DNA of 64,000 nt from Bacillota bacterium (GTDB taxonomy: Bacteria > Bacillota > Dehalobacteriia > UBA4068 > UBA4997). The notes under the pieces were generated by a model. The model made no database searches, was not told where the DNA came from, and saw nothing but the letters and a program-made list of their open reading frames with translations. The position numbers and the translations under genes are program-made. The stretch lies in contig JAFQHN010000002.1 of assembly GCA_017397935.1 (NCBI GenBank), positions 1 through 64,000 of the forward strand, read 5' to 3'. This document shows positions 1 to 64,000 of the stretch, one piece after another (position 1 is the first letter of the stretch; every line of letters begins with the position of its first letter).

Positions 1-1847
1 AATCGCACATCACCAGCCACCAAGCGTTGCTTGGCGGTTTTTCTTTCCTCGTCTGGGGAGTTACCTGTCAGGAACATGGAGGGGATATTGTGGTCGTTGA
101 AGTAACGGCACATAAACTCTGCGTGATCTACCGTTACACAGAATCCGAGGCCTTTTACATCATCGATGTCTGTTACGTATTTCAGCAGCGAGGACACAAC
201 ATGGTCAGCACGGCGGTTGGCCATAGCACCGCTGAAGGTGTAGACATGCTCCAGCTCGCTCTTTTGATAGCCGCCGGCAGACCACTTCAGTGCATCCAGA
301 TCCACGGTATCGGTAACACCGAAATACTGGAATGGACACAAAAGTTTACGGTCGATGGCTTCCGGCAAGCGTATTTCCGCCGCAATGCGATTGTTGAAGT
401 ATGGCAGAACGCTCTTGCCATCCATACGCTCCGGGGTAGCCGTTAAACCCAGCAGGATACGAGGTTGATAGTAGGCCAGCAGCTTCTGATAAGTCGGAGC
501 TGCCGCGTGGTGGAACTCGTCCACGATGATGTAATCGTAGAAATCCTGAGCTGTTTTCGCCGTGAAGTCCTGAGAGTTAAAGGTTTGAATGGAGATAAAC
601 AGGTTATCGATGCTTTCGGGCTTATAATTGCCCACGAACATTTCACCGAAATTGGCGTCCTTGAGCACAGCTCGGAAGGTATACAGGCTCTGCTTGAGAA
701 TTTCTTCTCTGTGGGCAACAAAGAGAAGGCGGCAAGGCTTATCCGGATTCTGTTTGCGGAAGCGCTTGTAATCCAGTGCAGAGATGACTGTTTTACCTGT
801 GCCGGTGGCAGCGACCACCAAGTTGCGGGTATAGCCACGAACCTTGCGTTCTGCATCCAGCTTGTCCAAGATTTCCTGCTGATAGGAGTAGGGCGTGATA
901 TCCATGGTGTAGACTTCGGCATTGTTGGTGTCGAAGTATTTTTCTGCTTTCAGTGCACGTGCCAGTCGCTCTTTCTGGTCTTCTGCATAGTATTCAAATT
1001 CGCGGTCGTTCCAGTAATACTCAAAAGTAGCGGCAATCTTATCGATGGTTTCAGGCAGGTCACGCCTGGTGACCTTGGTATTCCATTCCAGACCGCTGGT
1101 CAACGCTGCATTAGACAGATTAGAGGAGCCGACATAGGCCGTCGTAAAACCAGTATTGCGGTAGAAGATGTATGCCTTAGCATGGAGGCGAGTGGTCTTG
1201 GTATTATAGCTGACCTTCACCTGAGTATTTAGGAGCTTCCGAAGCTCCTCGATGGCCTTTACATCCGTAGCACCCATGTAGGAGGTGGTGATAATGCGCA
1301 GTTCTCCGCCGTTTTCGGTAAACTCCCGAAGCTCGTCCATCAAGAGACGAAGACCGCTCCACTTGATGAAGGACACCAACATATCGATGCGGTCGGCGGA
1401 GGCAATTTCTTTCTTGAGCTCAGCGTATAGCTGCGGCTCATGGGTGGCACCGGTAAAAAGAGAACTCTGGGCAATCGAACTCTCCGGGCGGCTCAAATCT
1501 GCAGCAGTTTTGCCAATAGCCAACCGGGGATCTGCCTCCCGTAAAAGAGCAAGAAGCTGCTCTGCGCGCTGGTCAACGCCCAGCGCGGCAGAGTCAGCTT
1601 CTTTTGTTGTGCTTTGAATGAGGTCGACGATCTGGTTAGTCAGCTCGATCTGGGCAGAGATATCCCCGCCATTGTCCAAAACATTATCCAGGCCCTTCTG
1701 AACGACATCCGCCAGATACTGCGCCAACACCTTGGATGCTTCCGCCTTATCAATGGGCGCAACAGCCTTGCGGGCTTCCGGGATCTCCGCAAGCTCGCTG
1801 GTCAGGGCATTATTGATGACTTGTTCATAAAGACCGTGGTGTAGCAT
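1..1847 (-). CDS. SF2 helicase with N-terminal PLD-like nuclease domain (partial, runs off left edge)
   Basis: This reading frame starts at ATG 1847 and stays open for 615 codons to the window edge, so the C-terminus is missing. An N-terminal phospholipase-D-like domain is suggested by HAKAYIFYR (about residue 221) followed by GSSNLSNAAL (about 238). A superfamily 2 motor follows with Walker A ATGTGKT (about 344), a DEFH Walker B (about 443) and LTATPER (about 466). This layout matches restriction-type or DUF3427-family DEAD/DEAH helicases common in defence islands; the DUF3427 part itself would be outside the window. The start lies 12 nt after the stop of the DUF262 gene, so the two are probably co-transcribed and coupled. 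The helicase call is firm. The role in DNA restriction is inferred from the domains and neighbours. Confidence 0.85.
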   Translation of the reverse strand, partial: MLHHGLYEQVINNALTSELAEIPEARKAVAPIDKAEASKVLAQYLADVVQKGLDNVLDNGGDISAQIELTNQIVDLIQSTTKEADSAALGVDQRAEQLLALLREADPRLAIGKTAADLSRPESSIAQSSLFTGATHEPQLYAELKKEIASADRIDMLVSFIKWSGLRLLMDELREFTENGGELRIITTSYMGATDVKAIEELRKLLNTQVKVSYNTKTTRLHAKAYIFYRNTGFTTAYVGSSNLSNAALTSGLEWNTKVTRRDLPETIDKIAATFEYYWNDREFEYYAEDQKERLARALKAEKYFDTNNAEVYTMDITPYSYQQEILDKLDAERKVRGYTRNLVVAATGTGKTVISALDYKRFRKQNPDKPCRLLFVAHREEILKQSLYTFRAVLKDANFGEMFVGNYKPESIDNLFISIQTFNSQDFTAKTAQDFYDYIIVDEFHHAAAPTYQKLLAYYQPRILLGLTATPERMDGKSVLPYFNNRIAAEIRLPEAIDRKLLCPFQYFGVTDTVDLDALKWSAGGYQKSELEHVYTFSGAMANRRADHVVSSLLKYVTDIDDVKGLGFCVTVDHAEFMCRYFNDHNIPSMFLTGNSPDEERKTAKQRLVAGDVR

Positions 1848-1859
1848 AACAATTGCTCC

Positions 1860-4412
1860 TTATAAGGAAATGTTGAAATACTGCTCTAAGGGCTCCTTAA
1901 ACGCAAAATACAGCCTCTTGCTGGCATCTACATGGAACTTCGTCATGCGAGGCCAATCGGTGTCTTTGGAGATATCCGCACCGGGCAAAGAAATATGTAT
2001 TTTGCTTGCCTTGTTGTCATCCATGCGGCTCCAAATCAATTGCGTACCCATGGTTTCCTCGATGCTATCTTTCCGTGCAAACAGGAAATCAAACAGAGAT
2101 TTGTTCTGCTCCTTGGATGCCATACCCAAATAGAACTCAACACGGGATTCATCGTAGTTTGCAATGCAGTCGATATGGATACCTGAAACACCAACGAAGC
2201 CCGCGATCCAGTTATTCGTCACAGGATTTACGTTGCTGAAAGGTCCATTTTCGCCGAAAGAAGCCTTGATCCGCGGAAGCGCGTATTCCCAATATTTCTT
2301 GCGGATCTCGTGCCGTGTTCCGGCAACAGGCTCAGAAGTCTCCTCATCTCTGAGATAGAAGACGAGCTCACTTTCAGAAACACCAAACAACGCAAAAATC
2401 TTGCGCAGGATATTGATTTTATACTGCGTATCTGTTCCTGTCCAAACATACAGGTTTGTATCGATTTGGCGACAGGAATTGAAAGCTGTCGAGCTCATGC
2501 TGAAATGGAGAGACAAATCTACCGCAGCGTCTTGCGATACAGCCAACTTCGTTAAAACGGCCTTGTTCTCAGAGTGGAGCATCGTAATGACCTGCTGATA
2601 CATATCTGCCCAGCTTGCCACAGGCTGCTCTGCGCCTTTGAAACTGTATTTGGAGAGGATGCGACCGGTGAGGATAATGTCCTCATCCAGAGAAACGGAG
2701 TCCATCTGCTTTTCCGGCGGATGATAAGAGGAGGTAGGATAGGGCCAAATATCAATGACTCTGTTGCGCAAAAGCTGATCTCGTTCCTCGAGTTCGGATA
2801 ATCCCCACTTATCCTTCTGTCCGATCCATTGATTGACTCGCAGACCAGAATCCTTAAACCCGTGAGCCATATCTCGCTTGTCTGCAAACGGGCTGTTGGA
2901 ATAGCGAGAATTGTAAGCCGTCAATGTCAGGTTGGCCAGGCGATGGAGCCAATTCGTGTGAATCATTTCGTGCTCTTCTCCAAGCGTCGTCACCCACGCG
3001 GCGGTAAGATGCTGAGGCATGATATGCTCGATAGAGTACTCACCACGATCCAGATGACCCCAGACATCCTTGGTTTCCCCAGTTCCTGCGTTCTCCAGCT
3101 GTTCAAAGAGATGCAGCTTGTTTTTCGGGTTCATGCCATAGATGTTGCGCGTAGACATACACTCCGCAAACTCATCATCGGAGGGGTAGCGAGCACGTTC
3201 CTTTTTGCTGAGAAGAGCGTATTTGAACTTTTCTGCGTAATTTTCTTCGCTACCATCCATTCGAATGATCTCACGATGAAGCAGAAGGAATATCTTGTTC
3301 AAGGCATTGGTAGGTAAGTCGCAGATAGTGCGGCGGAACAAATAGCTTTCCGTGAATTGGAATATTTCAACGAGTTCATCAGTGGACAAAACGCCGCTTT
3401 CACGAAGGCGAAGAGCTTCCAACAAGAACGGACGCGTAACCGATGTGGACAGTCGATTCAGCCGGTAAATACAACCGTTGAGACGCTCGTTAGAATGACC
3501 GCCTCTCAGGAGAAGTGCGTATCGCTTCGCATATTCGAGCAAATCTTTAAGCAACGGTTCAAGATCTGCCTGCTCCGCATCCTCTACATACTTCTTAAAT
3601 GCCGGATAGACACTGTTCATGTTAGGTGTGCTTTGCTGCTTGATACTTAAATAATCGCGGACAAAGGAACTAACATCATAATCGGTATGGATTTCGATGC
3701 GGTTCCAGTATTTCTCATAGAACTTGGTTTGCTGGTCATTGGGAAGCCCCATAAGGATGTAGTTGCGGATCTTATCACCTTCGCTCAGGTCAAGTCCCGT
3801 GGAGTTCAGACTCTCAAAGATAAGCTGAGGGTTGTCCTCGTGATTCAGCGAGATGTTGATGATCTCCAGCCTGCAGATGGCATCAAACAGCTCATCAATG
3901 CTCAATTCTTCCCGCAGAATGCGGTCATAGAAGTACTGATAGTTTATCGTCAGATTTGAATCAGGAATACGCTCTTCGTCCTTGTCAAAAAGAATGCCGA
4001 AAGCCTTCTGGTCATTCTTGATGGGTTTCAGTTTGATGCGCTTTTCTTCCGGCTCGAATTCGTCAACCAGATACCTCTTGAGAATCTTGTCCGTGAGCTG
4101 ACGGTCCTGAGATACCAGCTTTCCAGAACAAAGCAAATGATAGATGGCTAAAAGGAGCAAGGAGATGGTGGTCAGGCGCTGCTGACCATCAATGATGAGA
4201 AACTCCTCCATTGTGCCAGTTTCGCTCTGGACAGAAACGATACTGCCAAAGAAATGGCTCTTTCGATTCTGCCGGATGACTTTGACCAGGTCATCATAGA
4301 GCTGCTTGCAATGTTCCATCTTCCAGTCATAGTTCCGCTGGTAAACCGGGATAATAAATCGCTTGGAGGCACCATCCATATATTTGATTAGTTTTTGTGC
4401 GTTACCGTTCAT
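1860..4412 (-). CDS. DUF262 / DUF1524 (HNH-like) / DUF4268-like fusion protein
   Basis: This is an 850-residue protein. I chose ATG 4412 over an upstream in-frame start because GAAGGGAA sits just before it. The N-terminus carries the DUF262 signature DGQQRLTT (about residues 75-82), a ParB-like NTPase fold known from GmrS, SspE and BrxU. Around residues 458-510 EHIMPQH, followed by NLTLTAYNSRYS, matches the DUF1524 HNH-type nuclease. The C-terminal 150 or so residues (YWEYALPRI, EFYLGM, LFDFLFARKDSIEE) resemble DUF4268. Proteins of this kind cut modified or phage DNA in known systems. No cognate modification enzyme is visible here. It sits second to last in a leftward four-gene line, 42 nt after the HEPN-like gene. 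The specific target is unknown. Confidence 0.85.
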   Translation of the reverse strand: MNGNAQKLIKYMDGASKRFIIPVYQRNYDWKMEHCKQLYDDLVKVIRQNRKSHFFGSIVSVQSETGTMEEFLIIDGQQRLTTISLLLLAIYHLLCSGKLVSQDRQLTDKILKRYLVDEFEPEEKRIKLKPIKNDQKAFGILFDKDEERIPDSNLTINYQYFYDRILREELSIDELFDAICRLEIINISLNHEDNPQLIFESLNSTGLDLSEGDKIRNYILMGLPNDQQTKFYEKYWNRIEIHTDYDVSSFVRDYLSIKQQSTPNMNSVYPAFKKYVEDAEQADLEPLLKDLLEYAKRYALLLRGGHSNERLNGCIYRLNRLSTSVTRPFLLEALRLRESGVLSTDELVEIFQFTESYLFRRTICDLPTNALNKIFLLLHREIIRMDGSEENYAEKFKYALLSKKERARYPSDDEFAECMSTRNIYGMNPKNKLHLFEQLENAGTGETKDVWGHLDRGEYSIEHIMPQHLTAAWVTTLGEEHEMIHTNWLHRLANLTLTAYNSRYSNSPFADKRDMAHGFKDSGLRVNQWIGQKDKWGLSELEERDQLLRNRVIDIWPYPTSSYHPPEKQMDSVSLDEDIILTGRILSKYSFKGAEQPVASWADMYQQVITMLHSENKAVLTKLAVSQDAAVDLSLHFSMSSTAFNSCRQIDTNLYVWTGTDTQYKINILRKIFALFGVSESELVFYLRDEETSEPVAGTRHEIRKKYWEYALPRIKASFGENGPFSNVNPVTNNWIAGFVGVSGIHIDCIANYDESRVEFYLGMASKEQNKSLFDFLFARKDSIEETMGTQLIWSRMDDNKASKIHISLPGADISKDTDWPRMTKFHVDASKRLYFAFKEPLEQYFNISL

Positions 4413-4454
4413 ATGTAAGTTCCCTTCTATTGAACTCCAAATCAACCCTGTTGG

Positions 4455-5735
4455 TTAAGGCCGTTTTATATGAGGACACATGCCTTCGCTTAAGTATGCG
4501 ATTTTTCGCAGCGTATATAAAAGTTCGTCCAAATAAACGAGGATAGTCATATTCTCATAGCAAAGAAGCGCAAGGTCAATCAAGTACAGTTCAACAGTGT
4601 TTTCTCTGTTTTTGTGTTTGTCACTGAAAATGATTTTTTGGCTTCCGGAATCAAAATCGTAGTTAAAATGAGCAATTGCATTACGTACATTTCGGTTCAG
4701 AGGTATCGCCTTGCTGAATGGCTCATTATCAATCAGAAGAGTGAGCCTTGTGGATTTTATAAGCTCTCGATATTCCTCGAAGGTTTCAACTTGATTCTTC
4801 TTTTTGACTTTTATACTATTTGGCGGAAAGGAATTGTAATCGCCTCGAATAGCAATATTATTCAACCCGACCGCAACATCAACAAAATCGAGAATCAATT
4901 CATAACTATCAGCGTAGAACGACTTCATGTCCTCGAAACTGGTCGTTGCAATACCAAAGACTTCTTTATCAAATTTGTCTGCGACACCACCAAGTGAAAG
5001 CATCGTAGCGGGAATGTATTTTTCAAAGTCTGTCATCCATCGCGAGTATATTTTGATAAGACGCTTAGATAAAGAGTTGAAGTGTCCTTTCCCTCCCAGA
5101 GCAATAACAAAGCTCTTCAGCTTCGCAAGTGTTGCCGGTGCGGTAATTCTTTTGGATGCTTCCATAAATATCTCGAGTGCACTATCATCCAGAATAGACC
5201 TCAACCCTAAAACAGTTGACTGGTGCAAGGCTACCAGCGCGTCGAGTTCGTTTTTGACTTCAAATCTTTGCGAGATTCTCAAAAAATGCTCCTGCGTCAA
5301 ATCAATCCTCCCGTTAAAAAACAAATCATACAGAGGCATTAGTTTTGGCCAGAAGGAGTCTCTGAAGGCAAGGAAATGCTGTATGTTCTTAATCAATTTT
5401 ACATAGTCATCGTTTCCGTATAGACGCGAGGTCATCAAAAACGGACTAAATCCAGCTTCCGCCAATTTTTCGATGGATTCATATTTTGCTATTTTCGCAT
5501 GGGGTAGTTCAACAGAGAAATCTGCATAATAATGTGGTGTGTCCAAATCAAAATCAGTAACAGACGCGTTATTGATCGTTGTCGAATGGCCTTTCACAAT
5601 TTCTCTCAAACCATGGATGTGTACCCCACACTCTGGGCAACAAAAGTCAAAGGGAATATCAAAGTAGCCCATTTGAAAGCGCATACGTATTTTAGTTTTA
5701 CAGTAATCGCACTGGATAAAAACATTATCAACCAT
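4455..5735 (-). CDS. Zinc-ribbon protein with C-terminal HEPN-type RNxxxH motif, function unknown
   Basis: This is a 426-residue protein that I do not recognise as a named family. The start is ATG 5735, set by a perfect AGGAGGTG six bases upstream; a longer frame to 5786 lacks this. CDYC (residues 9-12) and CPEC (33-36) form a likely zinc ribbon. A long, mostly helical middle follows. Near the C-terminus RNAIAH (about 351-356) matches the HEPN RNxxxH motif, followed by a helix with aliphatic and aromatic residues. HEPN proteins are often RNases in toxin-antitoxin or abortive-infection systems. The gene lies between an XRE regulator (64 nt upstream) and the DUF262 gene (42 nt downstream). Codon use is AT-richer than the chromosome to the right. 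The HEPN call rests on motif and helical context only. Confidence 0.7.
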   Translation of the reverse strand: MVDNVFIQCDYCKTKIRMRFQMGYFDIPFDFCCPECGVHIHGLREIVKGHSTTINNASVTDFDLDTPHYYADFSVELPHAKIAKYESIEKLAEAGFSPFLMTSRLYGNDDYVKLIKNIQHFLAFRDSFWPKLMPLYDLFFNGRIDLTQEHFLRISQRFEVKNELDALVALHQSTVLGLRSILDDSALEIFMEASKRITAPATLAKLKSFVIALGGKGHFNSLSKRLIKIYSRWMTDFEKYIPATMLSLGGVADKFDKEVFGIATTSFEDMKSFYADSYELILDFVDVAVGLNNIAIRGDYNSFPPNSIKVKKKNQVETFEEYRELIKSTRLTLLIDNEPFSKAIPLNRNVRNAIAHFNYDFDSGSQKIIFSDKHKNRENTVELYLIDLALLCYENMTILVYLDELLYTLRKIAYLSEGMCPHIKRP

Positions 5736-5799
5736 TCTATCCACCTCCTGTTGTAGAGTGGTTTGTAAAGAGATACATTTAGCCAATCATACCTATCCC

Positions 5800-6003
5800 T
5801 TAGTCAGGAATAATCTCCATAATGTCCTCAACACCGCAATCCAGTGCGGTACAGATCTTCAGGAGAATCTCCGTGGTAACATGGCCATTCCGGCCCATCT
5901 TGGTGACGGACGCCGGGCTGATACCAGCTTTTTCACACAGGTCTTTCTTCTTCATGTCTTTGTCGATGAGCAGCTTCCAGAGCTTTTTATAACTGACAGC
6001 CAT
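5800..6003 (-). CDS. XRE/Cro-family helix-turn-helix regulator
   Basis: This 67-residue protein is almost entirely one Cro/CI-type helix-turn-helix domain (KKKDLCEKAGISPASVTKM, then LLKICTALDCGVEDIMEI), as in small YozG-like regulators. A GGAGGAGA site precedes ATG 6003. It is the first gene of the leftward block leading to the HEPN-like, DUF262 and helicase genes, and is probably their local regulator. A strong hairpin with a T-run lies just upstream (6030-6060). The DNA-binding call is firm; the operator and target are inferred. Confidence 0.88.
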   Translation of the reverse strand: MAVSYKKLWKLLIDKDMKKKDLCEKAGISPASVTKMGRNGHVTTEILLKICTALDCGVEDIMEIIPD

Positions 6004-6029
6004 AAAACAATCTCCTCCATACTGATATA

Positions 6030-6060
6030 CGAAAAATGCTCTGCCGCCTGGCAGAGCATT
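6030..6060 (-). terminator. Rho-independent terminator upstream of the XRE gene
   Basis: A perfect 11-bp inverted repeat (6035-6045 with 6050-6060, loop GCCT) is followed on the minus strand by TTTTT. It lies between the nuclease gene at 6244-7746 and the XRE gene, so it should separate their transcripts. Because it is only about 30 nt before the XRE start it could also act as an attenuator. Confidence 0.75.
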
Positions 6061-6179
6061 GGGTTTATGTAGCCATACTGCCGAGGCCTATTACAACACT
6101 GACAGCGTTGTATATTATGATAGCATATTCAGTCAGAAAGAGCAAGAAAATAATAAATCCGCACGATTTTTAGCTTATA

Positions 6180-6218
6180 TAATAAGAACTCGGGTAGAGG
6201 GTGAAACCTCTATCCGAG
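6180..6218 (-). terminator. Hairpin downstream of the PD-(D/E)XK nuclease gene
   Basis: A 12-bp stem with one G-T pair (6189-6200 with 6207-6218) lies about 25 nt after the stop at 6244. The minus-strand sequence after it is T-rich but has no clean T-run. It is a probable weak terminator or mRNA 3'-end stabiliser, backed by the stronger hairpin at 6035-6060. Confidence 0.5.
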
Positions 6219-6243
6219 CCCGTTATCATGTTGCCATAGCAAA

Positions 6244-7746
6244 CTAACATCTTATTTCAGATGTTTTTTTAATTGTTTTCTCGAGCGGTGCTTGGAAATG
6301 CTGCTGCAAGACTTCGACCACCGGTTGAACTTTGTGAGCCTTGGCCATATCAAGGATCTGGCCTTTGTCGAAAAACTCAATTTCATACTTCCTGGTACGA
6401 TCGGCTGCTGAAGTTAGCAGAGAAATTGCCTCCGGGGTAAAGCCGCCTAACGACCATAGCTGAAACTTCAGTTTTTGCCCATCTTGGTATCGATTCAACG
6501 CCCAGGATCTAATGCGGTGAATCGTCTGAGATAGCCACTTTTCAATATAGACATGGTCAAGAGGGGATTTTGTTGCTTTGCATTCAACGATGATGATTTC
6601 TCCGTCGCGCTCAACCAATACATCGATTTCGTTTTCATTATTCGAATCAGGGATCTGTATATGTTTTCTAATCTCCAAGTAACGGTAACCAACGTGCTGG
6701 TAGTAGTATCCAACAAGGAGCTCAAACATATCTCCGATAATATCATTATATCGGCCTTCTGCCTTTGCAATTTCTCTGAATAGCATTTCGATTTTTTCCG
6801 GGTTCTTGGAGATGATCGCGCTGGAGTGAGAAAACACACTAACGATTTCCGCCAACAGCTCGGCGTACTTTTCGTCAAATATATTCTTTATGATCGCCAC
6901 TATTACTTTGTTTTCTTTCAGCGCCATCAACGCTTCCCGAGAGATGTTTTCGACCAAGAACACAGGCATAAATGCGGGTAGCTTTTTAAAGGTACGGATG
7001 ACAGAAAGCTTGTCCAGGAAAAATTTAATATCTTCCTCGGTGGCCGTGCGACCGTAAAAGATATCCGCAACAACAAAACCAGGCCGAGTTTTCTCGGTAT
7101 CATATAGGGGCTGAATGTATGCAGGAGCTGTTAGTGCCCACTGAAAGTTTGCGAATTCCGCCGATTCGGAAAGCGTTTTGGCTGAATCATAGCCGATCAG
7201 GTTAATGTTCTGCGCCCAGGATGCGAAGTCATTAACAACTTGTTTCTTTACGGTTTCAAGACCTGCTGCGCGGGCGACACTGGACTTCTGCGTAGCGACC
7301 CATTCGGAAAGCATCCAATGAGTCTCGTTATACTCTGTGATAATGTCGCACTTCAACAAATCGTCAATCACTCTCTGGTGAAGCTTGTGTCCTTTCACAT
7401 TCTTGATTGGCGATGACACCAGAGAGGGCAGAACGCTCTTGGCCACAAAGCCATTTTGAGACCGAAATGCACAGATATAAATCCAGTTAATTTGGGATGC
7501 CTGCTTTATGGCATCCATTAAGCGCTCAATATATCGGGTGGACTTATATTGGCTCTCAAGATAAAAGAATTTCTGATTCTTATCAAACGAAAGGGTACAT
7601 ATCTTGTTGACCGGCTTTTGGGCACGAGATAAAGCCTGGCGAGCAGCTGTATTGGAGGCCCCATATTCCTGCTCGAATTTCCTGGCAAGTTCGCCAGAAA
7701 GCATTGGACCATATTTATTTAATAGAGTCACAACCTTTTTGGACAT
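6244..7746 (-). CDS. Winged-helix plus PD-(D/E)XK restriction-endonuclease-like protein
   Basis: This is a 500-residue protein. ATG 7746 was chosen because GGAGGT lies six bases upstream; in-frame alternatives lie inside or before that site. The N-terminal 70 residues look like a winged helix (VVTLLNKYGPMLSGELARKF). The C-terminus has DMFELLVGYYYQ and then the nuclease core EIDVLVERDGEIIIVECKAT (about 372-391), with the D, E and K of PD-(D/E)XK in the usual order. The middle shows no recognised domain. It could be an Mrr-like restriction enzyme or a nuclease effector. It is on the same strand as the XRE-HEPN-DUF262-helicase line but is separated by two hairpins, so it is probably its own transcript. 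The nuclease call is strong; substrate and partners are unknown. Confidence 0.8.
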   Translation of the reverse strand: MSKKVVTLLNKYGPMLSGELARKFEQEYGASNTAARQALSRAQKPVNKICTLSFDKNQKFFYLESQYKSTRYIERLMDAIKQASQINWIYICAFRSQNGFVAKSVLPSLVSSPIKNVKGHKLHQRVIDDLLKCDIITEYNETHWMLSEWVATQKSSVARAAGLETVKKQVVNDFASWAQNINLIGYDSAKTLSESAEFANFQWALTAPAYIQPLYDTEKTRPGFVVADIFYGRTATEEDIKFFLDKLSVIRTFKKLPAFMPVFLVENISREALMALKENKVIVAIIKNIFDEKYAELLAEIVSVFSHSSAIISKNPEKIEMLFREIAKAEGRYNDIIGDMFELLVGYYYQHVGYRYLEIRKHIQIPDSNNENEIDVLVERDGEIIIVECKATKSPLDHVYIEKWLSQTIHRIRSWALNRYQDGQKLKFQLWSLGGFTPEAISLLTSAADRTRKYEIEFFDKGQILDMAKAHKVQPVVEVLQQHFQAPLEKTIKKTSEIRC

Positions 7747-7967
7747 ATACATACCTCCGCCAAAGAATGTCACACTGCGCTATTTATAATAAATAATTAA
7801 TTGCTTGCACAGCTTTTTTTGATATTTGTAAAACCATTGAAATTAAAGGATTTTTCTATGTCTATAACCCAAAATTCAGAGAAAACTGTCACACGGTGTT
7901 TTTAGTATATAACGATTGGGCGGCAAAATCAATCCCTCTATATATTCTCAGAGCTTCCATTTGCCAT

Positions 7968-8051
7968 TATTTCCTTGTTTATAGCGCCGCAAACTTTGAG
8001 CTGCGTACCCTTCAGAAAGGACTTGCATAATCCTGCACACAGAGCTACAAT
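7968..8051 (+). repeat. Direct repeat copy 1 carrying a promoter
   Basis: About 84 nt here recur, mostly unchanged, at 10260-10343. The identical core covers GCGCCGCAAACTTTGAGCTG and CAGAAAGGACTTGCATAA. The 3' end of both copies has TTGCAT, 17 nt, then TACAAT, although the spacer bases differ. Conservation of the hexamers and spacing over a changed spacer supports a functional promoter. Confidence 0.8.
8023..8051 (+). promoter_or_regulatory. Sigma-A-type promoter for the gene at 8096
   Basis: TTGCAT (8023-8028) and TACAAT (8046-8051) are 17 nt apart, 45 nt upstream of ATG 8096. The same pair and spacing recur in the second repeat copy. Confidence 0.6.
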
Positions 8052-8095
8052 ACAGCAACTCTAAGAATGAGCGTTACAAATGAGGTGAGTTTCAA

Positions 8096-8623
8096 ATGTC
8101 AAACAGATTCAAAAACACGCTTTATACCCTCGGGGATTATAAGCGTGTAGGAAGGCATATTCGTTATATTACCAACGAGGACGGCACTCTGTTTTCCGGT
8201 CATTACCGCACGAAAATCAGACCCGAAGATCTGCCGGAGTGGTATCTGTACGGCCGCTACTACAAGCGGTTCGGTTATATGTCCACCAAGGGCATCACTG
8301 ACATGTTGTACATCCCCAGCCGTTTCAGCAATCACTATCTGAAAGACGACTGTCTGCTTATCTCTTACGGGGGCAGCATCACAGAGGTGACCGACCCGGA
8401 GCTCAGCGTCTATGAGTGCTACCAGGGCTGGAACGAGCGGGTGTGGGGCAATGAGATCATCACCATTCTCCGCGGTGCCCGAAAATACTCCAGCTACGAT
8501 ATTCGGCCATTTATCGAGAAGCTGAAGTGGAAGAAGGAGTATATGCAGACAGAGTTCCCAGACCCGCTCAACCCTGAGCGTTGGAACAAGATCGATGTTG
8601 ACGACCTGTTTTCAGAAGATTGA
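8096..8623 (+). CDS. Hypothetical protein of the island, 175 residues
   Basis: I do not recognise this protein. It starts at ATG 8096 after a GAGGTGAG site. It is soluble, rich in Tyr and charged residues, and has no signal peptide, membrane segment or cysteine motif. It is a single-gene unit: a promoter inside the repeat at 7968-8051 lies just upstream and a long palindromic terminator overlaps its stop codon (8622-8692). That isolation, and its place between a nuclease gene and another unknown cassette, suggest accessory cargo. The coding call is supported by the ribosome site, length and codon pattern. Confidence 0.75.
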   Translation: MSNRFKNTLYTLGDYKRVGRHIRYITNEDGTLFSGHYRTKIRPEDLPEWYLYGRYYKRFGYMSTKGITDMLYIPSRFSNHYLKDDCLLISYGGSITEVTDPELSVYECYQGWNERVWGNEIITILRGARKYSSYDIRPFIEKLKWKKEYMQTEFPDPLNPERWNKIDVDDLFSED

Positions 8624-8692
8624 CGCAAAAAACGCTTCCCGCCCTGGCCGGTGAACAATCACCGATTTGGGGCGGGGAGCGTTTTTTGTCGC
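8622..8692 (+). terminator. Long palindromic terminator H1
   Basis: The outer arms (GCAAAAAACGCTTCCCGCC and its near-complement ending in GTTTTTTG) flank an inner GGTGA/TCACC stem. A closely similar element in opposite orientation lies at 10362-10420. It fits a terminator for the 8096 gene and is T-rich on both strands, so it may work both ways. Confidence 0.75.
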
Positions 8693-8831
8693 CAGGATTT
8701 CGGTTATCCCTTGTTTGTTTTCTGCTTTTCGATTATTCTATAAAATGACAGCAGATCCATCGATCCGCTATACAGGGATGTTTATTGGACACCGTTTTTG
8801 ATACCATACTTTCCGTGAGGGGGTGTACGCC

Positions 8832-9554
8832 ATGCAAAACCGTTATACCGGAGATATTGGTGATTTCGGAAAGCTGGGATTACTTCGCCAGCTCAGCCGA
8901 ACCGGATTATCCATTGGCGTGAATTGGTATTTGACCTCTGACGAAACCCATAATGGAGACGGTCGCCACATTGGCTATTTGAAAAACGGCGCCTTCCGTG
9001 CCTGCGATGAGCAATTATGGTTTGCGTTGGGAGAGATTGTTGATTCAGGCAAACGGGAGGTCAGCGCCTTGGAGCATCCTGACATTTTGCAGGCAACTTT
9101 TTATTCTAAGACGCTTGATTTTGAAGGTGCAGACAGATCTGAACGCCAGACGCTCCGCTGGGAATGGCATAGCCGGGCGCTGCAGCAACTGCAGAATTGC
9201 GATATCGTATTTGTTGATCCGGATAATGGGCTGATGGTTCCATCTGCCGATGGCACACCCAAGAGCAACAAGTTCGTGCTGCCGTTTGAATTGACTGAGT
9301 ATTACCGCGCTGGCGCCAGCGTGATATATTATCAGCATAAAGCGAGACGGCCAGATGAATTTTACATAGCCCAAAACAGAAAGCTGATAGAAAGTGGTGC
9401 TTTCCCGCAAGCAGCAAGTCTTGGCTTCAAGTTCCGAACGACATCGCAACGCTATTTCTTTTGCTTGATTCATGAGGAGCATGTGGCGGCATTTTCTGCG
9501 TGTGTCGATAGAATTACAAAAACGCCTTGGCATCAGCATTTTTCGATATTATAA
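8832..9554 (+). CDS. Conserved-looking hypothetical protein with a DPDNG motif
   Basis: This is a 240-residue protein. ATG 8832 is preferred over an upstream GTG because GAGGGGG is correctly spaced before it. The N-terminus NRYTGDIGDFGKLGLLR looks like a conserved signature. Mid-protein IVFVDPDNGL (about residue 130) follows a hydrophobic strand, as in Rossmann-type methyltransferases or TcmP-like proteins. VIYYQH and RYFFCLIHEEH look like further core strands. I cannot name the family with certainty and see no AdoMet glycine-rich loop. The next gene starts 25 nt after the stop, so the two are probably co-transcribed as an island cassette. Confidence 0.75.
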   Translation: MQNRYTGDIGDFGKLGLLRQLSRTGLSIGVNWYLTSDETHNGDGRHIGYLKNGAFRACDEQLWFALGEIVDSGKREVSALEHPDILQATFYSKTLDFEGADRSERQTLRWEWHSRALQQLQNCDIVFVDPDNGLMVPSADGTPKSNKFVLPFELTEYYRAGASVIYYQHKARRPDEFYIAQNRKLIESGAFPQAASLGFKFRTTSQRYFFCLIHEEHVAAFSACVDRITKTPWHQHFSIL

Positions 9555-9579
9555 AGAAAGAGAGAAAGAAAGTATTTAT

Positions 9580-10254
9580 ATGACATACAAGTATTTTGAA
9601 GTGCGCCGAGAAGTCTATAGCAAATGCTCAGATAAAGTACTTAAGAAAAACAGGTCATTCAGTGAAATGAAAAAGCTTTTCAAGAAAGGCTACTGGGTAA
9701 TGATGGCCGTATTAATCGGCTCTATGATCGCTTTCGGCCTGCTTGCTTTTTTCATTCCTGAAAAGCCGTATTATATAATTCCTGTCCCAGTAGCATTTTT
9801 AGTTCCTATCATTTTGGAGTTCAGTTGCGAAAAAATCTATAACGCAGAAGAACGAAAGCGTGAGCTCACGGAAGCAAGAGGAGCATACGAACAGTACATA
9901 CAGGATTTGAAATCATCCTTAGCTTCTTGCGAAATCGATTCTGCTTCAAAACGAAAAGCGCTGAAGACAGAGTGTACGGCTCGCCTGGAGAAACAAGCCA
10001 AGCCATATAACACCATAAGTACTAATGCCTATAACATTCTTGTCGGCGTTCCTATCGGTGCAATTGTATCGGCCATTATGTATGAAAACAACGATAGTGC
10101 AGCCCTGACGCAGATCGTCGGACTGATTATGTTTGGCCTGCTTATAATTGGTTTCAGCAAGGCATTTAAGACCCTTACGTATTACTCTGATGGCCATTTC
10201 AAAGACCGTTACTTGTTAGAAGTGTTGAACGAGCTTGAATATGCAGAGGATTAA
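9580..10254 (+). CDS. Predicted four-segment membrane protein with cytosolic coiled region
   Basis: This is a 224-residue protein of unknown family. The frame is open back to 9472 inside the previous gene, but ATG 9580 follows a purine-rich stretch (GAAAGAGAGAAAGAAAG) and gives no overlap. Hydrophobic pairs at about residues 38-83 and 149-192 suggest four membrane segments in two hairpins. Between them is a charged helical stretch of about 65 residues (AEERKRELTEARGAYEQY) likely to form a coiled coil. It is paired with the DPDNG protein. A membrane effector role is possible but purely inferred from layout. It stands just before repeat copy 2. Confidence 0.72.
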   Translation: MTYKYFEVRREVYSKCSDKVLKKNRSFSEMKKLFKKGYWVMMAVLIGSMIAFGLLAFFIPEKPYYIIPVPVAFLVPIILEFSCEKIYNAEERKRELTEARGAYEQYIQDLKSSLASCEIDSASKRKALKTECTARLEKQAKPYNTISTNAYNILVGVPIGAIVSAIMYENNDSAALTQIVGLIMFGLLIIGFSKAFKTLTYYSDGHFKDRYLLEVLNELEYAED

Positions 10255-10259
10255 CACCC

Positions 10260-10343
10260 TATTTCCTTGTTTATAGCGCCGCAAACTTTGAGCTGCGCAC
10301 CGAGCAGAAAGGACTTGCATAACCTCCTGCTCAGAGTTACAAT
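10260..10343 (+). repeat. Direct repeat copy 2 with an orphan promoter
   Basis: This is the second copy of the 7968-8051 repeat, with TTGCAT at 10315-10320 and TACAAT at 10338-10343, again 17 nt apart. No gene with a ribosome site follows it. A long palindrome begins about 20 nt downstream. Confidence 0.8.
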
Positions 10344-10349
10344 GCGACA

Positions 10350-10420
10350 AACAGAAACGCGAAAACGCTTCCCGCCCTAAATCGGTGATTTTCACCGGCC
10401 CAGGACGGGAAGCGTTTTTG
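10350..10420 (+). ncRNA. Possible small RNA or empty expression module
   Basis: A transcript from the repeat-borne promoter would start near 10350 and meet the palindrome ending in TTTTTG at about 10420. That gives a structured RNA of roughly 70 nt with no open frame. It could be a real small RNA, or simply a promoter and terminator left without a gene between them. Evidence is architectural only. Confidence 0.3.
10362..10420 (+). terminator. Long palindromic terminator H2
   Basis: The outer arms AAAACGCTTCCCG and CGGGAAGCGTTTTT enclose an inner CGGTGA/TCACCG stem. Read on the minus strand it closely matches H1 at 8622-8692, so the two palindromes are inverted copies of one another. Confidence 0.7.
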
Positions 10421-10570
10421 ACCACATAAATGACCACAGACAGCTTCGGACTACCTGTGAAACGCAGTTCTAAAGAGGCCTAAAGAGTACCGGAAACCGA
10501 CTGAAAAGCACGGAAAAGCGCTATAAATCACCAGAAAAAATCTTTTCAAATTGTTTGGGAACAGGATACC

Positions 10571-10597
10571 GCAGGTTCGAGTCCTGTCACTTTTGGA
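10571..10597 (+). other. tRNA 3'-end-like fragment, candidate attachment site (attR)
   Basis: GCAGGTTCGAGTCCTGT has the form of a tRNA T-arm (five pairs closing TTCGAGT). It is followed by CACTTTTGGA and at once by a rho-independent terminator. Upstream bases do not fold as the rest of a tRNA. Integrative elements often leave such a 3' fragment plus the native terminator at one end. It lies where the AT-rich island gives way to chromosome. The acceptor stem cannot be matched to a specific tRNA here. Confidence 0.45.
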
Positions 10598-10622
10598 AAA
10601 ACCGCCTTTTAAGGCGGTTTTT
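10597..10622 (+). terminator. Terminator after the tRNA-like fragment
   Basis: AAAAACCGCCTT and AAGGCGGTTTTT form a perfect bidirectional hairpin with a T-run. It probably was the terminator of the tRNA gene used for integration. Confidence 0.8.
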
Positions 10623-10835
10623 CTGCGTTAAAAGTTCAAGTTTCAAATCAGACTTGACCACATCTCAACCATGGTCAAAGGGGGAAAATGGCGGTTGCGA
10701 CCTCGGTACAGAGAAACGCCGAAAACCGCAAAATCCCTAACGAGTGTAACTTCAGCATTTTCGCCGCAGATACGGCGGAAACTTGAATTTTCCGGTGTTA
10801 TCCACTATAACAATTCTACGGAGACCTTTGTGCCG

Positions 10836-11297
10836 CTAAGAAAGCCGTGTGAGTGTATTCCCATACACCGACATTTGTATAGAGGTGCTACGATTAGAAT
10901 AATTTGTAGCTACTAAAATAGGAGTGATAACCTTGTCTTCACTAAATTTATGGAAGTTCTTCAAAGCCAAAGCGTAGTCCTAAACTTGGTCAATGTTGGA
11001 TTCAAGAATTTTCGACTCACCAACCTTAAATTCATGGCAAAATACAATTCCGTGATAAAGGAAAACGATGTCAATTCGTTTGCCAAGTCGAGGTATGTCA
11101 TATTCAAAAATTATTTTGTCCATTGGCATCACTAAGGCTCGAAACTACATTCTTCATAATTTCAATTTCGGACTTCCAAGCATTTCTCGTCGTAATTAAG
11201 GCTTCACCATGATAGTTGTCGGCCAATATTCTGTATATGGAAGCAGAGTCGGTATATAAAAAGTGGCGAAATTGCTATTATACAAGCATTGTGCCAT
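10836..11297 (-). pseudogene. Decayed 5' part of a DUF2075-family nuclease/helicase gene
   Basis: Read across frames on the minus strand, this stretch gives a recognisable N-terminal region of DUF2075-type proteins. ATG 11297 has GGAG upstream. It is followed by SASIYRILADNYHGE, TTRNAWKSEIEIMKNVV, then IIFEYDIPRLGKRIDIVFL, VFCHEFKVGE, DYALALKNFH and ITPILVAT. Frame changes are needed near 11250 and near 11115. A TAG at 10980-10982 interrupts IDQV-DYALAL. The rest of the gene (P-loop part) is absent, so it cannot make a functional protein. It lies directly outside the candidate attachment site and may be the trace of an older insertion. The family match is from memory of the motif. Confidence 0.6.
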
Positions 11298-11399
11298 AAC
11301 TATTGGCTCCTTGTTGATACGGGCGTATTTTCGTTGTGTTTGAATATCCGTTTGGAAATTGGAAAGAATATCTAATATCAAACAAACGGAGGTAATGAA

Positions 11400-12062
11400 A
11401 TGTTCAAACACGAAAAGATGCTTTTTCATCCCGTGGCGGTGGAGAAACCCAATCCGCAGTATGCGGCACTTTTGCAGGAACAGCTCGGCGGCGGCAACGG
11501 CGAGCTGAAGGCGGCGATGCAGTATATGTCCCAGAGCTTTCGAATCAAAGACCCCGCGATCAAGGATCTGTTTCTTGATATTGCAGCGGAGGAGCTTGGT
11601 CACATGGAGATGGTGGCGCAGACCATCAACCTCTTAAACGGTCACGACGTTGATGCCGAAACGGTGCCCTGCGGTGAGATTCAGTCCCACGTGATACTTG
11701 GCTTGAATCCCGGTCTTATCAACGCTTCGGGTTACTCCTGGACTGCCGATTACGTGACGGTTACGGGGGATCTGTGCGCCGACCTGCTGAGCAACATCGC
11801 ATCCGAACAGCGTGCCAAGGTTGTTTATGAATACCTTTACCGTCAGATCAACGACAAAAAGGTACGAGAGACCATTGATTTTCTCTTGAACCGCGAGGAA
11901 GCGCATAATCAAATGTTCCGCGATGCCTTTAACAAGGTACAGAACTCAGGCTCTAACCGCGATTTCGGCACGACCAAAGCCGCGAAAATGTATTTCTCTA
12001 TGTCGGACCCCGGCCCCAACGCATTCGCCACCGGAGAAACCAAACCCGTTTCCTTTGAATAA
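11400..12062 (+). CDS. Manganese catalase family protein (CotJC-like)
   Basis: This is a 220-residue ferritin-like di-manganese catalase relative. GGAGGT precedes ATG 11400. Likely metal ligands are Glu35 (GGNGELKAAMQY), Glu65 and His68 (EELGHMEM), plus a second carboxylate/histidine pair in NREEAHNQ near residue 166. The length is close to spore-coat CotJC proteins and shorter than full manganese catalases. It would break down hydrogen peroxide, in the cytoplasm or on the spore coat. It stands alone with its own terminator. No cotJA or cotJB is next to it, and its neighbours are a pseudogene and a doubtful short frame. Confidence 0.9.
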   Translation: MFKHEKMLFHPVAVEKPNPQYAALLQEQLGGGNGELKAAMQYMSQSFRIKDPAIKDLFLDIAAEELGHMEMVAQTINLLNGHDVDAETVPCGEIQSHVILGLNPGLINASGYSWTADYVTVTGDLCADLLSNIASEQRAKVVYEYLYRQINDKKVRETIDFLLNREEAHNQMFRDAFNKVQNSGSNRDFGTTKAAKMYFSMSDPGPNAFATGETKPVSFE

Positions 12063-12069
12063 TAACGAA

Positions 12070-12110
12070 CAGCCGATGAGGAACCTTAGGATTCTTCATC
12101 GGCTGATTTT
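12070..12110 (+). terminator. Terminator of the manganese catalase gene
   Basis: CAGCCGATGAGGAA and TTCTTCATCGGCTG pair around an eight-base loop, followed by ATTTTA, eight bases after the catalase stop. Confidence 0.8.
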
Positions 12111-12416
12111 ATCGTTTACTTTATTATCATTCCATTTCTTCAAGATGAAATTCTTTTCCAACATAAAGTAGCGTTTTCGATTACGCGACCTGCTATTGGA
12201 TAATATTTCTTCAAACTGATGAAAATACGCAATTTCGCGTTTAAGCATATTCACAAAAGCCGACATTTCCTTTTCTGAGGGTATATGATCTGCAAAGCTA
12301 AAAAGAAAATCAAAATTAGTTCCGTGCCTGAATAATCGCCCCGGTAGAGGACAGGATTCTCTATTGGCCAGCATAATACCGTAGCAAACAAACGTAATAA
12401 CGTTCTTATGATCCAT
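12096..12416 (-). CDS. Doubtful 106-residue hypothetical frame, possibly a gene fragment
   Basis: This open frame encodes a basic, Phe-rich sequence (GRLFRHGTNFDFLFSFADH, then a C-terminal LEKNFILKKW) that reads like real protein. It has no ribosome binding site, a stop close upstream, and its 3' end runs into the catalase terminator. I do not recognise the family. It could be the remnant of a larger gene, like the DUF2075 relic nearby. Confidence 0.3.
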   Translation of the reverse strand: MDHKNVITFVCYGIMLANRESCPLPGRLFRHGTNFDFLFSFADHIPSEKEMSAFVNMLKREIAYFHQFEEILSNSRSRNRKRYFMLEKNFILKKWNDNKVNDKISR

Positions 12417-12478
12417 TAGCGGGATTTCACTATGTCACAAAAACGGGCTGAAAAAAGCAGGCCAACGCTTGCCTAAAA

Positions 12479-12524
12479 TAAAAAATAGAGAACAAGGCGA
12501 AAAATGTCCTGTTCTCTATTTTTT
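12479..12524 (-). terminator. Bidirectional terminator after the TPM-domain gene
   Basis: AAAAATAGAGAACA and TGTTCTCTATTTTT pair as a 14-bp stem with T-runs on both strands. It lies 10 nt beyond the stop of the leftward gene at 12534. Confidence 0.85.
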
Positions 12525-12533
12525 GGTTTAGGA

Positions 12534-13463
12534 TTAAAAGCCGCGGCTGCTGCCGCCGCCACCGCTGAAACCGCCTCCGCCGCCGAAGCCTCCGCCAAAA
12601 CCGCCCCCCCGGAAACCTCCGCCGAAGCCGCCGTAACGGTGATAATCGTCGTCATTATCATCATAAATGCGTTTGGTGGGTTTATGGTCAGCAATTTTTT
12701 TGGTATAAAAGGCAAGCACCAGGCCGGAAATTGTCAGCAGCAGCGCACCGGGAAAGCTACCCAGTGTCAGCCAGCCAAAGGCAAATACCGCAGCCGACAC
12801 CCCACCGAACAGCAGCTTCCTCAGCAGGGTGCCGGAGAGCAGCACCAGACCGGCCAGCATAAGCACCAGCGGGCCGCCAACCACCGCCGACATGACCTCG
12901 CCCGACACCTCACCCATGGCATTGGGCGAAACAGGCGCATCGGCGGTAACAGTCACGCCATAAATTGCCGCAACCTCGGCCAGAAAAGCATTGTAACAGT
13001 TTTTAATACCCTCATCAAATAAATTCTGGCGGAGATAAGGTATAAGGTATTCGTCCTGCATACGGCCGGTTTTGCCATCAGGCAGGTCACCCTCCAAGCC
13101 ATAGCCTACCTCTACCCGAAAAAGTCTGTCCTCTACCGCGCAGAGCAGCAGCAGACCGTTATTTTGTTCCTTATCACCGATACCCCAGGTGCGAAACAGC
13201 TCGGTGGCGTATTCTTCCAGCGATTCTCCGCCGAGAGTGGGAATGGTGACCACCACAATCTGAGCGCCTGTTTGAGCCGCAAGCGAGCTGCCGGTTGACA
13301 CGATATACTCCTCGGTGGCCGCCGTCAGCACATCGGCCGAATCGTTGACATAAAAGGCACGCGTGGGCTGCACCACGGCGTAAGCGGCCAGCGCCGGGAG
13401 CAGCATTATCACCGCCGCACAGAGAACGGAAACCGCCGGGCGAGGGAAAATTTGTTTTCTCAT
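12534..13463 (-). CDS. TPM-domain membrane protein with Gly-rich tail (YgcG family)
   Basis: This is a 309-residue exported protein. ATG 13463, after GGGGGC, gives a clean signal peptide (MRKQIFPRP, then a hydrophobic core ending AAYA); the longer frame would bury it. A TPM/YgcG domain covers about residues 35-160 (FYVNDSADVLTA, IGDKEQNNGLLLLCA, VGYGLEGDLPD). Two hydrophobic segments follow. The C-terminus is a Gly-Phe-Ser-rich tail typical of the family. It sits 16 nt downstream of lemA, a widely conserved pairing linked to cell-envelope maintenance. The exact role is not settled for the family. Confidence 0.9.
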   Translation of the reverse strand: MRKQIFPRPAVSVLCAAVIMLLPALAAYAVVQPTRAFYVNDSADVLTAATEEYIVSTGSSLAAQTGAQIVVVTIPTLGGESLEEYATELFRTWGIGDKEQNNGLLLLCAVEDRLFRVEVGYGLEGDLPDGKTGRMQDEYLIPYLRQNLFDEGIKNCYNAFLAEVAAIYGVTVTADAPVSPNAMGEVSGEVMSAVVGGPLVLMLAGLVLLSGTLLRKLLFGGVSAAVFAFGWLTLGSFPGALLLTISGLVLAFYTKKIADHKPTKRIYDDNDDDYHRYGGFGGGFRGGGFGGGFGGGGGFSGGGGSSRGF

Positions 13464-13479
13464 AACCGCCAACCGCCCC

Positions 13480-14034
13480 CTAAAAATCAACCTGCGGCAC
13501 ATCATAAGCAGCATCGTCGGCCTCAAAATAAGCTTTCTCGGTAAAGCCGAACATACCGGCCAGCAGATTATTGGGGAAACGCCTGATTTTGATATGGTAA
13601 GCCCGAACAGCATCGTTGTAATCTTTTCTGGCCACGGCGATGCGGTTCTCGGTACCGGCCAGCTCATCGGCCAGCTGAGTAAAATTGGCAGAGGCCTTCA
13701 AATCGGGATAATTCTCTACCACCAACAGCAGATTACCGAGTGCGGCCGTAAGCTCATTATCGGCGTCGGCAATCTCCTCCACCCCACGGGCGCCGGCCAG
13801 TCTGGCACGGGCCGATACCACCGCATCAATGGCCTCGGTTTCATGTGCGGCATAACCTTTTACGGTGTTGAGCAGATTGGGTACCAAATCTGCCCTGCGC
13901 TGCAAAGTGGTTTCAATGTTGGCAAATGCGCCGTCAACCGCCTCGGCCTGCGAGACCAGACCGTTATACGCCGAAACGAAAAACAGGCCGCCCAGCACCA
14001 CCACGGCAATAATTACTGCTAAAAGTTTTTTCAT
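13480..14034 (-). CDS. lemA: LemA family protein
   Basis: This is a 184-residue protein. ATG 14034 follows GGAGGG with seven-base spacing and places the membrane anchor (KKLLAVIIAVVVLGGLFF) at the very N-terminus. The helical LemA signature is clear: QRRADLVPNLLNTVKGYAAHE, VVENYPDLKA, AVRAYHIKIRRFPNNLLA and the C-terminal FGFTEKAYFEA. LemA proteins are one-pass membrane proteins with a helical domain on the outer face. The gene is first in a two-gene operon with the TPM-domain gene, and the pair diverges from putP. Function in the family is unresolved. Confidence 0.95.
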   Translation of the reverse strand: MKKLLAVIIAVVVLGGLFFVSAYNGLVSQAEAVDGAFANIETTLQRRADLVPNLLNTVKGYAAHETEAIDAVVSARARLAGARGVEEIADADNELTAALGNLLLVVENYPDLKASANFTQLADELAGTENRIAVARKDYNDAVRAYHIKIRRFPNNLLAGMFGFTEKAYFEADDAAYDVPQVDF

Positions 14035-14239
14035 AACACAACCCTCCGTTTTTATTATTTGCGGCATATTGACAGGTATACTATATACAATGACGATTTT
14101 ATGTATTTTAAGTGGACTTTAAGCTAAATTTATGCTAAAATTATCTAAAATGCCTAAACATACCTGTTGATACATAATGCTGCGGCATAACAGGCCAATT
14201 TTTAGGGTTTAATTACGGTTTTTATAGGAGGATTTAATT

Positions 14240-15793
14240 ATGGGGGATACCACACAAATTTTAATTGCCATGTTAAGCTACATGACTGTGGTAATCATCA
14301 TCGGCGTTGTGTTTGCCAAGCGTGCCAATGCAAACTCTGAGGAATATTTTTTGGGCGGCAGAAGTCTGGGCCCGTGGGTGACGGCCATGAGCGCCGAGGC
14401 ATCGGATATGTCCGGCTGGCTGCTGATGGGTCTGCCTGGTGTGGCTTATTGGTGCGGTATTGCCGATGCTGCATGGACGGCCATCGGTTTGGCGGTGGGT
14501 ACTTACATCAACTGGCTGGTCGTATCCAAGCGTCTGCGCCGTTACAGCGAGGCTGCCGGCGGTGCCATTACTCTGCCGGAGTATTTCTCTAATCGCTTCC
14601 ATGAGCAGAGCAAGGTTATTATGTCGATTGCAGCGGTATTTATTCTGATTTTCTTCACGGTTTACGCATCCAGCTGCTTTGTAACCTGCGGCAAGCTGTT
14701 CTCTACCCTGTTTGATATGCCTTATGTGCCCATGATGATCGTGGGTGCGGTTTTTGTACTGATTTATACCATCATCGGCGGCTTTTTGGCCGAGAGTGCG
14801 TCTGACTTTATGCAGGCCATTGTAATGCTGATTGCACTGACGATGGTTGTTCTGGCCGGTGTATCGGCTGCCGGCGGTCTGGATGCGGTTTTGCTGAATG
14901 CCCAATCCATCCCCGGTTTCTTTGAGTTCTTCGGTATGGCCACCCCCACCACAGTTGACGGTGTTCAGCAGGTGGTAAACGGCCAGCCCCAGTTTGGTGA
15001 GGCTGCCGCATACGGTATGCTGACCATTATCTCCACCACAGCCTGGGGTTTGGGTTACTTTGGTATGCCGCAGGTACTGCTGCGTTTTATGGCCATCCGT
15101 GATGAAAATGAGCTGACCCGCTCCCGCCGTATTGCCATTGTATGGGTAACCATTTCTCTGGCAGTAGCCGTATTCATCGGTGTGGTTGGCCGTGCTTTGT
15201 TCCCCACCGCGCTGGCAACATCATCGGAGGCGGAGAATGTATTTATTTTGCTTTCTACCAACCTGCTGCCGCCGCTGCTGGCCGGCTTTGTAATGGCAGG
15301 TATTCTGGCGGCCACCATCAGTTCTTCCGACTCTTATCTGCTGATTGCCGCATCCGCATTGGCCAAAAACATTTACCAGGCTATTCTGAAAAAGGATGCC
15401 ACCGAAAAGCAGATTATGAATGTATCACGTATTACCCTGCTGGTTATCTCGGCGATTGCCATTGTAATTGCCATGGATGAAAACAGCGTTATCTTTACCA
15501 TTGTAAGCTTTGCCTGGGCAGGCTTTGGTGCCACCTTTGGCCCGCTGATGCTGTTCAGCCTGTTCTGGAAGCGTACTACCCGTGCCGGTGCGATTGCCGG
15601 TATGCTGGGCGGCGGCGTGATGGTGTTCATCTGGAAGCTGCTGGTACGCCCCCTGGGCGGCGCCTGGAATATTTATGAGCTGCTGCCGGCGTTCATTTTC
15701 TCGGCCATCTGCATCGTAGTGGTTTCGCTGCTGACTCCCCCGCCCTCTGAAGAAATCCAGAAGGAATTTGACAAGGTAACACAGGGTGCTTAA
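14240..15793 (+). CDS. putP: Sodium/proline symporter
   Basis: This is a 517-residue sodium:solute symporter family protein with about 13 membrane segments. AGGAGG lies seven bases before ATG 14240. The family features are present: FLGGRSLGPWVTAMSAEASDMSGW near the N-terminus (substrate and Na+ site region), TLPEYFSNRF, and ISSSDSYLLIAASA (about 360) in the segment that holds the second sodium site. The overall match is to PutP, which imports proline with Na+. It is a single-gene unit with its own terminator and a 205-nt upstream gap shared with lemA. Proline specificity is inferred from overall similarity. Confidence 0.92.
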   Translation: MGDTTQILIAMLSYMTVVIIIGVVFAKRANANSEEYFLGGRSLGPWVTAMSAEASDMSGWLLMGLPGVAYWCGIADAAWTAIGLAVGTYINWLVVSKRLRRYSEAAGGAITLPEYFSNRFHEQSKVIMSIAAVFILIFFTVYASSCFVTCGKLFSTLFDMPYVPMMIVGAVFVLIYTIIGGFLAESASDFMQAIVMLIALTMVVLAGVSAAGGLDAVLLNAQSIPGFFEFFGMATPTTVDGVQQVVNGQPQFGEAAAYGMLTIISTTAWGLGYFGMPQVLLRFMAIRDENELTRSRRIAIVWVTISLAVAVFIGVVGRALFPTALATSSEAENVFILLSTNLLPPLLAGFVMAGILAATISSSDSYLLIAASALAKNIYQAILKKDATEKQIMNVSRITLLVISAIAIVIAMDENSVIFTIVSFAWAGFGATFGPLMLFSLFWKRTTRAGAIAGMLGGGVMVFIWKLLVRPLGGAWNIYELLPAFIFSAICIVVVSLLTPPPSEEIQKEFDKVTQGA

Positions 15794-15833
15794 ACCGGAT
15801 TTTATTATCCAAAATAAAATACTTATCAAAAAC

Positions 15834-15873
15834 AAAATACCCGTTGAGGACAAAACCTCGGCGGGTATTTTTT
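15834..15873. terminator. Bidirectional terminator between putP and the thioesterase gene
   Basis: AAAATACCCGTTGAGG and CCTCGGCGGGTATTTT form a stem with one mismatch or wobble and T-runs on both strands, between the convergent ends of putP and the leftward gene at 15886. Confidence 0.85.
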
Positions 15874-15885
15874 ATGCAGTTTTGT

Positions 15886-16887
15886 TTAATCCTGCTGCGG
15901 GCCGTTGGGATAATTAAGCGGATGCTCGCGGCGGAAGTCGATCTCGGTATGGCGCAGATACATGGTGCAGGCGCCGCTGGCCAACAGCTTGCCGTCAGCG
16001 TCCCAAAGATCGCCGTCACACACGCTGAAATGTTCACCGCGGGTGCGCTCCCTGCCCTCTCCGAACAAGCCGCCGCTAACCTGGGTATCGAAGAAGCTGA
16101 TGCTCATTTGAGCAGTAACGCTGAATTCACCGCCGGAAAGTGAGGATTTGCCGATCATCGGGTCCATAACCACGGCCAGCCAGGCAGGCTCCAAGCGGCC
16201 GTAAGCATCAAAATAACGGGGCAGCAGGGGCGTCAGCGCTGATTTGCACAAGCCGGGGCCGTACTCGGTGACGGTGATATTCTCGCAGTAATACAGATTC
16301 TCATTCTCGTTCATATAGGAGCATTTGGCCGGCCAGTCGGAATCCATAAAACAGGGGCGAAGCCCCTGAATATCAGCGTGCAGGTCAGCCTTTACCTTAG
16401 ACCAGACGGGCAGCGGATGCACCGGCTGCCAAGTGGCTGTGGGCGGCAGCAACAGGTGATAAGCAACCTCCTCATCGAGGATACTGAACATGGTAACGCC
16501 GGCCACCACCAGTTTACCCTCGGCGGTACGCATTTCCACATCATAAACGGCGATGTGGCTGTTGCGGTGCTTCTCGGTGGCAAAAATATCCACCAGACCG
16601 CCCTCCACGCCACGGTAATAGTTCATGGTTAGCTCGTTTATCTCAACCTCTTGCCCGTAAGAGCGCGCCGCCTTGCCGCCGGCGATAACCAGCATGGCCG
16701 AAAGCCAGCCGCCGTGGATACGCCCCTGCGAATTGAGATGATTGCTGCGAACATCCATTTGCAGGTGGGCAAAGCCGTTGGCATAATCCACCAGACGGAT
16801 GCCGTAAAGACGGGCGAAGTTGTCATATTCATTCATATAGCGGATTTTCTCGGGCCAATCCGCCTGCTTAAACGGGGTTTTGGGCAT
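15886..16887 (-). CDS. Tandem hot-dog (PaaI-type) thioesterase-like protein
   Basis: This is a 333-residue protein. ATG 16887 follows AGAGGTG; upstream frame extensions look like leader sequence. Two copies of one module are visible, each opening with an ADW/SDW..K..YMNE..N motif (residues about 8-22 and 182-197). The first has the hot-dog thioesterase signature LNSQGRIHGGWLSAM. The second has LEPAWLAVV in that place, so the catalytic HGG is lost. Members hydrolyse acyl-CoA thioesters. A single-module paralogue sharing the same opening motif is encoded at 46132-46641. The second half may serve dimer-like pairing or binding only. The substrate is unknown. Confidence 0.8.
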   Translation of the reverse strand: MPKTPFKQADWPEKIRYMNEYDNFARLYGIRLVDYANGFAHLQMDVRSNHLNSQGRIHGGWLSAMLVIAGGKAARSYGQEVEINELTMNYYRGVEGGLVDIFATEKHRNSHIAVYDVEMRTAEGKLVVAGVTMFSILDEEVAYHLLLPPTATWQPVHPLPVWSKVKADLHADIQGLRPCFMDSDWPAKCSYMNENENLYYCENITVTEYGPGLCKSALTPLLPRYFDAYGRLEPAWLAVVMDPMIGKSSLSGGEFSVTAQMSISFFDTQVSGGLFGEGRERTRGEHFSVCDGDLWDADGKLLASGACTMYLRHTEIDFRREHPLNYPNGPQQD

Positions 16888-16973
16888 AAAACACACCTCT
16901 TGTCTGCATACTACCTTTATTATAACAATAACCGCCAGTTTCGCCAAGAGGTTTACATAAATTTTGGGCAAGC

Positions 16974-16998
16974 AAAAAGGGCGACTTTGCGCCGCCCC
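16974..16998 (-). terminator. Terminator at the end of the glycogen operon
   Basis: GGGCGGC and GTCGCCC pair around a five-base loop and are followed on the minus strand by TTTTTG, 20 nt beyond the pgi stop. Confidence 0.75.
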
Positions 16999-17018
16999 TG
17001 CATAATCTAAACCAAATT

Positions 17019-18569
17019 TTAATTGATACAGGCAAATTGGCCGTCAGCCTGATGAATTTGCGGATGGTTGGCTGCCAGATGCCGCAGAATGTGCCATAAT
17101 TGCATCTCATCGGCCTGCAAAGCCACCGCCAGGGCCGCGGGCGTAAAATAATCACCGGCATTTTCGGCCAGATAAGCCAGCGCGCGGTTTTTTAAGCTGA
17201 TGATGTCATTGGCTGCTTTTTTGCCAAACTCCACCGCCGGCTGATGATAAGCGTTGATACCCACAAAATCAGCGTAATAACCCACAGCACGCTCAAACAG
17301 GGCAATAAGCATACCGATGTAATAAGCGGAAACCTGCGGCACGCTGATAATCATGCTGGATTTGCCGTGGTCGGCCAGCGCACGGGTGGTGCCCAGCATA
17401 AAGGCCTGCAAATAATCACCGGCGGTGCTGTCCTCCCTAACCGTGGGCGATGCACTCTCACGGTCCTTCAAGACCTCGATGAAAATGACGAAGGCGTTAT
17501 CCGGCCCGGCCACCAGCTGCTGCACATAAGAGTGCTGGTCTGACGAGCCTTTGTTGCCGATGACCGCCAAACCCTGCTTGACCTGCCGGCCTGCCAAATC
17601 ATACTGTTTGCCGAGGGATTCCATCACCAACTGCTGCAAATATTTGGCAAAAAGCTCCAAGCGGTCTTTATACGGCAGCACGGCCATCAAACTGCCGCCC
17701 TGCCCCATTGTCTGCTGATACCAAAACAGCGCCAACAGCAGCGCAGGGTTATCCTTAACCTCCGCACGGCCAAGTGCATCACAGGCGGCGGCACCGGCCA
17801 ACAACGCCTCGGTATCCACGCCCTGCAAACCAAGCGGCAGCAAACCCACCGCCGAAAGCACCGAGGTGCGTCCGCCCACCCAATCCCACATGGGAAAGGC
17901 AGCCAGCCATTTATCGGCACCGGGGGCGGTATCAAAGGCACTGCCGCGCTGGGTTATCCGCACCGCCTGAGCATAAAAATCCAGCCCTTGGGCGGCGAAA
18001 AGCGCCTTGGTTTCCTCCAAGCCGTTCTGTGTTTCTACCGTGCCGCCGCTTTTGCTGATGACAATAACCAGCGTCTGCGCCAAACCGCTGCCGATTTGGG
18101 CAAAAACCCGGTCCATGCCGTCAGGGTCGGTATTATCAATAAAGTAAAGGTGCAGCTTATCTTGCAGGTTGGAGAGCGCCTGAGCCACAAAAACCGGCCC
18201 CAGACTGCTGCCGCCGATACCGATAACCAGCGCATTTTTGAACGGCTGACCGCACGGCGCACAAATCTCGGCGGTGTGGATGCGGCGCACAAAATCAGCA
18301 ATATCCGCCTGCGTCTGTTTAATCTCAGCGGCGATTTGCGGATTGGGGGCCAAATTGGGGTTACGCAGCCAATAATGCCCCACCATCCGCCCCTCATCGG
18401 GGTTGGCAACAGCACCAGCCTCCAATGTCTGCATGGCGGCCAGCGCCTTATCCAGCAGCGGCTTATGGCCGGTTAAATCCAGCGGTGCCTTTGCGCCCGC
18501 GAAATCCAAGGCCAGACCGCTTTGCTCATCATAATACAACTGCCAACCTGCTTTATCCACCAAGGTCAT
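17019..18569 (-). CDS. pgi: Glucose-6-phosphate isomerase
   Basis: This is a 516-residue enzyme interconverting glucose 6-phosphate and fructose 6-phosphate in the cytoplasm. ATG 18569 has GGGGG eight bases upstream; an open extension to 18677 has no such site. Sugar-phosphate-binding motifs are plain: VIGIGGSSLGPVFVA (about 142), ISKSGGTVETQNG (about 207) and DQHSYVQQLVAGP (about 366). It is last in the glycogen operon, 41 nt after the GH13-GH77 gene. That fits return of glucose units from glycogen breakdown to glycolysis, or their supply in the other direction. Confidence 0.95.
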   Translation of the reverse strand: MTLVDKAGWQLYYDEQSGLALDFAGAKAPLDLTGHKPLLDKALAAMQTLEAGAVANPDEGRMVGHYWLRNPNLAPNPQIAAEIKQTQADIADFVRRIHTAEICAPCGQPFKNALVIGIGGSSLGPVFVAQALSNLQDKLHLYFIDNTDPDGMDRVFAQIGSGLAQTLVIVISKSGGTVETQNGLEETKALFAAQGLDFYAQAVRITQRGSAFDTAPGADKWLAAFPMWDWVGGRTSVLSAVGLLPLGLQGVDTEALLAGAAACDALGRAEVKDNPALLLALFWYQQTMGQGGSLMAVLPYKDRLELFAKYLQQLVMESLGKQYDLAGRQVKQGLAVIGNKGSSDQHSYVQQLVAGPDNAFVIFIEVLKDRESASPTVREDSTAGDYLQAFMLGTTRALADHGKSSMIISVPQVSAYYIGMLIALFERAVGYYADFVGINAYHQPAVEFGKKAANDIISLKNRALAYLAENAGDYFTPAALAVALQADEMQLWHILRHLAANHPQIHQADGQFACIN

Positions 18570-18610
18570 CACATCTGCCCCCTTTGTATTATCAGAAAGC
18601 TTATTAAAAT

Positions 18611-21600
18611 TTATCGGCCGCTTTGTTTGGCCATTTTGCCGAACTGTGCAGCCACCGTCAGCTTGAAATCCTGCCAATCTGCCTGCCAGCGCCAGTTGCC
18701 CTCGGCCTGGCCGGGGATGTTCATACGGGCGGAATCATCCAACCCAAACATATCTTGCAGGGGGATGATCACCCACGGCGCCGACGTTTGATACAGGCCA
18801 CCAATCAGCTTTAACGCCGACTCGGCAGCAGGCACACCACCCTTGTTAAGCAGCCAGCTTTGCAGGGTTTGATTATCGTGTGTGCCGGTATAAAGCACAC
18901 GGTTTTGCAGATAAGCTGCGTTTTCTGCCGTGTCTTCCAGCAGATTTTCCTCAAACTGATACACCGCCATGCCGGGATATGCGGTAAGGCGCAGCAGATT
19001 GCGCACCTCATCATCCAGCAGACCCAAATCCTCGGCCAGCAAAGGCAGGGGCCCCAGTTCCGCCTCAATGCGGCGGAAGAAATCATGGCCGGGGCCTTTC
19101 AGCCAGCAGCCGGTGGAGGTATCAATCTCTTTGACCGAATTTTGCACCTGCGGCACGGCATAATAAGCGGAAAAAGCGCGGAAGTGATCCACACGCAGAT
19201 AATCGTAAAGCTGACGCGCACGGCCAAAGCGCTGCTGCCACCAGCGGTAATTGTCCTTGCTCATCTTCTGCCAGTTATACAGCGGATTGCCCCAGTTTTG
19301 ACCCTTTTTGGCAAAATAATCGGGCGGAACCCCGGCACCCAGCAGCGGATAACCGAAATCATCCAGCAGGAAAAGCTCCCTGTGTGCCCAGACATCGGCG
19401 CTGTCGGCCGCTGTATAAATCGGCACATCACCGATAATGCTGATACCACGGCTGTTGGCATAAGCCTTGACCGCTGCCCACTCGGTATGGAACAGGAACT
19501 GGCGGCGGCGATACTCCTCCATGCCCTCGGCGTACTGTGCGCGCAGCTTAGGCAAATCAAGGCGGTCACGCTCAGCCTGCGGCCATCGCTGCCATGCCAT
19601 CTGGCTGCGCTCTCGGCGAATGGCCATGAACAACACATAATCATCCAGCCAATAGGCGTTATCATAGCAGAACTGCAAATACTCACGCGAAGGCACACTG
19701 CGCCAATCGGTGCTGCGCCAAAGCTCGCCGGCCAAATCCTCCTGCCCTGCGAGAACCGAATACGGGGTGTAGGGCGAGCCGCTGGGCCCCACGGGATTAA
19801 GCGGCAGCACCTGCCACAGCTTTTGCCCAGCCATCGAGAGGTAATCAATGAAACGGCGGCAGCTCTCCGGCCAACCGCCGTCTGACGGCGGCAGCGAGGT
19901 AACATGGCACAGCACACCGGCGGCACGCGGAATATCCAGCGGCTGCGGCGCCGATTTACGCAGCAGCCAAACCTGTGCGGCGTACGGCGGCAGTTGGTGT
20001 GTTATATCAGCATCAGCGGCGGAGAACTGCATCTCCTGCCCGGTGAGCAATTCACGCGCCCAAGTCACATCATCAGCCAGGGGCAGTGTAATTTGCACAG
20101 CCTGCGGGGCACGGTTAAACAGCACCAGAATTTCCTCATTATTATCAAAATTTTCAGAATTGTTTTCAGAATTATTATAGCGGCGGCAGGCAAAAACATC
20201 ATCTGTCACCGCCAGCGGCTGAAAATCACCGCCCACCAGCAGAGGATACTCCTGCCGCAGATGACTAAGCCGCTTATACCAGGCCAGCAGCTCATCATCC
20301 TGCTCTCCCCAAGGATAAGTACCGCGATTGAACGGGTCGGCCAGGCCCTGCACACCGGCCTCATCGCCGTAATAAATGCAGGGCACACCCGGCATGGCAA
20401 ATTGCAGCAGAGCCATTTGCTTCAAGCGGCATTTGGCCAGCCGCAGCTTATCATCGGGCAGCGTATAATACTCGGCCGCGGTTTTATCAGTCTGTTGGGG
20501 CGCCTCACCCAGCACAGTCAGCACCCGTGGGGTATCATGGGTGCCCAGCAGGTTAAGCGCCGACGCCAAATGCGTGGGCGGATAATTCTCTTTTAAGCTG
20601 TAAAGCCGCGCCGCCAGCACCTCGGCAGATTCATCACCCAGCAGATAAGCCAGCACCGCCGTGCGGAAGGGGTAATTCATCACCGAATCCAGCTCATCAC
20701 CCAGCAAATACGGGCGAATCTCACCGTAACTGCGCTTGTTGCTGGCATCCTCCCAGACTTCGCCCAAAAGCAGCGCATCGGCCTTTTCCTCCTTAGCAGC
20801 CTGACGGATACCGCAGATAAAATCATTGGGCAGCTCATCGGCCACATCCAAACGCCAGCCGCGCGCCCCCAGCCGCAGCCACCGCCGCACCACGCTGTCC
20901 TCGCCGTCAAAAATAAAGCGGCGATAAGCAGGGTCGGCCTTATCAACCTCGGGCAGAGCCGAGACACCCCACCAGCAGGCATAATCATCGGGATAATTGC
21001 GGAATTTATACCAGGAGTAATAGAGCGAATCCTCGCCCTGATAAGCACCCTTATCGGGGTAATTGCCGAATTTGTTGAAGTAACGGCTGTCCTCGCCCGT
21101 GTGATTAAATACGCCGTCTAAAATCAGGCTGATACCAAGGCGCTCGGCCTCGGCAGCCAGCTTACAAAAATCCTCCTCGGTGCCGAAGCTGGGGTCGATC
21201 TGTCGGTAATCCGCCGTGTCATACTTGTGGTTGGAGGTGGCACGGAAGATGGGGTTTAAGTAAATAGCCGAGACACCCAGCGACTTTAAGTACAGCAGCT
21301 TGCTGCGGATACCCTGCAAATTGCCGCCGAAAAACGGCCAGCGCACCACCTGCCCCTGCTCATTGTAGCTGTAAAAAGGTTTATCCCGCCAATTTTGCTG
21401 CACCAGCCGCGCAGAGCCCCGCCAATCAGGTTGGCTTGCTGCACGCTGGCACTCCTCCCAATCCTCGCCGCGGCAAAATCTATCGGGGAAGATTTGATAA
21501 CAGATGGCGCTTTTGAACCACTCCGGCACATCGGCAGGGCGGTAAACGGTTACCTGATAAGACGGCGGCTCATCCAGCGACAAAGCGCCGACACCGCCTA

Positions 21601-21925
21601 ATCCCCGCGGATTGTTGCCGTAGAAAAGCAGTTCTCCGCCGGCAGTACGCAGCAGAAAATAATACCACAGCAGGCCAACCTGCGGCTCGGGCGGCAAATC
21701 CACCCAAAAGCGGCGCACATCACCGTCTAACTGCGTCATCTGCATGGGCAGCAGCTGCTCTCCCTGCCCTTCACGCCACAGCCTTAAAGATGCCTCGGTG
21801 ATCCATTCACCCTCATCGGTGTCCTCATCCCAAACATCCAGCGCGAGGTGCAGACCTTGCCCCAGAGCAAGCGCACCGAATGGCGAGCGGTAAATATCAG
21901 AATGTGAATTATGTAAAAACTCCAT
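18611..21925 (-). CDS. GH13 alpha-glucanase fused to GH77 4-alpha-glucanotransferase
   Basis: This is a 1104-residue two-enzyme fusion. ATG 21925 has GGAG upstream; a TTG nine codons earlier is the alternative. The N-terminal half has a small beta domain and then a GH13 neopullulanase/amylase-type barrel: YQIFPDRF, the nucleophile region GWRLDVADEL, acid LLGEVWED and LLGTHDTPR. A short beta domain follows. The C-terminal half (from about residue 640) is MalQ-like GH77: IIGDVPIYTA, RVDHFRAF (nucleophile Asp), LLAEDLGLL (Glu) and YTGTHDNQT. All catalytic acids are present in both halves. It would trim branches or maltodextrins and disproportionate them alongside GlgP. It lies between glgA and pgi. 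No signal peptide is seen, so it is cytoplasmic. Confidence 0.9.
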   Translation of the reverse strand: MEFLHNSHSDIYRSPFGALALGQGLHLALDVWDEDTDEGEWITEASLRLWREGQGEQLLPMQMTQLDGDVRRFWVDLPPEPQVGLLWYYFLLRTAGGELLFYGNNPRGLGGVGALSLDEPPSYQVTVYRPADVPEWFKSAICYQIFPDRFCRGEDWEECQRAASQPDWRGSARLVQQNWRDKPFYSYNEQGQVVRWPFFGGNLQGIRSKLLYLKSLGVSAIYLNPIFRATSNHKYDTADYRQIDPSFGTEEDFCKLAAEAERLGISLILDGVFNHTGEDSRYFNKFGNYPDKGAYQGEDSLYYSWYKFRNYPDDYACWWGVSALPEVDKADPAYRRFIFDGEDSVVRRWLRLGARGWRLDVADELPNDFICGIRQAAKEEKADALLLGEVWEDASNKRSYGEIRPYLLGDELDSVMNYPFRTAVLAYLLGDESAEVLAARLYSLKENYPPTHLASALNLLGTHDTPRVLTVLGEAPQQTDKTAAEYYTLPDDKLRLAKCRLKQMALLQFAMPGVPCIYYGDEAGVQGLADPFNRGTYPWGEQDDELLAWYKRLSHLRQEYPLLVGGDFQPLAVTDDVFACRRYNNSENNSENFDNNEEILVLFNRAPQAVQITLPLADDVTWARELLTGQEMQFSAADADITHQLPPYAAQVWLLRKSAPQPLDIPRAAGVLCHVTSLPPSDGGWPESCRRFIDYLSMAGQKLWQVLPLNPVGPSGSPYTPYSVLAGQEDLAGELWRSTDWRSVPSREYLQFCYDNAYWLDDYVLFMAIRRERSQMAWQRWPQAERDRLDLPKLRAQYAEGMEEYRRRQFLFHTEWAAVKAYANSRGISIIGDVPIYTAADSADVWAHRELFLLDDFGYPLLGAGVPPDYFAKKGQNWGNPLYNWQKMSKDNYRWWQQRFGRARQLYDYLRVDHFRAFSAYYAVPQVQNSVKEIDTSTGCWLKGPGHDFFRRIEAELGPLPLLAEDLGLLDDEVRNLLRLTAYPGMAVYQFEENLLEDTAENAAYLQNRVLYTGTHDNQTLQSWLLNKGGVPAAESALKLIGGLYQTSAPWVIIPLQDMFGLDDSARMNIPGQAEGNWRWQADWQDFKLTVAAQFGKMAKQSGR

Positions 21926-21978
21926 TAAGTAATTCTCCAAATAAATCTCCAAAATATCCCAAAATCTGTTTTATATAG

Positions 21979-23436
21979 CTATTCCGCCAGCAAATCACGG
22001 TAAATTTGGGCGTAGGCCTCAGCCGAACGCTGCCAGCTGAAATCCTCCGCCATGGCGTTTTGTACCAACTGCTGCCAGATATTCGGCTCGGCATAAGCGT
22101 CCAGCGCACGCTTTACGGTAAACAGCAGCTCATGCGCGTTATATGCGGCAAAACTGAACCCGTTGCCGGCGCCGGTGTATTGGTTATACGGCTGCACGCT
22201 GTCTTTCAGCCCGCCGGTTTCCCGCACAATGGGCAGAGTACCGTAACGCATGGCAATCATCTGCGCCAAACCGCAAGGCTCAAATCTTGAAGGCATCAGC
22301 AGCATATCCGCACCTGCGTACATCCGATGAGCCGCCCCGTCATCAAACAGCAGACGGCAGGCAAAATTCTCCCGTGTTTCTGCCGTATGAATAAAGGCCT
22401 GCTCATATTTGGCATCTCCCACGCCCAGCACCGCCAGCTGAACAGGCAGATCCAACAGCTCATCCAGAATATGCAGCAGCAGATCCAGACCTTTTTGCTC
22501 AGTCAGGCGGCTGACGATTACGGCCAGCGGTTTCTCTGCCTGCTGCGGCAGACCAAGCTCTTGCTGCAAAGCGCGTTTACACTCGGCCTTGCCGCTTAAA
22601 TCATCGGCGGTGAAGGTGGCCGGCAGGAATTTATCACGCGCGGGGTTATAGGTTTTGTAATCAATGCCGTTTAAGATGCCGCCCAGCACATTCTGCCGCC
22701 GACGGAAAACGCCGTCCAGTCCCTCGCCGTAATCGGGAGAGCAAATTTCTTCGGCATAAGTGGGGCTGACCGTAAGCAATTTGTCGGCATAACACAGCGC
22801 ACCGTGCACATAATTGACACCACCGTTTACCATAAGCTGGCCTGCCGCCGCAGGATTATCCGCCAAACCCAGCACATCACCAAGCACCCATGGGCCAAAC
22901 TGCCCCTGGAATTTTAAGTTATGCACCGAAAAGACCGTTTTGATGCCGGCATAACCGGGGGCGGACTGAAACTGCTCTCTTAAAAGCAGAGGGGTGAGCG
23001 CCGTGTGCCAATCATTACAATGAATGATCTGCGGAAAGAAATCCGGAATATGCTGCAAAGCCTCCAACACAGCCTTGGCGAAGAAAGCAATACGCTCATC
23101 GTCGTCATCATAGCCGTAAAAGCGGTCACGCTTAAAATAATATTCGTTATCTATAAAATAATATGTCTGGTATTTGTAATCCAGCCGCTCAATACCGCAA
23201 TATTGCCGGCGCCACCCCAGCGGCACGGTAAAATCAGCCACATGGGTCAATCTTTCGGCCAGTTTGGGCGGTATGGTGGGCAGCTTGGGCAGAATTACCC
23301 GCACATCAAGGCCGAGCTTGCGTACAGCCTGCGGCAGACTGCCGGCCACTTCTCCCAGGCCGCCGGTTTTACCGAAAGGGTCAGCCTCGAAGGTGGCAAA
23401 CAGCACCCTAAGCTTTTGCCTGCCGGTTTTTTGCAT
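21979..23436 (-). CDS. glgA: Glycogen synthase (ADP-glucose dependent)
   Basis: This is a 485-residue GT5 glycosyltransferase that adds glucose from ADP-glucose to the growing alpha-1,4 chain. ATG 23436 follows AAGGTG with correct spacing; the GTG three codons earlier overlaps that site. KTGGLGEVAGSLPQAV near the N-terminus is the ADP-glucose-binding KTGGL motif. HCNDWHTALTPLLL, VSRLTEQKGLDLLL and PSRFEPCGLAQMIAMRYGTL in the C-terminal half match the family. It stands 40 nt after glgD and 53 nt before the GH13-GH77 gene, within one operon. Confidence 0.96.
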   Translation of the reverse strand: MQKTGRQKLRVLFATFEADPFGKTGGLGEVAGSLPQAVRKLGLDVRVILPKLPTIPPKLAERLTHVADFTVPLGWRRQYCGIERLDYKYQTYYFIDNEYYFKRDRFYGYDDDDERIAFFAKAVLEALQHIPDFFPQIIHCNDWHTALTPLLLREQFQSAPGYAGIKTVFSVHNLKFQGQFGPWVLGDVLGLADNPAAAGQLMVNGGVNYVHGALCYADKLLTVSPTYAEEICSPDYGEGLDGVFRRRQNVLGGILNGIDYKTYNPARDKFLPATFTADDLSGKAECKRALQQELGLPQQAEKPLAVIVSRLTEQKGLDLLLHILDELLDLPVQLAVLGVGDAKYEQAFIHTAETRENFACRLLFDDGAAHRMYAGADMLLMPSRFEPCGLAQMIAMRYGTLPIVRETGGLKDSVQPYNQYTGAGNGFSFAAYNAHELLFTVKRALDAYAEPNIWQQLVQNAMAEDFSWQRSAEAYAQIYRDLLAE

Positions 23437-23476
23437 AATCTTCACCTTATTTCTGCACTAAACTTATGTAAATTGC

Positions 23477-24580
23477 TTAAATATTTTTGCCCTTGGAGAT
23501 AACCAGCGGTTTGTTGGCCGCACCGAACAGTTTATTGCCGCCGGAGATGACCACGTGCTTATCACAGATGATATTTTCCAGCACGGCACCGGGTTCCACC
23601 ACGGTTTTCTGCATCAGCACGCAGTTTTTGATGACCGCACCTTCGCCCACCTTTACACCGCGGAAGAGAATGGAATTTTCTACCGTGCCATTGATAATGC
23701 AGCCGGTGGAGAACAGCGAGTTTTTAACGCTGGTATGTGTACCGTATTTGGCAGGGGGGTTATCCTGAATTTTGGTGTAAATTTTATTCTCGGACATAAA
23801 CAGCTCACGGCGGACGGGCTCTTGCAGCAAATCCTGAGAGCACTTCATGTAATCGCGGATATTATCCACCTGCCCCAGATAACCGCCAAAGGCATAGCCG
23901 GCCACATTAAGATTGGGCAGGCTGTCTGCCACAATGTCCAGCAAATCAATGTAACCCAGCGCTTTATACCAATCAATGAACTTTAACAGCAAATCACGGT
24001 TGATGATAAAACAATCCATAAAGCAGTTGGCGTGGCCGACTTCATCGGACTTTAAGCCAACCAGTTTATCGCCGTCCAGCTGCAAATAAGTGCCGGGATG
24101 ATTCTCGGCATCGGTAATCGGCTTATACAGCATGGTGATGTCATTACCCGCAGAGATATGCTGCTTAAACAGCGGACGCAAGTCCATATTAAAAATTTTA
24201 TGGCTGCCCGAAACCAGCACATAATCCTCCTTGGCACGGTCCAGAAAAGCACGGTTTTGGATAATATCACGCAGCAGGAAGGTAGAACGCATATTTTTTA
24301 AGCCGTAAATTGAACCGGGCAGGATAAACATACCGCCGCTTTTGCGGTCAAGCGACCACTCCTTGCCGTTGCCGACATGGTCCATAATGGCACGGTAATG
24401 GTACGGGGTAATAATACCGATGGTGCGGATGCCGGCGTTTACCATATTGGAAAGCGGAAAGTCCAGCAGACGGTAACGGCCGCCAAAGGGCAAAGAGGCC
24501 AGACCTCGCTCATCGGTCAGGCTGCCAAAGGCCTCATTATTATAATTGCAGGAAATTAAACCCAAAATTTTATTGCTCAT
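23477..24580 (-). CDS. glgD: GlgD, glucose-1-phosphate adenylyltransferase companion subunit
   Basis: This is a 367-residue nucleotidyltransferase-fold protein. ATG 24580 follows GGGGGT, starting two bases after the glgC stop, so translation is probably coupled. It has the GlgD-type N-terminus MSNKILGLISCNYNN in place of the catalytic GGQGSRL loop seen in GlgC. PFGGRYRLLDFPLSNMVNAG and a left-handed beta-helix C-terminus (ILFRGVKVGEGAVIKNCVLM) are present. In Bacillota GlgD pairs with GlgC and raises its activity, with little catalysis of its own. Confidence 0.95.
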   Translation of the reverse strand: MSNKILGLISCNYNNEAFGSLTDERGLASLPFGGRYRLLDFPLSNMVNAGIRTIGIITPYHYRAIMDHVGNGKEWSLDRKSGGMFILPGSIYGLKNMRSTFLLRDIIQNRAFLDRAKEDYVLVSGSHKIFNMDLRPLFKQHISAGNDITMLYKPITDAENHPGTYLQLDGDKLVGLKSDEVGHANCFMDCFIINRDLLLKFIDWYKALGYIDLLDIVADSLPNLNVAGYAFGGYLGQVDNIRDYMKCSQDLLQEPVRRELFMSENKIYTKIQDNPPAKYGTHTSVKNSLFSTGCIINGTVENSILFRGVKVGEGAVIKNCVLMQKTVVEPGAVLENIICDKHVVISGGNKLFGAANKPLVISKGKNI

Positions 24581-24582
24581 TT

Positions 24583-25743
24583 TTAATACCCCCTGCTCCA
24601 CAAATCATCAATAATATGTTCACCGTCACCGGCCACCTTAATCGGCTCATCCTCATCCAGGCTGCCGAAGTAAGCGTTCATCTCTATCACGGCTTTCTCG
24701 CCCACAATGGCCCGCATAACCCGCGCACCGCTTTCCACGTGTGCTCCCGGCAGCAAAATGGAAGCGTAAACCTTGGCGCCGGGGCCGACATATACCTCGG
24801 AGCTGACGATGGAATTATGAACTTCGCCCAGCACGGTGCTGCCGTTGCAGATAAGCGAATTTTCAATTACGGCATTCTCACCCGTATAATGGGGCGGATA
24901 AATGTTGGAATTGCTGAAAATGCGCTGGTCGCCGGATAGAATATCAAACTCGCTGTCCTCACGCAGCAGCTCCATAGAGGTCTGGTAATAGCTGTCAATG
25001 GTGCCGACATCCTTCCAGTAACCGGCAAAGGCGTGAACAAACAGGCGTTTGCCCTGAGCAAGCAGCATGGGGATTAAGTTTTTGCCGAAGTCATGCTCAG
25101 AATCAGCCAGAGGAGCATCTTCCAGCAAAGCCTGCTTTAAGGTGGACCAGTTAAAGATGTAAATGCCCATGGAAGCTAAATTGCTGTCAGGCTCAGCAGG
25201 TTTTTCGGTAAACTTAACAATGCGGCCCCCGTCATCGGCGGTGATAATGCCAAAACGGTTAGCCTCATCCCACGGCACCTGAATAACCGAAACAGTCAGC
25301 TCGGCATTGTTCTGCTTATGCTCCTCCAACATGGCGTTGTAATCCATTTTATAAAGATGGTCGCCGGAGATGATCAGCACATACTCGGGGTTATAGCTGT
25401 CAATAAAGTCAATATTTTTATAGACGGCATCAGCGGTGCCGTTATACCACTCGCCGCCATCCTGGGTGGCGTAAGGCGGCAGCACGAAAACCCCGCCCTC
25501 GGATTCGTCAAGATCCCAGGGGGCGCCGGTGCCGATGTAAGAGTTTAACATCAGCGGCCGATACTGGGTAAGCACGCCCACCGTATCAATGCCGGAGTTT
25601 ACGCAGTTGCTGAGACTGAAATCAATAATGCGGTACTTGCCGCCGAACGAAACCGCCGGCTTGGCAATTTTCTGCGTCAGCGCACCCAAACGGCTGCCCT
25701 GGCCGCCGGCCAGCAGCATGGCCAGAATTTCCTTTTTGCTCAT
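24583..25743 (-). CDS. glgC: Glucose-1-phosphate adenylyltransferase catalytic subunit
   Basis: This is a 386-residue enzyme making ADP-glucose from ATP and glucose 1-phosphate, the committed step of glycogen synthesis. ATG 25743 has GGGAGG nine bases upstream. The catalytic loop [28 protein letters not shown] and [11 protein letters not shown] (metal-binding Asp) are intact. FTEKPAEP carries the substrate lysine. The C-terminal repeats form a beta-helix. It lies between glgP (83 nt gap) and glgD (2 nt gap). The two subunits are expected to form a mixed tetramer. Confidence 0.96.
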
Positions 25744-25826
25744 CTTCAAAAACCTCCCTTATCTACCTGCCGGTATTGCATTTATTACTTAAAGGCCCTG
25801 TTAAAAGGGCGGATAGTCAAATTTTA

Positions 25827-28280
25827 TTATAAGTGCCAGATTTGGTCGGCATACTCTTTAATGGTGCGGTCACTGCTGAAATAGCCGGCGTTGGCAATAT
25901 TGCAGAGTGAAATCTTCTGCCAGACCTGCGGCTGCTGATACAGGGCGGAAAGCTGCTGCCAGGCCGTCAGATACGCATCAAAATCTTTCAGCACAAAATA
26001 CTCGTCATTGTTGCGCAGAAGCGTATCGTAAATACCCCAGAAATCACCGCCCAAGCCCGCAAAATGGCCGTTGATAAGCTGCTCGACAATGCGCTGCAAA
26101 CGGCTGTCGGCCAGACACTCATCAAAAGCCAGATAACTGCCGTTCAAATAATAATCCATAACCTGATCGGCCGTAAGACCGAAGATACAGATGTTACCCG
26201 GGCCCACCTGCTGCAAAATCTCAATATTGGCGCCGTCCAGCGTACCAAGAGTGATGGCACCGTTGAACATAAACTTCATATTACCGGTGCCGCTGGCCTC
26301 TTTGCCCGCCGTAGAGATTTGCTCGCTGATGTCTGCCGCGGGATAAATAAGCTGGGCGTTGCTGACATTGAAATTCTCGATAAAGACCACTTGCAGCCGT
26401 CCCCGGCAGACGGGGTCATTGTTCACCACATCAGCCACGCTGCAAATCAGGCGGATAACCTCTTTGGCAAAGGCATAGCCCTGCGCCGCCTTGCCGGAGA
26501 ATATGAAACAGTGCGGCACAATTTCAGCATTAGGGTCATCTTGCAGGGTGTTATACAGGTGCATGATCCTAAAAACATTCAGCAGCTGACGCTTATACGC
26601 ATGGATACGCTTGACCTGCACATCGAAAACGGCCTCGGTGTTCAGCAATATACCGGATTTCTGGCGGACATACTGTGCCAGACGCTCCTTGTTTTGCCGC
26701 TTGATAAGTTGCAGCCGGGTGTGAATTTGCTCATCATCCTGATAATCCAGCAGTTTTTGCAGTTGCTGCGGCTGATACCGCCAATCCTCACCAATGACCT
26801 CATCCAGCAGGGAGCCCAGACCGGGGTTGGCCTGCCGCAGGAACCGCCGATGGCTGACACCGTTGGTTTTGTTGCTGAATTTCTGCGGAGTAAGCCGATA
26901 AAATTCTTTTAACACATCCTGCTGCAAAATTTGCGTATGCAGCGCCGCCACACCGTTTACCGCATGGCTGCCGATAACCGAAAGGTTGGCCATACGCACC
27001 TGGCCGTCCCACAGCACAGCGGTAGACTTCCATAGCTCCTGCCAGCCGTCAATGTCCTGCGGAAAACTCTCCCGATAGCGGCGGTCAATCTCCTCGATAA
27101 TCATATAGACACGGGGGAGAAGGCCGCGCAGCAGCTCGATAGACCATTTTTCCAGGGCCTCGGGAAGCACGGTGTGGTTGGTGTAAGATACGGTGCGGCA
27201 GGTGATGTTCCACGCCTCATCCCAGCCCAAACCCTGCTCATCCAGCAGCAGACGCATCAGCTCCGGCACGCAAAGGGTGGGGTGAGTGTCGTTGATATGC
27301 ACGGCCACACGCTCCGGGAAGTTCTCCCAATCATCCGTACCGAATTGTTTGATATATTTATCCAAAATATCAGCCAGCCCCGCCGCCACAAAGAAATACT
27401 CCTGCTTTAAGCGCAGCGTTTTGCCGGCATTGGTGCTGTCATCGGGGTATAAAATGCAGGTAATGGCCTCAACCTCGTTGCGGTCACGCATGGCAGCGCT
27501 GTAATCGCCGCGGTTAAAGGCCGCCAAATCCAACTGTTCTCTCACCGGCTGGGCCGACCATAAACGCAGTTGATTGACCGTTTGGCCGCCGTCACCGATA
27601 ATCGGCACATCATAAGGCACGGCACGCACCGCCTGATAACCGTGATGACGGAAGAACATCCGCCCGTCACGGTACTGTCTATCCACCACGCCGCCAAAGC
27701 GCACCTCAACGGCATCCTCCTGCCGACAAACCTCCCACGGGTAGCCGAACTCCAACCAATTATCGGGCTCCTCCACCTGGGCACCGTTGATGATATGCTG
27801 ACGGAACAGGCCGTAACGGTAACGAATACCCATGCCCTGCCCTGCCATATCCAAACAGGCCAGAGAATCCAGGAAACAGGCCGCCAGCCGCCCCAAACCG
27901 CCGTTGCCGAGGCCGGGGTCCGGCTCGTACTCACAAAGCTCGTCCAAATTCTCGCCCATGGCGGCCAAACCCTCACGCACGATCTCATCCACACCGAGGT
28001 TGAGCAGGTAATTTTGCAGCAGACGGCCAATCAAAAACTCCATGGAGAAGTAATAAACCTGCTTGGCCTGCCTTTCCTCATGGCGTCTGCGGGTCTCAGC
28101 CGCCAGCAGCGCCGCATGACTGCCCACCAGCCGAACCAGCGCCTCAAATTTCTCCTGCGGGTCACAGTTTTGCGGCTGTTTGCCGCCCAGACGCAGCAGC
28201 TCTTGCTGATACTGGTGTATAAAATCTGCGCTGTCCTTAAAAATCCGATTATTTATATTATTGCTTCGCTGACAAGTCAT
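25827..28280 (-). CDS. glgP: Glycogen/alpha-glucan phosphorylase
   Basis: This is an 817-residue GT35 enzyme releasing glucose 1-phosphate from glycogen with inorganic phosphate. The start at ATG 28280 follows GAGAGGAT at a rather long spacing. YYFSMEFLIGRLLQNYLLNL, DPGLGNGGLGRLAACFLDS and the pyridoxal-phosphate site EASGTGNMKFMFNGA (Lys near residue 662) are intact, and TLDGANIEI follows. The length is normal. Its place inside the biosynthetic operon, between glgB and glgC, means synthesis and breakdown enzymes are made together. Confidence 0.97.
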   Translation of the reverse strand: MTCQRSNNINNRIFKDSADFIHQYQQELLRLGGKQPQNCDPQEKFEALVRLVGSHAALLAAETRRRHEERQAKQVYYFSMEFLIGRLLQNYLLNLGVDEIVREGLAAMGENLDELCEYEPDPGLGNGGLGRLAACFLDSLACLDMAGQGMGIRYRYGLFRQHIINGAQVEEPDNWLEFGYPWEVCRQEDAVEVRFGGVVDRQYRDGRMFFRHHGYQAVRAVPYDVPIIGDGGQTVNQLRLWSAQPVREQLDLAAFNRGDYSAAMRDRNEVEAITCILYPDDSTNAGKTLRLKQEYFFVAAGLADILDKYIKQFGTDDWENFPERVAVHINDTHPTLCVPELMRLLLDEQGLGWDEAWNITCRTVSYTNHTVLPEALEKWSIELLRGLLPRVYMIIEEIDRRYRESFPQDIDGWQELWKSTAVLWDGQVRMANLSVIGSHAVNGVAALHTQILQQDVLKEFYRLTPQKFSNKTNGVSHRRFLRQANPGLGSLLDEVIGEDWRYQPQQLQKLLDYQDDEQIHTRLQLIKRQNKERLAQYVRQKSGILLNTEAVFDVQVKRIHAYKRQLLNVFRIMHLYNTLQDDPNAEIVPHCFIFSGKAAQGYAFAKEVIRLICSVADVVNNDPVCRGRLQVVFIENFNVSNAQLIYPAADISEQISTAGKEASGTGNMKFMFNGAITLGTLDGANIEILQQVGPGNICIFGLTADQVMDYYLNGSYLAFDECLADSRLQRIVEQLINGHFAGLGGDFWGIYDTLLRNNDEYFVLKDFDAYLTAWQQLSALYQQPQVWQKISLCNIANAGYFSSDRTIKEYADQIWHL

Positions 28281-28327
28281 CCGTATACCTATCCTCTCGC
28301 CCGAATTATCCGAATAAATTATTTATA

Positions 28328-30247
28328 TTAACCAAGCGGTTTAATTATGCAGCCACCAAGCGGCGGCACCGTTATTTTCAGTGTAAATTTCTGGCCGTGC
28401 AGCTGTTTGCCCTGCGGCAGAGCCGTGGCCATCAAAGGCTGCGGGTTGATTTTGTTGCTGCCGCCGAACTTTGCCGCGTCGCTGTTAAAAATCTCCTGAT
28501 AGCGGCCGTTCTCCGGCACACCGATTTGGTAATCAACATAAGACATCGGCTGAAAATTAAGCAGCACCAGCAGCCAGTCCTGCGGCTCCCTTCCCTGCCG
28601 GCGGAAAATCAGGATGCCCTGTTGGTTGTTATCCGCCTCCTGCCAGATAAAGCCGTCCCAATTATAATTCTGCTGCCAGAGGGCTGTCTCCTGCAAATAC
28701 AGCCGGTTTAATGCCGCCGTAAATTGCTGATAAGCGGCGTGTTTATCGTAATCCAGCAGCAGCCAGTCCAGCTGTTCGGCAAAGCGCCACTCGATAAACT
28801 GCGCCAGCTCATTACCCATAAAATTCAGTTTGGCACCGCTGTGACACATCTGATACAGATACAACAGACGCAGATTGGCAAACTGCCGCCAATAATCACC
28901 GGGCATACGGCCGATAAGCGAGCATTTGCCGTGTACCACCTCATCATGCGAGAGTGCCAAAATAAAATTCTCCTGAAAGGCGTACATCATAGAGAATGTG
29001 AGCAGATTATGATTATGCTGCCGCGCGGGGAAATCCATGCTCATATAACGCAGGGTATCATTCATCCAACCCATGTCCCATTTATAATGGAAGCCCAGGC
29101 CGCCCTCAGACGGAGGATAAGTGACCAGCGGCCAGGCGGTACTTTCCTCCGCCGCCGTAAAAACATCGGGGAAATACTGCCCCACCAGCTGATTAAAGCG
29201 CTGCAAAAAAGCCACCGCAGGTTTGCTGTCCTCGCTGCCGTCGGGGTTATAATGCCGGGGCGCGTTGTCATCAAGGCCGAAATTTAAGTACAGCATACTG
29301 GTAACGCCATCCACCCGCAGGCCGTCAATGTGGTATTTATCCAGCCAGAACAGGGCGTTGCTCAGCAAAAAGCTGTTGACCTCGGCCCTGGCAAAATTAA
29401 ATTTGTAAGTACCCCACTCGCCATGCTCCTCGGCCTCATACAGCGGTGTACCGTCAAATTCGGCCAGGCCGTGCGCATCCTTGCAGAAATGGCCGGGCAC
29501 CCAATCCAGCACCACGCCAATGCCGGCCCGATGCAGCGCATCCACCAGCAGCATAAAATCCTGCGGCGGGCCAAAACGCGCCGTGGGGGCATAATAACCG
29601 GTCAGCTGATAACCCCATGAGCCGTCAAACGGATGCTCCATAACCGGCAAAAATTCCACATGAGTATAACCCATCTGCTGTAAATACGGCGGAAGCTCCT
29701 CTGCCAGCTCGGCATAAGATAAAAAACCTTCGGGGTTATCTGCCGTGGCAGGTTTGCGCCGCCAGGAGCCAAGGTGCATCTCATAAATATTAAGCGGCTG
29801 CGTAAAATGCGGGTTTTGCCGGCGATGTTCCAGCCACTCCGCATCCTGCCAGCCAAAGCCCTCAATATCTGCCACCACCGAGGCAGTAGCAGGGCGTTTC
29901 TCAGCCGCAAAAGCAAACGGGTCTGCCTTATCCAGCACCCTGCCGTCATTAGTAATTATGCGGTATTTATACAGAGTGCCCTCACGCATCCCGGGCACAA
30001 AAAGCTGCCAAAAGCCGCCCGTTAATGGCTGCATAATATAATCTGCCGTGTTATCGGCGGCACCCCAGGCATTGAAATCACCGATAACCTGCACAGATTG
30101 GGCAAAGGGAGCCCACAGAACAAAGCCGACGCCGGCATCCCGGCCCAGCTTTACCCTATGCGCCCCCATTGTGTTATAGGCATGAAAATATTCACCGTTA
30201 TTGTATAAATATATATTCTCTGCGGAAATTAACCGGTAACCGACCAT
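28328..30247 (-). CDS. glgB: 1,4-alpha-glucan branching enzyme
   Basis: This is a 639-residue GH13 enzyme with an N-terminal CBM48-like domain (GVGFVLWAPFAQSVQVIGDF). It forms alpha-1,6 branches in glycogen. ATG 30247 follows GGGGTG. Catalytic regions are GVVLDWVPGHF, HIDGLRVDGVTSMLYL (nucleophile Asp), FTAAEESTAWP (acid Glu) and LALSHDEVVHGK. It is the first gene of the leftward seven-gene operon glgB-glgP-glgC-glgD-glgA-GH13/GH77-pgi. The upstream gap has no obvious consensus promoter in the leftward direction that I can defend. Confidence 0.96.
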   Translation of the reverse strand: MVGYRLISAENIYLYNNGEYFHAYNTMGAHRVKLGRDAGVGFVLWAPFAQSVQVIGDFNAWGAADNTADYIMQPLTGGFWQLFVPGMREGTLYKYRIITNDGRVLDKADPFAFAAEKRPATASVVADIEGFGWQDAEWLEHRRQNPHFTQPLNIYEMHLGSWRRKPATADNPEGFLSYAELAEELPPYLQQMGYTHVEFLPVMEHPFDGSWGYQLTGYYAPTARFGPPQDFMLLVDALHRAGIGVVLDWVPGHFCKDAHGLAEFDGTPLYEAEEHGEWGTYKFNFARAEVNSFLLSNALFWLDKYHIDGLRVDGVTSMLYLNFGLDDNAPRHYNPDGSEDSKPAVAFLQRFNQLVGQYFPDVFTAAEESTAWPLVTYPPSEGGLGFHYKWDMGWMNDTLRYMSMDFPARQHNHNLLTFSMMYAFQENFILALSHDEVVHGKCSLIGRMPGDYWRQFANLRLLYLYQMCHSGAKLNFMGNELAQFIEWRFAEQLDWLLLDYDKHAAYQQFTAALNRLYLQETALWQQNYNWDGFIWQEADNNQQGILIFRRQGREPQDWLLVLLNFQPMSYVDYQIGVPENGRYQEIFNSDAAKFGGSNKINPQPLMATALPQGKQLHGQKFTLKITVPPLGGCIIKPLG

Positions 30248-30619
30248 TCAGGTACACCCCTTGTTCAGCCAATCTCAGCCTGCACAACCATTACGGTACA
30301 ACCATTATATTGATTGTCCTCCATATATATAACAGTATAGCATATTTTGGGGCGGCGAACAACTGTGAGCCGTGATTTTTACATTTATTTAATCGACGCC
30401 AAACGCAGGAGGGTTTTAATTATTTTGGGGCAAAGTAGTGACATAATAACCCCGTTTATGGTAAAATAATATATAATGTGGAATAATTTTGTGTAGTTGT
30501 AAAAACAGCATTATCATCAAGATATGGTAGCTTTCGACAGATAAACCAGAAAAATTTTTGCCGCAGGCTGCAAGTTTTTGGGGATGTAAGCTGTAATTAT
30601 AGCGTAGGAGGAAGTGTGC
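30248..30619. other. Divergent intergenic region between glgB and the sigma factor gene
   Basis: This 372-nt AT-rich gap must hold the promoters of the glycogen operon (leftward) and the sigma gene (rightward). A TATAAT is present at 30472-30477 in the rightward direction, but no matching -35 is seen at 17 nt. No gene, tRNA or riboswitch is recognised here. Confidence 0.5.
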
Positions 30620-31186
30620 ATGAATAACCTCCTTGATGAAGATTTGGCAAGACGGGCACAGCAGGGCGACCAAAACGCCTTTGAGGTGCTGGTTAAGCGT
30701 TATGAAAAACAAATTTTCAGCATGGCTTATCGCCTGATTGGCGATTATGATGAGGCCGCCGATTTGGCGCAGGAAGCTTTTTTGCGGATTTACCGTATGC
30801 TTGACAGATATGACCCGGAAAAGCGGTTTTTCTCTTGGATGTATCGGGTGGCGCAAAACACCTGCCTGAATGCCCTGGCCAGACGCCCCGCCAATGTGGT
30901 GCCGGTGGAACAGGCCGAGGAATATTTCAGCGATACCGAACCGGGCAACACGCCCGAACCGGAGCAGAATTATCTGAACCAGGAGCTGCGCCGGAACATT
31001 GACCGGGCAATATCTGAGTTGCCGGACAATTACCGCGATGTTGTTTATCTGCGCTATATAGAGGACTTATCTTATCAACAAATTGCCGAGCTTTTGACTC
31101 TGCCCCTCTCAACGGTGGAAACAAGGCTCTTCCGTGGCAAAAAACTGCTGCAACAAAGGCTGAAAGCCCTGTTGCAGACGGGATAA
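30620..31186 (+). CDS. ECF-type sigma-70 family RNA polymerase sigma factor
   Basis: This is a 188-residue sigma factor with regions 2 and 4 only. ATG 30620 lies after AGGAGG. Region 2 shows YRLIGDYDEAADLAQEAFLRIY and FFSWMYRVAQNTCLNAL. Region 4 shows LPDNYRDVVYLRYIEDLSYQQIAELLTLPLSTVETRLFRGK, split by normal turns. It resembles SigW-like ECF factors. The next gene, 40 nt downstream, encodes a membrane protein with anti-sigma layout, so activity is probably controlled by that partner. I could not find a convincing ECF promoter upstream. Confidence 0.93.
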   Translation: MNNLLDEDLARRAQQGDQNAFEVLVKRYEKQIFSMAYRLIGDYDEAADLAQEAFLRIYRMLDRYDPEKRFFSWMYRVAQNTCLNALARRPANVVPVEQAEEYFSDTEPGNTPEPEQNYLNQELRRNIDRAISELPDNYRDVVYLRYIEDLSYQQIAELLTLPLSTVETRLFRGKKLLQQRLKALLQTG

Positions 31187-31226
31187 AAAAATAACCAATA
31201 ATTTTACAGGAAAGGAGATGAATGGT

Positions 31227-32381
31227 ATGGCCAAAAATACTGATTCCGGCAACCCGGATTGGGCCAGAATGAGCAAAGTTATCACCAATGACAAGTATGA
31301 TGAAATGCTTGATGAGCTGTTTGATGATGAGCTTGATGATGCCTTGTTTGCCGATGATGAGTTTGACCGTTGGCTGTCAGCCAACTTGTCCCCCATTCAG
31401 CCTCCTGAAAACTTTTCTCAACGCGTAATGACGGCCATCCGGGAGGAAGCTGCGGCCAAGCCGGCCAAGGTTATCAGTTTTCCGCTGCGCCGCTGGGCTG
31501 CCGCATTTGGTGCCTGCGCCGCTGCCCTGCTGCTGTTTGTGGCCGTATCCGCACCGCAGCCGCAGGATAATCTGAGCCGTCCGCTGCTGGATAAACCGAT
31601 GCAGCTGGCATTGGAGCCGCAGATTTCCCAGCCTCAGCAGCAAACTCTGCCGCCTGAAATTATCGTGGCGGATAATAATGAAACCAACCAACCTGCCAAA
31701 CCGATTGAAGAAAAGCCAATTGAGGCAAAACCGGTGACCGAGCAGAATGTAACCGACGATGTTATCCCTGAGCAGGAGGTACAGGACGGTGAACTGATTT
31801 TGCCGCGTTCTGCCTACGGCACGCAGGCACAAAGCACATCATCTGCCCGCATGGTGGCCACAGTAGAAAACAGCATGATTTATCAGCCGACGCTGACCGC
31901 CCAAAAGGCCCTGTTTTACACCAGCGATGCCGACAACATCTTCTCCTGGCACGTTGATTTGGATAATCCCAGCGAGCCGCAGGTTTCTTTGATTGTTGAG
32001 CAAGAGAATTTTCAGGAGTTTTCGTCGCTGCTGGTAAACGCCACCGCGCCGATCGACAATACCACGATTGTAAATTCTCCCGACAAAACCATGATGGCGC
32101 AGAACAGCAACGACGGTTTGTGGATCTCTCTGCTGGAAGGCGATGTTTATAAGCTGAGCACTGAGGGTAACGGCAAACTGCTGGCCTGGTCGCCCGATTC
32201 ATCCAAGCTGCTGTTCACCAATGCTGACGGCACGCTGTTTGTCGGTTATCCGCTGGAACGCCGCATTTATCAGCTGGCCGAACAGGTTAAGGATATTTGC
32301 TGGGGTGCAGATAACCAAACTGTGCTGTATGTGATCAACAACGGCACTCAGGATGAGCTGTATATGGTAAAAACCTACTAA
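31227..32381 (+). CDS. Putative membrane anti-sigma factor with extracytoplasmic beta-propeller-like domain
   Basis: This is a 384-residue protein. ATG 31227 is preferred over ATG 31218 because GGAG abuts the earlier codon directly. An acidic cytoplasmic N-terminus (DEMLDELFDDELDDALF) and a short helical region are followed by one membrane segment (AAFGACAAALLLFVAV, about residue 90). A Pro/Glu-rich linker follows. The outer domain has WSPDSSKLLF and ICWGADNQTVLYVI, repeats of the WD40/TolB-propeller type. Position after the ECF sigma gene supports an anti-sigma role. No zinc-binding HxxxCxxC motif is visible, so it is not a classical ZAS protein. Confidence 0.7.
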   Translation: MAKNTDSGNPDWARMSKVITNDKYDEMLDELFDDELDDALFADDEFDRWLSANLSPIQPPENFSQRVMTAIREEAAAKPAKVISFPLRRWAAAFGACAAALLLFVAVSAPQPQDNLSRPLLDKPMQLALEPQISQPQQQTLPPEIIVADNNETNQPAKPIEEKPIEAKPVTEQNVTDDVIPEQEVQDGELILPRSAYGTQAQSTSSARMVATVENSMIYQPTLTAQKALFYTSDADNIFSWHVDLDNPSEPQVSLIVEQENFQEFSSLLVNATAPIDNTTIVNSPDKTMMAQNSNDGLWISLLEGDVYKLSTEGNGKLLAWSPDSSKLLFTNADGTLFVGYPLERRIYQLAEQVKDICWGADNQTVLYVINNGTQDELYMVKTY

Positions 32382-32395
32382 AAAAGGCAATTTAG

Positions 32396-32425
32396 ATAAG
32401 CGTCGCAGCTGCGGCGCTTATTTTT
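32396..32425 (+). terminator. Terminator of the sigma/anti-sigma operon
   Basis: ATAAGCG-CGCA and TGCG-GCGCTTAT pair closely and are followed by a T-run, 15 nt after the stop. Confidence 0.75.
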
Positions 32426-32488
32426 ATCCGGCCATTTAACAGAGCGCTTAAAAATCCAAAAATTTTACAACTTTTTTGGCAAAAAGGG

Positions 32489-32517
32489 TTGACGAAACCG
32501 AAAATCCATGCTATTAT
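32489..32517 (+). promoter_or_regulatory. Promoter of tRNA-Leu
   Basis: TTGACG (32489-32494) and TATTAT (32512-32517) are separated by 17 nt, placing the start a few bases before the tRNA at 32530. Confidence 0.8.
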
Positions 32518-32529
32518 ATACAAGTACCT

Positions 32530-32617
32530 GCGGATGTGGCGGAATTGGCAGACGCGCTAGATTCAGGTTCTAGTGAGGATTGACTTCGTGGGGGTTCAAG
32601 TCCCTTCATCCGCACCA
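32530..32617 (+). tRNA. tRNA-Leu (anticodon CAG)
   Basis: The 88-nt gene has acceptor arms GCGGATG and CATCCGC, discriminator A and an encoded CCA. The anticodon stem CTAGA/TCTAG encloses loop TTCAGGT, giving anticodon CAG for CUG codons. The long variable arm is typical of tRNA-Leu. The T-arm is GGGGGTTCAAGTCCCTT. It has its own promoter and terminator. Confidence 0.97.
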
Positions 32618-32618
32618 C

Positions 32619-32649
32619 AAAAAGAGATGTCCTTTTGGGCATCTCTTTT
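32619..32649 (+). terminator. Terminator of tRNA-Leu
   Basis: AAAAGAGATG and CATCTCTTTT pair around a short loop directly after the tRNA. Confidence 0.85.
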
Positions 32650-32787
32650 CTTTTTGCAAAAAAAACAGAAAATTGATATATAAAAATTATTGCCGCCCGA
32701 TAAAAGGATATGCCGCCGTCAAAGCGAAATATATTAGCGTTTATCCGGCTGACAAGCTGAATTTTGACAATAAAGGTGGATAAGATA

Positions 32788-33834
32788 ATGACTGAAAATA
32801 CAACGCAGAAAATTTCTTTTGCCAGCGATTATATTGCCGGCGCGCACCCCAAGGTATTGCAGCGCTTGTTTGAGACCAACACCGAGCCGCTGCCCGGTTA
32901 CGGCGGCGATATTTACTGCCAAAGTGCCACCGCCAAAATCAAACAGGCCTGCGGTGATGACACGCTGGACGTTTTCTTTCTGACGGGCGGAACCCAGACC
33001 AACGCTGTGATTATCAGCACGCTGCTGGCCGATTATGAGGGCGTGATTGCGGCTGATACCGGCCACATCAATGTGCATGAGGCCGGCGCGATTGAATATT
33101 CCGGCCATAAGGTGCTGACGCTTCCTCAACACAACGGCAAAATTGATGCCGACGAGCTGACCGCTTATCTGGCCACGTTTTATCAGGATGAAAGCCACGA
33201 CCACATGGTATTCCCCGGCATGGTTTACATCTCTCACCCCACCGAGTACGGCACGCTTTACAGCAAGTCAGAGTTGGAGGCGCTGTCCGCCATCTGCCGC
33301 AAACATCAAATGCCGCTGTTTTTGGACGGCGCACGGCTGGCTTACGGCCTGATGAGCCGCCAAACCGATGTGACCCTGCAAGATATTGCCCGTCTGTGTG
33401 ATGTCTTTTACATCGGCGGCACCAAGGTGGGCGCGCTGTGCGGCGAGGCGGTGGTTTTTAACCCCAACATTACCCCCAAACATTTCCTGACTATGGTAAA
33501 ACAGCGGGGCGCCATGCTGGCCAAAGGGCGTCTGCTGGGCGTGCAGTTTGATGCGCTGTTTACCGACGGGCTGTATCAGGAGATTGGCCGCCACGCCATT
33601 GAGATGGCCGAGCTGCTGAAACAAACCCTGCGGGATAAGGGCTGCCGGTTCCTGCTGGATTCTCCCACCAACCAGCAATTTATTATCCTGCCGGATGACA
33701 AGCTGGCCGAATTGCAGCAGCAGGTCACCGTATCCTTCTGGGAAAAGGTGGACGATACCCACACCGCCATTCGTTTGGCCACCGGCTGGTCCACCACTGC
33801 CGGAGAGATTGAATTTTTGGCTAAGTGCTTATAA
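32788..33834 (+). CDS. ltaE: Low-specificity L-threonine aldolase
   Basis: This is a 348-residue pyridoxal-phosphate enzyme that cleaves threonine or allo-threonine to glycine and acetaldehyde. ATG 32788 follows AGGTGG. The beta-eliminating lyase fold is marked by FLTGGTQTNAVII, ADTGHINVHEAGAIE and LFLDGARLAYGL (Asp for the cofactor ring). The Schiff-base lysine is in YIGGTKVGALCGEA (about residue 215). It is a single-gene unit after tRNA-Leu, with a terminator between it and the convergent hydrolase gene. Confidence 0.92.
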   Translation: MTENTTQKISFASDYIAGAHPKVLQRLFETNTEPLPGYGGDIYCQSATAKIKQACGDDTLDVFFLTGGTQTNAVIISTLLADYEGVIAADTGHINVHEAGAIEYSGHKVLTLPQHNGKIDADELTAYLATFYQDESHDHMVFPGMVYISHPTEYGTLYSKSELEALSAICRKHQMPLFLDGARLAYGLMSRQTDVTLQDIARLCDVFYIGGTKVGALCGEAVVFNPNITPKHFLTMVKQRGAMLAKGRLLGVQFDALFTDGLYQEIGRHAIEMAELLKQTLRDKGCRFLLDSPTNQQFIILPDDKLAELQQQVTVSFWEKVDDTHTAIRLATGWSTTAGEIEFLAKCL

Positions 33835-33851
33835 AACAACATAGAAACAGG

Positions 33852-33886
33852 AGTGCCGCAGGCTGTATGACCCACGGCACTTTTTT
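33852..33886. terminator. Terminator between ltaE and the convergent hydrolase gene
   Basis: AGTGCCG and CGGCACT enclose a 16-base loop and a T-run follows in the rightward direction. Confidence 0.65.
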
Positions 33887-33893
33887 ATGCAAA

Positions 33894-34571
33894 TTATTCA
33901 GCCAAAAACGCCGCCACCGCCTCATTAAAGGGCTGCGGCTGCCTGCGTGAGATAAAATGGTCGCCCGGCAAAATGCACAGCCGGGAGTTGGGCAGAGATT
34001 TGGCAATAAGCTCGGTATGGCTCTGCTCCACCATATCATCGTCGCCGGCAATTACCAGCGTGGGTGCGGTTATCCGCTGCAAGTCCTTCGGGTCAATGGT
34101 CGGCTCATACATCATCAGCCGCAGCAGTGCCGCCCGCCGTTTATGCTGCCCCAACAGCGCCTTGCAATACTGAGGGAACATCGGCAGCAGCTCGGAGGAT
34201 TTTAAGCCCGTGGGGAACATATTGGCACCGGCCAGAATCAGCTTATCCACACACTCGGGGTGTTTTATGCCCAGCAGCATGGCGATATTGCCGCCGTCAG
34301 AGAAGCCGAGGATGTGCGCCTTATCCAAACGCAAATGCTGCATCAGCGCATAAAAATCATCGGCAAACTGCTGCAAGGTAAAGGGGGCCGTACCACGCGG
34401 TGTACTGCCGTGCCAGCGAGTATCCACCGCAATCACCCGATAATGCGGCGAAAAATATTCTATCTGGTGCTTAAAATAGCTGCTGTCCTCACCGTTGCCG
34501 TGGAAAAGCAGCAGCGGCTTGCCGTGCCCGACCTCTGTATAATGATTTAGAATATCATTTTGAATAGTCAT
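33894..34571 (-). CDS. Alpha/beta-hydrolase
   Basis: This is a 225-residue alpha/beta-fold hydrolase. ATG 34571 follows GGAGGT at seven bases. LLFHGNGEDSSYF is the oxyanion loop. ILGFSDGGNIAM holds the nucleophile serine (about residue 91). LVIAGDDDMV likely carries the acid, and LPGDHFISRR the histidine. There is no signal peptide. The substrate cannot be told from sequence. It ends a leftward pair, 29 nt after the hydroxyacid dehydrogenase stop, so the two may be co-transcribed. Confidence 0.88.
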   Translation of the reverse strand: MTIQNDILNHYTEVGHGKPLLLFHGNGEDSSYFKHQIEYFSPHYRVIAVDTRWHGSTPRGTAPFTLQQFADDFYALMQHLRLDKAHILGFSDGGNIAMLLGIKHPECVDKLILAGANMFPTGLKSSELLPMFPQYCKALLGQHKRRAALLRLMMYEPTIDPKDLQRITAPTLVIAGDDDMVEQSHTELIAKSLPNSRLCILPGDHFISRRQPQPFNEAVAAFLAE

Positions 34572-34600
34572 CTGTAATACCTCCGTCCTCGCCCATTTAT

Positions 34601-35509
34601 TCACTTTTTGGCCAGATATTCCTGCAAATTGCGGGCAACCACACGGAACATCGAGGCATTGTTGCTCTCGGAGAAAAAGGAGTTATGCGGCGTGACCAGC
34701 ACATTGGGCATATCCCACAAAGGGCTGTCAGCCGGCAGCGGTTCTTCTTCAAAAACATCCAGCACCGCACCCTGCAAATGCCCCGAAGCCAAAGTCTGAT
34801 GCAACGCCTGCTGGTCCACGATCGGGCCGCGCGCCACATTAACCAGCACCGCACCCTGCTTGATCCTGGCCAGACGCCCGGCATCGAACATACCCCTGGT
34901 GGAGGGCGTCAACGGCAGGCTAAGCACCACAATATCCGCCTGCGCCAACACCTCATCCAGCTTGTCCGTCTGCACGATCTCATCAAAATAAGGCGATGTG
35001 ACGGCCGACCGGTTAACACCGATAACCCTGGCATCAAAGGCGGCAAACCGCTTGGCCATCTCGTTGCCAATGCTGCCCACCCCCACGATAACCACACATT
35101 TGCCGGCAATATCCTGCACACCGCGCACCCGCTGCCATTTATGCCCGGCCTGCTGGGCGGCAAACTGCCGTGCCTTTTTGTAAATTTGCAGCACACCGCA
35201 GAGGGCAAACTCGGCCATGGGCACGCTGTAAACCCCACGGGCATTGTTCAGCACGATACCGCGGCGCTTAATTTCATCCAGCGGCAAATGGTCCATACCG
35301 GCCGAGGTCAGCTGCAAATATTTAAGATTGCTAAACGCCGAAAGCGGGGTGGCATCAAACGGGCGGTAGGCGATAACCGCCTCATACTGCTCAGGCTCGG
35401 CCACCGGCTCGGCCTCATTGTTAAGAATAGTAATTTCCACCCCCAGGCTCTGCAAAAAAGCCTGCTCATCGGGCGACATTTTGAAAGTACGGGTTACCAG
35501 AGTTTTCAT
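34601..35509 (-). CDS. D-2-hydroxyacid dehydrogenase family protein
   Basis: This is a 302-residue NAD-dependent dehydrogenase. Two consecutive ATG codons occur; the second (35509) has better spacing from AGAGGT. The Rossmann motif VVIVGVGSIGNEMAKRF (about 138) is intact, as are the catalytic Arg in VNVARGPIVD (about 229), Glu in VFEEEPLP and His in VTPHNSF (about 281). It reduces 2-keto acids or oxidises D-2-hydroxyacids; the specific substrate is unknown. It precedes the hydrolase gene by 29 nt and follows the cation efflux gene. Confidence 0.92.
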   Translation of the reverse strand: MKTLVTRTFKMSPDEQAFLQSLGVEITILNNEAEPVAEPEQYEAVIAYRPFDATPLSAFSNLKYLQLTSAGMDHLPLDEIKRRGIVLNNARGVYSVPMAEFALCGVLQIYKKARQFAAQQAGHKWQRVRGVQDIAGKCVVIVGVGSIGNEMAKRFAAFDARVIGVNRSAVTSPYFDEIVQTDKLDEVLAQADIVVLSLPLTPSTRGMFDAGRLARIKQGAVLVNVARGPIVDQQALHQTLASGHLQGAVLDVFEEEPLPADSPLWDMPNVLVTPHNSFFSESNNASMFRVVARNLQEYLAKK

Positions 35510-35548
35510 CATCACACCTCTTTTACAGCCAAAAACTTATTACTGCTT

Positions 35549-36505
35549 TTAATTTTCTTGATTATTATGCCCTTGATTATTATGCCCCTTATATTGCGGC
35601 AGATTGGGGTTGATATGCACCATACAATGCTTAACCTGGGGCAGTTCCTGCTCGATACGGTCATGCAGCGCATGGGCAATATCATGTGCTCTTACCACGC
35701 TCAGCGTCGGGTCTACGCCAATTTCAATATCCACATAACTTTTGCTGCCAAAACGCCGTGTCTTCAAATCATCCAGCGTCTGCACGCCATCGGTGGATAC
35801 CGCAAGCTGCCTGATTTGTTCAACAACCTCGTCATCACAGGCGTGGTCCACCATTTTATCCAGGGCGTCCTGCATAATATCATAGGCCACCTTTAAGATA
35901 AGCAGGCAGATAATCAGGGCGGCAATAGGGTCCAGCACCGGCAGGCCCAGCCGCGCCCCCAAAATACCCACCAAACCGCCCAAGGATGCCAAAGCGTCTG
36001 AGCGGTTATCCCAGGCACCGGCCAGCAGAGCACCGGAGTTGGTACGCACCGCTGCCCGTCTGGTATAATGAAACATACCCTCTTTAACCAAAATTGCCAG
36101 CGCCGAAACCAACAGCGCCAACTTGCCCGGCACCGCCAGCTGCCCCTGCAAAGCCAGAGAGATGCTGCAAATGCCCTGCCAGCCAATGCCCAGCGCCGTG
36201 CCCAGCAGCAGCAACGCCAAAACCAGCGCCGTCACACATTCCAGCCTTTCATGGCCATAAGGGTGGTCGTCATCCTCGGCCTTGGCGGCCATGTTGATAC
36301 CGAACATTACCAGCACCGAGCTGAAAACATCCGAAACAGAATGGACACCGTCGGAAATCAGCGCGCCGGAGGACGCCAGCATACCGGCCAACAGTTTGCC
36401 CACCGCCAACGCCGCATTCAGCCACAATGATACCCACGATACCCGCATAATCAGCCGCTTACTCTCATCCGCATCATATATCGGCGCAGCTTGTGCTTTA
36501 TTCAT
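35549..36505 (-). CDS. Cation diffusion facilitator (Zn/Mn/Fe efflux)
   Basis: This is a 318-residue CDF transporter with six membrane segments and a C-terminal cytoplasmic domain. ATG 36505 follows AGAGGTG. Metal-site motifs are SDGVHSVSDVF in segment 2, DHPYGHERLE after segment 3, and DNRSDALAS in segment 5. The cytoplasmic domain contains VDIEIGVDPTLSV and HCMVHINP. The tail ends with a short repeat (GHNNQ twice) made by a 15-bp tandem duplication; such His/Asn tails can bind metal. Metal specificity is not determined. Confidence 0.92.
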   Translation of the reverse strand: MNKAQAAPIYDADESKRLIMRVSWVSLWLNAALAVGKLLAGMLASSGALISDGVHSVSDVFSSVLVMFGINMAAKAEDDDHPYGHERLECVTALVLALLLLGTALGIGWQGICSISLALQGQLAVPGKLALLVSALAILVKEGMFHYTRRAAVRTNSGALLAGAWDNRSDALASLGGLVGILGARLGLPVLDPIAALIICLLILKVAYDIMQDALDKMVDHACDDEVVEQIRQLAVSTDGVQTLDDLKTRRFGSKSYVDIEIGVDPTLSVVRAHDIAHALHDRIEQELPQVKHCMVHINPNLPQYKGHNNQGHNNQEN

Positions 36506-36576
36506 CGGCACCTCTCTCCTTTCCTTAATTATAACAGCTTTTACGGCAATTATCACGCCCTAAATTTTTTTATACA

Positions 36577-37455
36577 CTACGCCTGATTTTCCGCAGATAA
36601 CAGCAGCAGGCCGTCCAGCAAACCGGCATCGCTGGCCACAAATTCCTCGGCTTTTAGCAGCGCCGCCAGCTGCAAATAAATGGCAATTCCGGTGCAGATA
36701 ACATCTTCCCGCCCCTGCATCAAAGGGTATTTCTGCAAGCGCTCGGCCGGGGTAAGCGGCAGCAGCTCGGCTTGCAGGGAGTTTAACTCATCCACCGTCA
36801 CCGCACGGCCCGAAACCGCCTCTCTGCTGTACTCATCAATACCAGCCAGCATCGCCGCCAGCATGGTGATGGTACCGCCCACGCTGATAAACTGGCGCTC
36901 TATCCCGTCATCGGGCAGAACCGTCAGCAAATCGGCCAAAATCTGCGGCAGATCCTCCTCGGCCACCTCACCGGAGTGCAGGCGCACCGCGCCCACCTTA
37001 ACACTTTTGCCGATTACCGTTCCGTCAGGCTGGCGGCAGATAAGCTCGGTACTGCCGCCGCCCACATCAATCACCACGGCGCCGCCCTGCCCCGCCGATG
37101 CCGCACCGGTGTAAGAGCAGTTGGCCTCCTGTCTGCCGCTTAAAATCTGCAAATCCCAGCCTAATTTCTCCTGTACCTGCTGCCGAAAATCCTCACCGTC
37201 AGCGGCTTCTCTCACCGCACTGGTGGCCGCCACAATCGGTTTTTCGGTCACTCCCTCGGCCTGCATGATCTCGGCAAAGGCCAAAAGTGCCGACAGAGTT
37301 TTCTCCTTGCCCTCGGCCGATAAATTGCCGCCCACCTTGGTTTTGCCAAGTCTGGTGGTTATAATCTGCTGCCGCTGTACCTTCACCTGCCCGTCAACAA
37401 CCTCGCCAATCAACAGGCGTACTGTGTTGCTGCCAATATCAATCGCTGCCCGCAT
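36577..37455 (-). CDS. Ppx/GppA family phosphatase
   Basis: This is a 292-residue ASKHA-fold phosphatase related to exopolyphosphatase and pppGpp phosphatase. AAGGAGG lies before ATG 37455. IDIGSNTVRLLIGE forms the phosphate-1 loop, ATSAVREAADGEDF carries the family Glu, and VVIDVGGGSTELI the phosphate-2 loop. It is about the size of single-domain members and lacks the C-terminal HD extension of long Ppx proteins. It follows the S1-domain gene of the sporulation/division cluster and could act in polyphosphate or (p)ppGpp turnover. Confidence 0.9.
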   Translation of the reverse strand: MRAAIDIGSNTVRLLIGEVVDGQVKVQRQQIITTRLGKTKVGGNLSAEGKEKTLSALLAFAEIMQAEGVTEKPIVAATSAVREAADGEDFRQQVQEKLGWDLQILSGRQEANCSYTGAASAGQGGAVVIDVGGGSTELICRQPDGTVIGKSVKVGAVRLHSGEVAEEDLPQILADLLTVLPDDGIERQFISVGGTITMLAAMLAGIDEYSREAVSGRAVTVDELNSLQAELLPLTPAERLQKYPLMQGREDVICTGIAIYLQLAALLKAEEFVASDAGLLDGLLLLSAENQA

Positions 37456-37522
37456 AAAAAAGCCTCCTTACACAAATATAAACCCCAAAATCAGTTAGTT
37501 ATAACAAATTTCTGCTGTTATT

Positions 37523-37551
37523 AAAAAGAAAGGCACCCGTTGGATGCCTTT
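37523..37551 (-). terminator. Terminator after the S1-domain gene
   Basis: AAAGGCA and TGCCTTT pair and TCTTTTT follows on the minus strand, 25 nt beyond the stop at 37576. Confidence 0.7.
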
Positions 37552-37575
37552 CATCTGTGGCCCGGTCAGCCGTGA

Positions 37576-37950
37576 CTAACGCCGGCGGCCTTCCTGATGC
37601 CTCTTTAACTGATTTAACTTTTCATTGCTGTTCTTCATAAACTCGGCCAGTTTACTTTCAAAACGGTCATTACGGGCCGCAGCACTCTCCTGCGGCTGGG
37701 GCTTCGGCGGCGGCGGTGCCACGGCCTTCTTGATGGACAGACCGATTTTGCCGTCATCACCAATGGAAAGCACCTTAACCTTTACCTCATCACCCACCGT
37801 CAAAAACTCGCTGACCTCTTTAACATAAGTGTCTGCAACCTCAGAAATATGTACCAGGCCGGTAGTTCGCTCATCAATCTTTACAAACGCACCAAACTTG
37901 GTTACGCCGGTTACCGTACCGGTGTAGATCTCGCCCACAGCAATAGCCAT
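37576..37950 (-). CDS. S1 RNA-binding domain protein (YabR-like)
   Basis: This 124-residue protein has an N-terminal S1 domain (VGEIYTGTVTGVTKFGAFVKI, LVHISEVADTYV, VKVKVLSIG, IGLSIKK) and a Pro-rich, basic tail. It matches B. subtilis YabR, which sits next to divIC in the same order as here. It probably binds RNA or ribosomes; the function is not well defined. The start at ATG 37950 lies 27 nt after the divIC-like stop, so they are co-transcribed. Confidence 0.9.
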   Translation of the reverse strand: MAIAVGEIYTGTVTGVTKFGAFVKIDERTTGLVHISEVADTYVKEVSEFLTVGDEVKVKVLSIGDDGKIGLSIKKAVAPPPPKPQPQESAAARNDRFESKLAEFMKNSNEKLNQLKRHQEGRRR

Positions 37951-37977
37951 TAACCAAAAATCCTCCCAAATACCTGC

Positions 37978-38313
37978 TTAATGCAAATCTTCATCTTTAA
38001 CGCCGACATAATCCTCAACTTCATCGTTGGTCTCAGCCGGCATCACCAAATATTCATTTGGTTTTATCAGCTTAAAGCGCTCTCGCGCCAAACGCTCCAT
38101 ATAAGTTTCATCGTTCACCAAATCGCGGGTGGCCAGCAGCTCGGCATTCTCGGCCTTTAATTCCTCATAAATCGCCGCATAATGCGCCTTCTTCTGCTGC
38201 AACTCCTGCAATTTAACAAACTGGCCGGCATAGGCGAACCCGGCCACCGCCAACGCAATAATCAGCAGCACCGAGGTAAAACGCAGCCGACGGCGCGGTT
38301 TTTCCTTGCTCAT
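37978..38313 (-). CDS. divIC: Septum formation initiator, DivIC/FtsB family
   Basis: This is a 111-residue bitopic protein. AGGAGG precedes ATG 38313. A basic N-terminus is followed by a membrane segment (TSVLLIIALAVAGFAYA, about 14-30). A coiled coil (KLQELQQKKAHYAAIYEELK) and the family ending TYMERLARERFKLIKPNEYLV follow. It would act in the divisome with FtsL and DivIB. The yabP-yabQ-divIC-S1 order matches B. subtilis, which supports the assignment. Confidence 0.92.
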   Translation of the reverse strand: MSKEKPRRRLRFTSVLLIIALAVAGFAYAGQFVKLQELQQKKAHYAAIYEELKAENAELLATRDLVNDETYMERLARERFKLIKPNEYLVMPAETNDEVEDYVGVKDEDLH

Positions 38314-38452
38314 TTCGGCCTCCTAACCTGGCCTTTGCCCAACCATAACACAACATACGCTTGGCCCTGCCGATAATTTCGGCGGCCCAATTACATTTAA
38401 TTATATAACAATTCCACCGGCAAAATCAACAGCAATTTGCAGATTTTTTGGC

Positions 38453-39097
38453 TTAATTACCGCCGCAATTCATCTCATTATCTGCCTCATCCTCCGCTGC
38501 ATTATCCGCCTCATTGTTGACCTCATCCGATCCATCCGATTGTTTGGCCAGCCGCCGCATTATGCGCCGTTTTAAGCCGCTTCTCAGCCGTGATAACAGC
38601 CGCCGCAGGGGTTTGGTTATCGGGGCAGTTATCCACGCCAGCAGGCGGCAAACAAGCCCCCACAACCGCCTTATCAGCCGCCGCAGCAGCAGCATAAGCC
38701 GAAAAAGCAGCTCCACCGGCCAAAGCAGGGGCAGCAGGGCAATCGCCAGCACCCGGCGGGCAATTTTTATCAGCAGGCGCACTATATGTACCAGCAGCCA
38801 AACCAACCGCTGCATAAGCGGAAACGCCCACGGGCTGATAATCACCTGCTGCAAGACCGCACCACCAACCAACAACGCCAGCGGTGCTGCCCTTAGCTGC
38901 AACCCGTTGATGTGATACAACGCCGCCGCCACCAGCAGCAACGCCGCCAGCCACCACAAAACATCACCCAGGCCGCGGCAAATGCGCCCCTTCTCTGCCC
39001 GAAACCACACCCGATAAACATCGTAAAACAGGCCCAGCACCACCCCCAGCACCAGCGCCGAAACCAACTCCAAAGCCTGCAACTCTGCCCTGTCCAT
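38453..39097 (-). CDS. yabQ: Spore cortex biosynthesis protein YabQ
   Basis: This is a 214-residue membrane protein. GGGAGG lies before ATG 39097. Four to five hydrophobic segments are seen in the first 160 residues, with a start typical of YabQ (LVSALVLGVVLGLFYDVYRVW). After them comes a basic stretch and an acidic Asn/Asp/Glu-rich tail, longer than usual. In Bacillus YabQ is made in the mother cell and needed for cortex. It follows yabP by 27 nt. A sigma-E promoter is expected but not identified. Confidence 0.88.
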   Translation of the reverse strand: MDRAELQALELVSALVLGVVLGLFYDVYRVWFRAEKGRICRGLGDVLWWLAALLLVAAALYHINGLQLRAAPLALLVGGAVLQQVIISPWAFPLMQRLVWLLVHIVRLLIKIARRVLAIALLPLLWPVELLFRLMLLLRRLIRRLWGLVCRLLAWITAPITKPLRRLLSRLRSGLKRRIMRRLAKQSDGSDEVNNEADNAAEDEADNEMNCGGN

Positions 39098-39124
39098 TCA
39101 CCGACCTCCCGTTGCCTGTGCCGC

Positions 39125-39424
39125 TTATTTGGTCAGCCGATGCAGCAGACTGCCGCGTTTTTTGGCCGCCGCCGTTTCCTCAAAGCTCAGCGAATCAATC
39201 TCGCCCTCCACCGACAGCTCTCCCTGCTCCAACAACAGTTGGGCAACGTGCAAATTACGCCCGCGCACCACCAGACGCCCCAGAGTGGTGTCCAGATTAA
39301 CCTGTTCCTTATCAAAATCCTCCAACCGCAGTACGCCGTGCAGCTCCAAAAGCTTGCGCTCCTTGATTAAAATGCTGTTTTCTGCCGTGCCCTTATGTTT
39401 ATTCTGCTGTAATTCAGTTGTCAT
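39125..39424 (-). CDS. yabP: Sporulation protein YabP
   Basis: This is a 99-residue YabP/YqfC family protein. A core of short strands (LELHGVLRLEDFDKEQVNL, TLGRLVVRGRNLHV, ELSVEGEIDSLSF) is typical. A GGGGG-containing site precedes ATG 39424. YabP and YabQ are sporulation-specific envelope proteins needed for coat or cortex assembly. A terminator separates it from rqcP upstream, so yabP-yabQ-divIC-S1 may form their own transcript. Confidence 0.9.
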   Translation of the reverse strand: MTTELQQNKHKGTAENSILIKERKLLELHGVLRLEDFDKEQVNLDTTLGRLVVRGRNLHVAQLLLEQGELSVEGEIDSLSFEETAAAKKRGSLLHRLTK

Positions 39425-39503
39425 CTATGCCTGCCCCCTGCCCACCCGTTTTCTGCTCGCTTATATCGGCATTATATGCAGCCGCCGGCACGGATATGAA
39501 AGC

Positions 39504-39543
39504 AAAAAATCCCGCCTCTCTTATATAACAAGAGAAGCAGGAT
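39504..39543 (-). terminator. Terminator between rqcP and yabP
   Basis: ATCC-GC-TCTCTT and its partner AAGAGA-GC-GGAT form a 14-position stem with two mismatches, followed by TTTTTT on the minus strand, about 18 nt after the rqcP stop. Confidence 0.75.
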
Positions 39544-39561
39544 CATAAAATACCGACAGGC

Positions 39562-39837
39562 TTAAAAATTTTTGTCCTCATCCGCCACCGTTTCCTCGCG
39601 CAGGATACGGTACATATCAGCAGCTTGGTCGGCCCGCTTGGTTTCGGCAATCTCCAAAACCTCCAACTCCACCTCTCGGCGGCCGAAAAGCAGGGTCAGC
39701 TTATCGCCCACCTTAACATCGGTGGCGGCCTTGGCGGGGCGGCCGTTGATCAGTATTTTACCGGCACCGCTGACATCTTTGGCCACAGTACGGCGTTTGA
39801 TAAGACGGGACACCTTCAAAAATTTATCCAGGCGCAT
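39562..39837 (-). CDS. rqcP: S4-domain RNA-binding protein RqcP (YabO/Hsp15-like)
   Basis: This is a 91-residue S4-domain protein. ATG 39837 follows GAGGTG; an open extension to 39900 lacks a site. MRLDKFLKVSRLIKRRTVAKD, GKILINGRPAK and VKVGDKLTLLFG match the family. RqcP binds stalled 50S subunits and helps RqcH add alanine tails in ribosome quality control. It lies between hup and yabP, as in other Bacillota. Hairpins on both sides suggest it can be expressed as a single gene. Confidence 0.92.
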   Translation of the reverse strand: MRLDKFLKVSRLIKRRTVAKDVSGAGKILINGRPAKAATDVKVGDKLTLLFGRREVELEVLEIAETKRADQAADMYRILREETVADEDKNF

Positions 39838-39856
39838 GATTAAACACCTCACTTTA

Positions 39857-39889
39857 ATAAAAAGAGAGGAGCAGCCAAACCACTCCTCC
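39857..39889 (-). terminator. Hairpin between hup and rqcP
   Basis: GAGGAG and CTCCTC pair around an 11-base loop, followed on the minus strand by TCTTTTT. It would end or attenuate the hup transcript before rqcP. Confidence 0.6.
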
Positions 39890-39942
39890 CAGCCAGCCAC
39901 GGGGGCTGATTTTAAGCATAAATTGTGCGGAGAATTACCAAA

Positions 39943-40218
39943 TTACTTCGCAATGGCTTCCTTCAAAGCCTTGCCTGCCTTGAATGCAGGAACCTTGGCA
40001 GCAGCGATGGTGATTTTGTCACCGGTCTGGGGGTTGTGGCCTTCACGGGCAGCTCTTTCTCTAACCTCGAAGGTACCAAAGCCGATCAGCTGAACCTTCT
40101 CTTCCTGCTGCAAGCTCTTGGTGATAACTTCTACAAATGCGTCCAAAGCCTTACCGGCATCCTTCTTGCTGATTTCAGCTTCGGCAGCAATAGCGTTGAT
40201 CAATTCGGTCTTGTTCAT
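39943..40218 (-). CDS. hup: HU family DNA-binding protein
   Basis: This is a 91-residue histone-like protein. AGGAGG lies before ATG 40218. [40 protein letters not shown] and the C-terminal [15 protein letters not shown] match HU closely. The beta-arm that wraps DNA is complete. It acts as a homodimer in nucleoid packing. The codons are those of a highly expressed gene. The 217 nt upstream, up to the alr stop, hold its promoter region; no other gene is seen there. Confidence 0.97.
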
Positions 40219-40436
40219 AATCGTAATCCTCCTAAAAAATGTCAAAATTAAAATCTTCACCCTGCCCGCCGGGCGGTACAGGTGCAAGCACAGGTTCTTT
40301 CATATTATAATCGTACTCTTATAATAGTGTGCAAAGCAATATTTATTTTATCACCGAGTATGGTAAGTTGCAAGCCTTTTTTCACTTTTTCGGGCAGTTT
40401 TGGGGCTGAAAATGCAGGTTTTTTGCGGCCTTTGGC

Positions 40437-41600
40437 TTATTCCTGCCTGATTGCCGCCGAAACATAAGAACGCACGGCACAAACCTCGCCGTTTTGCAGA
40501 TAAACACGGGGCAGGCGGGCCGATGCCGAGGTACGGCGCATGGGGGCCTCCACCACATCACCAACGGCAAGCGGCAAATCGCCGATATCCACCATCAGGC
40601 TTTGCATCGCCACACGGCCCAGCACCGCAAGCGGCTTTCCTTGATAATACAGGCAGCGCTGATACCGCCCCAGCAGCAGCTTGCCGACATTACGGCTCAT
40701 GGTCTGCACGCTGTCCTTAACCGTCAGCGGGCGGGCAGCGGCCTGCACACCAAAGCCGTCACCGTAGCCAAACGGCACCACGGCGATCCGCATATTCCGG
40801 GGGGCGCAAAACTCACGGCCATAACCCACCGTCTCGCCCTTCTTCAAATCCCGCACCGCCACAATACGGGCCTTGGCACGGAAAGGCTCTGCCAGAGCAA
40901 CACCCAGGCTTTTGGCCATACCCAGCTGGCCATACAGCACCGAACCCAGCCGCACTGCATCAAAACGGGCCTGAGGAAAGCGCAGCGCCCCGGCAGAATT
41001 GGCCAGATGAAAGCAAACACCCTCAAAGCCGGCCTGCAAAATCTGCTGCCGCTGCCGTTCAAACTCGGCAATCTGGTGTTCTGCAAAAGTTTTATCCTGC
41101 TCCAACGCCGTGGCCAGATGTGAATATGCACCCGTTAAATGCAGGTTATCCTGCTGCTTGAAGGCCGCCAGCAAATCCGCCAGCTGCTCGGTATCCACAC
41201 CCAGGCGGTTCATACCGGTGTTCAGCTTGATGTGGCAGTTAAGCGGCTGCCCCACAGCGGCCAGCGTTTGCAGGGTAAATTGGCTGTCCACCGTAGCCGT
41301 CAGGTCATACTCGGCAAAGTAAGCGGCCTCTCCCGGCAGCGGCGGCAGAAAAACCAGCACCGGCGCCGAGATCCCGGCCTCACGCAGCTCCAACGCCTCA
41401 TACAGGGTGGTTACGGCCAGCATTTTGGCCCCGGCCTCCACAAAAGTTTTGGCACACTGCACCGCCCCAAAGCCATAGGCGTCGTTCTTCACCACCGCGA
41501 TAATATCGCCGCCAACCTTATCCTGCACAGCAGCAAAGTTGGCGGCAAGCTTGTCCAAATCAATTTCCAGCCAATGACACAGGCTGTTGATTTCGTTCAT
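40437..41600 (-). CDS. alr: Alanine racemase
   Basis: This is a 387-residue fold-type III pyridoxal-phosphate enzyme making D-alanine for peptidoglycan. ATG 41600 follows GGAAAG. The cofactor lysine is in AVVKNDAYGFG (about residue 38). IKLNTGMNRLGV, VGYGREFCAP (catalytic Tyr region) and VPFGYGDGF are intact. The position 55 nt after the FemAB-like gene fits cell-wall precursor metabolism. Confidence 0.95.
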   Translation of the reverse strand: MNEINSLCHWLEIDLDKLAANFAAVQDKVGGDIIAVVKNDAYGFGAVQCAKTFVEAGAKMLAVTTLYEALELREAGISAPVLVFLPPLPGEAAYFAEYDLTATVDSQFTLQTLAAVGQPLNCHIKLNTGMNRLGVDTEQLADLLAAFKQQDNLHLTGAYSHLATALEQDKTFAEHQIAEFERQRQQILQAGFEGVCFHLANSAGALRFPQARFDAVRLGSVLYGQLGMAKSLGVALAEPFRAKARIVAVRDLKKGETVGYGREFCAPRNMRIAVVPFGYGDGFGVQAAARPLTVKDSVQTMSRNVGKLLLGRYQRCLYYQGKPLAVLGRVAMQSLMVDIGDLPLAVGDVVEAPMRRTSASARLPRVYLQNGEVCAVRSYVSAAIRQE

Positions 41601-41655
41601 AGCAATTCTTTCCTTGCAATTATTTTCTTATAAAAATATGCCTATAAAAATATGC

Positions 41656-42768
41656 TTATTTGCCGCCTTTCAATTTCTTCTTCACAGCAATCAGGCGACG
41701 GATATTCTTCTGGTAAAGCGGTTCCAGGAAGTTATACAGATGATATTTGGCGGAGTTCAGGGGCAGGTCATACTCGCCGATAAACTCGGTATATTTGCCG
41801 CCAAAGCCTTTCTTAAACTTCACCAGGCCGTAGAGAGGATGGTCCTCGGCCACATGACCGGGCACACCTCGGAAGTCATACATGGTGCAGCCGTGCTGCT
41901 TGGCCCACTCGATCATCGTCCATTGGATGAGATAATTGGGCATCAAATTGCGGTGCTCGTTAGAGCTGGCACCGTAGATGTACCACGCCTTATCGCCCAT
42001 GCGGAAGGCCAATGTGCCGGCAATCGCCTCGCCGTTATAATAGGCCATAAACAACTCCGTCTGGCCCACCGGCTGCAAGCTGTCATAAAAACGCTCAAAG
42101 TAGCTGTACGGGCGGATGAGGAAGTTATCACGGGTGGCGGTTGTTGTCAAAATGCGGTAAAACTCCGGCAGATTTTCCCGGCCGGCGGCGCTGACGATCT
42201 CCACACCCTTTTTACCGGCCAGACGAATGTTATAACGGGTTTTCTGGTGGCAGGCGGCCAGCAGCTTCTCAATCTCCGGCTGAATATCCAGACGGAAAAC
42301 AAACCGCGGCTGCACGCCCTCAAAGCCCTCACCCTTGCCGGCCTGCACAAAACCGCTGGCTTTCAGCTGGCCGCGCCAAACCTCAGCCTCGGGGAAGTCA
42401 ATGTCAATATCAGGGTCTACCTTCCAATAAATAGCACCACGCTCTTTGGCCAGCGCCTTAACCGCACCCACCGTAGCCTGCCACAGGGCGGCATCGTCAA
42501 TATCCAGCACCGGGCCGCGGGGCGAATAAAAAATGTTGCCAAGGCCTGCGGGCAGTTTGCGCTGCAAGATAAGCGCTGCTGCACAAATTCGCCCGTCTTT
42601 CTCCACCACCAGGCGCAGCGGCTGCCAGGCAGGCTGCTTCACCATGCCCCATTCCCAGCTTTGCAGCACATGGCCCTTGGGGTGCGCCGCCACAAAAGCG
42701 TTAAAAATCCCGGCATTGTTTGCTTCGTCCGCCAGCAGACGATAGCTGTAATCGCCAATCATATTCAC
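41656..42768 (-). CDS. FemAB family peptidoglycan interpeptide-bridge aminoacyltransferase
   Basis: This is a protein of about 370 residues with two GNAT-like domains. The start is GTG 42768 or TTG 42774; AAAGGAG lies upstream of both, and no ATG has better spacing. Signature stretches are HVLQSWEWGMVK, YSPRGPVLDID, KTRYNIRLAGKKGV and a C-terminal YGLVKFKKGFGGKYTEFIGEYDL. FemX-like enzymes add the first bridge amino acid to lipid II from aminoacyl-tRNA. It precedes alr in the same direction. Which amino acid it uses is unknown. Confidence 0.9.
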   Translation of the reverse strand: MNMIGDYSYRLLADEANNAGIFNAFVAAHPKGHVLQSWEWGMVKQPAWQPLRLVVEKDGRICAAALILQRKLPAGLGNIFYSPRGPVLDIDDAALWQATVGAVKALAKERGAIYWKVDPDIDIDFPEAEVWRGQLKASGFVQAGKGEGFEGVQPRFVFRLDIQPEIEKLLAACHQKTRYNIRLAGKKGVEIVSAAGRENLPEFYRILTTTATRDNFLIRPYSYFERFYDSLQPVGQTELFMAYYNGEAIAGTLAFRMGDKAWYIYGASSNEHRNLMPNYLIQWTMIEWAKQHGCTMYDFRGVPGHVAEDHPLYGLVKFKKGFGGKYTEFIGEYDLPLNSAKYHLYNFLEPLYQKNIRRLIAVKKKLKGGK

Positions 42769-42849
42769 CGGCAAAATTCTCCTTTATTTCAACAAATCAA
42801 ACTATCAATCAAACTATCAACAGTTATAGATTACGCTTTGTGCGGCGGT

Positions 42850-44421
42850 TTATTCAGCACAAGTCTTAACAAAATCGCTGATCAGCGGATGCGGATACTC
42901 CGGACGGGACAAAAATTCCGGGTGATACTGGCAGCCCACAAACCATTTATGCTGCGGCAGCTCCACGATCTCCACAAAACCGGCCTCGGACGAGCGACCG
43001 GCAAACTTTAAGCCGGCAGCACGCAGAACCGCCTCGGATTCTTCCTTCAACACATAGCGGTGACGGTGGCGCTCCATGATCTCGCCCTTGCCGTAAACCG
43101 CTGCGGCCTTGCTGTCCAACGCCAGCTCCACCGCAAACAGGCCGCCTTCCAGAGTGCCGCCCTGCCGCGCCTGCCCACGGATGTTAAACAAAACATCGGG
43201 CTGGCCGCTTTCGGGCATATCAGCCTTGATCTGCGCCACATTACGGGCAAATTCCACCACGGCAGCGTGCATACCCATGCCCACCGCCAGCAGCGGGATA
43301 TTATTCTTACGGGCATAACCGGCCGTTAAGATCATGCCGTCGGTGCCGCGGAAGCCGAAGCCGTCGGGGATAACCAAACCGGCATAACCGGCCAATTTCT
43401 CGTCCACATTTTCGGCAGTTATCTCCTGCGCCGCAATCAGCTCGATCTCGGTATGCAGGCCGCAGTTAATGGCACAATGGCGCAGCGCCTCGGCCAGACT
43501 GATGTAAGCATCCGGGAGAGCGGTATATTTGCCCACCAGACCCAGACGCACGGTTTTATTCTCGGCCAGACTGCGCTGATAAAATTCTTCCCAATCGCTG
43601 ATATTGGCCTTGGCCTCGGGCAGATTTAACTTCTCGGCCACAATTTTATCCAGTCCCTGACGGTGCAGATTCAGCGGCAGCTCATAAACATTATCGGTAT
43701 AAAGCTGCTGGATAACCGCCTCACGGTCAATATCACAGAACAGCGAAACCTTGTTGACAGCACTCTCATCCAGCTCAACATCGCTGCGGCAGATAATAAC
43801 GTCCGGCTGAATACCCAGGCTGCGCAGAGTTTTTACGCTGTGCTGTACCGGCTTGGTTTTGATCTCACCGGCCAGATTAAGATAAGGCACCAGCGCCACA
43901 TGGATGAACAGCGTGTTATGGCGGCCCAAATCACGGCGCATCTGACGAATTGCCTCAATAAAGGCCAGCGATTCAATATCACCCACCACGCCGCCAATCT
44001 CCACGATGATCACATCAAAATCATGGGCAGCCAAATCATTGGTGATGGTGCGTTTGATCTCATTGGTAATGTGCGGAATAACCTGTACGGTATTGCCGCC
44101 GAAGTCGCCGGCGCGTTCTCTGTCCAAAATACGGCGGTAAATGCGACCCAGAGTGGTGCAGGCATTACCCGAGAAGCTGACATTCATAAAACGCTCATAA
44201 TGGCCCATGGCCAGGTCGGTTTCCATACCGTCGTTGGTCACAAAAACCTCGCCGTGCTGATAAGGATTCATCAGCCCGTTATCGGTATTAAAATAAGTAT
44301 CCAGGCGCTGTACGCCAACCTTTAAGCCGCGGCTCTTCAACAGCTTGCCCAAAGAGGCAGCAGTTAAACCCTTGCCCACCGAAGAAACTACACCACCGGT
44401 GAAAAATATATATTTCGTCAT
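42850..44421 (-). CDS. pyrG: CTP synthase homologue lacking the glutaminase cysteine
   Basis: This is a 523-residue protein with full CTP synthase layout. ATG 44421 follows GAGGAT. The synthase domain has GGVVSSVGKGLTAASLG, GEVFVTNDGMETDLAMGHYERF in normal order, and IVEIGGVVGDIESL. In the glutamine amidotransferase domain the usual GxCLGMQ reads VGMGMH, with Gly381 (codon GGC at 43279-43281) in place of the nucleophile Cys. The glutamine-binding GGTMRLG is GGTLEGG. The YHPE of the triad remains. By family knowledge such a protein could only use free ammonia. Several normally fixed positions in the synthase part also differ (DTYFNTDNG). It may be a divergent paralogue. It lies next to argS. 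Confidence 0.9.
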   Translation of the reverse strand: MTKYIFFTGGVVSSVGKGLTAASLGKLLKSRGLKVGVQRLDTYFNTDNGLMNPYQHGEVFVTNDGMETDLAMGHYERFMNVSFSGNACTTLGRIYRRILDRERAGDFGGNTVQVIPHITNEIKRTITNDLAAHDFDVIIVEIGGVVGDIESLAFIEAIRQMRRDLGRHNTLFIHVALVPYLNLAGEIKTKPVQHSVKTLRSLGIQPDVIICRSDVELDESAVNKVSLFCDIDREAVIQQLYTDNVYELPLNLHRQGLDKIVAEKLNLPEAKANISDWEEFYQRSLAENKTVRLGLVGKYTALPDAYISLAEALRHCAINCGLHTEIELIAAQEITAENVDEKLAGYAGLVIPDGFGFRGTDGMILTAGYARKNNIPLLAVGMGMHAAVVEFARNVAQIKADMPESGQPDVLFNIRGQARQGGTLEGGLFAVELALDSKAAAVYGKGEIMERHRHRYVLKEESEAVLRAAGLKFAGRSSEAGFVEIVELPQHKWFVGCQYHPEFLSRPEYPHPLISDFVKTCAE

Positions 44422-44446
44422 ATTCTCATCCTCTTTGCTCATAAAA

Positions 44447-46135
44447 TTACATTTTCAGCGGGGCTGATACACCCAGCAATCCCAAGCACTTGGCTACCGC
44501 ACCGGCAGTTACCCTGCACAGCCAAAGTCTGGCCATCTGAACATCAGCATCCACACCCAGCACACGGCAGTTGCCGTAAAAACTGTGGAACAAACCGGAA
44601 AGCTCCATAACATAAGCCGCAATTTTATGCGGTGCCTCCTGCACAGCGGCCGCCACGATTTCATCAGGCAGCTCCAACAGGCGGCGCAGCAGATCCCGCT
44701 CGCTCTCCTCCTTCAACAGGCTGAAATCAACCTTATCGGGCGCCGCAAGTTCAATACCCTGCTCGGCAGCCTGTGCGATAATGCTGTTGATGCGGGCATG
44801 AGCATACTGCACATAATAAACGGGGTTATCCATAGACTGGCTCTTGGCCAAATCCAAATCAAAATCCATCTGGCTGTCAGCCGAGCGCATTACAAAGAAG
44901 AAACGGGCAGCATCCTTGCCAACCTCCTCCACCAGCTCCTCCAAAGTCACATAAGTACCGGCACGCTTAGACATTCTCATGATCTCGCCGCCGGAGAACA
45001 AACGCACCAGCTGCATCAAAATTACTTCCAGATTCTCCGAGGGGTAACCCAAAGCACCCACAGCGGCCTTCAAACGGGCCACATGGCCGTGGTGATCCGC
45101 CCCCCAAATGTTGATAAGACGCTCATAACCGCGCTCAAACTTATTCTTGTGATAAGCAATATCGGCGGTGTAATAGGTAGGGATGCCGTTGGCACGCACC
45201 AGCACCTCGGGCTTCTCGCAGCCGTATTTGTCAGCCGCAAACCACAAAGCACCCTCCTGCTCGATCAAAGCATTATCGGCCCCCAGCTCTTCAACCACTT
45301 TTTTAACATCACCGGCATCATGCAGCGTCTGCTCGCTGAACCAAACATCATAATGCACACCGTAATGCTCCAATGCGGTGCGGATAGCGCTGATTTTCTT
45401 CTCCAACGCATAGCGTGTCAAAATCTCGCGGCGCAGATTCTCCTTCACCGTCAGCAGCTTATCACCCTCCACGGCAATATATTCAGCCACGGTGCGGGTA
45501 ATATCCTCGCCATGATAGCCGTCCTCCGGGAAGGGAACATCCTGGCCCAACTGCTGCAAATAACGGGCTTCCAGAGAAAGACCGAAGTTCTCAATCTGCT
45601 TACCGGCGTCATTGATGTAATACTCCCGGCCCACCTGATAACCGGCGGCCTGCATAATATTGGCCAGACTGTCACCGATGGCAGCACCGCGAGCGTTACC
45701 CAGGTGCAGCTCTCCCGTGGGGTTGGCCGATACAAACTCCACATTGACCTTATGGCCGGCGCCAAATTCACTCTCGCCGAATTTTTCACCGCGGGCAGCA
45801 GCATCAGCCAAACCGTCGGTCAGCCAGTTAGCCTTCATGCGGAAGTTGATAAAACCGGCACCGGCAATCTCCACGCCCTCCACCCAGGTGGCAGGTTCAT
45901 CCTTATACAAATGCACCAAAATCGCCTCGGCAATCTTTCTGGGCGGCATCTTGGCCTGACGAGCCAGCAGCATGGCCAGGTTGGCGGCAAAATCGCCGTG
46001 CGCCTTCTCACGCGGGCGCTCAATCACAAAATCCGGCAGCTCCTCAAAATTAAGCTCTCCGGCCTCTTTGGCAGCGGTGGCCGCCGCCAGCAAATCTTTT
46101 TTCAGTTCCCAACGAGTTTCTTCCAACCAGTTCAT
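44447..46135 (-). CDS. argS: Arginyl-tRNA synthetase
   Basis: This is a 562-residue class I synthetase charging tRNA-Arg. The N-terminal additional domain (HGDFAANLAMLLAR), the HIGH-like FVSANPTGELHLGNARGAA split by normal residues, the KMSKS-like MRMSKRAGTYV (about 387) and the C-terminal helical anticodon domain are all present. The start codon overlaps the stop of the thioesterase gene by four bases (46132-46135), so translation is probably coupled. Confidence 0.96.
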   Translation of the reverse strand: MNWLEETRWELKKDLLAAATAAKEAGELNFEELPDFVIERPREKAHGDFAANLAMLLARQAKMPPRKIAEAILVHLYKDEPATWVEGVEIAGAGFINFRMKANWLTDGLADAAARGEKFGESEFGAGHKVNVEFVSANPTGELHLGNARGAAIGDSLANIMQAAGYQVGREYYINDAGKQIENFGLSLEARYLQQLGQDVPFPEDGYHGEDITRTVAEYIAVEGDKLLTVKENLRREILTRYALEKKISAIRTALEHYGVHYDVWFSEQTLHDAGDVKKVVEELGADNALIEQEGALWFAADKYGCEKPEVLVRANGIPTYYTADIAYHKNKFERGYERLINIWGADHHGHVARLKAAVGALGYPSENLEVILMQLVRLFSGGEIMRMSKRAGTYVTLEELVEEVGKDAARFFFVMRSADSQMDFDLDLAKSQSMDNPVYYVQYAHARINSIIAQAAEQGIELAAPDKVDFSLLKEESERDLLRRLLELPDEIVAAAVQEAPHKIAAYVMELSGLFHSFYGNCRVLGVDADVQMARLWLCRVTAGAVAKCLGLLGVSAPLKM

Positions 46136-46641
46136 CTACTGATACCCTCCTGTTCGTCCTGCGCAAAGCCAAGCTCGGCAAGGTTCCGCTTCTCTCGCGG
46201 AAAATCAATCTCTTTATCCTGAATATACAATGTAACCGTGCCGGAAACCACCAGCTCATCGGCATCATCTCTCACATCCACGGTATAAATGCCCAAATGT
46301 CGGCCGCGATTTTTCTCTTTGGCCACAGCGTGCAAGGTGCCGCCGCTGCAAGTATTGTGGTAATTCATCGAAAGCTGTTCGGGCGTCACAAAAAACCCGC
46401 GTGACATCGCCGCCTTGCCGGCCGCCTGACCAATCAGAGCCGCCAACCAGCCGCCATGCACATTACCCTGAGAGTTAAGATGGCGTTTTAACAGCGGCAT
46501 GATCATGTGAGCATAACCCAAACCGTACTCCACCAGCTCAATGCCATCGGAGTGATAAGAGTTTTCATTCTCATTGATGTATTCGATTTTCGTCGCCCAG
46601 TCTGCATCCTTAAAAGACGGGCGCAGCGCTGAATCTGCCAT
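46132..46641 (-). CDS. PaaI-type hot-dog thioesterase
   Basis: This is a 169-residue single hot-dog protein. AAGGAGGGG precedes ATG 46641. HLNSQGNVHGGWLAALIGQAAGK is the thioesterase motif, in two parts around the HGG. The opening DADWATKIEYINENEN is shared with both halves of the protein at 15886-16887, so they are paralogues. It probably hydrolyses acyl- or aryl-CoA esters; the substrate is unknown. Its overlap with argS is unusual in content and may reflect only compact gene order. Confidence 0.85.
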   Translation of the reverse strand: MADSALRPSFKDADWATKIEYINENENSYHSDGIELVEYGLGYAHMIMPLLKRHLNSQGNVHGGWLAALIGQAAGKAAMSRGFFVTPEQLSMNYHNTCSGGTLHAVAKEKNRGRHLGIYTVDVRDDADELVVSGTVTLYIQDKEIDFPREKRNLAELGFAQDEQEGISR

Positions 46642-46836
46642 AGTTTCCCCTCCTTAAACCAAAATGAAACCCAAATGCCGCCCATAAATTTATTGTTGAT
46701 GGGCACAGCTATGATATTTTAGCTTAACCTAATAAATTATAGCAAATTTTGCTGCACCTGTCTATGCCATATACCACATAAAAAACAAGAAAAACATTTT
46801 ATTTCGCCATATTGTACTTATATTATGTTTATATAA

Positions 46837-47595
46837 TTACTTCTGCAAATGCGATGCCACCGCCAGCGCCCAAACCGACGCCGCACCCTGTTCCCGCAAT
46901 ACTGCGGCCGCTTCCCGCATGGTGGCCCCGCTGGTGATAATATCGTCCACCAGAATAACCTTTTTCCCACGCACCTTATCGGCAGCCGCACCGGACGCAA
47001 AAGCACCCTGCAAATTGGCCTCACGCTCGGCAGGTGTCAGCCTGTGCTGCGGGCGGGTATCATCCACACGGCAAACAGCCCCGGCACACACCGGCAAACT
47101 AAGCTGCCTGCCCAAGGCTTTGGCCAGCAGCTCACTCTGGTTATAACCCCTTATGCGCCGGCGCTCAATATGCAGCGGTATCGGCACGATAACATCTGCC
47201 TGCACATTATTTTCGGCCGCAAACTGCCGCCACCGTGCCGCCAACAGGCGCCCAAAAGGCTGTGCCAGCCGTAAATTGTTGTGATATTTCAGCAGCCGCA
47301 GGCGGTATCTGGTTTTATCCGCATAAGGCACACAGGATAACATCTGCTGCGGCCATTCCCCCTGCCCGTAATGATGACAGGTATGCTGCGGCCAATTTGG
47401 ACTCGGCATATAAGCCAGACAGTTGGGGCAGCAGATAAGCGAGGTCAGCTTGTCCGCACAGGCGGCACAGAGCAAATCCTCCGCCGCATTGGGCATAGAA
47501 GCACCGCAGCAGGGACAGCCATCGTCCGGCCACAGCAATCTCCCCAAATTTTGCCGCCAATTCCCCAAAACCTCACCCCCGTTTAATAACAGCAC
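46837..47595 (-). CDS. comFC: ComF family phosphoribosyltransferase-like protein
   Basis: This is a protein of up to 252 residues with an N-terminal four-cysteine zinc ribbon (CPCC, CAAC) plus a second pair (CPNC). A type I phosphoribosyltransferase fold follows, with VIVPIPLHIERRRIRGYNQSE split by normal residues and the PRPP loop VILVDDIITSGATM. ComFC acts in DNA uptake during competence. No comFA helicase is adjacent. The GTG at 47595 overlaps the preceding gene by 23 bases; a TTG at 47568 is an alternative start. Confidence 0.88.
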   Translation of the reverse strand: MLLLNGGEVLGNWRQNLGRLLWPDDGCPCCGASMPNAAEDLLCAACADKLTSLICCPNCLAYMPSPNWPQHTCHHYGQGEWPQQMLSCVPYADKTRYRLRLLKYHNNLRLAQPFGRLLAARWRQFAAENNVQADVIVPIPLHIERRRIRGYNQSELLAKALGRQLSLPVCAGAVCRVDDTRPQHRLTPAEREANLQGAFASGAAADKVRGKKVILVDDIITSGATMREAAAVLREQGAASVWALAVASHLQK

Positions 47596-48010
47596 CTGCT
47601 TTGCTCACTCTTTTTCGGCTGATCTTCCTGCATTGTCCGTTGGGCAGAATCCGCCAAAAATCACAGCCGCCGCCGGCCGCCATGCGCCACAGCCGCCGCA
47701 CATCATGCTGATTAAGCAGGCCAAAATCAAAGTCTGCCGTCAGGCGTTCCAGCAATATTCGACGCGCTTTACCCAAATTACCCAAATCGGCAGCATAAAC
47801 ATCAATGCGGCAATAATTGGGCCCCAACTGCCGCCGTATTTTCCGCAAGGCCTGCTCAATTTTGGTATCGGGCAGAGCCGCCGCCGGGATTATTACCGCC
47901 CGTGGCTGCTGCCGCCTGATTTGCCGCACAACCGCCGCCAGCAGACACAGACCGCACAGCACCGCCCCGCCAATAATATACACGCTGATACACAAGCACA
48001 ACCCCGGCAT
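47573..48010 (-). CDS. Hypothetical membrane-anchored protein
   Basis: This is a 145-residue protein of unknown family. ATG 48010 follows GGGGG at eight bases. One strong N-terminal membrane segment (LCLCISVYIIGGAVLCGLCLLAAVV) is followed by a basic soluble part. No known motif is found. Its stop overlaps the start region of comFC, so the two are probably translated together. The longer of two start choices (GTG 48019) would add three residues. Confidence 0.65.
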   Translation of the reverse strand: MPGLCLCISVYIIGGAVLCGLCLLAAVVRQIRRQQPRAVIIPAAALPDTKIEQALRKIRRQLGPNYCRIDVYAADLGNLGKARRILLERLTADFDFGLLNQHDVRRLWRMAAGGGCDFWRILPNGQCRKISRKRVSKAGAVIKRG

Positions 48011-48103
48011 CAACCGCACCCCCAGTAACCTGATATATTGCTGTATATGCCGCCGATTACCGGGGTAGTTACAAATCAGTTATACATTTTTATAAATTTA
48101 TTT

Positions 48104-50791
48104 TTAATACAGATTAAATAAAATCTTGGCAATCTCGGCACGGGTTATGCCGTTAAGCGGGCGGATGGTTTCATCCTCATAGCCGCCCACAAACCCCAGA
48201 GTAACCAGCCTATCCACATCCTGTTTGGCCCAGACGCTGATTTGATCGGCGTCGGCAAAATTCTGCTCCTCGGCCGGGTATTTGTCCGTTAAAATACGGC
48301 TGATAACCGCCATGGCCTCTTGTCGGCTGATGTTGCTGCGGGGATAAAAATAGCTTTCTCCCTTAACATCCTGCCCCATCATAATGCCCTCGGCATAAAC
48401 CGCACGGATGGCACCCAGCGCCCAACCGGGCAGCTCCGGCCGGTCGGCATACGGCAGCGGAATAGCCTGCGAGGTATCCAGACCCAGATAACGGGCAGCC
48501 ACCACCGCAAATTCGGCACGGGTAAGGTTGCGGTTGGGGTTAAATGTCAACTCCCCTGCGGCATTTTGCTCACCCTGCATCAAACCCACCGCCGAAAGAT
48601 AAGCAATATGGTCAGCCGCCCAATGTTCGGCCGGCACATCCACATACTTCAATTCGGCGGCAGCCTCGCCCACCGTCACGGTGATGGATTTGCGCGCCAG
48701 CATACCGTTATCATCCTCCACCACCACCGTCAGGCGATGTTTACCCTCGGCCAAATCACTGAACGCCAGCTCGACCACACCGGAGGATTTATCATAAATA
48801 AACTCCTGCGGCTTGCCGTCCAGCAGCACCGTGATCTGCTCATAATCCGGGAAGTACGCGCCGTAACCGGCTGTTACTCGCCAGCCAAAGTTCACATACT
48901 CACCCACAGCAATCTCCTTGGGCAGATTTACCGCCACAATGGCCGTGCTGTCACCAGTCTGGTTCTGCACCGCCACGCTTGCCTCAATATCCCCCACCTT
49001 GGCCACGATACGGCCGCTTTCATCATCACCGCCGGCCCGGAAAATTACCGCACCGTCTGCCGCGGCCTTAATACTGCCGATGTCGCCCTCCACCGTCCAT
49101 TCCACGCTGTCGGCGCTCATCATCACCTTTTCGCCCTGATACAAACCAAGGGCCGTCAGCTCCACCGTATTACCGGGCAGAGCCGATATGGCAGTCTGGG
49201 TTTTGCCGTCACGCTGAATACGCAGGCCGTCCACCGCTGGGATAATATAAATATTCTGCTCGGCCGATATACCCTTATATTCGGCCTCCACCGTTACCTT
49301 GCCGGTTTCATCCCCGGCATGAAACACCGCATAGCCGTACTCATTGACGATTTGCGGTTCTTCTTCATCATTATTATCGTTATCATTAACGGCAGCCTCA
49401 CCATTATCAGCACCGGCAATATCAGCGGTCACTTCGGCAGCAATATCCTCCCAATCCAGGGTTTCAATCTCACCGAAATCATCGTCCACCCACCAATCAA
49501 CCTCGGATTTGATTTCCACCGGGGCCAGCGTATTATCCAGCAGGGCGGCGGTCAAATCCATATCCGCACCGGCCAGCAGATAACGCCCCTCGGGCTTGAT
49601 GTGCAGCAGCTCTCTATCGCCCTTATCGGGGTCCTGCTGCACCAGGAAAATATAGTTGGCGCACAGACGCGGTTTGCCGTCGGACGGAGAATTTACCACC
49701 GCAAGCGTCTCTCCGCCCCGCCGAACAGACATCACCGAGGAGCCGCCGCCGTCCAGCGTCAGCGCATTCTGCACACCCATAGCCAGCATTTCCTCGGCCA
49801 AAATTTCAGGCGATAAGCCCACGCTGTAACCGGCCTGCCGCCCGTCATTCTCATAGAAAATCATACTGCCGTCATCCATAAAACCAACCGCCGAGCGTGC
49901 AGCCTTGCCGGTGGGCACACCGGTAACTGCCGGCTGGCCGTCCAGCAGCAGACTCTTGCCGCCCACCGCATATTTGGCCTCCTCCCAGGCCTCATCTGCC
50001 GATGTCACGGTCAGCTCCACTTTATCGCCCTCACGGAATACAGCCACCTTGGTGGCATCACCCGTGGCAGCCACCGTCAGCAGCATCTGGTCATCGGCCA
50101 GCGGTGTAGATGTGGCAGTTTCGCTGACATCCACCACCCGGAGGCGGATCTTGCAGCCAATGCTGATCTCATCATCTTCATCCAGTTTTTCCAGCAGCAC
50201 ATTGGTGCCCATGCCGGAGATCCTGCTCTCAGTACCCCAGTTATGGTCATACAAATTTACGGTGTAGGATGAACGGGTTTTGTTCAGATTCTCCACCTTT
50301 ACCTCGGCATTATCACCCGTCAGCTTCATATCCAGCTGCGGCTTGCCAAAGATATAACTGCCGTCCTCACGGAAGCCCACCGCATAGGCACCGCCGGCCG
50401 AGGTTATCAGCCTGCCGTCCACAATCACCATACCAATGGGCACACCGCTGTCAGTATTAAAAAAGTCGGCATTGATGCCCGCCAGCACGCTGTAATCCAA
50501 ATCGGTACGCATATATTCCGCCACATACCCAATGGACGAGCGCCCGTAAAAGCCGCGGCCGTAAGCCACCACCGGCAGCACATCGCCCCCCGGCTGATAC
50601 TTGATATAATGTGCCTTCTGCACCCCCAAACTGTTCTGGGCCGCCACATCATAATAAGTCACATCATCCTGCGCCAGCGGATATTGCTGCGGATACTGCC
50701 GGGTGTAGGCCAAGGCAGGCTGCACCGCCAAAAACAACAGCAGCACCGCCGAGAGTAAATACACCAGTTTTGCCTTAAAACACAACTGCAT
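48104..50791 (-). CDS. Exported phosphodiester glycosidase (NAGPA-like) protein with three SLH domains
   Basis: This is an 895-residue surface protein. A signal peptide (KLVYLLSAVLLLFLAVQPALA) begins it. A NAGPA-type domain has VLAGINADFFNTDSGVPIGM near residue 105, then a GVQNALTLDGGGSSVM motif near 345. A long middle with bacterial Ig-like strands includes an acidic Asp/Asn/Glu run near 470. Three S-layer homology repeats end it (VPAEHWAADHIAYL, GWALGAIRAVYAEGIM, VWAKQDVDRLVTLGF). SLH domains bind pyruvylated cell-wall polymers. The enzyme domain may release sugar phosphates from wall glycopolymers; the substrate is unproven. Confidence 0.9.
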   Translation of the reverse strand: MQLCFKAKLVYLLSAVLLLFLAVQPALAYTRQYPQQYPLAQDDVTYYDVAAQNSLGVQKAHYIKYQPGGDVLPVVAYGRGFYGRSSIGYVAEYMRTDLDYSVLAGINADFFNTDSGVPIGMVIVDGRLITSAGGAYAVGFREDGSYIFGKPQLDMKLTGDNAEVKVENLNKTRSSYTVNLYDHNWGTESRISGMGTNVLLEKLDEDDEISIGCKIRLRVVDVSETATSTPLADDQMLLTVAATGDATKVAVFREGDKVELTVTSADEAWEEAKYAVGGKSLLLDGQPAVTGVPTGKAARSAVGFMDDGSMIFYENDGRQAGYSVGLSPEILAEEMLAMGVQNALTLDGGGSSVMSVRRGGETLAVVNSPSDGKPRLCANYIFLVQQDPDKGDRELLHIKPEGRYLLAGADMDLTAALLDNTLAPVEIKSEVDWWVDDDFGEIETLDWEDIAAEVTADIAGADNGEAAVNDNDNNDEEEPQIVNEYGYAVFHAGDETGKVTVEAEYKGISAEQNIYIIPAVDGLRIQRDGKTQTAISALPGNTVELTALGLYQGEKVMMSADSVEWTVEGDIGSIKAAADGAVIFRAGGDDESGRIVAKVGDIEASVAVQNQTGDSTAIVAVNLPKEIAVGEYVNFGWRVTAGYGAYFPDYEQITVLLDGKPQEFIYDKSSGVVELAFSDLAEGKHRLTVVVEDDNGMLARKSITVTVGEAAAELKYVDVPAEHWAADHIAYLSAVGLMQGEQNAAGELTFNPNRNLTRAEFAVVAARYLGLDTSQAIPLPYADRPELPGWALGAIRAVYAEGIMMGQDVKGESYFYPRSNISRQEAMAVISRILTDKYPAEEQNFADADQISVWAKQDVDRLVTLGFVGGYEDETIRPLNGITRAEIAKILFNLY

Positions 50792-50866
50792 AGAAAAAAA
50801 TCCTCCCTCAAAAAATCACAACTGTTACAACTACCGATACCGTTTTTTAAGCACCATATATTATAG

Positions 50867-50908
50867 CAAAAAAGCAACCGCAATAAAACCCCTGCGGCTG
50901 CTTTTTTC
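50867..50908. terminator. Bidirectional terminator after spoIIID
   Basis: AAAAAGCA-CCGCA and TGCGG-TGCTTTTT pair with one mismatch and T-runs on both strands, 31 nt beyond the spoIIID stop. Confidence 0.85.
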
Positions 50909-50939
50909 ACCTTTTGTCAGATTTTACTATTGGCAAATA

Positions 50940-51239
50940 TCACCGGTTATAATTCAATGTCTGCACCTGCTGTATCTGCTGCACCTGTTGTTCATGGTGT
51001 TCATACTTGCGCTTGGTGGCCATACCGCCGCGCAGGTGCCTCTCTGCCTTGTTATTCTCCAAAATTTCCTTGACCTGCCCCGCCACCACCTCATTCAGCA
51101 GCGGCAGGCGCTCGGTCACATCCTTATGTACCGTACTTTTGCTCACCCCGAAAACCCCTGCCGTCTGCCGCACCGTCGATTTACTTTCGATTATATAATT
51201 GCTGATTTGCAAAACCCGTTGGCGGATATATTCCTGCAT
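50940..51239 (-). CDS. spoIIID: Stage III sporulation transcription factor SpoIIID
   Basis: This is a 99-residue helix-turn-helix protein. ATG 51239 follows GGGAGG. MQEYIRQRVLQISNYIIESK, STVRQTAGVFGVSKSTVHKD and TERLP are near-identical to known SpoIIID. The C-terminus is extended with a Gln-rich tail (QQVQQIQQVQ) beyond the usual length. SpoIIID acts in the mother cell after sigma-E to switch genes on and off. A hairpin overlaps its ribosome site. Its presence is the strongest sporulation marker here. Confidence 0.96.
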   Translation of the reverse strand: MQEYIRQRVLQISNYIIESKSTVRQTAGVFGVSKSTVHKDVTERLPLLNEVVAGQVKEILENNKAERHLRGGMATKRKYEHHEQQVQQIQQVQTLNYNR

Positions 51240-51241
51240 AA

Positions 51242-51297
51242 AAATAAGCCTCCCGAACATCAAACTTTGTTAAAGTCTATGCCCGAAAGGCTTATTT
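51242..51297 (-). promoter_or_regulatory. Hairpin overlapping the spoIIID ribosome binding site
   Basis: AAATAAGCCT and AGGCTTATTT (51288-51297 with 51242-51251) form a perfect 10-bp stem on the minus strand. The 3' arm contains part of the GGGAGG site, and the T-run leads into ATG 51239. It could be a terminator for the upstream aminopeptidase gene, or a fold that limits spoIIID translation on readthrough transcripts. Confidence 0.5.
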
Positions 51298-51341
51298 ATG
51301 AGGCCTATTTCAGCCACTTATATTATCTGCCTATGCCAGCA

Positions 51342-52733
51342 CTATGCCCGCAGAAAAGCCTTATAGCCGCGGTAGGCTTCATAGATGTCGGCCTTGCTGG
51401 TAACCTCCCACGGGGCGTGCATACTCAGCACCGGCACGCCGCTGTCGATAACCTCCATGCCGTACAGCGCCAGAATATAAGCGATGGTGCCGCCGCCGCC
51501 CAAATCCACACGCCCCAGCTCCGCCGTCTGGAAGTGTACACCTGCTTCGTCCATCACCCGGCGCAGATAAGCCAGGTACTCGGCGTTGGCATCATTACTG
51601 CCGGATTTCCCCCGCGCACCGGTAAACTTATTAAACACCAAACCGTGCGAGAGATAAGCGATGTTTTTCTTCTCAAAGGCGGCCGCATAGGCAGGGTCAT
51701 AAGCCGAGCTGACATCAGAAGAAAGCATTCGGCTGTTGGCCAGCGCCCGCCGCAGGGTCAGCTCCGAATATTCACCGCAAAGAGCCAGCAGCTCGGCCAC
51801 AGTATTTTCAAAAAAGCGGGATTCCATGCCCGTGGCGCCCACGCTGCCAATTTCCTCTTTATCCATCAGCAGGCAGCAGGCGGTACGCTCAGCATCCTCC
51901 ACCTCCAACATCGCCCGCAAAGATGTATAGGCGCAGGAACGGTCATCCTGCCCATAACCCAAAATCATGCTGGCATCCAAACCGGCCTCACGCGCAGGCC
52001 CGGCCGGTACCGCCTCCAACTCGGCCGAGAGCAGATCCTCCTCCTCCAAGCCGTATTTCTGCTGCAAAATGTGCAGCATATTGGCCAGCACGGGGTTCTT
52101 CTTGGTCTCCTCCTTATCTGCCGAAACCAACGGAGAATTGCCGATGAGAATGTTCAAATCCTCGCCCTCCACCACACGGGCGCCCTTCTTCTCCAACTGG
52201 TTTTGTGCCAGATGAATCAGCAGATCAGTAACGCAGAAAACAGGGTCATCAGCGTCCTCACCAATCACAATGTCCACCGCCGTGCCGTCCTTCTTAACCA
52301 CCGTACCGTGCAGCGCCAGCGGTATGGCCACCCACTGATATTTTTTGATACCGCCGTAATAGTGCGTATCCAAAAAAGCCAGCTCGCCGTCCTCAAACAG
52401 GGGGTTTTGCTTAATATCCAGCCGCGGCGAATCTATATGCGCCCCCAAAATCTGCATACCGGCAGCAGGCCCCAGCTTGCCGATACGAAACAGCGCCACC
52501 GCCTTCTTCATGCACACGGCATAAACCTTATCTCCTGCCTGCAACTGCACGCCTTCGGCCGCCAGCTCTGCCATGTTACGGTAACCTGCGGCCTCAGCCT
52601 GCCGCACGATCTCCTTAACACACTCGCGCTCGGTCTTGCCCACGCTTAAAAACCGCCGATAATCCGCAGCCACACTTTCCAGCTCGGCCCGGGCCGCTTC
52701 ATCATAAAACTTAAAGCAATTTTCTCTCTCCAT
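51342..52733 (-). CDS. M18 family aminopeptidase
   Basis: This is a 463-residue cytosolic metallopeptidase. ATG 52733 follows GGGAG; an open extension has no site. Zinc-ligand regions are ILGAHIDSPRLD (His, Asp), DKEEIGSVGATG (Glu pair), DVSSAYDP and a late His in VLSMHAPWEV. GYGQDDRSCAYTSL is also typical. The enzyme removes N-terminal, often acidic, residues from peptides as a large dodecamer. It precedes spoIIID on the same strand and diverges from the Rrf2 gene. Confidence 0.93.
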   Translation of the reverse strand: MERENCFKFYDEAARAELESVAADYRRFLSVGKTERECVKEIVRQAEAAGYRNMAELAAEGVQLQAGDKVYAVCMKKAVALFRIGKLGPAAGMQILGAHIDSPRLDIKQNPLFEDGELAFLDTHYYGGIKKYQWVAIPLALHGTVVKKDGTAVDIVIGEDADDPVFCVTDLLIHLAQNQLEKKGARVVEGEDLNILIGNSPLVSADKEETKKNPVLANMLHILQQKYGLEEEDLLSAELEAVPAGPAREAGLDASMILGYGQDDRSCAYTSLRAMLEVEDAERTACCLLMDKEEIGSVGATGMESRFFENTVAELLALCGEYSELTLRRALANSRMLSSDVSSAYDPAYAAAFEKKNIAYLSHGLVFNKFTGARGKSGSNDANAEYLAYLRRVMDEAGVHFQTAELGRVDLGGGGTIAYILALYGMEVIDSGVPVLSMHAPWEVTSKADIYEAYRGYKAFLRA

Positions 52734-52783
52734 ATTATCTCTCTCCCGTTTTCTCAAAAATTATCTCCCAAAATTTGCCCCTC

Positions 52784-52812
52784 TTGAAAACCCAGTAAAT
52801 ATATGTTATTAT
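52784..52812 (+). promoter_or_regulatory. Promoter of the Rrf2-family gene
   Basis: TTGAAA (52784-52789) and TATTAT (52807-52812) lie 17 nt apart, with GAGGTG and ATG 52835 following. Confidence 0.75.
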
Positions 52813-52834
52813 TAGGCAAAGAGGTGAACCGCTT

Positions 52835-53272
52835 ATGAAAATTTCTACCAAAGGGCGTTATGCCCTGCGTATGCTGTTAGATTTGGCCGAGCGCCAGAAT
52901 GAGGGCTTTATCGCCCTGAAAGATATTGCCGCCCGGCAGGATATATCCAAAAAATACTTGGAGCAGATCGTTTCGGTGCTGAACAAATCCGATATGCTGC
53001 AAACCAACCGTGGTTTTCAGGGCGGCTATAAGCTGGCCAAAACTCCGGATAAATACACCGTGGGCAGTATTCTGCGGCTGACCGAAGGCAGCCTTGCCCC
53101 CGTGGCCTGCTTGGAGCACGAATCCCTCATCTGCACCCGCGGCGGCGGCTGTGCCACTCTGCCCATCTGGCAGGGGCTTAACCGCGTCATCAATGAGTAC
53201 CTTGACAGCATTACCTTGCAAGATATTCTGGATCAACAGCAGGAAATGTATAGCAACGACTACATCATCTGA
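52835..53272 (+). CDS. Rrf2 family transcriptional regulator (IscR/CymR-like)
   Basis: This is a 145-residue winged-helix regulator. The N-terminus MKISTKGRYALRMLLDLAE and the wing region GFQGGYKLAK are standard. Three cysteines near residues 92-106 (ACLEHESLICTRGGGCA) sit where IscR binds an iron-sulfur cluster, so it may sense Fe-S status; CymR-type members without cofactor are the alternative. The nearby cysK (opposite strand) and the nifS-nifU-mnmA line are likely targets. Tandem terminators lie downstream. Confidence 0.92.
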   Translation: MKISTKGRYALRMLLDLAERQNEGFIALKDIAARQDISKKYLEQIVSVLNKSDMLQTNRGFQGGYKLAKTPDKYTVGSILRLTEGSLAPVACLEHESLICTRGGGCATLPIWQGLNRVINEYLDSITLQDILDQQQEMYSNDYII

Positions 53273-53280
53273 TCTTTTGT

Positions 53281-53493
53281 ACCTTAGTAAGTTAGTGTTC
53301 GCACCAACTTTCAGTTTAAGATCACCGCACCCGTGTTTCTAATCAGGCACGGGTGTTTTTTTATACCCTAATCAGTCTGTGTTTTCGCTGACATTCAATT
53401 TAAGATAACCGCACCCGTGTTCTAATCAGGCACGGGTGTTTTTTTATACCTTAATCAGTTCGCTTTCCTGCCAACTTTCGGTATAAAATTTTT
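53281..53493 (+). repeat. Tandem repeat of a terminator-bearing unit (about 2.5 copies of 84 bp)
   Basis: Units 53281-53364 and 53365-53447 are about 84 and 83 bp and closely similar. A partial third unit starts at 53448. Units 1 and 2 each contain a CACCCGTG/CACGGGTG hairpin with a run of seven Ts (53328-53362 and 53412-53445). They act as serial terminators after the Rrf2 gene and separate it from the convergent cysK. Nothing else is seen in this 252-nt gap. Confidence 0.85.
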
Positions 53494-53524
53494 GCCCACA
53501 CACTTTTTACACATCACTATTTTT

Positions 53525-54451
53525 TTACTCAAACATGGGGGTCGATAAATAACGCTCACCGGTATCGGGCAGCAGCACCACAATCACCTTGCCGGCATTT
53601 TCGGGCCGCTTGGCCAGCTGGGCAGCCGCCCACAGCGCCGCCCCGGCCGAGATACCCACCAACAGGCCCTCACTCTTGGCCAGCGCACCACCAAAGGCAA
53701 ACGCGTCCTCATTCTCCACCGCAATAATTTCATCATAAATTTCGGTGTTCAGCGTGTTCGGCACAAACCCCGCGCCAATGCCCTGCAATTTGTGCATACC
53801 TGCCCGCCCCTGGGATAATACCGGGGAACCTGCCGGCTCCACCGCCACCACCTTTACCTGGGGGTTTTGCTGCTTTAAGTACGCCCCGACGCCGGAAAGC
53901 GTTCCGCCTGTTCCCACACCGGCCACAAAAATATCCACCTTGCCCTCGGTCTGCTGCCAAATCTCAGGGCCGGTGCTGTCAAAATGTGCCGCCGGGTTGG
54001 CCGGGTTTTCAAACTGGCTGGGGATAAAGCTGCCGGGAATTGCTGCCGCCAGCTCCTCCGCCTTGGCAATCGCACCCTTCATGCCCTTGGCACCGTCGGT
54101 CAGCACCACCTCGGCACCGTAAGCCTTCAACAGATTACGGCGCTCAATGCTCATGGTTTCGGGCATCGTCAGGATAATTTTATACCCCCGTGCAGCCGCC
54201 ACCGCCGCCAGACCAATGCCCGTGTTGCCGCTGGTCGGCTCGATGATCACCGCACCGGGGCCAATCAACCCCCGCCGCTCGGCGTCATCCAGCATCGCCT
54301 TGCCCACGCGGTCCTTCACGCTGCCGGCAGGATTAAAAAATTCCAGTTTGCCCAGCACCATGGCCGGCAAATCATACTGCTTCTCAAAATTCGTAAGCTC
54401 CATCAAGGGGGTATTGCCAATTAAATCGGTAATCGTTCTGGCCCAGGCCAT
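53525..54451 (-). CDS. cysK: Cysteine synthase (O-acetylserine sulfhydrylase)
   Basis: This is a 308-residue pyridoxal-phosphate enzyme forming cysteine from O-acetylserine and sulfide. AAGGAGAGG precedes ATG 54451. The cofactor lysine is in [14 protein letters not shown] (about residue 46). [11 protein letters not shown], the phosphate-loop [10 protein letters not shown], and [11 protein letters not shown] are intact. It is a single-gene unit, convergent with the Rrf2 gene and divergent from nifS. Control by the Rrf2 regulator is plausible but not shown. Confidence 0.96.
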
Positions 54452-54648
54452 ACATATCCTCTCCTTTTATATATGCTTATTATATACGCTGGTATATGCG
54501 GCGGTTTTTGCAGCAAACCTGCATAATTGGCGGCAGATTTCCATATAATTACCCCGCAAACCTATCCGTTTTATAGGCTTTATTATAACATCAGGCCGCC
54601 CCTGTGTCAACCACCGTCCGCCCACGGCATAAATAGCCGCCAAAGCTA

Positions 54649-54677
54649 TTGACAAAGCGGCTGTTTGTGTGTAGAAT
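54649..54677 (+). promoter_or_regulatory. Promoter of the nifS-nifU-HD-mnmA line
   Basis: TTGACA (54649-54654) and TAGAAT (54672-54677) are 17 nt apart. About 100 nt of untranslated leader follow before nifS. An AT-rich stretch just downstream (54682-54708) could be an Rrf2 operator, but I see no clean dyad. The remainder of the 54452-54778 gap has no gene. Confidence 0.75.
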
Positions 54678-54778
54678 AAAAATTAGATAGCATACTAAAT
54701 ACCTATGTTTTGTCAGTTTGCGGCGAAGTTTAGGTTTTGCTTAATTTATATTATGATATATTATTAAGGAGAATATCC

Positions 54779-55987
54779 ATGCTGAATAACCAAGAAACCC
54801 CTGTTATCTATGTTGATAACTCCGCCACCACCAGGATGAGCCAAACCGCGGTGGCGGCCATGCTGCCGTATATGGACAAGCTTTACGGCAATCCGTCCAG
54901 CCTGCACAGCGTGGGCCAGCAAGCCGCCGAGTGTCTGGCCGAGGCCCGTGCCACTATTGCCGGGCTGCTGGATTGCACACCGGCCGAGATTTACTTTACC
55001 TCGGGCGGCAGCGAGTCCGACAATCAGGCCATTTTAAGCGCCGCCGCCATTGGTGAGCGCAAAGGCAAAAAACACATTATTTCCACGGCCATCGAGCATC
55101 ACGCCGTGCTGCATACGCTGAAAAAGCTGCAAAAACGCGGCTTTGAGGTCACCCTGCTGGATGTAAGCGCCGAGGGCATGGTAACTGCCGGGCAGGTAGC
55201 CGACGCCATCCGCCCCGATACCTGCCTGGTATCGGTAATGTTTGCCAACAATGAGATTGGCACCGTCCAGCCGATTGCCGAGATTGGTGCTGTCTGCAAG
55301 GAAAAAGGCGTTTTGTTCCACACCGACGCAGTACAGGCCGTGGGCCATGTTCCGGTTTCCGTCAAGGCTGCCCAGGCAGATTTTCTGGCACTCTCCGCCC
55401 ATAAATTCCACGGCCCCAAGGGCATCGGCGTGCTTTATGCCAGAAAAGGCCTGCCGCTGGTCAATCTTATCGAGGGTGGCGCACAGGAGCGCGGCAAGCG
55501 TGCCGGCACCGAGAACATCCCTGCCATTATGGGTATGGCCGCTGCAATGAAAGAGGCCTGCGAGAATCTTGAAGCCAATATGGCCAAAATGCAGGCTCTG
55601 CGTGACCGTCTGATTGAAGGTCTCTCCGTTATCCCCCACAGCACGCTTAACGGCCACCCCGAAAAGCGCCTGCCCAACAATGTGCATTTCTGTTTTGAGG
55701 GCATCGAGGGTGAATCTCTGCTGCTGCTGCTGGATGACAAGGGCATCTGTGCTTCGTCCGGCTCGGCCTGCACCTCCGGCTCTCTGGACCCCAGCCATGT
55801 TCTGCTGGCCATCGGCCGCCCGCATGAGGTAGCACACGGCTCTCTGCGTTTATCCCTCTCCGAGGAAAATACCCCCGAAGAAATTGAATATATCATCAAG
55901 GCCGTACCGGAGGTCGTAAATTATCTGCGGCAGATTTCTCCGATTTGGCACGACTTACAGGAAGGAAAGAAAGATCATGTTATATAG
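54779..55987 (+). CDS. nifS: Cysteine desulfurase (NifS/IscS)
   Basis: This is a 402-residue fold-type I pyridoxal-phosphate enzyme that takes sulfur from cysteine for Fe-S clusters and tRNA thiolation. ATG 54779 follows AAGGAG. YVDNSATTRMS, the cofactor lysine in ALSAHKFHGPKG (about residue 208), and the persulfide cysteine in GSACTSGSLDPSHV (about 332) are intact. The long catalytic loop is of IscS/NifS type. Its end overlaps nifU by 11 bases. MnmA, two genes on, is a direct sulfur acceptor pathway member. Confidence 0.95.
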   Translation: MLNNQETPVIYVDNSATTRMSQTAVAAMLPYMDKLYGNPSSLHSVGQQAAECLAEARATIAGLLDCTPAEIYFTSGGSESDNQAILSAAAIGERKGKKHIISTAIEHHAVLHTLKKLQKRGFEVTLLDVSAEGMVTAGQVADAIRPDTCLVSVMFANNEIGTVQPIAEIGAVCKEKGVLFHTDAVQAVGHVPVSVKAAQADFLALSAHKFHGPKGIGVLYARKGLPLVNLIEGGAQERGKRAGTENIPAIMGMAAAMKEACENLEANMAKMQALRDRLIEGLSVIPHSTLNGHPEKRLPNNVHFCFEGIEGESLLLLLDDKGICASSGSACTSGSLDPSHVLLAIGRPHEVAHGSLRLSLSEENTPEEIEYIIKAVPEVVNYLRQISPIWHDLQEGKKDHVI

Positions 55988-56414
55988 CGAGAAAGTAATG
56001 GACCACTTCAAAAATCCCCGCAACCTGGGCACCATGGATAACCCCGACGCCGTAGGTGAAGTCGGCAACGCCAAATGCGGTGATATTATGCGTATTTACC
56101 TGAAAATTGACGGCGACATCATCAGCGATGTCAAATTCATCACCTTTGGCTGCGGCTCCGCTATCGCCGCCAGCTCCATGGCCACCGAGATGATCAAAGG
56201 CAAACCTATCTCCGAGGCGTTGCAGCTCAGCAACAAGGCCGTGGTAGAGGCTCTGGACGGTCTGCCGGCACATAAGGTGCATTGTTCGGTGCTGGCCGAG
56301 GAAGCCGTAAAAGCCGCCGTCAAAGATTACTATGACAAAAACGGTATCAGCTATGACGCCGCCCAGTTTGCCGAATGTGAGGGCGGCTGCGCCCATTGTG
56401 GTGACCACGAATAA
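55977..56414 (+). CDS. nifU: Fe-S cluster scaffold protein NifU/IscU type
   Basis: This is a 145-residue scaffold on which Fe-S clusters are built with sulfur from NifS. The three conserved cysteines are in GNAKCGD, TFGCGSA and VHCSVLAEE. YSEKVMDHFKNPRNLG is the standard start. The C-terminus carries an extra cysteine cluster (CEGGCAHC), as in many clostridial proteins. It lacks the C-terminal Nfu domain of full-length NifU. The start overlaps nifS by 11 bases, so they are coupled. Confidence 0.95.
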   Translation: MLYSEKVMDHFKNPRNLGTMDNPDAVGEVGNAKCGDIMRIYLKIDGDIISDVKFITFGCGSAIAASSMATEMIKGKPISEALQLSNKAVVEALDGLPAHKVHCSVLAEEAVKAAVKDYYDKNGISYDAAQFAECEGGCAHCGDHE

Positions 56415-56446
56415 AAACCAATCCAACTAAAAGTGAGGGTTAAATT

Positions 56447-57028
56447 ATGACTATGCCCACCAATATACCCAACCGGGAGGCCGCCTGGCAGCTGCTTACC
56501 GCTTATAATCAGGACACTTTTCATCTGCGCCACGCCGTAACGGTGGAGGGTGTTATGCGTTACTTTGCCAATGAGCTTGGTTACGCCGAGGATGCCGATT
56601 TCTGGGCCACCGTCGGCCTGCTGCATGACCTTGATTTTGAGCAGTACCCCGAGCAGCATTGTATCAAAACCGCCGAGATGCTTAAAGAAAACAATTACCC
56701 CGATGAGTTTATTCATGCTGTGGTATCGCACGGCTGGGGGCATTGTGTGGATGTTAAGCCTGAGTTGGAGATGGAGAAGGTACTTTACGCCATTGATGAG
56801 CTTACCGGTCTGATTGGCGCGGTGGCTTTAATGCGCCCGTCCAAAAGCGTGCAGGATATGGAGCTGAAATCCGTAAAGAAGAAGTTCAAAACCCCGGCCT
56901 TTGCCGCTGGCTGCTCGCGTGATGTTATCCAGGCCGGTGCCGATATGCTGGGCTGGCCGCTGGACGAACTTATCTCCCGCACCATTTTGGCTATGCGCTC
57001 CTGCGAGGATGCTTACAGCAAGTTCTAA
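56447..57028 (+). CDS. HD-domain hydrolase
   Basis: This is a 193-residue protein with a metal-dependent HD phosphohydrolase domain: HLRHAVTVEGVM (His), LLHDLDFEQYP (His-Asp) and VSHGWGHC (further His). The substrate is unknown; such small HD proteins act on nucleotides or related phosphates. The gene sits between nifU and mnmA with short gaps (32 and 42 nt), so it is part of the sulfur-transfer operon, though no link to that chemistry is evident in its sequence. Confidence 0.9.
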   Translation: MTMPTNIPNREAAWQLLTAYNQDTFHLRHAVTVEGVMRYFANELGYAEDADFWATVGLLHDLDFEQYPEQHCIKTAEMLKENNYPDEFIHAVVSHGWGHCVDVKPELEMEKVLYAIDELTGLIGAVALMRPSKSVQDMELKSVKKKFKTPAFAAGCSRDVIQAGADMLGWPLDELISRTILAMRSCEDAYSKF

Positions 57029-57070
57029 TCCCTCTCACCCATCCTTTACATAAATTAAGGAGAATTTAAT

Positions 57071-58120
57071 ATGAGCAAAAAAGCGCTCATCGCCATGAGT
57101 GGCGGCGTTGATTCCGGCGTCGCCGCTTATTTAATCAAGCAGCAGGGCTATGATTGCCTGGGCTGCACCATGCTGCTGCACCAAAACCGGGATGCCGCCT
57201 GTTCCACCACCGATGATGCGGCCGATGCCAAAGCGGTGGCCGACCGTCTGCAAATCCCTCACCACACCTATGATTTCAGCGCGGATTTTCGGGATAAGGT
57301 CATCAACAATTTTGTCTGCTGCTATGAATTCGGCCTAACCCCCAACCCCTGCATAGAGTGCAACCGCCACTTAAAGTTTGCCCGTCTGTTCGCTCAGGGG
57401 CAGGCTTTGGGCTGTGATTACATCATCACCGGCCATTACGCACGCATTACACGCCACGCCGGCCGTTTTGTGCTGCAAAAAGCCGTGGATGAGAGCAAAG
57501 ACCAGACTTATGTGCTGTACTCGCTGACTCAGGAGCAGTTGGCGCACACCCTGCTGCCGCTGGGCACATTAAGCAAGGCAGAGGTGCGTGATTTGGCCGC
57601 ACAGCAAGGTTTCATCAACGCCCACAAGGCCGAGAGCCAGGACATCTGCTTTGTGCCCGACGGCAAATATGCTGAATTCATCGAGCGCTATACCGGCAAA
57701 ACCTATCCCGCCGGCGATTTTATAGACTCCCAGGGCCGCAAGCTGGGCCGGCATCAAGGCATCATCCGTTACACCGTGGGCCAGCGGCGGGGCCTTGGCC
57801 TGGCCATGGGGCAGCCGGTTTATGTTGCCGCCATCAACCCTGCCGATAACACCGTTACCGTCGGCCCGGACGAGGAGCTGTATTGCAGCCGCCTTACCGC
57901 GCACTGTATCAACCTGATGGCGTTGGAGAAAATAAGCCAGCCTTTACGCCTGCAAGCCAAAATCCGTTATAATCAAAAGGCTCAATGGGCCACCGTACAG
58001 CAAACTGCCGATGACGAACTGCTGGTGGAATTCGACCAACCCCAGCGCGCCATCGCCCGCGGACAAGCCGTGGTGCTGTATGACGGCGACATTGTGGTGG
58101 GCGGCGGCCGCATTGATTAA
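57071..58120 (+). CDS. mnmA: tRNA-specific 2-thiouridylase MnmA
   Basis: This is a 349-residue enzyme that puts sulfur on uridine 34 of Lys, Glu and Gln tRNAs. AAGGAG precedes ATG 57071. The ATP loop AMSGGVDSGVAAYL is intact, and the two catalytic cysteines are in NPCIECNRHLKF (about 97) and AESQDICFVPDG (about 193). DESKDQTYVLYSL and GQRRGLG are further signatures. It is last in the nifS operon, which supplies its sulfur, and ends at a strong terminator. Confidence 0.96.
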   Translation: MSKKALIAMSGGVDSGVAAYLIKQQGYDCLGCTMLLHQNRDAACSTTDDAADAKAVADRLQIPHHTYDFSADFRDKVINNFVCCYEFGLTPNPCIECNRHLKFARLFAQGQALGCDYIITGHYARITRHAGRFVLQKAVDESKDQTYVLYSLTQEQLAHTLLPLGTLSKAEVRDLAAQQGFINAHKAESQDICFVPDGKYAEFIERYTGKTYPAGDFIDSQGRKLGRHQGIIRYTVGQRRGLGLAMGQPVYVAAINPADNTVTVGPDEELYCSRLTAHCINLMALEKISQPLRLQAKIRYNQKAQWATVQQTADDELLVEFDQPQRAIARGQAVVLYDGDIVVGGGRID

Positions 58121-58141
58121 AAATTTCCATACAAAAAAAAC

Positions 58142-58179
58142 AAAGAGAAACCACTTTTTAACTGCGGTTTCTCTTTTTT
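58142..58179. terminator. Bidirectional terminator between mnmA and spoVT
   Basis: AAAGAGAAACC-C and G-GGTTTCTCTTT pair with T-runs on both strands between the convergent genes. Confidence 0.85.
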
Positions 58180-58185
58180 GTGTTT

Positions 58186-58728
58186 TTAATTTGACAACTG
58201 CCGCCCCAAAAATCCGGCCACCGTCTGTGCCAGCTTATATTCCACCTCGCCGCTTTGCGGTGCCTCCGATTCGCTGAGGAAAATCACGCCGCCCAGCACA
58301 TCACCCTCGGCAATAATCGGGGCTGCCAACGCCAGCTTATATTTATCATCACCGGCAGTCACCGGCATCAGCTTCCCCCCCGGCTGATACTGGTAAATCT
58401 GCCTGTCCTCCATCAACCGCTCCAACTCGCTGCTGATACGCTTCTCATTCAGATCCCGGCCGGGCGCACCTGATACCGCAATAATCGAATCTCTGTCCGC
58501 CACCGCCGAGATATAACCGGTGGTGCGGTTCAGCGTCTCACACATATTGCCGGCAAAATCGGTAAACTCACCCATCGGTGAATATTTCTTAAAAATAACC
58601 TCGCCGTCCTTCGCCGTAAAAATCTCCAACGGGTCACCCTCGCGGATATGCATAGTTCTGCGGATTTCTTTGGGTATAACAATGCGGCCAAGGTCATCTA
58701 TACGGCGTACAATGCCTGTTGCTTTCAT
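58186..58728 (-). CDS. spoVT: Stage V sporulation protein T
   Basis: This is a 180-residue regulator. ATG 58728 follows GGAG. The N-terminal AbrB-type swapped-hairpin domain (MKATGIVRRIDDLGRIVIPK, EIRRTMHIREGDPLEIF) is followed by a GAF-like domain (residues about 55-180). SpoVT tunes sigma-G-dependent genes in the forespore. In B. subtilis it lies between mfd and yabM near pth, and pth is about 5 kb away here, so gene order is partly kept. Confidence 0.95.
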   Translation of the reverse strand: MKATGIVRRIDDLGRIVIPKEIRRTMHIREGDPLEIFTAKDGEVIFKKYSPMGEFTDFAGNMCETLNRTTGYISAVADRDSIIAVSGAPGRDLNEKRISSELERLMEDRQIYQYQPGGKLMPVTAGDDKYKLALAAPIIAEGDVLGGVIFLSESEAPQSGEVEYKLAQTVAGFLGRQLSN

Positions 58729-58883
58729 GGTCAAGCTCTCCTTTTTTCACAAATTACCCTGCAAAGGTTAGTCTTTGCAAAGGCTGACATTTTATGCAAA
58801 CAAGCACAACAATATTATAGAAATCCGCCCGCGTTTCGGGTATAATAAAATCAGTTAAAATTTGTGAATCAGGAGGACAAGCT

Positions 58884-59192
58884 ATGTCTGTTATCAATAT
58901 TACCGATGAAATTTTTGCCGATGAAGTGCTTGCTTACAACGGCACCGTGCTGCTGGATTTCTGGGGCAACAGCTGTTGCAGCTGCCGGCGCACCACTCCG
59001 ATAATCCATGCGATTGCCGCTGAGCGGCCCGACATCAAGGTCGGCATGGCCAATGTCAGCGAGCAAATGGGCCTGGCTTATCATTTTGATGTTATGCAGC
59101 TGCCCACCATTCTGGTCATCAAAAACGGGCAAGAGGTCAATCGCACCAGCGGCAGCAAATCCAAAGAATTTATCCTGTCCATGCTGGGATAG
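58884..59192 (+). CDS. Thioredoxin-like protein with variant active site
   Basis: This is a 102-residue thioredoxin fold. AGGAGG precedes ATG 58884. The active site normally reads WCGPC; here LLDFWGNSCCSCRR gives SCCSC, so the two redox cysteines keep CxxC spacing but an extra cysteine lies between them. The cis-proline loop VMQLPTILVI and the final helix are normal. A TATAAT is present at 58841-58846 but without a clear -35. It probably acts as a disulfide reductase. The altered site suggests a special partner or metal or cluster binding. Confidence 0.88.
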   Translation: MSVINITDEIFADEVLAYNGTVLLDFWGNSCCSCRRTTPIIHAIAAERPDIKVGMANVSEQMGLAYHFDVMQLPTILVIKNGQEVNRTSGSKSKEFILSMLG

Positions 59193-59206
59193 AGCCGCCG
59201 TAAAAC

Positions 59207-59731
59207 TCAACCCAAATATTTTTCCAGGCACACCAACCGCACATCGGGTATACCGTTAAATACGCACGATACCACCCCGATTTCCTCATACCCCAGCAAC
59301 CGATACAAATTTCGTGCCACGGTGTTCAATTCGTTGGTATCCATCCGCAGAACGGTACAGCCGTGCTGCTTTGCGTAATCCTCATAGAAGGCGACAAATT
59401 TCCGCCCGTAACCTTTGCCCTTTTCCAGCGGTTCCACCGCCAGACAATGCAGCACCATAACTTCGCGGTCTGCTGCCTTATGCCTCCACGCAGCCTCCGC
59501 ATATTCTCTGACCTGAATCTGGTTTATCACCGCTGCCGCCACAATTTTACCGCAGTCTGACATAACAAACAGATCACCGCGGTCTAATGCCGCCTCCGCC
59601 GTTTCTCGGGTGGGGTAAATGTTGCGGAGCCAGCCGGTCGTGGTCAGTCCCTGTTCTTCTCCGTCGTGGATATGCCCATATATTTTTTCAATACTGTCCA
59701 GATCCGCCTTCCGGGCCTTTAACACTTCCAT
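59207..59731 (-). CDS. GNAT family N-acetyltransferase
   Basis: This is a 174-residue GNAT protein. ATG 59731 follows AGAGGT. Motif A is VLHCLAVEPLEKGKGYGRKF (acetyl-CoA pyrophosphate loop QxxGxG variant GKGYG, about residue 108), followed by LRMDTNELNTVARNLYRLLGYEEIG in two pieces, the typical motif B. The substrate is unknown. It converges on the thioredoxin-like gene with only 14 nt between stops and no terminator there. Confidence 0.88.
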   Translation of the reverse strand: MEVLKARKADLDSIEKIYGHIHDGEEQGLTTTGWLRNIYPTRETAEAALDRGDLFVMSDCGKIVAAAVINQIQVREYAEAAWRHKAADREVMVLHCLAVEPLEKGKGYGRKFVAFYEDYAKQHGCTVLRMDTNELNTVARNLYRLLGYEEIGVVSCVFNGIPDVRLVCLEKYLG

Positions 59732-59774
59732 CACCAAATACCTCTTTTATAATTTTATATGCTTAATAACAGTT

Positions 59775-59813
59775 GATCCGGCCTACGGTTACAATCACAG
59801 GCCGGATCTTTTT
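59775..59813 (+). terminator. Rightward terminator upstream of the GNAT gene
   Basis: GATCCGGCCT and AGGCCGGATC form a perfect 10-bp stem followed by TTTTT in the rightward direction. No rightward gene ends here; the nearest is the thioredoxin-like gene at 59192. Confidence 0.75.
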
Positions 59814-59871
59814 GCATTTTTACATTTTTACATTGTTATAAGGTAAAACAATAAAATTTCAGAGAACTGTT

Positions 59872-60513
59872 TTATTCTGCCGCCAACCCGGGCAGCAAAA
59901 TATCCGCACCGAGCAGCATAGGCTGCACCGGCAAACCCAGAGTTTCGGTCAGCGCGGCGGCCAAACCTGCGGCCTCCGGCTGGGGCACACACACCCGCAC
60001 ATCCACCTTATCTGTAAAGCGCACATCCTCCACCTTATACCCCTTGGTATACAGCCAGTTCTCCAACCGCTGCCAGCTGCTATATTCCACCGTCAGCGCA
60101 AAAAGGCTGGCCGGCTGCAAGCGCACCACATCCGCCGCCGCCACCGCTGCCTTGGCCGCCGCCGTATAAGCACGCACCAAGCCCCCGGTGCCCAGCAAAA
60201 TACCGCCAAAATACCGCGTCACCACAATAACGGTGTTTTGCAGGCCCGCCCCTTTAATAACCTCCAAAATCGGGCGGCCCGATGTACCGGAAGGCTCGCC
60301 GTCATCAGATGAGCGCTGAAACTGATTATGCTCCCCCACCTGATACGCATAGCAATTATGCGTGGCGTCACGGTGCTTGGCCCTTATCTCCCGCAGAAAA
60401 GCCTGCGCCTCGTCCTCATCGGCAGCCGTGTTGATATACCCGATAAAACGGGATTTTTTCTCCATAATTTCCGCGCTGGCAAAGCCGCCAACCGTCAATA
60501 TACCATCTGCCAA
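59872..60513 (-). CDS. YigZ/IMPACT family protein
   Basis: This is a 213-residue UPF0029-type protein. It starts at TTG 60513 with GGGAGG well placed; no ATG is available nearby. SRFIGYINTAADEDEA, HNCYAYQVG, RSSDDGEPSGTSGRPIL and TRYFGGILLGTGGLVRAY are diagnostic. Family members are linked to translation under stress (eukaryotic IMPACT binds Gcn1); the bacterial role is unsettled. It lies 35 nt downstream of trmL on the same strand. Confidence 0.93.
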   Translation of the reverse strand: MADGILTVGGFASAEIMEKKSRFIGYINTAADEDEAQAFLREIRAKHRDATHNCYAYQVGEHNQFQRSSDDGEPSGTSGRPILEVIKGAGLQNTVIVVTRYFGGILLGTGGLVRAYTAAAKAAVAAADVVRLQPASLFALTVEYSSWQRLENWLYTKGYKVEDVRFTDKVDVRVCVPQPEAAGLAAALTETLGLPVQPMLLGADILLPGLAAE

Positions 60514-60548
60514 GCTGTTTCCTCCCTGCCAAACGTTGTGATAAGATA

Positions 60549-61103
60549 TTATTCCAATCCCTCAAAACCCTGCTGACGCAGCGCCTCAAAAACCATCACC
60601 GCCACCGAGTTTGAGAGGTTGTACGAGCGAAACTCCGGCCGCATGGGGATACGCACCCGCCGCCCCGGATAAGCCTCGTGAATTTCCTCGGGCAGCCCTG
60701 CTGTCTCGCGCCCAAAAACCAGATAAGCACCGGGCGGATAATTCAGCCGGGTATGCGGCACGCTGCCCTTGGTGGTAACCAGAAAAATCTCCGCATGGGG
60801 GTTATTCTTCAAAAAATCCTCCCAATCGTGGTAAATATACAAGTCCAACTTATCCCAATAATCCAGGCCGGAGCGCCGTGCCCGACGGTCAAACAAATCA
60901 AAGCCCAACGGCTCAATCAAATGCAGCGCCGCACCGGTAATGGCGCAGGTACGGCCAATATTGCCGGTGTTGGCGGGAATCTCCGGCTCAAACAGCACCA
61001 CATTCAGCGCCGCAGGATGATCCGGCCGGTGCTTGGGATGCGGCCAATGACAATCATCCGGTGCAATATCTGCGGGAATTTCCCAATTATGTAAATCGCT
61101 CAT
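60549..61103 (-). CDS. trmL: tRNA (cytidine/uridine 34 2'-O)-methyltransferase TrmL
   Basis: This is a 184-residue SPOUT methyltransferase modifying the wobble ribose of Leu tRNAs. NVVLFEPEIPANTGNIGRTC, LVFGRETAGLPEEI and the knot segment RIPMRPEFRSYNLSNSVAVM are clear. About 30 extra N-terminal residues precede the core. It is downstream of a small zinc-ribbon gene by 36 nt and upstream of the YigZ gene. Confidence 0.93.
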   Translation of the reverse strand: MSDLHNWEIPADIAPDDCHWPHPKHRPDHPAALNVVLFEPEIPANTGNIGRTCAITGAALHLIEPLGFDLFDRRARRSGLDYWDKLDLYIYHDWEDFLKNNPHAEIFLVTTKGSVPHTRLNYPPGAYLVFGRETAGLPEEIHEAYPGRRVRIPMRPEFRSYNLSNSVAVMVFEALRQQGFEGLE

Positions 61104-61139
61104 AATATCTCCTTTGTTACCTTACGATAAATCAATAAT

Positions 61140-61364
61140 TTATTGTTCGTTCAGCTCTTTTAAGATTTTAATGGTATCAAATCTTGTATCGCAGGCTGCA
61201 CAAACCCAGTCACAGTTGCTTTTCTTTGCCTTTTTATGCAGATGCTCCAATTTACCGCCGCAAAGTGGACACGGCCCGGGAGTTTCTCCCCACAAATTTT
61301 TCAGAAAAATAACGGCATCTTCCCGGCTGTTCATCTTCAATTTAACAAGCACATCTTTTTCCAC
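61140..61364 (-). CDS. Small zinc-ribbon protein, function unknown
   Basis: This is a 74-residue protein with CPLCGG (about residue 32) and VCAACDTRF (about 54), a four-cysteine zinc ribbon, flanked by a short helix and a C-terminal helix ending LKELNEQ. I do not recognise a named family. It lies between the DUF503 gene (30 nt) and trmL (36 nt) on the same strand, so it is probably co-transcribed. It may bind nucleic acid or be an adaptor. Confidence 0.75.
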   Translation of the reverse strand: MEKDVLVKLKMNSREDAVIFLKNLWGETPGPCPLCGGKLEHLHKKAKKSNCDWVCAACDTRFDTIKILKELNEQ

Positions 61365-61394
61365 CGTTATTTTCCTCCCGGCAAAGCATCATAA

Positions 61395-61679
61395 TCACCA
61401 AATCTCCTGCTGCACATCCAGCAGCTCGATCTCCACGCTGAACCCTTCCACAAACTCCGTAATGTTGTTCAGCATACTGTCCACATGGCGGCGCTCATTA
61501 CCCACCACGGCCACGCCCAGCGTTGCCCGCTGCCAAAGGTCCTGCTCATCAGCCTCGCACACGGCGGCGTTAAATTTGTTTTGCAGGCGTGCCAGCAGGC
61601 TTTTCAGCAGCACCCGTTTTTCTTTCAGCGAATGTACGGCCGGCAAAAACAGTTTATACTCACAAATACCCACCAGCAT
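61395..61679 (-). CDS. DUF503 (YlxP-like) family protein
   Basis: This is a 94-residue protein with the family pattern MLVGICEYKLFLPAVHSLKEKR in its first 22 residues, then ATLGVAVVGNERRHVDSML and a C-terminal acidic strand. YlxP-type proteins often lie near ribosome-maturation genes; the function is poorly defined. It precedes the zinc-ribbon gene on the same strand. Confidence 0.9.
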   Translation of the reverse strand: MLVGICEYKLFLPAVHSLKEKRVLLKSLLARLQNKFNAAVCEADEQDLWQRATLGVAVVGNERRHVDSMLNNITEFVEGFSVEIELLDVQQEIW

Positions 61680-61796
61680 AAAATCACCCCGCTGCTTAAT
61701 ATGCCAAAAGCTGCCACTATGTTTATCATACCACAGCGGCAGCCAAAAATCCAGACGCAGGTCGTCCGTCAGCCAAATTTATATTCGATTATCCAC

Positions 61797-62360
61797 CTAC
61801 TCCGCTGCCATAATCAACTCGTCCAGAGATTCCAGCAACTCGTCCAACTCCCCCTGCGATGCCAACTGATACCCCTCCCCGTCCAGCGCAGCGGCCAAAT
61901 CAGGCGGCAGTTCGGCAAAATTCAGCGGCATTTCCAGCAGCATGGGGCCACGGTGCGCAGCCGCCCCACGGTACACCGCCAAACCACGCTCGGTACGGCA
62001 AAGCAGGCGCTGCTCATCCTCAATCGGGCAAAGTCCCGGCTGCTCCCGGCTGATTTCCAGCTTGTTCTCACCCACCTTGGCCACCTGCCAGCCATCACGG
62101 CTCAACTGGTCAAAGGATAACCCCAGCAGCTCGCCTGCCTCGGTCTGCTCATCCTGATAACCGCAGGCATAGGTCTGCCGCACCGTCACCTGCATATCCT
62201 CCGTCACCGTGGGCACCTGCACCTTAACCTCGCTCACCGCCTTATAAGGCTCGTCCACCTCGGCCCCATCATCCGCCGCCAACACCAGCATAATATAAGA
62301 TGACACCGCCGCAAACCCAAACACCAGCGCCAATGATAAGCCAAACCAAAATCTGCGCAT
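61797..62360 (-). CDS. BofC C-terminal-domain-like exported protein
   Basis: This is a 187-residue protein with an N-terminal signal anchor (FWFGLSLALVFGFAAVSSYIM). Two small domains follow. The first has TYACGYQDEQ and LGLSFDQLSRDGWQV, the second CRTERGLAVYRG and LPPDLAAALDGEGYQL. This resembles BofC, which acts between mother cell and forespore to hold back SpoIVB-dependent activation of sigma-K. The BofC match is from motif memory and fits the other sporulation genes. The tail is acidic. Confidence 0.72.
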   Translation of the reverse strand: MRRFWFGLSLALVFGFAAVSSYIMLVLAADDGAEVDEPYKAVSEVKVQVPTVTEDMQVTVRQTYACGYQDEQTEAGELLGLSFDQLSRDGWQVAKVGENKLEISREQPGLCPIEDEQRLLCRTERGLAVYRGAAAHRGPMLLEMPLNFAELPPDLAAALDGEGYQLASQGELDELLESLDELIMAAE

Positions 62361-62506
62361 ATTGCCACCACCCGTTTTTGCTGATATTCTGCACCAAACA
62401 GGGGCGATTTATGCAACCCCAGCAGGCATAAAAAAGGCGCACCTCGTTTGCCAAACCGAACTATAATATCTCCGAAGCTGCAAGCAAGAAACTCAGTAGG
62501 GCGGTA

Positions 62507-62538
62507 TAAAAAAGAGCGTACTGTTAAATTCAGCACGC
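62507..62538 (-). terminator. Terminator after the PRC-barrel gene
   Basis: GCGTGCTG and CAGTACGC pair with one G-T and are followed by TCTTTTTT on the minus strand, nine bases beyond the stop at 62547. Confidence 0.8.
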
Positions 62539-62546
62539 CCCACAAA

Positions 62547-63335
62547 TTATAAATTAACCGGCACCTCCGCCTCGATAAGCTGTGGCGGCAGGTTTTCAGC
62601 CGTTTCTTCGGCCTGTTCTCGCTGCTGTCTGCGCTTTTGGTTAAGCTCCTGCAAGCGTTTGGCGGCATTCTCTCGCAGACGGCTCAGGCTTTCGGCCTGC
62701 TGCCCTGCCAAATCGGCCACCGCCGCAAAATTCACTTTAAGTAAACCGCTGCTCAGCCGCAAATCAGCCGGCACCGTCGATGATACCACCACCTTCTCCG
62801 CCTCAATCCGCAAAATATGCTCGGCCGCCACCGAGGCCCTGCCCACCCACAGACGGCCAAACAAACCGCCAGCCATCTCCAGGCGCGTGATCTCCCCGCT
62901 GTATCGGTTTAGATAAAAACTCTCCACCCGGCCCAGCAACTCGCCGTCATCACTGATAATACGCAGGCCCACCGGATGACAAGGCCGGTGCATCAACTCC
63001 ACAATACGCGGCAGATTAACCGGCCGCCTGGGCGGCATTTGTTCATCCACCGCCACCAAATTATCCCCCAGCGTATGAATTTTCCCGGCCGGCACCACAC
63101 GCACATCATGATACCAACCGCCCTTATCCACCGCCAGCGCCAGCAGACACTTATCCCGTCCGTCAATAATCACATCACGCACCCGCCCAATGCACGCAGC
63201 CTCGTTCAGGCTGTATACCTGCATATCCGGCAGCTGCATGGCGTTGATCTCCGCCGCAGAATCCTTATCCAAAGCCTCCTGTAAGCCCTCATCATCATGC
63301 CGGGGCCACCCACTTCCCATCTCTCGCCAATTCAT
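62547..63335 (-). CDS. PRC-barrel domain protein
   Basis: This is a protein of about 262 residues with two PRC-barrel-like units: MQVYSLNEAACIGRVRDVII (about 38) and GLRIISDDGELLGRVESFYLN (about 122). A basic and Glu-rich coiled tail (KRLQELNQKRRQQREQAEE) follows. The start is ATG 63335 or one of two GTG codons just before it; GGGAG lies upstream. YlmC/YmxH-type PRC proteins occur in sporulating Firmicutes, and other members act in RNA metabolism. The function is not clear from sequence. Confidence 0.8.
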   Translation of the reverse strand: MNWREMGSGWPRHDDEGLQEALDKDSAAEINAMQLPDMQVYSLNEAACIGRVRDVIIDGRDKCLLALAVDKGGWYHDVRVVPAGKIHTLGDNLVAVDEQMPPRRPVNLPRIVELMHRPCHPVGLRIISDDGELLGRVESFYLNRYSGEITRLEMAGGLFGRLWVGRASVAAEHILRIEAEKVVVSSTVPADLRLSSGLLKVNFAAVADLAGQQAESLSRLRENAAKRLQELNQKRRQQREQAEETAENLPPQLIEAEVPVNL

Positions 63336-63457
63336 TGTCACCACGCTCCCATCTTATCTGCTGCCTGCCTCAATATATGCCGCAGTTATCCCCGATATAC
63401 CTGCGATATACCTGCGATATACCGATGATGCAGCGCCCTTTTTCGCCCTTATCAGCT

Positions 63458-63485
63458 TTGCAGAAAGCTTTTTTTATGCTATAAT
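63458..63485 (+). promoter_or_regulatory. Promoter of pth
   Basis: TTGCAG (63458-63463) and TATAAT (63480-63485) are 16 nt apart, about 100 nt before ATG 63588. Confidence 0.65.
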
Positions 63486-63587
63486 ATAATTTACGGGATT
63501 TTTTATACCTTATTAAAAATAAGATTTGCCGCCGGCACAAAACGCATAAAAACCGTAAACGGCGGCATAAAATGAAGGAGAACGCTT

Positions 63588-64000
63588 ATGAAACTGATTG
63601 TCGGCCTGGGCAACTGGGGCAGCGAATACAATAACACCCGCCACAACATCGGCTTTACTACGGTGGATTATCTGGCGGAGAAGCTGAACATTGAGTTTAA
63701 CAAGACCAAGTTCTTTGCCAGCATCGGTGAGGGCAATTTTAAGGGCGAGAAGGTAATGCTGATGCGCCCCCAAACCTTTATGAACCGCAGCGGACAGGCC
63801 GTGCGCGCCGCCATGGACTTCTACAAGCTGGATGTGGAGGATCTGCTGGTGATTTTCGACGATATGGATTTGCCCTGCGGCCAGCTTCGGGTGCGGCAGA
63901 AAGGCTCGGCCGGCGGGCACAACGGCATGAAGGACATCATAGCACAGCTGGGCAACAACCAGAACATAAACCGCTTTAAGCTGGGCATTGACCACCCCCT
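63588..64000 (+). CDS. pth: Peptidyl-tRNA hydrolase (partial, runs off right edge)
   Basis: The first 137 codons are present, open to the window end. GAAGGAG precedes ATG 63588. The enzyme recycles peptidyl-tRNA released from ribosomes. Catalytic Asn is in GLGNWGSEYNNTRHNIGF (normally GLGNPG), His20 in TRHNIG, Asp in VIFDDMDLPCG and Asn in GGHNGMKDI. The Pro to Trp change in the GNPG loop is the only oddity. In Bacillota pth is usually followed by mfd, which would lie to the right. Confidence 0.95.
   Translation, partial: MKLIVGLGNWGSEYNNTRHNIGFTTVDYLAEKLNIEFNKTKFFASIGEGNFKGEKVMLMRPQTFMNRSGQAVRAAMDFYKLDVEDLLVIFDDMDLPCGQLRVRQKGSAGGHNGMKDIIAQLGNNQNINRFKLGIDHP

Follow-up and report, generated by a model that had tools for sequence, protein, structure and literature searches.

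What function is left to a CTP synthase homologue whose glutaminase nucleophile has been replaced by glycine? CTP synthase is a nearly universal enzyme under the control of four nucleotides and of polymerisation. The gene at issue, here called pyrGd, lies in the window, i.e., the whole 64,000-nucleotide stretch of contig JAFQHN010000002.1 that was analysed. An initial annotation, made from the DNA sequence by itself, had proposed that its product either depends on free ammonia or has a structural or regulatory role.

Sequence and predicted fold of the altered copy

pyrGd belongs to the CTP synthase (PyrG) family by descent. As annotated initially, it is an intact, full-length ORF (Table 1), which starts with an ATG at 44421 on the minus strand and clears the PyrG cut-offs of NCBIfam by far (646 and 682 bits). 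It also matches Pfam CTP_synth_N and GATase, with the combined CTP_synth_N and class I GATase architecture from end to end and above the curated cut-offs. The AlphaFold model of the protein had a pLDDT of 87, with the lowest values in loops ~48-56 and 415-422, and its top Foldseek match was E. coli CTP synthase (TM 0.95). The CTP synthase fold is hence retained in the model, so that pyrGd would be compatible with tetramer formation.

Residues were aligned to E. coli CTP synthase 1s1m, and E. coli numbering is used in the following. The glycine at the nucleophile position, the reading GGTLEGG instead of GGTMRLG and the remaining His-Pro-Glu were all found as described in the initial annotation. 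It had also taken the arginine of GGTMRLG for a glutamine contact; however, mutagenesis of the L. lactis enzyme (R433M) makes R440 a residue of GTP activation and coupling (PMC9138612, Table 1 therein). Its remark on unusual synthase-domain positions was correct, but overlooked two catalytic ones among them, K40R and D72A. In Drosophila CTP synthase, the equivalents of K40 and D72 touch the transferred phosphate directly or via water, and K38A, corresponding to E. coli K40, strongly cuts the activity (PMC8325340).

Throughout the genus, the Cys-His-Glu triad of the glutaminase is incomplete, with C379G in all nine genomes and H515 and E517 kept. The GTP activation and coupling loop GGT-M/L-R-LG is altered as well (R440E/V, L441 replaced). 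In the synthase catalytic set K18, E140 and G143 are kept, and K40R and D72A occur in all copies. Among the genus members compared, the UTP-binding residues S14, D42, H57, D147, E149, K187, T188 and K189 are kept; their roles were taken from PMC8325340, with Asp42 as the uracil contact.

Table 1. Positions of pyrGd, its diagnostic residues and neighbouring genes in the window
Feature	Position	Strand	Remark
pyrGd, full-length CTP synthase paralogue	42850..44421	-	uninterrupted 523-aa translation
Shine-Dalgarno-like AGAGGA	44429..44434	-	7 nt before pyrGd ATG; read from sequence
Gly381 (GGC, codon 43281-43279) in place of Cys379, the glutaminase nucleophile	43279..43281	-	alignment
Glu425 in place of Arg440, which in GGTMRLG serves GTP coupling	43147..43149	-	alignment
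His500-Pro501-Glu502, what is left of the glutaminase triad	42916..42924	-	
Arg39 in place of catalytic Lys40	44305..44307	-	R in 9/9 genus genomes
Ala71 in place of catalytic Asp72	44209..44211	-	A in 9/9 genus genomes
K188-T189-K190 (E. coli K187/T188/K189), UTP triphosphate-binding, kept	43852..43860	-	function: PMC8325340
argS	44447..46135	-	upstream neighbour, conserved across class
femAB-like gene	41656..42774	-	downstream neighbour, conserved across class
alr (alanine racemase)	40437..41600	-	further conserved neighbour

Conservation in the genus and a second, canonical pyrG

Orthologues of pyrGd with 71-86% identity were found in all eight other genomes of the genus, which, like those of the family relatives, are draft assemblies. 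The orthologue in G005 is split over two contigs; eight copies, including that of the window, are full-length. All nine copies contain GMGMH, RLDTYFN and ETDLA and carry C379G, K40R and D72A, and R440 and E403 are lost in all eight full-length copies. A sequencing or assembly error, against which the initial annotation had already argued, is rejected because identical changes occur in nine genomes, including the Cys-to-Gly exchange in eight separately assembled orthologues. From 46 canonical PyrGs we defined 130 near-invariant positions. Twelve of these (I20, K40, P43, P49, T51, D72, G351, C379, E403, R440, L441 and N474) are lost in every full-length altered copy, and the other 118 are not lost clade-wide.

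Despite its catalytic losses, the altered copy is under purifying selection. Among genus pairs, the three with the least divergence gave dN/dS values of 0.016, 0.052 and 0.068, and the others, whose dS approaches or exceeds saturation, gave 0.07-0.16. In the synthase half of pyrGd, dN is close to that of pyrG2, the canonical copy described below; its glutaminase half changes at about twice the rate of the corresponding half of pyrG2, which indicates some relaxation there. Low dN/dS and intact ORFs led us to reject a pseudogene. The same glycine in the genus homologues, together with purifying selection, thus speaks for a real subfamily, as had been envisaged: the codon reads GGC and not TGC, close relatives are without the cysteine, and pyrGd shows no decay.

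The window's genome (1.59 Mb, 28 contigs, 99.4% complete) also contains the second, canonical pyrG for which the initial annotation had suggested to look, so that pyrGd is not its only pyrG. This copy, pyrG2, lies on contig 25 and has GICLGMQ, GGTLRLG, HPE, K40 and D72 all intact. Identity between the pyrGd and pyrG2 proteins is no more than 47%, and the two genes occupy separate contigs, which counts against a complex of the two. pyrG2 is followed by the GMP synthase gene guaA, as it is in those genus genomes in which the contig is long enough and in families f4 and f5. It is present in the window's genome (G000) and in seven of the eight others. In G006 both pyrG2 and the adjacent guaA are missing; a real pyrG loss was therefore not accepted, and the missing locus is probably an assembly gap.

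The guaA right after pyrG2 (L119:6650-7669, contig 25) encodes 340 aa that comprise the ATP-PPase part only, without the N-terminal glutaminase domain. This short version was seen in part also in G003 (87% identity), and f4 genomes have one of 447 aa with only part of the GATase domain (about 70% identical). The short gene beside pyrG2 thus represents a second amidotransferase hit by glutaminase loss in the same organisms. Another, full-length guaA (529 aa) is found on contig 24 of the window's genome.

History of the argS-linked locus

A gap of 25 bases separates pyrGd from argS upstream of it, and one of 75 bases from the femAB-like gene downstream; all three genes have the same direction. 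The class relatives G037 and L036 have the same order argS-pyrG-femAB-alr, and there pyrG is canonical. Within the window's order, the nucleophile is absent in every argS-linked pyrG examined: its position is occupied by Gly in the window's genus, in G009 and in G013 (f5), and by Asn in f4. In f4 and f5, the triad His is replaced by Leu as well. K40 and D72 are kept in G009, f4 and f5 and altered only in the window's genus. Directly before argS, a hotdog/thioesterase-like protein (window 46132-46641) is conserved in the genus; a related protein elsewhere in the window (15886-16971) seems to consist of two such domains fused in tandem.

The 13 argS-linked sequences without the cysteine, which come from three families, form one clade (support 100/98). 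The same 13-row clade was obtained, with weaker support (87/87), in a tree of the synthase domain from which the glutaminase columns had been removed, which speaks against a long-branch artefact behind the clade. A single argS-linked clade that includes the active class relatives gave a p-AU of 0.46. The pyrG2 sequences sit elsewhere in the tree, away from the 13-sequence clade, and the stem branch of the genus clade is long, with about 1.0 change per column. The simplest history would be one cysteine loss at the ancestral argS-linked locus. Loss of the glutaminase apparently came before the change in the synthase site, which took place in the window's genus. The likely order of events would thus be presence of pyrG2 by gain or duplication, glutaminase loss at the argS locus and a later synthase change in one genus, where we infer that the arrival of pyrG2 preceded the glutaminase loss.

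Cys-to-Gly PyrGs with an intact synthase site also arose independently in G028 (f2; C379G, H515N) and in G379, from another family of the phylum (C379G). In both (L022 and L222, respectively) this copy is the only pyrG found, each genome being incomplete, and we consider the two proteins as candidate ammonia-only CTP synthases. In a pattern scan for the glycine motif, 19 of 398 genomes of the phylum gave matches, and outside the genus only that of G379 was a PyrG; the pattern is degenerate and would overlook certain codon choices as well as other residues. The f2 genome G022 has as its only PyrG-like protein found a 548 aa full-length ORF (L125 / L144, about 920-2564; 31% identity), which has lost 70 of the 130 near-invariant positions, including K18R in the P-loop, K40R, D72V, E140D and C379G. 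Degeneration has gone much further in this CTP synthase homologue. The drafts G021, G025, G027, G029 and G040, which are 80-94% complete and belong to the same order or class, yielded no CTP synthase.

Function of pyrGd and its relation to known systems

That pyrGd has lost glutamine-dependent activity, as proposed initially, is close to certain, because the absence of the cysteine is conserved across a clade. Dependence on free ammonia is less likely in the window's genus: as K40 and D72 are replaced in all nine genomes, ammonia-dependent activity of pyrGd is doubtful. It suits the related families better, in which the synthase site is intact, and it is plausible there because E. coli CTP synthase with its glutaminase blocked by DON still uses NH4+ (PMC11211670), and a G352P variant is nearly fully active with NH4Cl (PMC9138612). 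Residual activity with ammonia is possible also for pyrGd since K40R is a conservative exchange, K18 and E140 have stayed in place, and we found no paper that tested the K40R/D72A combination.

A kept UTP/CTP site next to altered phosphoryl-transfer residues, in a genome with a fully equipped paralogue, suggests a nucleotide-binding regulatory or structural partner. We therefore give an even chance to the reading that pyrGd in the window's genus is a nucleotide-binding pseudoenzyme with such a partner role, probably for PyrG2. The structural or regulatory role of the initial annotation is likewise backed by the clade-wide cysteine loss, the canonical second copy and purifying selection. The sequences show that the pyrG at the ancestral argS-linked locus has lost its glutaminase nucleophile and that most of these genomes contain a canonical guaA-linked pyrG; K40R and D72A followed in the window's genus, where purifying selection has kept the P-loop, the UTP/CTP residues, the ammonia gate and the fold. 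The product would make no CTP and presumably would still fold, bind UTP/CTP and oligomerise. It could join PyrG2 in mixed assemblies, or else assemble with itself into tetramers or filaments, and could tune CTP production or sense CTP/UTP. Co-assembly is conceivable because three subunits of the tetramer together form the CTP synthase active site (PMC5405848). Moreover, human CTPS2 directly associates with CTPS1 and lowers the activity of the CTPS1 complex (PMC12442307), so that the proposed mechanism has precedent in kind. The more specific version, in which a pseudoenzyme with both sites inactive serves as the dedicated CTP/UTP-sensing regulatory subunit of PyrG2, and in which the steps from glutaminase to synthase loss are visible in living relatives, is more tentative, and we would sooner doubt than adopt it.

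Two alternatives appear unlikely to a similar degree, and less probable still than that version. An ammonia-only CTP synthase, whose synthase half makes CTP from free ammonia beside a dead glutaminase half, would suit gut habitats, where free ammonia should be plentiful (goat cecum and rabbit samples occur among the relatives). It agrees with the ammonia use of the DON-treated and G352P enzymes and with human CPS1, for which the same loss is known (PMC4655335). Moreover, the Cys-less proteins of G009, f4 and f5 and the independent ones of G028 and G379 keep K18, K40, D72 and E140, and no other pyrG was found in G009, G028 and G379. In the window's genus, however, both K40 and D72 are replaced and the canonical PyrG2 is present; the sole gain over PyrG2 would be glutamine independence, yet PyrG2 should itself accept ammonia. 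Alternatively, pyrGd might be a neofunctionalised amidoligase or kinase that has altered its phosphoryl-transfer chemistry and acts on another nucleotide or substrate. The long genus stem branch and the concerted active-site substitutions (K40R, P43T, P49, T51, D72A), mostly conserved afterwards, could be read in this way, but every UTP-binding residue checked is kept, including the uracil-contacting Asp42, and the neighbours argS, femAB and alr are ancestral and suggest no new pathway.

We regard two further explanations as highly improbable. Loss of catalytic residues in the presence of a functional copy and the faster evolution of the glutaminase half could be expected of a decaying, functionless relic of a duplicated gene. 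This is already contradicted by the low dN/dS, which includes the unsaturated pairs, and the ORF is intact in all eight genomes with a complete copy, with a highly conserved synthase half, and of the 130 conserved positions 118 have escaped clade-wide loss. Equally remote is a structural role that needs neither CTP synthesis nor PyrG2, as a filament or cell-shape protein in the manner reported for the CtpS filaments of other bacteria. Bacterial CTP synthase polymerises, its assembly is separable from activity (PMC4126345, PMC5405848), and the fold of pyrGd is retained in the prediction; femAB and alr, however, flank also the canonical argS-linked pyrG of G037 and thus are uninformative on a new role.

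If pyrGd is a pseudoenzyme partner, it would be a natural, selectively maintained CTP synthase with disabled catalysis, with relatives at an intermediate stage in which the glutaminase is off and the synthase residues are intact. In the open-access literature searched, no bacterial CTP synthase pseudoenzyme or inactive paralogue has been published. As a ready series, pyrGd and its relatives would allow catalysis to be studied apart from nucleotide sensing and assembly, and they provide material for asking how a metabolic enzyme becomes a regulator. For the whole clade, the automatic label "glutamine hydrolyzing CTP synthase", assigned over the cut-off, is wrong.

With canonical PyrG (E. coli 1S1M; EC 6.3.4.2) pyrGd shares the two-domain full length, the fold, the P-loop, the UTP/CTP-binding residues, the ammonia gate and the HPE of the triad. 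In contrast, it is without the glutaminase cysteine, has K40R and D72A in the synthase site, and features an altered GTP-coupling loop and a shortened loop before GGTMRLG. In human CPS1, the ammonia-specific carbamoyl phosphate synthetase, a class I glutaminase domain is likewise kept with its Cys replaced (Ser294; PMC4655335), although CPS1 is a different enzyme and its synthetase half is fully active, whereas the synthase half of pyrGd is altered. The hetero-oligomeric NAD-dependent isocitrate dehydrogenase has regulatory beside catalytic subunits (PMC5282582), an analogy only, from an unrelated family. Human CTPS1 and CTPS2 are, like pyrGd and PyrG2, two CTP synthase paralogues in a single cell, and CTPS2 modulates CTPS1 by association (PMC12442307), as pyrGd might do with PyrG2; both human isoforms, however, are catalytically active.
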